From Deltaproteobacteria bacterium RBG_13_61_14 (GTDB lineage: Bacteria; RBG-13-61-14): 23,435 nucleotides of DNA. The translations under genes and the position numbers were made by a program. The notes beneath the pieces are model-generated. The model was not told the origin of the DNA and did not search any database. It saw nothing but the letters and a program-made list of their open reading frames with translations. The stretch spans positions 1,565 through 24,999 of the forward strand of contig MGQK01000036.1 of NCBI GenBank assembly GCA_001797815.1. Reading direction: 5' to 3'. Positions 1 to 23,435 of this stretch are shown here, piece by piece (position 1 is the first letter of the stretch; every line of letters begins with the position of its first letter).

Positions 1-755
1 AGCGGTGATCCCGAGGAATTGTATCTTCGGGCGTAGATGTCAAAGTCCAGGAAGCCGTTCCGCGTATCATCCCAAACAATAATGAAGTTGCCATTGGGGT
101 CGACGGCAAGGGCGGGGTTGCTGGCGTCCGTGGACCCTGGATCCTGGTCCACTCGGAACTCATTCCCCAGTGGATTCCCGTCCGCGTCGTAGTGCCGGGC
201 AAAAATATCCGAGTCCTGGATCTCCTCAATAAAATGTGTATCCCAGGTGATGATGAAATGGTTGTTGGCATCCACCGCGACGGCTACTCTCTGCGAGGAA
301 AAATTGAAGGAATTCTGATCCACCCGGTACTCGTTGCCTAGGGGAGTCCCATTCGCGTCATACCGCCGGGCAAAAATGTTGCCGCCGCCGTCAAGCCTGG
401 TATCGCTCCAGGCGATGATAAAATTACCGTTAGCGCCCGCCGCCACCCCAGCCCTGTTCGAAGATCCCGGATCGGGTTTCTGGTCCACTCGGAAATCGTT
501 CCCCAGTGGATTGCCCAGGGTATCATATCGCCGGGCATAGATATCTGAGCTCGAGAGCCGCCGCCCGTCGGTCCAGACCACAAAGAACACATCGTTCGCG
601 TCCACAACCACGGAAGGGTAACGGGCCCCCCCCGTCCCGGGGTCCTGATCCACCCGGAAGTCCGGAACAAGAAGTTCCAAGGCTTGGGCTGGAGGAACAA
701 CCACGATGGACCAAGCCATCATTAACGTTGCTAAAAGCTTTTCTCTCGTGCTCAT
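1..755 (-). CDS. Secreted repeat protein, 5' part only (runs off the window start)
   Basis: This reading frame starts with ATG at 755 on the minus strand and stays open for 251 codons to the window edge, so the C-terminus is missing. A strong Shine-Dalgarno (GGAGGAGG, about 763-770) lies upstream. Residues 1-25 look like a Sec signal peptide (basic start, then LLATLMMAWSIVVV, ending PAQA). The rest is a tandem repeat of roughly 50 residues, with four units visible. Each unit has the pattern NGNFIIVWDD, then DIYARRYD, then G-x-PLGNEFRVDQ. Repeats of this kind occur in bacterial surface or extracellular proteins and may form beta-propeller or beta-sandwich blades; that fold is inference. No catalytic motif is visible. 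The gene has its own promoter-like sequence and a long structured leader. I do not recognise a specific function. Confidence 0.85.
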   Translation of the reverse strand, partial: MSTREKLLATLMMAWSIVVVPPAQALELLVPDFRVDQDPGTGGARYPSVVVDANDVFFVVWTDGRRLSSSDIYARRYDTLGNPLGNDFRVDQKPDPGSSNRAGVAAGANGNFIIAWSDTRLDGGGNIFARRYDANGTPLGNEYRVDQNSFNFSSQRVAVAVDANNHFIITWDTHFIEEIQDSDIFARHYDADGNPLGNEFRVDQDPGSTDASNPALAVDPNGNFIIVWDDTRNGFLDFDIYARRYNSSGSP

Positions 756-776
756 GCCCAATCCTCCTCCTGAATT

Positions 777-814
777 AAAAAAGCCGCACTTGGGCCCTTT
801 GGCCATGGCGGCTT
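777..814 (-). terminator. Terminator-like hairpin in the leader of the repeat-protein gene
   Basis: On the minus strand, AAGCCGC (814-808) pairs with GCGGCTT (787-781). An inner GGCC/GGCC stem (804-801 with 796-793) closes the loop, and a run of T residues follows. It sits after the predicted promoter and just before the Shine-Dalgarno. It therefore looks like an intrinsic terminator that could act as an attenuator or riboswitch expression platform rather than as the end of another gene. Confidence 0.6.
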
Positions 815-815
815 G

Positions 816-936
816 ATTGGTAGCGGATCCTGGGATCCTGATTTAGAGACGGCGGCCTCTCCATTGCCGTGCTCTTTTCTGCCCTTTTCTTGGACAGGGC
901 GTGAGGGCCTGGTTAAGATTCTGGTAGATTTCCTTA
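816..936 (-). ncRNA. Candidate structured 5' leader (riboswitch/attenuator-like), class unassigned
   Basis: Upstream of the terminator hairpin, the predicted 5' UTR holds three further stems. GCCC/GGGC lies at 881-900. A 9-bp stem with one bulged base lies at 845-875 (AGAG-C-ACGGC pairing with GCCGT-CTCT). GGATC/GATCC lies at 825-838. A leader of about 180 nt with four successive hairpins, the last terminator-like, is the layout of a cis-regulatory RNA. I cannot match it confidently to a known class. Parts faintly recall c-di-GMP-I RNAs, but the conserved core of that class is not evident. Confidence 0.4.
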
Positions 937-942
937 GCGCCG

Positions 943-971
943 ATTAAGGCATAATTGCGAGGGCTTGTCAA
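943..971 (-). promoter_or_regulatory. Candidate sigma-70 promoter for the repeat-protein gene
   Basis: On the minus strand TTGACA (971-966) is followed after 17 nt by CTTAAT (948-943). The -35 box is perfect and the -10 box is moderate. Transcription would begin near 936, giving a leader of about 180 nt before the ATG at 755. Confidence 0.45.
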
Positions 972-984
972 GAAAGAAGTTTGA

Positions 985-1412
985 AGAGGGTTGAAGAGGG
1001 TATGCCGTATATCGTATGTCGTATGTTAGGGTGAAGAGCCTCAAGCCTCTTGGCAATCTCGGATCAGTTCGCGGTTGGCGGTTGGTGGTTTCAACCTTCA
1101 CCTTTCACAATTCACACTTCTTCGGGCTTCGGGGTTGCTCATGGGTAAGGATGTATTGGTAAGTTATGAGGTCGTATCGGTAAGCTTTAGGGACGGAAAG
1201 GCGCACCCATCTGCGGCTGAGGCTTTCGGCCGTGAGCTCCCTTCGGTCTGCCTTCGGCCGTGAGCTCAGGCCGAACGGAGCCTCCCTTCGGGTTTGAGCC
1301 TCAGGGTCGAATACAGGGTCGAAGACAGCCGAACGGTCAGCCGCGCCCCCACCCGCACGACCAGCCGCACTCCTAAAGTCATTGAGCTCGAATCAGGCCA
1401 GGGGAATGAGCT
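985..1412. repeat. Gene-free stretch with short repeats
   Basis: No open frame here has a ribosome binding site or recognisable protein. The stretch contains a CGTATGTCG-type repeat (1001-1030) whose inverted counterpart is at 12939-12975, including the adjoining TAGGG. It also has two direct copies of TTCGGCCGTGAGCTC (1225-1239 and 1253-1267), and a block related to GACTTTAGGGGCGCGG on the minus strand (1332-1380) that recurs at 13033-13083. This looks like accumulated intergenic repeat DNA. Confidence 0.55.
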
Positions 1413-1523
1413 AAAAACCATTATATAATAACAGGTTACGCCTATGATGGCAAGCAGCAGTTCCAAAATCATGGTCCTCATTCTCCTGTCCTTACTATAT
1501 ATGGACGTATGTTGCGGTTTTTG
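1413..1523 (-). repeat. Copy A of a duplicated leader plus micro-ORF start
   Basis: On the minus strand, a 42-nt leader starting CAAAAACCGCA runs to an ATG at 1481 preceded by GGACAGGAG. Twenty-three codons follow that align without a gap to the copy at 13133-13242. The encoded starts share the pattern M-x2-M-x-L-x4-A-I-x3-T-C-x2-I-x2-F, a hydrophobic signal-peptide-like stretch. Several matching codons differ only at the third base (GCC/GCG, ATC/ATT, TGT/TGC). Downstream the two copies diverge; this frame continues to a stop at 1266-1268 through repeat DNA, so it may be a broken gene. Confidence 0.5.
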
Positions 1524-1570
1524 GGGGGATGGTGATTGGAGATCGCGCCGGGAACTTGGCGAAATAAAAT

Positions 1571-1583
1571 TGGAATCGTTCCA
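1571..1583. promoter_or_regulatory. Short palindrome upstream of dnaK
   Basis: TGGAA-TCG-TTCCA is a perfect 5-bp inverted repeat ending 10 bp before the predicted -35 box of dnaK. It could be an operator. It is not the HrcA (CIRCE) consensus. Confidence 0.25.
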
Positions 1584-1593
1584 GGGGCAAGGC

Positions 1594-1622
1594 TTGACAA
1601 GGCTCTGAAAGATGCTTAGCTT
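1594..1622 (+). promoter_or_regulatory. Candidate promoter of dnaK
   Basis: TTGACA (1594-1599) is followed after 17 nt by TAGCTT (1617-1622), 38 nt before the dnaK start. The -35 is perfect and the -10 weak. No clear CIRCE element or sigma-32-type promoter was found. Confidence 0.4.
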
Positions 1623-1660
1623 TGGATTGTGCCTGGTTAGGCTATTTGAGGAGGTTTATC

Positions 1661-3571
<1,911 letters not shown>

Positions 3572-3618
3572 CTTGCGGGCCGGGTGGCCGGCGGCAGTGG
3601 CCGGGAAAGGAAGCGAGC

Positions 3619-4068
3619 GTGGTCATTCGCAAGTGGAACCCGTTCAAGGACCTGATCAACCTGCACGATGACCTGGGCCGGATGTTTGAGGCTGATCTCA
3701 ATTCCAGGGCGGGCCATGACCTGCAGGTGAGCCGGGGTGCCTGGTCGCCGAAGGTGGACTTCTTCGACCGGGGCGAGGCGGCGGTCCTGCGGGCCGAGTT
3801 GCCGGGCCTGGAACAAGAAGACATTGAACTGGAGGTGCAGGACCGGCGGCTGCTGCTGGCCGGGGAGCGCCGTTTCACCCGGGAAGTGAAAGAGGAGCAG
3901 TATCATCGGGTGGAGCGGTCCTATGGGAGGTTTTGCCGGAGCTTCACCCTGCCCTATGAGGTGGACCGCGAGAAGGTGGCCGCGACTTACCGGAACGGCG
4001 TGCTGGAAGTGGTCTTGCCCCGGAGCGAGCGGGTCGAGTCCCGGCGGATCGTGGTAGAGGGGGAGTAG
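3619..4068 (+). CDS. Small heat-shock protein, Hsp20/alpha-crystallin family
   Basis: A 149-residue ATP-independent holdase that binds unfolding proteins and passes them to DnaK. The alpha-crystallin domain begins around residue 40 (SPKVDFFDRGEAAVLRAELP). It includes the family's closing pattern, an A-x(n)-GVLEVVLP strand (ATYRNGVLEVVLP), near the C-terminus. The N-terminal RKWNPFKDLINLHDDLGRMF is typical of bacterial Hsp20 (WxPF-x-DL). The start is GTG at 3619, with GGAAAGGAAG just upstream. It lies 47 nt after dnaK and before a terminator, so the two probably form a bicistronic stress operon. Confidence 0.95.
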   Translation: MVIRKWNPFKDLINLHDDLGRMFEADLNSRAGHDLQVSRGAWSPKVDFFDRGEAAVLRAELPGLEQEDIELEVQDRRLLLAGERRFTREVKEEQYHRVERSYGRFCRSFTLPYEVDREKVAATYRNGVLEVVLPRSERVESRRIVVEGE

Positions 4069-4100
4069 CTGGAACTTTCCGGCCCAGGGGTTGACCAATC

Positions 4101-4135
4101 AGCAGGCTGCGAAAAATCGCGTCCTGCTTTTTCTT
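4101..4135 (+). terminator. Rho-independent terminator of the dnaK-hsp20 unit
   Basis: AGCAGG (4101-4106) pairs with CCTGCT (4123-4128). An inner GCGA-AAAA-TCGC hairpin and a long T-rich tract follow. It lies 33 nt after the hsp20 stop. Confidence 0.8.
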
Positions 4136-4164
4136 TTGTTTTTTGGAGCAAAAAAGACTAAAAT
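4136..4164 (+). promoter_or_regulatory. Candidate promoter of the HtrA/ABC operon
   Basis: TTGTTT (4136-4141), a 17-nt spacer and TAAAAT (4159-4164) make a good sigma-70-like promoter immediately after the terminator. Transcription would start near 4171, just before the 11-bp inverted repeat. Confidence 0.45.
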
Positions 4165-4176
4165 GAAAAAGGAAGT

Positions 4177-4212
4177 TCGCGCTAAAGAAAAACCATCCAC
4201 ACTTTAGCGCGA
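4177..4212. promoter_or_regulatory. 11-bp perfect inverted repeat upstream of the operon
   Basis: TCGCGCTAAAG (4177-4187) and CTTTAGCGCGA (4202-4212) are exact reverse complements separated by 14 nt. They end 12 nt before the first start codon. No T tract follows on the plus strand, so it is not an ordinary terminator. It could be an operator, or a 5'-UTR hairpin controlling translation of a gene that lacks an obvious Shine-Dalgarno. Confidence 0.55.
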
Positions 4213-4224
4213 TGAACCATCCCA

Positions 4225-4455
4225 ATGCCGACGTTTATCAAACTGGCGGGCGCGGCTTTAGCCCTGATGGGGCTGATCCTGAAGTGGAACGCGTTGCACA
4301 CCCAGCCGGGGACAGTGTTCCTCTCCGGCCTGGGTTACGTGACCCTGGTGGTGGGCCTGGCCCTGATCGTTTTGGGATTTACCTTTCGCTTTTTCCTTTT
4401 CAAGGACGACCAGGAGAATTCTTCGAATCCGCGGCCCCTGGCCAAAGGCTCTTGA
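4225..4455 (+). CDS. Small two-helix membrane protein, unknown function
   Basis: A 76-residue protein with two predicted membrane segments (about residues 4-21 and 32-57) and a charged, Ser/Asn/Pro-rich tail. Codon choice is GC-rich like its neighbours, which supports coding in this frame rather than in the overlapping frame starting at 4212. No Shine-Dalgarno is visible; the start lies just after the 11-bp inverted repeat, so translation may depend on that structure or be leaderless-like. The HtrA lipoprotein gene begins 4 nt after its stop, so the two are co-transcribed. I do not recognise a family. It may be an accessory to the envelope protease. Confidence 0.7.
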   Translation: MPTFIKLAGAALALMGLILKWNALHTQPGTVFLSGLGYVTLVVGLALIVLGFTFRFFLFKDDQENSSNPRPLAKGS

Positions 4456-4459
4456 AGCC

Positions 4460-5893
4460 ATGGGCCCGGGCCAGGGGAGAAGGTTGAAGGCGATCTGGGG
4501 CAGAAGCGTTCTGAGCCCAGGGTTTTGGGCCGGGCTTTTCCTGGCCGCGGTTGTGGCGGGTTGTTGGGAGCAAAGGCCGAGCCGGGAGACGCCGGTGGTC
4601 AAGGCCTTTCAGAAGACGGCGCCGGCGGTGGTCAATATCCGGTCGGAAGCGGCGGCGGATTCTCGCTCGCCCTTTTCCCGGCTCTCCCGCGACTCGTTGT
4701 TGGAGGAATTTTTCCAGGACTTTCCCGGCGGGTCTTCCCGCCGCGGCCGGGAGGGGGGCCTGGGCTCGGGCATTCTGATTGACGCGCGGGGCCTGGTGTT
4801 GACCAATGAGCACGTGATCCTGGGCGCGAGCCGGATCGTGGTGAGTTTGGAAGACGGCCGGGAGTTTGAGGCGGATGTGGTCGGAGCCGACCCGCAGTCG
4901 GATTTAGCGGTGCTGCATATTTCCAGCCGGGAAAATCTGCCGTTCGTGAAGCCGGGCCGCTCGAGCGACCTGATGATCGGGGAGCCGGTGATCGCGATCG
5001 GGAACCCGTTTGGGCTGGGCCATACTCTGACCACCGGGGCGGTCAGTTCCTTGCACCGCTCGGTCCGCTCCGGCAACCGGGTCTATCACGACCTGATCCA
5101 GACCGATGCTTCGATCAACCCGGGCAACTCAGGCGGCCCGCTGCTCAACATCCGGGGCGAGCTGATCGGGATCACGACCGCGATTTATCAAAAAGCGGAA
5201 GGGATCGGTTTTGCCATCCCGGTGGATCGGGCGCGCCAGGTGGTGGACGACCTGATCCGGTTTGGCGAGGTGCGGGCCGGGTGGTTGGGGTTGGAGGTAA
5301 GCGACCTGGACCCGGAGCTGCGGTCCTCGCTCGACTACAGCGGCGCTGGGGGAGTGGTGATCACCCGGGTGGCGGAGGGGAGCCCGGCCGAGCGGGCCCA
5401 GGTGCGGGTGGGAGACGTGGTGGAGGCGCTGCAGGGCCGGCCGGTCGCGGATTTCGCCCACTATCGGCAATTGCTGCGTTCGGTGACGGTGGGCGACCGG
5501 GTGTCGCTTCGGGTCTTTCGGGCCGGGAAGATTCGAGAGGTCTCGGTGCCGGCCGAAGATTTTCCCCTGTCCCGGGCCGACGACTTGATTTGGCGACAAT
5601 TGGGGTTGAAGGCGCGGGAAGAAGCGGGAGGGGGCCCGGAGGGCGCCAACCGGGTGGTGGTCGAGCAGGTGGAGGCGACGAGCCCGGCCGGTCAGATCGG
5701 GTTGGCGCCGGGGGACATCATCCGGCGGGTGAACCAGACCGGAATTGCTGGCCTGGACCCGTTCCGGCAGGCCGTGGTCAACAGCCGCTACCAGGAGAGC
5801 CTGATCCTCTTGATTCAGCGGGGTGAATATGGTTATTATATAACGCTTCCGCTGCAAAGCAGCGTTAAGCGATCAAGGGTGGGCAATGATTGA
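4460..5893 (+). CDS. HtrA/Deg-family serine protease, predicted lipoprotein
   Basis: A 477-residue periplasmic quality-control protease. Residues 20-35 form a hydrophobic segment ending in a lipobox (VVAGC, Cys35), so it is probably anchored by lipid. The trypsin-like domain carries the full triad: His118 (TNEHV), Asp148 (SDLAVL) and Ser224 (GNSGGPLLN). Two PDZ domains follow (about 275-365 and 380-470), as in DegP/DegQ. ATG 4460 is used; an in-frame TTG eight codons later is an alternative. Its stop overlaps the next gene's start by 8 bp (ATGATTGA), indicating translational coupling to the ABC exporter. A second Deg protease ends the operon. Membrane tethering instead of a free periplasmic form is the unusual point. 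Confidence 0.93.
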   Translation: MGPGQGRRLKAIWGRSVLSPGFWAGLFLAAVVAGCWEQRPSRETPVVKAFQKTAPAVVNIRSEAAADSRSPFSRLSRDSLLEEFFQDFPGGSSRRGREGGLGSGILIDARGLVLTNEHVILGASRIVVSLEDGREFEADVVGADPQSDLAVLHISSRENLPFVKPGRSSDLMIGEPVIAIGNPFGLGHTLTTGAVSSLHRSVRSGNRVYHDLIQTDASINPGNSGGPLLNIRGELIGITTAIYQKAEGIGFAIPVDRARQVVDDLIRFGEVRAGWLGLEVSDLDPELRSSLDYSGAGGVVITRVAEGSPAERAQVRVGDVVEALQGRPVADFAHYRQLLRSVTVGDRVSLRVFRAGKIREVSVPAEDFPLSRADDLIWRQLGLKAREEAGGGPEGANRVVVEQVEATSPAGQIGLAPGDIIRRVNQTGIAGLDPFRQAVVNSRYQESLILLIQRGEYGYYITLPLQSSVKRSRVGND

Positions 5894-6629
5894 AATCGAG
5901 CATTTGACCAAGTATTACGGCGAGATCCTCGCGGTCCAGGATCTGAACTTCCGGGTGGCCGAGGGCGAGATCGTGGGTTTCCTGGGACCGAACGGCTCGG
6001 GCAAGACCACGACCATGCGGATCATCACCGGCTATATGCCGGCGAGCCGCGGCCGGGTGCGTGTCGCCGGTCATGACGTGGCCGAAGATCCCCGCGCCGT
6101 GCAGCGCCTGATCGGGTATATGCCGGAAAACCCGCCGCTCTACCACGACCTGACGGTGAAATCCTACCTGGACTACGTGGCCCGGCTGAAGGGACTGCCG
6201 GAGAAAGAGATCCCGGAACACCGGGACCGGGTGATCGAGCGGTGCGGCCTTACGGAAATGCGGGATCGGAGCATCGGCAAGCTCTCCAAGGGTTACCGGC
6301 AGCGGACCGGACTGGCCCAGGCCCTGATTCACAACCCGCCGGTGCTGATCCTGGATGAGCCGACCATCGGCCTGGACCCCAAGCAGATCGCCGAGGTCCG
6401 GACCATGATCCGGAACCTGGCGGGTTCGCACACCATCATCCTGAGCACCCACATCTTGCATGAGGTAACCTTGACCTGCCAGCGGGCGATCATCATCCAT
6501 CGCGGCGAGATCCGGGGGGACGACACGGTGGCCAACCTGACCCGGGAGGGCGACCTGGAACACGCCTTCCTGCGCCTGGTCGAAGGTGAGCCGGCGGCCG
6601 CGGTTTCGGGGGAAGGGGGTCAGGCATGA
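5886..6629 (+). CDS. ABC exporter ATP-binding subunit, GldA-like
   Basis: A 247-residue cytoplasmic nucleotide-binding subunit. Visible motifs are Walker A GPNGSGKT (residues 34-41), a variant signature LSKGY (133-137), Walker B VLILDEP (153-159), a D-loop GLDP and the switch His189 (STH). It has the length and sequence style of CcmA/GldA-type ATPases that pair with ABC-2 permeases. It overlaps the preceding protease gene by 8 bp and the permease by 4 bp (ATGA). The transported substrate cannot be read from the sequence; the GldA similarity comes mainly from the GldF- and GldG-like partners downstream. Confidence 0.95.
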   Translation: MIEIEHLTKYYGEILAVQDLNFRVAEGEIVGFLGPNGSGKTTTMRIITGYMPASRGRVRVAGHDVAEDPRAVQRLIGYMPENPPLYHDLTVKSYLDYVARLKGLPEKEIPEHRDRVIERCGLTEMRDRSIGKLSKGYRQRTGLAQALIHNPPVLILDEPTIGLDPKQIAEVRTMIRNLAGSHTIILSTHILHEVTLTCQRAIIIHRGEIRGDDTVANLTREGDLEHAFLRLVEGEPAAAVSGEGGQA

Positions 6630-7432
6630 GGACGGTGCGGGCGATCTTCAGCCGGGAGCTCAAGTCTTATTTCTTTTCGCCCACGGCTTACGTGGTGCTC
6701 ACCGGGTTCACGGCGCTGTCGGGGTGGTTGTTTTACCAGGGGCTGGAGCGATTCATCCGGATCACCAACTACACCCAGGGCTACAAGGTGGGGGACCAGG
6801 TCGTCCGGGAATGGACCCTGGAAGATGACATCCTGATCCCCTTGTTCAAGAACCTGAGCATCCTGCTCCTGATCATGGTCCCGGCCATCACCATGCGGTT
6901 GTTCGCCGAGGAGAAGAAGCTCAAGACCATCGAGTTGCTGCTGACCTCCCCGATCCGGACCTCCCACATTGTCCTGGGGAAATACCTGGCCGCCGCGTTT
7001 TTGCTCACGCTCATGCTTTTACCGGTGGCCATGTTCCCGACGATCATCCTGTATTACGCGGGATCGAATGTGGACTCCGGGCCCTTGCTCTTGGGTTACC
7101 TGGCCCTGTTCCTCTCCGCCTATGCGCTGGCCGCCATGGGCTTGTTCGCGTCCACCTTGAGCGAAAACCAGATCGTGGCTTTTATTCTGGGGGTGGTGCT
7201 GGAGTTAATTTTTTTCTCGATCGGGTTGGCGGCGCCCTCGCTGGATGTGGTGCACTTCTTCGGCTGGCGCGTGCCCCTGAACGAGATCGTCCGGGATTTA
7301 TCGTTGGGAAACCATTTCGACTTCATGACCACCGGGCTTTTACGGTTGAGCGACCTCCTCTATTTCTGCTGCCTGATCGTGTTCTGGCTGGCGGCCTCCA
7401 ACCACTCGGTGGAATCGGCGCGCTGGGGCTAA
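6626..7432 (+). CDS. ABC-2 type permease, GldF-like
   Basis: A 268-residue inner-membrane permease. It starts with the typical ABC-2 amphipathic segment (residues 1-15, IFSRELKSYFFSP) followed by about six membrane spans. A large loop after span 1 carries charged residues, and a LFAEEKKLKTIELLLTSPI stretch marks the coupling-helix region common to ABC-2 permeases. The end HSVESARWG resembles GldF-type proteins. The start codon overlaps the ATPase stop (ATGA). With the ATPase and the GldG-like protein it should form an exporter; in Bacteroidetes such a complex supports gliding, but motility here is not implied. Confidence 0.92.
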   Translation: MRTVRAIFSRELKSYFFSPTAYVVLTGFTALSGWLFYQGLERFIRITNYTQGYKVGDQVVREWTLEDDILIPLFKNLSILLLIMVPAITMRLFAEEKKLKTIELLLTSPIRTSHIVLGKYLAAAFLLTLMLLPVAMFPTIILYYAGSNVDSGPLLLGYLALFLSAYALAAMGLFASTLSENQIVAFILGVVLELIFFSIGLAAPSLDVVHFFGWRVPLNEIVRDLSLGNHFDFMTTGLLRLSDLLYFCCLIVFWLAASNHSVESARWG

Positions 7433-7486
7433 GCCCGGCTTGAGCGCAGCGCCCGAAGATTCGAGGACGGCTGGGAAAAAGACGAG

Positions 7487-9037
7487 ATGAAAAAAATCAC
7501 TCAAATTACGGGTCTGTGCGGGTTGGTGATCGCGGCCCTGGGCATCTTTGCCCGCATGATCCAGGGCCAAGGGTCGTTGCTCGTCACCTTGCACCTGGTT
7601 CTGGGCGGGCTCTTGCTTTTAATCGGGATCTTGACCAACCTGGCCGAGATCCGGGAATTCTTGGCCAAACGGGGCGCCCGGTATGGCACGGGCGCGGCGA
7701 TCCAGATGATCCTCTGGATCGTGGTCTTGGGCATGATCAACTACCTGGCCGTGACCCACGACTGGGTGCAGGACCTGACCAAGAACCGCCTCTATACCCT
7801 GAGCGGACAGACCTTGCAAGTTCTGAACAATTTACCCGGGCCGGTGGAGGCGACGGCCTTTTTCCAGAGCGACACCTTGGCGGACGTGCGGCGCCGGCTG
7901 AACCTGTATACGGCGGCGGCGCCCCGGTTCCACCTCGAGTTTGTGGACCCGGACAAGCATCCGGAGCTTGCCGAAAAGAAAGCGATCTCGGCCTACGGCA
8001 CCCTGCTCTTCGAGTATGGAGGCAAGAGCATTCGCATCACCCAGCATGAGGAGATGGATATCACCAATGCTTTGATCAAGGCGACCCGGTCGGAAGAGAA
8101 GGTCATCTATTTCCTCTCCGGACATGAAGAAGCCGATCCCGGAAACGATGACAAGGCGGGACTGTCCATCTTGCGCGGAGCCCTGGCCAACCAAAATTAC
8201 CAGGTCCGGGGTATCTTTCTGACCGGGACCGCGGTTCCCGAGGACGCTTCGATGGTCATCATCGCCGGTCCGCGCATCCCTCTCGCCGAGGTGGAGATTC
8301 AGGCCCTGAACAACTACCTGGACCGGGGAGGCAACTTGATGGTGTTGCTCGATCCGGGCTATGCCACCAACCTGGAACCTTTGCTGGCGCAATACGGGAT
8401 CTCCGCGGATGATGATGTGATCATTGACCCGGTGCATCACCTGTCCAGCAAGGACCCGTTCGGCCTTTCCCCGATCTGCAGTGATTTTGAGCAACACCCG
8501 GTTACGAGCAACCTTCCGGGCAAGCTCCTGGTCTTTCCCCGGTCGCGCTCGTTAACCCTGAATAAGGATCCTGCTCGCAAGATTCGTCCCATGCCCCTGG
8601 TCCGGACCAGTTCCGACAGTTATGGGGAAACCAACCGCTCCCTGCTGCGGGAGCGCGGGATCGCGCGCAAGGATCCGGAAGACCTTCCCGGCCCCCTGGC
8701 GGTCGCGGGAGTAGCCGGCCGGAAGATTGACTTGCCGCCCTGGGAACAACAAAAGAAACAGCGGAGCGAGTTGCAAACCCGCCTGCTCGTCGTCGGCAAT
8801 TCCCGGTTTCTGCGCAACGGAGAACTGCCCACCTACTCCAACTTCCTTTTCGCCCTCAATGGCATCAACTGGTTGGCGGGCGAAGAAGACCTGGTCTTTT
8901 TACCCGGTTTCAAGCGCGGGGGCAACCGGATTTATCTGTCCACCCCGCAAAAAGAGGGCATTTTCTATGCCACGGTCTTGATTCTGCCGGAACTGCTGAT
9001 GATCCTGGGCGTGGCCATCTGGTGGAGAAGGCGATGA
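7487..9037 (+). CDS. GldG-like ABC transporter auxiliary protein
   Basis: A 516-residue protein of the uncharacterised ABC auxiliary family that includes GldG. It has three membrane segments near the N-terminus (about 10-28, 33-50 and 68-86). A large periplasmic domain follows, with KNRLYTLSGQTLQVLNNL and FLSGHEEADPG resembling the GldG sugar-binding-like/beta-alpha fold. A C-terminal membrane helix ends WWRRR. This topology (N-terminal TMs, soluble domain, C-terminal TM) is typical. It begins 54 nt after the permease and has a weak Shine-Dalgarno. Its role is probably to complete the exporter or bind its substrate at the membrane face; this is inferred from the family. Confidence 0.9.
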   Translation: MKKITQITGLCGLVIAALGIFARMIQGQGSLLVTLHLVLGGLLLLIGILTNLAEIREFLAKRGARYGTGAAIQMILWIVVLGMINYLAVTHDWVQDLTKNRLYTLSGQTLQVLNNLPGPVEATAFFQSDTLADVRRRLNLYTAAAPRFHLEFVDPDKHPELAEKKAISAYGTLLFEYGGKSIRITQHEEMDITNALIKATRSEEKVIYFLSGHEEADPGNDDKAGLSILRGALANQNYQVRGIFLTGTAVPEDASMVIIAGPRIPLAEVEIQALNNYLDRGGNLMVLLDPGYATNLEPLLAQYGISADDDVIIDPVHHLSSKDPFGLSPICSDFEQHPVTSNLPGKLLVFPRSRSLTLNKDPARKIRPMPLVRTSSDSYGETNRSLLRERGIARKDPEDLPGPLAVAGVAGRKIDLPPWEQQKKQRSELQTRLLVVGNSRFLRNGELPTYSNFLFALNGINWLAGEEDLVFLPGFKRGGNRIYLSTPQKEGIFYATVLILPELLMILGVAIWWRRR

Positions 9038-10458
9038 GGCACGGCCAACGGGTCTCCATGATTCTCTTGGGCCTGGCCCTTTTCATCGGATCCCTGATTT
9101 GGCTTTCGCAGCGGAAACCTCCGGCGCCGGCCCGACCCGATCAAGGGCCGCAGCCCCTGATCCCATGGCCGCGGCAGGTGGTGAGCCTGCGCTTGGAAAA
9201 TGAGAAGGGACAGTTCCGGTTTGTTCGCGGGAAAGATGAGAATGAGTGGCAATTGGTGGAACCCGCGCCGACCCAGATGGATCCGATCTATGCCAGCATC
9301 ATGTGTGGCCACTTCCTGGGCCTGAAAAAGGAGCGGATCGTGGGCCAGGGCGACCAGGACCTCGAAAAGTTCGGGCTCCACCAGCCGCCGGGCCGGGGGA
9401 CCTATTTTTTCCGGGGGGACCAGCCGGAGCTCTTGCTCGAACTCGGCAAGATAACCCCGATCCAGAAAAACCTCTACGCCCGGGTGGTCGGCCGGCCGGA
9501 AATTTTTTTAGTGGATCGAATCGTTTATCAATACCTGGATCGGGACCTGGATAGCTTCCGCCTGCGCAAGTTGACCTTGACCCAGCCCCAGGAGCTCACC
9601 AGCGTGGATATCCAGTATTTGGATTCCCGGGCGCAGCCATGGTTTCCCCTCGGCGGCTCGAGCCGGTTTATCTCCCAAGTCAGTCCCACGGGAACTAAAT
9701 GGATCATGTTGGAACCTTTCCAGGAGACCGTGGATACCAACACGATTTACAAATTTGTGCAAAGCCTGGGAAACCTGGCGGTGCGGAGCCAGGAAATCCC
9801 GAGCGATGCCGGCTCCCGGTTCGGCCTCGACCGACCGGTGCTGGGGGTCGCCCTTGAACACAAAGACCACAACTTGGAGCGGTTGCTCTTCAGCCGGCCT
9901 CAGCCGGAGAAGCCCGTGTTTTATGCCCGCAACAGCTCATGGAATCTGGTCTTCGAGATTCCCCTCGCCAATATGGCCGCGACCTTCAATCAAGATTTCC
10001 GGCGAGTGTTCCTGCTGGATCCCGACAGCCAGGACCTCATGACCAAGATAGCGGTAACCTTTCCGTCCCACCCGGAGTGGAACTATACACTGGTTCAAGC
10101 AACCCTGGCGACCTGGATTTTGGAAGATGAGCCCAACCGGCCGCTGCATCCCTTTGCCCTCTCGTGGGTGATCTCCCCCCTGAGCGAGGTCCCGCTCCAA
10201 AGCTATTATGTTTATGATCGGAAGGAGAGTTCGGCTCGCTTCGGCCTCGAATCCCCGCGAGCCGTGATCCAGCTTTACAATGGCGCGGTTCCAATCGGCA
10301 AGCTCGTCATCGGCGCCGCCACTTCCAAGCCGAACGGATGTTATGTGCTCGACCGCCAGCGGGATGCCCGGTTTTGGGTATCCAATGATCTTTATGAAAA
10401 AATCCCTCACCAGCGCAAAGTGTTTTACCTTCAGGAGACCGAAAAAGCGGCTCCGTAA
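9034..10458 (+). CDS. DUF4340-type membrane-anchored protein
   Basis: A 474-residue protein with an N-terminal membrane anchor (about residues 7-25) and a long extracytoplasmic region. The repeated architecture shows motifs such as QFRFVRGKDENEWQLVEP and DLEKFGLHQP, then a second related half (RFGLDRPVLGVALEH, RFGLESPRAVIQLYNG). This matches proteins annotated DUF4340, which regularly follow GldG-like genes. I chose ATG 9034 because it overlaps the upstream stop as ATGA and has GGAG 6 nt upstream; a GTG at 9022 is possible. It is presumably a periplasmic partner of the exporter. The C-terminus ends in a charged tail without a second membrane helix. Confidence 0.9.
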   Translation: MRHGQRVSMILLGLALFIGSLIWLSQRKPPAPARPDQGPQPLIPWPRQVVSLRLENEKGQFRFVRGKDENEWQLVEPAPTQMDPIYASIMCGHFLGLKKERIVGQGDQDLEKFGLHQPPGRGTYFFRGDQPELLLELGKITPIQKNLYARVVGRPEIFLVDRIVYQYLDRDLDSFRLRKLTLTQPQELTSVDIQYLDSRAQPWFPLGGSSRFISQVSPTGTKWIMLEPFQETVDTNTIYKFVQSLGNLAVRSQEIPSDAGSRFGLDRPVLGVALEHKDHNLERLLFSRPQPEKPVFYARNSSWNLVFEIPLANMAATFNQDFRRVFLLDPDSQDLMTKIAVTFPSHPEWNYTLVQATLATWILEDEPNRPLHPFALSWVISPLSEVPLQSYYVYDRKESSARFGLESPRAVIQLYNGAVPIGKLVIGAATSKPNGCYVLDRQRDARFWVSNDLYEKIPHQRKVFYLQETEKAAP

Positions 10459-10479
10459 CCCCGATGCAGGAGAGAAGAC

Positions 10480-10674
10480 ATGGCTGAGACCCACGTACCA
10501 ACCTTTGATCAACGGATTGTGGAAATGATCCTCCGGGACGGATCGTTGAGCGAAAAAGATTTCCGGCAGTTTTTGAAAAACCTGCCGGACCTGGACGGAC
10601 AATGGGAAGAAGTTCAAATCCCCTTGCCCGGGCAACGCTCCAGCCATTCCCCGGGCCGGTCATCCTCCAAATGA
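10480..10674 (+). CDS. Small hypothetical protein (64 aa)
   Basis: The frame has a clear Shine-Dalgarno (AGGAGAG) and ATG, placed 21 nt after the DUF4340 stop. Residues 7-42 look like a folded helical segment (FDQRIVEMILRDGSLSEKDF, then QFLKNLPDLDGQWEEV). The rest is a Ser/Gly/Arg-rich tail. No signal peptide or membrane segment is seen, so it is probably cytoplasmic. The stop overlaps the start of the next micro-gene (ATGA). Position suggests an accessory of the exporter operon. I do not recognise the family. Confidence 0.65.
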   Translation: MAETHVPTFDQRIVEMILRDGSLSEKDFRQFLKNLPDLDGQWEEVQIPLPGQRSSHSPGRSSSK

Positions 10675-10802
10675 GCCGGTCCGCCCGGCCCTTGGCCTGG
10701 CGAAAATGGGCGGGCCGATTCCTGCTCGCGGCCCTGCTCCTCTACCTGACCCTTTATTTCCTGGGCACGGTGGAGGATCTTTTTCGGCTGGGATGCTTCT
10801 AA
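10671..10802 (+). CDS. Single-span membrane micro-protein (43 aa)
   Basis: ATG at 10671 overlaps the preceding stop as ATGA. The product has a basic N-terminus (SRSARPLAWRKW), one predicted membrane helix (about residues 14-34) and a short tail ending LFRLGCF, an inside-positive topology. The frame is open further upstream to 10602, but the ATGA overlap argues for the short form. Such small proteins often stabilise membrane complexes. A role with the Gld-type exporter is inferred from location only. Confidence 0.6.
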   Translation: MSRSARPLAWRKWAGRFLLAALLLYLTLYFLGTVEDLFRLGCF

Positions 10803-10829
10803 AAGAGCATAGATCGAGGAGGTGGGGTC

Positions 10830-11252
10830 ATGCCCGATGACGAGAGCAACGATGCGAAAGAAAAAGGATTTGCCGTCTCCGACCGGAGGGTGGGAGTAGA
10901 GGAGTCGGCCCCCCCGGCCGAGGCCCCGCTCAAAGCCGCGGATCAAGCCCCGCCCGCCCCGGCCGCGCCGGCGGCAGGTCCGGCCCCTGCCGAGGCCAGA
11001 CCATTTCCGGAAATCACCTTCCCTACTTTTTTGCTCTCGCTCAGCACCTCGGCCTTGATGCACCTGGGGCTGATTCCCAACCCCTTAAGCGGCCAGATGG
11101 AAAAAGACCTGCCCCTGGCCAAACAGAGCATTGACCTGCTTAACCTGATCCGCCGGAAGACTCAGGGCAACCTCGAGCCGGATGAAGCCCAACTCCTTGA
11201 CAGTATTCTTTACGACCTCCGGATGAAGTATGTAGAGGCGCGCAAGGAATAA
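10830..11252 (+). CDS. DUF1844 family protein
   Basis: A 140-residue protein with a strong Shine-Dalgarno (GAGGAGGT). Residues 1-60 are acidic and then Ala/Pro-rich, probably disordered. Residues 60-137 match the DUF1844 pattern: FPTFLLSLSTSALMHLGLIP, then DLPLAKQSIDLLNLIRRKT, then NLEPDEAQLLDSILYDLRM. The family is common in Deltaproteobacteria-like and related genomes and has no established function. It lies 4 nt upstream of the second HtrA protease gene, and similar proteins are often found near envelope genes. Confidence 0.9.
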   Translation: MPDDESNDAKEKGFAVSDRRVGVEESAPPAEAPLKAADQAPPAPAAPAAGPAPAEARPFPEITFPTFLLSLSTSALMHLGLIPNPLSGQMEKDLPLAKQSIDLLNLIRRKTQGNLEPDEAQLLDSILYDLRMKYVEARKE

Positions 11253-11256
11253 AACC

Positions 11257-12708
11257 GTGAAACTCAAACCGTCCCTTTTCTTCCTCGCCGCGTGCCTGTT
11301 GCTGTTCACCGGACTCCCGGTCCCGGCCCAAACCGGCAAACCCTTTTGGCAGGAAGCGCCAGGCCAAACGATTCACCCGTTGGTGGAGTTCATCCCGGCC
11401 TCGTTCGCGCCTTTGGCGGAAAAAGTCAACCCGGCCGTGGTCACCGTCTATTCCACCAAGGTGAGCAAGGCCCCCCTCGGCCAGGGGTCCTTTCCCTTTT
11501 TCGGCCCCCAGCATGATTTTCGCCGGGAAGGGGTCGCCTCCGGTTTTATCTTGACCGCGGACGGTTACATCCTGACCAACAACCATGTGGTTTCGGACTC
11601 GAACCAGGTCAAGGTGGCAGTGGGCGTCAAAGGTCAAAAGGATTACGACGCCAAGGTGATCGGCGTGGACCCGAAAACCGACGTGGCCTTGATTAAAATC
11701 GAAGCCGCGGAACTGCCCACCGTGGCGCTGGGTGATTCGGATCAGCTCCGGGTGGGGGACTGGGTAGCCGCGATCGGCAGCCCCTTTACCGGACCCCGGG
11801 GAGGCCCTCAATTCCACCATACCCTGACCGTGGGCGTGGTCAGCGCCAAGGGCCGGCGCCTGGGGATCGGCCCTTATGACGACTTCATCCAGACCGATGC
11901 CTCGATCAACCCCGGCAACTCCGGCGGGCCGCTGGTCAACCTCAACGGCGAGGTGGTGGGGATCAATACCCTGATCATCTCCCCGGGCATGAGCGGCGGC
12001 AACGTGGGCCTGGGCTTTGCCATCCCCATCAACCTGGCCAAGTCCATCCTGACCCAGCTCAAGGACAAGGGAAAAGTCTCCCGGAGCTGGATCGGCGTTT
12101 CCGTCCAGGAAGTCACCCCCGAGCTGGCCGAATCCTTCGGTCTCTCCGAACCCCGGGGCGCTCTGGTGGCGCAGGTGCTCAAGGGCAGCCCCGCGGCTAA
12201 GGTCGGGCTGGAGGCAGGGGACATCATAATGGAATTTGCCGGCACGCCGATCCAGAGCTCGGCGGACCTGCCCGCGCTGGCCGCGCTTTACGGCATCGGC
12301 AAAAAGGCCGAACTCAAGTTCCTGCATAACGGCAAGGAAGAATCCCGCGTCATCACCCTGGCCGCGATGCCGGAGGAAAAAGAGCTGGCCGCCCGCACCG
12401 AAGAGACGGGCAAGCCGGCCCGCAACGTCCTCGGCCTCAAAGTGAAAGAATTGACCCCCGCGCTCGCCTCCGAGTTGGGCTACGAAGGACTCTCCGGCGC
12501 GGTGGTGGCCGCGAAGGACCCCAACGGGCCTCTGGCCGGCCAGGACATCCAGCCCGGCGACCTGATCCAGAAGATCAACTCCACTCCCGTGCAGAACGTC
12601 CAGGATTTCGAGCGCGCGGTCAAAACCCTTCGGCCCGGCCGCATCGTCCGCTTCTACCTCCGCCGCGGCGACGCCTCCCTCTTCCTCGCCTTCCCCCTGG
12701 GACAGTAA
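11257..12708 (+). CDS. HtrA/DegQ-type periplasmic serine protease
   Basis: A 483-residue Deg protease. A Sec signal peptide (residues 1-24, LFFLAACLLLFTGLPVPAQ) suggests a soluble periplasmic form. The triad is His110 (TNNHV), Asp142 (KTDVALIKI) and Ser222 (GNSGGPLVN). Two PDZ domains follow (about 280-375 and 395-480); each has a hydrophobic ligand loop and a GDII/GDLI strand. The start is GTG at 11257. Unlike the upstream HtrA of this operon it lacks a lipobox, so the two enzymes probably work in different places (free versus membrane-tethered). It is the last gene before a repeat island; no strong terminator was seen. Confidence 0.95.
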   Translation: MKLKPSLFFLAACLLLFTGLPVPAQTGKPFWQEAPGQTIHPLVEFIPASFAPLAEKVNPAVVTVYSTKVSKAPLGQGSFPFFGPQHDFRREGVASGFILTADGYILTNNHVVSDSNQVKVAVGVKGQKDYDAKVIGVDPKTDVALIKIEAAELPTVALGDSDQLRVGDWVAAIGSPFTGPRGGPQFHHTLTVGVVSAKGRRLGIGPYDDFIQTDASINPGNSGGPLVNLNGEVVGINTLIISPGMSGGNVGLGFAIPINLAKSILTQLKDKGKVSRSWIGVSVQEVTPELAESFGLSEPRGALVAQVLKGSPAAKVGLEAGDIIMEFAGTPIQSSADLPALAALYGIGKKAELKFLHNGKEESRVITLAAMPEEKELAARTEETGKPARNVLGLKVKELTPALASELGYEGLSGAVVAAKDPNGPLAGQDIQPGDLIQKINSTPVQNVQDFERAVKTLRPGRIVRFYLRRGDASLFLAFPLGQ

Positions 12709-12734
12709 ATCTCCGAAAGAGGAAAGAAGCTTAA

Positions 12735-13290
12735 TCCACGAAGGACACGAAGGGACACGAAAAAAGAAAGAGGAAGCAAAAAGAAGAAGAGAGGCATCCA
12801 CAGATTACGCAGATTGTTTTCTTCGAACGTGGACGTGAACGGATTCTTCAGCAGTCAGGTCAAGAAAAATAAATCCACAGATTACATAGATTTCACAGAT
12901 TTCCGATCCTTGAACTTGAACTGATTCTTCAATAGAGGCCCTAACCCGACATACGACATACGATATACGACATACATTCTTCAAGATCATTCACGAAGGA
13001 CACGAAGCGCACTAAGATTCTTTGTTCACAAACGACTTTAGTGGCGTTGCTGACTTTAGGGGCGCGGCTGACTTTAGGGGCGCGGGTGCCCTCACCCGCA
13101 ATCCTTACAAATAAAGCTTCGCCATATTCAGCAAAAAGCACTATATTACAGCAGGTTATAACCACAATCGCCATCATCGTTTTCAAGGTCATATTTGCCA
13201 TTCTACTGTCCCTCTATTTATGTAAAAATGGTGCAGTTTTTAAAGCCAGCGGATAGTGCTTATTCGTGTCCCTTCGTGTCCTTTCGTGGA
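12735..13290. repeat. Near-perfect long inverted repeats bounding a 556-bp segment
   Basis: The left arm 12735-12761 and right arm 13263-13290 are reverse complements over 27 positions with one extra T in the right arm. Between them lie the CGTATGTCG repeat, the GACTTTAGG tandem and copy B of the micro-ORF element. No transposase is present. It could be a non-autonomous element or two members of a dispersed family in opposite orientation. Confidence 0.5.
13133..13242 (-). repeat. Copy B of the duplicated leader plus micro-ORF start
   Basis: A 41-nt leader beginning TAAAAACTGCA, then ATG at 13201 and 23 codons that align with copy A at 1413-1523 with one single-base gap in the leader. The start peptide is signal-like (MTLKTMMAIVVITCCNIVLF), followed by AEYGEALFVRIAGEG and then by translated GACTTTAGG-type repeats to a stop at 12941. 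Whether the frame is expressed is unknown; the conserved leader and codon-level alignment are the main reasons to consider it. Confidence 0.5.
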
Positions 13291-13551
13291 TAATTCCTTC
13301 TTCTTCTCCTTTTTGAGCCTTTGAGCTTTGGTGGTTAATCCTTCCTTTCCTCCTCTTGGTGTCCCTTAGTGTTCCTTCGTGGATAGATCCCTTTGTTGTT
13401 TTTCTATCCGCGTTAATCCGCGTTAATCTGCGGTTAAAATTATCTTTCTAAATAAAAAGATCTTGCCGGATTGCAATGCAGATTACGCAGATTTCTTCAA
13501 CACCAAACTTGAACGTGAACCTGAACGTGAACGTATCCGAGTTCATGCCGT

Positions 13552-13580
13552 TTGAATAACGAGCCGCTTTGTGCTAAAAT
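13552..13580 (+). promoter_or_regulatory. Candidate promoter of the first toxin-antitoxin pair
   Basis: TTGAAT (13552-13557), a 17-nt spacer and TAAAAT (13575-13580), with TG at 13572-13573 giving an extended -10. It lies 36 nt before the antitoxin start. Confidence 0.5.
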
Positions 13581-13615
13581 TCCTTTAGTGAAAGCAGGGT
13601 GCGGGAGGCGTTAGC

Positions 13616-13828
13616 ATGAAAACAGAACGAGCCACGGCAGAAGTTTTTTTCACGGCCTTCAAAGCGCTCAGTCCTGCCGAACGGGAAGCCTTTATCGGGA
13701 AAGTGGTGGGCGACCCTCGTCTCCGGGAAGACCTCCTGGACCTGGCCTTGATTGAAGAAGCCAAGCAAAGCCGAGGCAAATCCGTTTCCGCCAAAGATTA
13801 TTTTGCCCGGCGCCGGAGGGAAGGTTGA
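13616..13828 (+). CDS. Putative antitoxin of a RelBE/ParDE-type pair
   Basis: A 70-residue protein with ATG at 13616 and GGGAGGCG upstream. Residues 15-45 (ALSPAEREAFIGKVVGDPRL, then REDLLDLALI) are helical and resemble short antitoxins found before RelE-type toxins. The basic C-terminus (YFARRRREG) may bind the toxin. It overlaps the toxin gene as TTGA, so production is coupled. Assignment as antitoxin depends mainly on the partner gene. Confidence 0.75.
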   Translation: MKTERATAEVFFTAFKALSPAEREAFIGKVVGDPRLREDLLDLALIEEAKQSRGKSVSAKDYFARRRREG

Positions 13829-14082
13829 ACTACGAGGTCGAGCTGGCCCCTCCAGCGCAAAAAGACCTTGACGCATTCCGGGGCAAGCTCCTGGCAAAAT
13901 TTGAAACCCTGATCCTGGCTTTATCCGACAATCCCCGACCGCGCCATTCCAAGAAGCTGAGCGGCGGCGGGTCTAACTGGCGGATCCGCAGCGGCGCTTA
14001 CCGAATCCTTTATGAAATTGACGAAAAGAGAAAGACGGTCCGGGTTTATCGGATTGCCCATCGCAAAGATGTTTACAAGTAA
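13825..14082 (+). CDS. RelE/ParE-family toxin
   Basis: An 85-residue protein beginning with TTG at 13825, overlapping the antitoxin stop and preceded by GGAGGGAAGG. The pattern AQKDLDAFRGKLLAKFETLI, then LSGGGSNWRIRSGAYRILYE, then VRVYRIAHRKDVYK is the full RelE fold signature, including the typical final HRKDVY. Such toxins cleave mRNA at the ribosome (RelE) or target gyrase (ParE); RelE is more likely from this signature but the target cannot be proven here. Confidence 0.88.
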   Translation: MNYEVELAPPAQKDLDAFRGKLLAKFETLILALSDNPRPRHSKKLSGGGSNWRIRSGAYRILYEIDEKRKTVRVYRIAHRKDVYK

Positions 14083-14354
14083 ATTGGGCGATCATGTCCA
14101 AGGTCCAACTCTGACCCCAAACTTTGAAGGCTCTGAACTGTGAACCGTCAACTGCGAACTTGCAAAAAGTGGCTCCCGATTTCTTGCAGTAATTGACTAT
14201 TGACGACCTGACCCCGATTCCCGGGCCAGGACCACGGCCTGACCTTTTGCCGCAAGCCCAAACTGAGCGCGGTGCGCAAGGCCGGCCGCTGAGCCGCGGC
14301 TGCCGGCACCAGCGCCACTAAAGTCTTTACGAGGTATTGAACCTGTACATTCGC
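14083..14354. other. Gene-free stretch between toxin and ligase promoter
   Basis: No supported gene. A GC-rich part at 14220-14292 has one short frame (GQDHGLTFCRKPKLSAVRK, ending at a TGA) that reads like the tail of a lost gene, but I cannot assign it. A CGCCACTAAAGTC unit at 14314-14326 is the reverse complement of one at 13034-13046, linking this region to the repeat families. Confidence 0.35.
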
Positions 14355-14383
14355 TTGAAGATTCCGGCCAATTAGCCTAGAAT
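14355..14383 (+). promoter_or_regulatory. Candidate promoter of the acyl-CoA ligase operon
   Basis: TTGAAG (14355-14360), a 17-nt spacer and TAGAAT (14378-14383). It lies 60 nt before the ATG. A perfect inverted repeat overlaps it. Confidence 0.5.
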
Positions 14384-14387
14384 CTTC
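14357..14387. promoter_or_regulatory. Inverted-repeat operator candidate over the ligase promoter
   Basis: GAAGATTC (14357-14364) and GAATCTTC (14380-14387) are exact reverse complements, with centres 23 bp apart. One arm covers the -35 box and the other the -10 box, so a dimeric protein bound here would block RNA polymerase. Repression by a lipid-responsive regulator is possible but speculative. Confidence 0.5.
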
Positions 14388-14443
14388 GGGGAGAAGGGCA
14401 TCCTGGCTGACCCGATGATCGGCTGAAGCGAGGAGAGGTGTTC

Positions 14444-15958
14444 ATGACTTTGAAGGACCTGTTAATCGAGCGGGCGAAGAAGCTCGGGAAGAAGACTTAC
14501 CTTTACTGGGAAGACCTGGAGATTTCCTACGAGGGGCTGTGGCAGATCGCGCGCTCGATCGCCCACCACCTGATCGCGCGGGGCATCGAGAAGAACGACA
14601 AGGTCTGCATCCTCCTCTACAACCGCCCGGAATACGTTTACTGCCTTTACGGGGTGACCGCGGCCGGGGCGGTGCTGGTGCCGATCAATTCCCAGTTCAA
14701 GCCGGACGAGGCGCAGTATATCCTGAAGAACTCGGACGCCAAGATTTTAATCACCTCGCCCGAGTTCAAGGACCTGGTCAAGCAGGTGCGGCCGCAGTGC
14801 CCGGAGCTGAAAGAGGTGATCATGCTGGACGAGGAGGTTGCGGGGACCACGCTGTTCCAGGAGTTTTTGGAGCCGGTCAAGAATTTCGAGGAGCGGGAGG
14901 TGAAGGACGAGGACATTGCCGGGATCATCTACACCTCCGGCACCACCGGTTACCCCAAGGGCGTGCTGCTCACCCACAAGAATTACACGGTCAACGCCGA
15001 CCAGGTGGCGGCCGCGGCCCAGATGACGGAAAAAGACCGGTTCCTCTGCATCCTCCCGCTCTTCCACGTCAACGGCCAGATCGTGACCACCCTGGCCCCG
15101 CTCTTTGCCGGCGGGTCCATGATCCTGCTCAAGGGCTTCTCGCCCAAGGAGTTCCTGCCCAAGCTCGCGCGCTTTCGGGCCACCGCCTTCTCCGGGGTCC
15201 CGACCGTTTATGCCATCTTGAATAACCTGCCCGACGCCGAGCAGTTCGACCTTTCCCAGCTCCGCTTCTGCATCTGCGGGGCGGCGCCGATGCCGGTGGA
15301 GGTGTTCGAGACCTTCGAGCGCAAATACAAGGCCTTCATCCTCGAGGGCTACGGGCTTTCCGAGGGCACCTGCGCCAGCTCGATCAACCCGCTCGGGGGC
15401 CGGCGCAAGATCGGCTCGATCGGGGTGCCGCTCGCGGGCCAGGAGCTGAAGATCTTCGACGAGCGGGACCGGGAGCTGCCTTCGGGCAAGATCGGGGAGA
15501 TCGTGGTCCGGGGCGAGAACGTGATGCAGGGCTACTACCGGAACGAGGAGGCGACCAAGGAGACCTTGCGGGGCGGGTGGCTGCACACCGGGGACCTGGG
15601 CTACGTGGACCCGGACGGCTACTTCTTCATTGTCGGCCGCAAGAAGGAGATGATCATCCGGGGGGGCGAGAACATTTATCCCAAGGAGATCGAGGAAGTG
15701 CTTTACCGGCACCCGGCCGTTGCCGAGGCCGCAGTGGTGGGGGTGCCGGACAAGATCTGGGGGGAGGAAGTGGCCGCGTTCCTCGTGCTCAAGCCGGACG
15801 CGGAGCTGAAGGCGCAGGAAGTGATTGACTACTGCAAGGCGCACCTGGCCAACTACAAGTGCCCGCGGCGGGTGGAATTCACGGAGTCCTTCCCCAAGAC
15901 CGCGACCGGCAAGATCCAAAAGAACAAGATCCTGGACCAATACCGGAAGCGGAGCTGA
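14444..15958 (+). CDS. AMP-forming acyl-CoA ligase (long-chain fatty acid-CoA ligase family)
   Basis: A 504-residue adenylate-forming enzyme that activates a carboxylic acid with ATP and, usually, CoA. Motifs: YTSGTTGYPKGV (163-174), YGLSEGT (303-309), GWLHTGDLGYVD (378-389), the hinge GRKKEMIIRGGENIYPKEIE (398-417) and the catalytic Lys490 in PKTATGKIQ. The length suits the class, with no carrier-protein domain. ATG 14444 is preferred because AGGAGAGG is correctly spaced; GTG 14438 is in frame but overlaps that site. The acid used cannot be read from the sequence. Two glycosyltransferase-like membrane proteins follow closely, so the enzyme may serve lipid or cell-envelope synthesis rather than fatty-acid breakdown. 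Confidence 0.93.
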   Translation: MTLKDLLIERAKKLGKKTYLYWEDLEISYEGLWQIARSIAHHLIARGIEKNDKVCILLYNRPEYVYCLYGVTAAGAVLVPINSQFKPDEAQYILKNSDAKILITSPEFKDLVKQVRPQCPELKEVIMLDEEVAGTTLFQEFLEPVKNFEEREVKDEDIAGIIYTSGTTGYPKGVLLTHKNYTVNADQVAAAAQMTEKDRFLCILPLFHVNGQIVTTLAPLFAGGSMILLKGFSPKEFLPKLARFRATAFSGVPTVYAILNNLPDAEQFDLSQLRFCICGAAPMPVEVFETFERKYKAFILEGYGLSEGTCASSINPLGGRRKIGSIGVPLAGQELKIFDERDRELPSGKIGEIVVRGENVMQGYYRNEEATKETLRGGWLHTGDLGYVDPDGYFFIVGRKKEMIIRGGENIYPKEIEEVLYRHPAVAEAAVVGVPDKIWGEEVAAFLVLKPDAELKAQEVIDYCKAHLANYKCPRRVEFTESFPKTATGKIQKNKILDQYRKRS

Positions 15959-16011
15959 GCCGGCCATGGCCTGGGGCAGCCGTTCGGGCGGAGACTGAGC
16001 GCGAGCCGGCT

Positions 16012-17814
16012 GTGCCCATCCCCGCCCCCCTGCGACAGCTCCCCCGCCGGCATCCGCTCCTGCTGATCCTCCTCTTCGGGCTTTTGCTCCGCTTCGCTTT
16101 CTTCATCGAACTGCGGCAAAGCCCGTTCTACAGCACCCCGGACCTGGACGCGCTGGAATACGACAACCAGGCCCGGGATTTCGCGGCGGGCAAGCTCGCC
16201 TGGACCGAGATCCCGATCCACGGTCCCGGTTATCCGCTCTTCCTGGCGCTCCTCTACACCCTCTTTCGCGGGAGCTACACCGCGGTCTATGCGGCCCAGT
16301 TCAGCCTCGGCCTGCTCAACGCATATCTCGTCTATCGCCTGGGCCGGCGCTTCTTTGACCGCGCCGCGGCCCTTGTCGCCGCGTTCTTCATGGCCACGCT
16401 CTGGACCACCCTCTACTTCGAGGGCCTGCTCCTGGCCACCACCCTCATGCTCAGCCTCGACCTCCTGGCCCTGCTCGCCCTCGATCATGCCCGCCGCCCC
16501 GGCCGCCCCTGGAGTTGGCTCCTGGCCGGAATCCTCCTCGGCCTCTCCGCCATCACCTGGCCGCTGATCCTGGCTTTCCTCGGCGCGCTCTTGCTAATGC
16601 TTCTCTTCTTTCCGCCTTCGCCGCTCCGCCGGCCCGCCTTCGCTCCGGCCCTGGTCCTCCTCCTGGGAGCCGCCTTGCCGATCGCGCCGGTCACCTGGCA
16701 AAACTGGCGCGCCGAGCACGACTTCGTCCTGATCCAGAAAAACGGAGGCATGAACCTCTACCTGGGCAACAACCCCAAGGCCGACGGCACCCCCAACGTG
16801 CGTCCCACCGGCGAGTGGGACCAACTGCTCCTCCTCCCGCAAACCGAGGCCGGCATCACCCGCCAGTCGCAGCGCGACCGCTTCTTCCTGGCATTAGTCC
16901 TGCACTTCGCCCGCACCCAACCCGGACGGTTCCTCCAACTCCAGGCACGCAAACTGGCGCTCCTCGGGAACGCCCGCGAGATCCGCGCCACCTTTGACCC
17001 CGAATTCTTCCGCCGACGATACCGCACCCTCTCCCTCCCCCTCCCCGGGTTCGCGCCCCTCCTCGCCCTCGGCCTGCTCGGAATGGTCCGGGCCCGAAAC
17101 CCCTTCCCCTCGCTCCTCTTCTTCTACCTGGCCGCCTATGCCGCGGCCGTGGTCCTCACCGTGGTCAGCGCCCGCTACCGGATGCCGCTCGCGCCGGTCC
17201 TGGCTCTCTTTGCCGGCCACGGCCTGGTCGAGCTGGCCCGGCTTTTTCGGGAAAGAGACTGGCGGCGGCTCGCGCCGGCCCTGGTCTTCCTGGGGGCGGT
17301 GGACCTGGCCGGCCATTGGTCGCGCCCGGTGCCCAAGCACACCAACGCGGAAGAGTGGTCTCATCTCGGCAATGCCTATTACGTCCGCCGCAACCTCTAC
17401 CCGGCCGAGTTGGCTTACCGCCGGGCGCTGGAACAAGAGCCGGGCTATTCCATGGCCATGACCGGCCTGGCCGTCATCTCCTGGGACCAGGGCCGGCGCG
17501 ACCGGGCCCTGGAGACCTTGCGCCGGGCGCTGCTGCTCGACCCGGAAAACGTGCCCACCCGCTACCAGTATGCCGAATACCTGCGCCAGCAGGGGGAATG
17601 GGACAAAGCTCTGGCCGAGTATCAGATCCTGCTCCAGAAATGGCCGGCCCAGGTCTCGGCTCACTTTTTCGTCGCGCTGACCGCGTTCGAAAAAGGCGAT
17701 TTGGAAACGGCGCGGCGGGAGGCGGAGGAAGTCCTGCGCTCGCGGCCCGAGAACGCGGCCATGCTCGACCTGCTCAAGAAAATCCAGGACCATGAACGCG
17801 AAACCTCACCCTGA
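16012..17814 (+). CDS. GT-C/PMT-like membrane glycosyltransferase with C-terminal TPRs
   Basis: About 600 residues. The N-terminal two thirds hold roughly ten membrane segments. The first extracytoplasmic loop (TPDLDALEYDNQARDFAAGK) has the acidic Asp/Glu residues expected for GT-C/ArnT-PMT enzymes that use lipid-linked sugars, followed by HGPGYPLFLALLY. The C-terminal part (about 440-595) contains TPR units (AEEWSHLGNAYYVRRNLYPA; AELAYRRALEQEPGYSMAMT; ALETLRRALLLDPENV). The start is uncertain: the frame is open back into the ligase gene, and GTG 16012 (then PIPAPLRQLPRRHPLLLIL) is the first plausible start after the ligase stop. It overlaps the next gene by 23 bp. Confidence 0.82.
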   Translation: MPIPAPLRQLPRRHPLLLILLFGLLLRFAFFIELRQSPFYSTPDLDALEYDNQARDFAAGKLAWTEIPIHGPGYPLFLALLYTLFRGSYTAVYAAQFSLGLLNAYLVYRLGRRFFDRAAALVAAFFMATLWTTLYFEGLLLATTLMLSLDLLALLALDHARRPGRPWSWLLAGILLGLSAITWPLILAFLGALLLMLLFFPPSPLRRPAFAPALVLLLGAALPIAPVTWQNWRAEHDFVLIQKNGGMNLYLGNNPKADGTPNVRPTGEWDQLLLLPQTEAGITRQSQRDRFFLALVLHFARTQPGRFLQLQARKLALLGNAREIRATFDPEFFRRRYRTLSLPLPGFAPLLALGLLGMVRARNPFPSLLFFYLAAYAAAVVLTVVSARYRMPLAPVLALFAGHGLVELARLFRERDWRRLAPALVFLGAVDLAGHWSRPVPKHTNAEEWSHLGNAYYVRRNLYPAELAYRRALEQEPGYSMAMTGLAVISWDQGRRDRALETLRRALLLDPENVPTRYQYAEYLRQQGEWDKALAEYQILLQKWPAQVSAHFFVALTAFEKGDLETARREAEEVLRSRPENAAMLDLLKKIQDHERETSP

Positions 17815-19468
17815 CCTTTGCTCCGGGCTTTACGCGGCGCTGGCCGTGGCCTTGGCCGCAGGCCTAGTCTATGCCCCGACCCTGGCCCAGGGCTTTGCCT
17901 TCGACGAATACTTCCTGATCCTGGAAGACACCACCCTGCACAGCCTCCGGTATCTGCCCGACTTTTTCACCCGGCCCTTCTGGCCGGGGCAGACCGGGAT
18001 CATCTACTACCGGCCGCTGATCACCTTGACCTACGCCCTCGATTACACGCTCGGCCAGGGCCGGCCCTGGCCGTTCCACCTCACCAACCTGATCGGCCAC
18101 GTCCTCGCCAGCGTCCTCGCCTTCCGCCTCTGCCGACGGCTCTTCCCTCCCCTCGCCCTCTTCACCGGACTCCTCTTCGCGCTGCACCCGGTCCACACCG
18201 AGACCGTCACCTGGATCTCCGGACGCACCGACCTCTTCGCTACCCTCTTCCTCCTTCTGGCCTGGCTCCTCGCGCTCGAACCTCTTCAGCCCTGGCGCTT
18301 TAAGCCGATCCTCTCCCTGGCCGCCTTCGCCCTGGCCCTGCTCGCCAAAGAGGCGGCCGTGGTTTTTCCCCTCCTGCTCTTTCTGGGAGACCGCCTCCAA
18401 GCCCGGCGCCTGGACGCCGGCCGCGCCCGCTATTACTTCCTCCTCTTCCTCGTTCTCCTCGGCTACTTCTTCCTCCGCCACCACGCCCTGATCACGTCCG
18501 GACCGGAGCCGGCCCCGGCTTTCTTCGCCGGCCACACCCTGGGCTTCAAGCTTTTGACCATGTCCGCCGTGGGCTGGACGGACCTCCGCCTCCTCTTCTT
18601 CCCCTTCCCTTTGCGGCTGGACTATTATTACGACCAGCTCTTCAAGGACGGGGTATCCACCCCGGTCGGTCTCGCGGCCCTGGCCGGGCTGATCGCCCTG
18701 GCTCTCCTGGCCCTGGCCAGCCCCCGGCGCCGGCCCGGAGCGGCCTTTGACTTTCTCGGACTCGCGCTCTCGCTCCTGCCCGTGTCTCACCTGATCTCCT
18801 TCCCCACCCTCATGGCCGAGCGGTTCCTTTATCTCCCCAGCCTCTTCGCCTGCCTGTTCCTGGCCCGGATGCTCGCGGCCCTGAAGCACCGCGCGCCCCG
18901 GCTCCTGCTCGGCCTTTCCCTGCTCTTGCTCCTGGAATGGATCGGCCTCGCCGCCGGCCGCGACCGCGACTGGCAAAACGGCTACCGCTTCTGGCGCGCG
19001 GCCGTGCGCGAGATCCCGGAGAGGCCCGAAGGCCATAACCTGCTCGGCGTCTTTGCCATGAACCGCGGCCAGGTCCGCCTCGCCCGCCACGAATACCAGG
19101 CCGCGCTCCGCCTGGACCCGGACTACACCGTGGCCCTTTCCAACCTGGCCGAGATCGCCTTCCGCCAGGGCGACCTGGAAGAGGCCCGCCGCCGGCTGGA
19201 AGAGGCGGTGAAGAAGACGCCGGACCTGGCCACGGCCCGTTTCAACCTGGGGATGGTTTACGCCCGGCTGGGTGAGGAAGCCAAGGCCGTTCTGCAATTG
19301 CAGGCGGGGCTGGAGTTGTTCCCGGCCAACCTGGAGATGCGGCTGAAATTGATCAGCCTGCTGCAAAGGCAAGGCCGGAGTCGGGAAGCCCGGGAGGTAG
19401 TGGAAGAGGGGCTGAAGCTGACGCCCGATCAGCCGAATCTGGCGCGCCTGAGAGAGGAATTAGACTGA
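17792..19468 (+). CDS. TMTC-like membrane glycosyltransferase with C-terminal TPRs
   Basis: A 558-residue multi-span protein. The first loop has FAFDEYFLILEDTTL, then YYRPLITLTYALDYTLG and HPVHTETVTWISGRTDLFAT. These are the marks of bacterial TMTC/DUF1736-like proteins (GT-C fold O-mannosyltransferase relatives). About ten membrane helices run to residue 390. TPR repeats follow (about 410-555), for example GHNLLGVFAMNRGQVRLARH and ALSNLAEIAFRQGDLEEARR. ATG 17792 overlaps the previous gene, so the two are co-translated and may work together on a shared lipid-linked donor. The acceptor is unknown; TPRs usually bind protein partners. Confidence 0.88.
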   Translation: MNAKPHPDLCSGLYAALAVALAAGLVYAPTLAQGFAFDEYFLILEDTTLHSLRYLPDFFTRPFWPGQTGIIYYRPLITLTYALDYTLGQGRPWPFHLTNLIGHVLASVLAFRLCRRLFPPLALFTGLLFALHPVHTETVTWISGRTDLFATLFLLLAWLLALEPLQPWRFKPILSLAAFALALLAKEAAVVFPLLLFLGDRLQARRLDAGRARYYFLLFLVLLGYFFLRHHALITSGPEPAPAFFAGHTLGFKLLTMSAVGWTDLRLLFFPFPLRLDYYYDQLFKDGVSTPVGLAALAGLIALALLALASPRRRPGAAFDFLGLALSLLPVSHLISFPTLMAERFLYLPSLFACLFLARMLAALKHRAPRLLLGLSLLLLLEWIGLAAGRDRDWQNGYRFWRAAVREIPERPEGHNLLGVFAMNRGQVRLARHEYQAALRLDPDYTVALSNLAEIAFRQGDLEEARRRLEEAVKKTPDLATARFNLGMVYARLGEEAKAVLQLQAGLELFPANLEMRLKLISLLQRQGRSREAREVVEEGLKLTPDQPNLARLREELD

Positions 19469-19505
19469 CGAGAAGTTTGCGCTTAATCTCGCCTGGTTTT
19501 AGTTC

Positions 19506-19522
19506 AGCACTTGTGCTACACT
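19506..19522 (+). promoter_or_regulatory. Palindrome and extended -10 before the second toxin-antitoxin pair
   Basis: AGCAC-TT-GTGCT (19506-19517) is a perfect inverted repeat that runs into TGC-TACACT, an extended -10 (box 19517-19522). The RHH-type antitoxin could bind here to repress its own operon, as such antitoxins commonly do. No good -35 box is needed with an extended -10. Confidence 0.45.
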
Positions 19523-19542
19523 GAGCAGAGGAGGAAAAAAGG

Positions 19543-19779
19543 ATGCCCGCTAAGAATCCACGTTTAAGCTCGGTGGTGGAAAAGCCGCTTTACCAATGGC
19601 TGAAGCAGTCGGCGGAACGCGAGGGGACTTCGCTCTCCACCCGGGTCCGGGATCTACTCCGGATCGCGCGGGAGTTGGAAGAAGATGCCTTCTGGACCGA
19701 GGCAGGTGAAAAGCGGCTGCGGACGTTCCGCCGGCGAACCGCGGTCGAGCATGACCAAGCCTGGGGCAGAAAAAAGTGA
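19543..19779 (+). CDS. Putative ribbon-helix-helix antitoxin
   Basis: A 78-residue protein with GAGGAGG upstream. Residues 5-42 (PRLSSVVEKPLYQWLKQSAE then REGTSLSTRVRDLLRIAREL) follow the Arc/MetJ strand-helix-helix pattern of DNA-binding antitoxins. The C-terminal half is charged and ends RRTAVEHDQAWGRKK, probably the toxin-binding part. It overlaps the toxin start as GTGA. Confidence 0.8.
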   Translation: MPAKNPRLSSVVEKPLYQWLKQSAEREGTSLSTRVRDLLRIARELEEDAFWTEAGEKRLRTFRRRTAVEHDQAWGRKK

Positions 19780-20066
19780 TCGCTTTTGCGCTCCGCTATC
19801 ACCCGGAGGTAGTGGAGCGGGATATCCCGGCGCTGGACCCCGCCATCCGCAAGCGAATTCGACGCGCCCTGGAACTCCGGCTCGTCACCCACCCGGAAAA
19901 ATACGGAAAGCCCTTGCGCCAATCCCTGAGCGGGCTGCGGAAATTGCGCGTGGGCGACTGGCGGGTGATTTATTTGATTCGCGGAACCGAAGTTTGGATT
20001 CTCCGGATCGGCCACCGGCGAGAAGTCTATCAGGAAGCTTCCCGTCCAATCCCGGAGGAGAGCTAA
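19776..20066 (+). CDS. RelE-family toxin
   Basis: A 96-residue protein starting at GTG 19776, overlapping the antitoxin stop. The core motifs LRYHPEVVERDIPALDPAIR, then LSGLRKLRVGDWRVIYLI and LRIGHRREVYQE match the RelE/ParE superfamily; the final HRREVY is typical of RelE-like mRNA interferases. It converges with mtnA, whose stop is 11 bp away. It is not closely similar to the toxin at 13825, so the two loci are probably independent acquisitions. Confidence 0.88.
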   Translation: MIAFALRYHPEVVERDIPALDPAIRKRIRRALELRLVTHPEKYGKPLRQSLSGLRKLRVGDWRVIYLIRGTEVWILRIGHRREVYQEASRPIPEES

Positions 20067-20076
20067 AGACCGTTCT

Positions 20077-21114
20077 TTAACGGAACAACTCGCGCACGGT
20101 TTTTTCCGAGGGCGGCTCGGCCACGCCCCGCTCGGTGATAATGGCCGCGATGTTCTTGGCCGGGGTGACGTCAAAGGCCGGGTTCAAGACCGGCACGCCC
20201 TCGGGCGTGATCGCCTCGGAAAAGACGTGGGTGACCTCCCGGGGGTTGCGCTCTTCGATCGGGATCTCGGCCCCGCTCGCGCATTCCAGGTCAATGGTGC
20301 TGATCGGCGCGGCCACGTAAAAGGGGATGCCGTGGGCTTTGGCCAGCACCGAGAGGGGGTAGGTGCCGATCTTGTTGGCGGCGTCCCCGTTCCGGGCGAT
20401 CCGGTCCGCGCCCACGATCACCTTGTTCACCATTCCCTTTTGCATGAGGCTCCCGGCCATGTTGTCGCAGATCACGGTCACCGGGATGCCGTCCTTGTGC
20501 AATTCCCAGGCGGTGAGTCTCGCGCCTTGCAGAAACGGCCGGGTCTCGTCGGCCAGCACTTTCACCCTTTTTCCCTCTTCGAGGGCGGCACGAATGACAC
20601 CGAGGGCGGTGCCATAGCCGGCCGTGGCCAGCGCGCCGGCGTTGCAGTGGGTGAGCACGGTATCCCCGTCGGCCAAAAACCGCGCCCCGTTCTTACCCAT
20701 GCGCCGGTTGATGGCAATGTCTTCCTCCCGCATCGCCCGCGCCTCGGCCTCACACAACTCCGCAATCTTATTCGGCGCCTCGGAGAGGTGAGCCTCCACC
20801 AGCCGCTTCATCCGCTCAATGGCCCAGAAGAGGTTGACCGCGGTCGGCCGGGTCTTGCTCATTCGCTCGCAGACCTGAATAAAGCCGTGGTAAAAACTTT
20901 CCGGTTTCCCGGACGCCAGTTGGCGGGCGCCGAGCGCGATGCCCATGGCCGCGGCCACCCCGATGGCCGGCGCGCCCCGGATCACCATCTGCTCGATCGC
21001 CTGCGCCACTTCCTCCGCAGTGGAAAAGGCCAGGTATTTCTCCTCCCGGGGCAGCACCCGCTGGTCAATCATCACCACCCGGCCGTCTTTCCAGTCAATC
21101 GTGTTAATGCTCAC
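20077..21114 (-). CDS. mtnA: S-methyl-5-thioribose-1-phosphate isomerase
   Basis: A 345-residue enzyme that isomerises methylthioribose-1-phosphate to methylthioribulose-1-phosphate in methionine salvage. Characteristic stretches are [19 protein letters not shown] (46-64), the catalytic Cys157 in [20 protein letters not shown] and the catalytic Asp237 in [20 protein letters not shown]. The length is normal. The start is GTG at 21114 with AAGGAG 6 nt upstream. No other salvage gene lies nearby. It has its own promoter (21144-21172), divergent from the ankyrin gene. Confidence 0.96.
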
Positions 21115-21143
21115 TTCGAGCTCCTTTCGGTTTCACTAGGTTG

Positions 21144-21172
21144 AGGATATGGAATTACTTTGTGCTTGTCAA
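21144..21172 (-). promoter_or_regulatory. Candidate promoter of mtnA
   Basis: On the minus strand TTGACA (21172-21167), a 17-nt spacer and TATCCT (21149-21144). Its -10 is 29 nt before the GTG start. It lies back to back with the ankyrin promoter 25 bp away. Confidence 0.55.
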
Positions 21173-21197
21173 TTGCTACCTTGAGGCTATGAAGCTC

Positions 21198-21226
21198 TTG
21201 CATTTCCTTTCCGTAAGTATTAAACT
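21198..21226 (+). promoter_or_regulatory. Candidate promoter of the ankyrin gene
   Basis: TTGCAT (21198-21203), a 17-nt spacer and TAAACT (21221-21226), 54 nt before the ATG. Confidence 0.5.
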
Positions 21227-21280
21227 TAGGAAAAAAAATTGAATGGTGAATAGTCGACCAGACTTGGCAAGGGGCGAGAG

Positions 21281-22189
21281 ATGGAGAATAGAATTATATT
21301 GATCGGGTTTGTTGTGGTTTTGATTGTTTCGGTTGGTTGCGAAAAGAAAGCTACTGATGATAAAAACACTCCCCAGCAAATAGAAGCCGCAACTCCATCT
21401 TCTCCCATTCCAGGATCTTCGGAGCAGAAATCATCACCAGAGAATGTTTATATTGAGCTCACACCGCAAGAAGAGGAGCTTTATAAGGCGATAGAAAAGG
21501 GAGAATTGGCAAGGGTGAAATTCTTGATTAACGAAAAACCTGCTCTTGTTTTTACCGAGAGCAGGATTGAGGGGGAAACCCCCCTGCATAGAGCGGCATG
21601 GACTGGACAGAAAAAAATTGCAGAATTCCTAATCGCTAAAGGAGCAAAGGTTAATAAGTCAGATGGGATGTTTTTCAGCACACCGTTGATTTATGCGGCG
21701 TGTCAAGGCCATAAAGAAGTGGCAGAGCTTCTGATCAATAAAGGAGCTTATGTAGATAATAGCGACTCCGAGGGATGGAATCCGGTTCTCTGTGCCGTAT
21801 GGTATGGGCACAAAGAGGTTCTTGAACTCTTGCTGCGACACGGCGCCACTATGATTATGACGGTTTATATGGCATTTGAGGACGTGCCCTGGGAAAGCAG
21901 TTGGATGGATGGAACTCCTTTGCAAATAGCAGTGATCCGAGGGCACAAAGATATGGCACAATATCTTCTGGACCAGAAAGCAAATGTGAACGAAGCCAAT
22001 GACTACGGTCGCACGCCTTTGCATTTGGCGGCGTACTGGGGGAGAAAAGATTTCGTAGAACTACTTCTATCCCGCGGAGCCAAAGTCAATGTTAGAGACA
22101 AAACCGGGATTACCCCTCTGCAACTGGCGAGGCAGCGGGGACACGGGGACATCGCGGACCTCCTCCGCCAGCACGGCGGGGTGGAGTGA
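21281..22189 (+). CDS. Ankyrin-repeat lipoprotein
   Basis: A 302-residue exported protein. Residues 5-20 form a short hydrophobic signal ending in a lipobox-like SVGC (Cys20; the -3 Ser is not ideal). A polar linker runs to about 60. At least five ankyrin repeats follow (around 90-300), with motifs such as TPLHRAAWTGQKKIAEFLIA, TPLIYAACQGHKEVAELLIN and TPLHLAAYWGRKDFVELLLS. Ankyrin units bind other proteins, so this may be a periplasmic adaptor or inhibitor. The gene is clearly more AT-rich and uses different codons from its neighbours until about the last 80 bp, suggesting horizontal origin. No partner gene (such as a catalase or a protease) is adjacent. Confidence 0.9.
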   Translation: MENRIILIGFVVVLIVSVGCEKKATDDKNTPQQIEAATPSSPIPGSSEQKSSPENVYIELTPQEEELYKAIEKGELARVKFLINEKPALVFTESRIEGETPLHRAAWTGQKKIAEFLIAKGAKVNKSDGMFFSTPLIYAACQGHKEVAELLINKGAYVDNSDSEGWNPVLCAVWYGHKEVLELLLRHGATMIMTVYMAFEDVPWESSWMDGTPLQIAVIRGHKDMAQYLLDQKANVNEANDYGRTPLHLAAYWGRKDFVELLLSRGAKVNVRDKTGITPLQLARQRGHGDIADLLRQHGGVE

Positions 22190-22306
22190 ACCAGAAGGGG
22201 TCAAGGGGTCAAGTGCCCGGGTGTCAGGGTTCTTGGATCCGAGGCAGGGGCCTGAAGTCCAACACCCCAAGCCTCTTCTTCCTCCGTGTTCTCGTTGTCT
22301 CTGTGG
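22190..22306. other. Spacer between ankyrin gene and doxX-like gene
   Basis: It contains a tandem GGGGTCAA (from about 22198) and GGGTGT...ACACCC arms that could form a weak hairpin between the convergent genes. It ends in another member of the dispersed repeats (CCGTGTTCTCGTTGTCTC, about 22284-22301). Confidence 0.35.
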
Positions 22307-22780
22307 TTAATTCTTCTTCTTGAATTTTCCCCAGAGCCAGGGGCCGAGCGCGAGCTTCTTTTGATAAAAGAAGAAGACCTGGATGCAAACTAGCATGAGG
22401 CCGAGGTCGCGGCCGACCAGGTCCCAGCCGATGGGGTTGCCGCCCTCTTCGCTGAAGCAGCCGCAGCCCAGGACCTTGGCCCGGAAGAGGTTGACCGCGA
22501 TGGCGATGATGAAGCACAAGAGCATGAGGAACTGGGCCGAGGCGGCGATCCGGGTAAAAAGGCCGAGCAGAATCAGGACCCCGCTCGAAAGTTCCACCCA
22601 GGGCAGGGTGTAGGCAAAGGGATTTACCAGGACGGCCGGGAGGATCTCGTAGTCATAGACCAGGAGCGCAAAAGCCACCGGGTCCTGGATCTTGTGGATG
22701 CTGGACCAGACAAAGGTCACGCCCAGGACCAGCCGGCCGGCCATTGACAGCCAGGGGCTTTTGAAGATCCGCAGGATCAT
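22307..22780 (-). CDS. DoxX/MauE-family membrane protein
   Basis: A 157-residue inner-membrane protein with four predicted helices (about 10-30, 50-72, 77-95 and 128-145). The start LSMAGRLVLGVTFVWSSIHK and the motif GCGCFSEEGG before helix 4 are typical of the MauE/DoxX group, which includes proteins that help deliver or keep disulfides in periplasmic partners; the CxC pair fits redox activity. I chose ATG 22780; an in-frame TTG 45 nt upstream would add 15 residues but has no ribosome binding site. No methylamine-dehydrogenase genes are adjacent, so the partner is unknown. Confidence 0.82.
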   Translation of the reverse strand: MILRIFKSPWLSMAGRLVLGVTFVWSSIHKIQDPVAFALLVYDYEILPAVLVNPFAYTLPWVELSSGVLILLGLFTRIAASAQFLMLLCFIIAIAVNLFRAKVLGCGCFSEEGGNPIGWDLVGRDLGLMLVCIQVFFFYQKKLALGPWLWGKFKKKN

Positions 22781-22825
22781 GAGATCATTATTGACTAATT
22801 CGCGCCGGCTGGCAACCAAAACCAA

Positions 22826-23165
22826 GCACCAGAGGAAGAGAAATCAATCCACAGATTACACCGATTACACAGATTTTAAGGAATAAACCATATTAAGATC
22901 AGTATAATTAATGAAGCCCGCGTAATTAGTTGACAGGAAACATCCCCCTCACCCTTCCCTCTCCCCCGTGGGGGAGAGGGTTAGGGAGAGGGGCCAGGAG
23001 CCTAAGCCGCCCACCGGGGAAGAGCCTTTTCCCGTCAACGGATTTTGCGATCATCAATAGCTTTGTCTGTTAATCTGCGAAATCTGCGTAATCCGCCTTC
23101 GCGGAGGACATAGCGCTCCGGCGGAGTCTCTCTGTGGATCCTCCTTTTCCTGCTCCGCGGGACCG
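22826..23165. repeat. Intergenic repeats between doxX-like and gspE-like genes
   Basis: It holds a CCACAGATTAC-type unit (22847-22876), the long palindrome at 22944-22993 and an inverted TTAATCTGCG-type unit (23066-23097). The TCCGCC/GGCGGA arms around 23094-23125 form another short inverted repeat. No gene is supported. Confidence 0.6.
22944..22993. repeat. Long C/G-rich palindrome (REP-like)
   Basis: Arms of about 24 nt (CCCCCTCACCCTTCCCTCTC and its imperfect complement) meet at CTCCCCC-GT-GGGGGAG. Two small internal mismatched loops are present. It sits between divergent genes, so it is not a terminator for either; the sequence type is widespread as an intergenic repeat in many bacteria. 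Confidence 0.65.
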
Positions 23166-23194
23166 TTGCCTCGAGTCTAAAGATAGGGTAAGAT
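23166..23194 (+). promoter_or_regulatory. Candidate promoter of the gspE/pilB-like gene
   Basis: TTGCCT (23166-23171), a 17-nt spacer and TAAGAT (23189-23194), 54 nt before the ATG. Confidence 0.4.
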
Positions 23195-23248
23195 AAGAAA
23201 CAGTGATGGATCCATGCGCGAGATGACGAGCAGCCAAAGGAGTCGCTG

Positions 23249-23435
23249 ATGGCAAGCCCACCCAATCAGGGGAACCTTATCAGCCCGGGCCTTTTCACCG
23301 AGCACCGGCTGATCACCACCCAGAACCTGTGTCAGCTCCTGGTGCGGGAGGGCCTGATCACCGAGATCCAGTCGCGGGAGGTGCTGGTCAAGGAGCGGGA
23401 GCAGCGGGCGCGGCTCTTGAAGGAGCGGCGGGAGC
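23249..23435 (+). CDS. Type II secretion/type IV pilus assembly ATPase, N-terminus only
   Basis: ATG at 23249 with AAGGAG 6 nt upstream; the frame is open for 62 codons to the window end. The start includes LITTQNLCQLLVREGLITEI and then SREVLVKEREQRARLLKERR. This resembles the N-terminal regulatory domain (MshEN/T2SSE-N type) of GspE/PilB ATPases, which power pilus or pseudopilus assembly. The ATPase core lies beyond the window, so the assignment rests on this short domain. Confidence 0.6.
   Translation, partial: MASPPNQGNLISPGLFTEHRLITTQNLCQLLVREGLITEIQSREVLVKEREQRARLLKERRE

Follow-up and report, generated by a model that had tools for sequence, protein, structure and literature searches.

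The window, that is, the whole stretch of 23,435 nucleotides that was analysed, carries on the minus strand the 5' part of a gene of at least 773 codons that runs off the contig. The gene is preceded by a long non-coding leader, the upstream neighbour of which is a DnaK gene in divergent orientation. The leader and its gene comprise the following features.

966-971, minus strand: -35 hexamer TTGACA, read in the sequence and invariant in seven type-A copies of the leader
943-948, minus strand: -10 hexamer CTTAAT, with a 17-nt spacer to the -35; TATATA or TTAAAT stands in the same place in the other copies
777-912, minus strand: conserved leader core through the terminator, with 81-94% identity among five full copies and flanks near background
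879-900, minus strand: first hairpin, GCCCTGTCCAAGAAAAGGGCAG (given as 881-900 in the preliminary description), with a nearly invariant A-rich loop
845-875, minus strand: second predicted stem, with mismatches in three of five copies; RNAalifold favours an alternative long-range pairing
825-838, minus strand: third hairpin, GGATC-CCAG-GATCC, present in all copies
777-814, minus strand: intrinsic terminator AAGCCGC...GCGGC TTTTTT, with its stem at 781-814 and six T at 782-777
763-770, minus strand: Shine-Dalgarno GGAGGAGG, read in the sequence
1-755, minus strand: 5' part of the downstream gene, encoding a signal peptide (MSTREKLLATLMMAWSIVVVPPAQA), repeats, and TSP3_bac motifs

Elsewhere in the window, two gene pairs on the plus strand (13616-14082 and 19543-20066) look by eye like RelBE-type toxin-antitoxin pairs.

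The promoter named in the preliminary description, TTGACA-17-CTTAAT on the minus strand, is indeed read at 971-943. Its -35 hexamer is perfect; its -10 hexamer matches at four of six positions and is devoid of the conserved A2, and therefore went unlisted by a stricter promoter scanner. Transcription is predicted to start at ~936, which would yield an RNA of ~160 nt through the terminator and a leader of ~180 nt up to the ATG at 755, in agreement with the length of ~180 nt first proposed. The T tract (782-777) lies directly before the Shine-Dalgarno (770-763), as had also been described, and only 21 nt separate it from the ATG. This gap is too short for a second promoter between the terminator and the ATG, and, together with the divergent orientation of the DnaK gene, it indicates that the terminator belongs to the leader transcript and cannot end an upstream gene. 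As predicted from these elements, the anatomy is that of an attenuator leader, with a promoter, a non-coding leader, a terminator ahead of the ribosome-binding site, and no intervening promoter.

Eight places in the genome, including the window, match this leader, the seven others matching from the promoter to the terminator or over part of it; two of these seven together make up the interrupted C31 copy. The 202-bp type-A unit is found as five full copies (C36, which is the window, C96, C49, C82, and C124), while the C31 copy is split by a 124-nt insertion with pairing arms and the C22 copy comprises the 5' half only. The copies at C49, C82, and C22 reach contig ends. The insertion between the two C31 halves (L019) exhibits long pairing arms, TTGAAACACAGAG ... 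CTCTGTGTTTCA, and a similar sequence follows the point at which the C22 copy breaks off. From CCAGGCCCTCA through the T tract, identity among the five full copies amounts to 81-94%, as compared with 9-42% in the 100 nt that precede the promoter and 18-62% in the first 60 nt past the terminator, where C49, C82, and C31 have some 5' UTR in common; random 60-mers average 27%. This repetition is the decisive evidence, and it confirms that the window leader is more than a chance arrangement. The stretch from -35 to -10 is 55-72% identical in pairs whose core is 86-94% identical, and falls as low as 55% where the core stands at 94%; in two pairs, C36-C96 and C49-C82, the promoter is also alike, at 90-100%. 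Since the promoter spacer of a fresh passive cassette would not diverge more quickly than the transcribed part, the comparison of copies suggests that constraint acts on the leader RNA itself rather than that the unit is passively copied; gene conversion within the one genome may be an alternative cause of the similarity. In several copies, the ATGGAG frame of the leader stays open across the terminator, and it even continues into two genes in frame. Changes over its codon positions number 12/11/7 and the window copy is frame-shifted, which rules out a coding leader or a leader-peptide attenuator.

The four stems previously proposed lie where they were placed, both in the sequence and in the predicted fold, but that at 845-875, being mismatched in three of the five full copies, represents no conserved structure as drawn. 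Across the five copies, 93% of the cells of the proposed structure pair and most pairs are invariant; the first hairpin (879-900) reaches 96.7% of cells paired, with one-sided changes only. The window terminator, formed by AAGCCGCCATGGCCAAAGGGCCCAAGTGCGGC followed by six T, has a predicted energy of -17.8 kcal/mol (-14 to -23 in the copies), its inner stem being mismatched in two of the five copies, and the same terminator type is found at C31, C35, C42, C49, C82, and C96. The window leader folds with z = -1.98, 7-8 of 200 dinucleotide shuffles folding equally well, and the other copies with z of -1.5 to -2.9. By itself, such folding energy is modest, indeed weak, evidence, much of the z being due to the terminator. 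RNAalifold prefers to pair GGCCCUC with GAGAGGCC, which leaves the fold upstream of the terminator unsettled. No pair is altered on both sides, either in the RNAalifold structure or in the one first drawn, among the five copies with their 88% mean column identity; as covariation is hardly to be expected among copies this similar, this counts only weakly against the proposed RNA element. Complementarity between the leader and the 5' arm of the terminator is no better than in shuffled leaders, so that no switching (antiterminator) helix is visible.

The type-A copies with a visible downstream gene all share its orientation, and the product is in every case an exported or membrane protein. At C96, the ATG of an exported LVIVD-repeat/TSP3 protein is found 76 nt past the terminator, and at C31 an exported protein of the same repeat type, with a MopE metal-binding motif, starts 71 nt past it. 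At C124, a membrane sulfatase gene follows ~181 nt past the leader, with a possible TTGAAA-17-TACATT promoter in between. The downstream proteins are alike only as repeat families. Where 180 nt or more of upstream space is available, terminators precede 9 of 60 exported versus 13 of 205 other genes (p = 0.058; 0.91 Mb of the genome, chosen partly around known copies, with crude gene calling), a weak enrichment that no more than suggests a general rule of terminators before exported genes.

Sibling leaders extend this set. C106 also carries the motif CAGGCCCTCANGCC, and C46 a form of it with one mismatch; these two type-B copies are 94% identical from the promoter to the T tract, where the similarity ends. 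The C106 leader lies ~13 nt before the gene of an exported HEAT-like protein, and the C46 leader precedes that of a membrane-anchored protein. Type C is a single copy at C35 (CACTCAAGCC AAGAAA GGC), located before the gene of an exported TSP3/MopE-like protein. Both types possess CTCANGCC at a distance from TTGACA similar to that in type A. The pattern TTGACA-N58-88-CTCANGCC occurs 12 times, versus once for the reversed control, and 8 of the 12 occurrences belong to type-A, type-B, or type-C leaders (the interrupted C31 copy being counted once); as the pattern was designed on these types, the count attests to their coherence and is not an independent discovery. A core-motif match at C79 was discarded as a leader, being located inside coding-like sequence. 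Directly upstream of the second type-B copy (L226:12512-13177, C46) is a REP-associated (RAYT-like) transposase gene, identified by reading the sequence, and REP-like palindromic repeats (GCGGCTGAGGCTTTCGGCCGTGAGCTC...) are common to positions 1205-1300 of the window and to the C46 locus, just past the type-B terminator (L226). Two further units were observed. One, at L163:2926-3144 (C42), again consists of promoter, leader, and terminator, the terminator being of the same type and the leader a different one; its gene cannot be seen because it adjoins a masked N stretch. The other, on the minus strand of L227 (C41) near 8984-9173, is a long leader that has TTGACA and a terminator of the sequence AGCCAAC...GTTGGCTTTTTT and lies before the gene of an exported protein; no similarity between it and types B and C was detected.

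Neither at gathering nor at relaxed thresholds did Rfam 15 yield a credible family match for the window leader, its copies, or its siblings, in keeping with the preliminary description, which had placed the leader in no known class. Its suggestion of a c-di-GMP-type RNA finds no support, the best match of the c-di-GMP-I riboswitch model RF01051 in the genome (E 4.4) being below the cut-off and none passing genome-wide. A DNA search of 98 genomes gave two outside matches of 24-32 nt (L010 and L011), both due to chance. The collection contains three genomes of the phylum, and a covariance-model search found no leader in the other two. The covariance model built from the copies reported no outside match at E 0.001 in 385 other genomes, the best hit (E 0.07) being weak and in coding-like sequence. 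A loop-based pattern scan, which demands an exact loop match and could thus let diverged homologues escape, reported 59 matches in genome contigs (257 Gb) and 14 in viral contigs, all attributed to chance by the model. The exact core pattern was absent from viral contigs, and a distant search of plasmids returned no match. The leader is best read as a putative lineage-restricted, unclassified family, with all of its copies from one genome. A CsrA target (GGA motifs) and an ANTAR target (hexaloop) were considered by eye and rejected, the motifs being not enriched or unfitting.

We favour, with a probability of roughly 0.58, a cis-acting transcription-attenuation leader that is reused before exported-protein genes. 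RNA polymerase would start near 936 and make a conserved non-coding RNA of ~160 nt, and would by default halt at the intrinsic terminator that immediately precedes the ribosome-binding site. Some signal or factor recognising the core (CAGGCCCUCACGCC...AAGAAAAGGGCAGAAAAGAG...) would then lead to read-through, and the exported-protein gene would be expressed. One leader at several loci, with its siblings of types B and C elsewhere, would define a small regulon of exported proteins, several of which appear to carry Ca/metal-binding-type repeats. Both the conditional nature of termination and the sensing role of the leader core are inferred; conditional termination is the best-supported option because the leader promoter is the only one near the gene and the terminator lies in between. 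The riboswitch or attenuator layout initially claimed thus holds for the attenuator-type leader, which is real as a layout and recurs before other exported-protein genes; a riboswitch is no more than a putative reading, as neither covariation nor a conserved aptamer fold was found and no antiterminator helix rises above shuffles. It is a speculative and rather improbable proposal that sibling types with a CUCANGCC core make up a new riboswitch-type class, by means of which a bacterium from a very small phylum would sense one signal, perhaps a metal or a second messenger, and would respond by antitermination of exported Ca/Cu-binding-type repeat proteins.

Each unit might instead be a full gene of a small trans-acting RNA family, with its own promoter and terminator, the downstream genes being mostly incidental or expressed by read-through. 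The homology does run from promoter to terminator and end there, no antiterminator helix was found, and at C124 the next gene is 181 nt away with the possible TTGAAA-17-TACATT promoter in between. This explanation is nonetheless unlikely, given that the gap from terminator to start codon measures 21 nt in the window and ~13 nt in the C106 type-B leader, with no room for a promoter, and that all visible downstream genes are co-oriented and encode exported or membrane proteins. We hold it to be quite unlikely that the unit is a passive dispersed repeat, or a 5' cassette (promoter and 5' UTR) recombining between related exported-protein genes, the RNA of which plays no regulatory role. Uneven divergence (55-72% from -35 to -10 versus 86-94% in the core) argues against it, as do downstream proteins with repeat-type similarity only and the presence of the leader before a sulfatase gene, whereas the ribosome-binding-site and signal-peptide sequence that paralogous exported genes also have in common, the several copies at contig ends, the interruption of C31, and the truncation of C22 would all fit.

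Two explanations appeal to known regulators. In LoaP antitermination, the factor works by way of a hairpin in the leader, with an intrinsic terminator downstream (PMC12691694), the same layout as here, and the genome encodes a second NusG-domain protein (C53:72287-72547, L247; E 8e-8), so that a specialised NusG paralog of the LoaP/UpxY/RfaH kind might be envisaged as bringing about processive antitermination after recruitment by leader RNA or DNA. This mechanism is very improbable: the paralog adjoins a nucleotide-sugar dehydratase-like gene, probably in a polysaccharide locus, at a great distance from all leader copies, no UNCG hairpin of the dfn kind was noticed among the predicted hairpins, and no ops element is seen in the leader. 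That the leader belongs, in diverged form, to an established riboswitch class, for instance c-di-GMP-I (GEMM), is scarcely credible in view of the Rfam results reported above, even though c-di-GMP riboswitches can control surface proteins, as PMC4933901 describes for Bc2, located upstream of a collagen adhesion protein gene.

If the attenuation reading holds, a poorly sampled lineage would control a set of exported proteins via one reused RNA element that is absent from Rfam, and the natural copies, which differ in core, terminator, and insertions, would provide a ready test set for the signal sensed by the leader. If the unit is merely an sRNA or a copied cassette, the leader remains an unannotated multicopy transcript.

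Among known systems, the c-di-GMP-I riboswitch (GEMM, RF01051) resembles the attenuation leader in that it can control surface proteins via a terminator, but the sequence and fold of the present leader do not match its model. The LoaP/dfn system (PMC12691694) likewise places an intrinsic terminator between a leader RNA element and the start codon; it differs in its UNCG hairpin, its NusG paralog, and its long biosynthesis operons, whereas exported-protein genes follow the present leader, in which no such hairpin is seen. Orphan riboswitch and structured-leader candidates identified by scanning genomes (for example, PMC8632094, PMC11109978, PMC7266159) usually rest on cross-species comparison, while the present leader comes from a single genome and is devoid of covariation, but they have in common with it a conserved non-coding leader and an intrinsic terminator that recur before functionally related genes.
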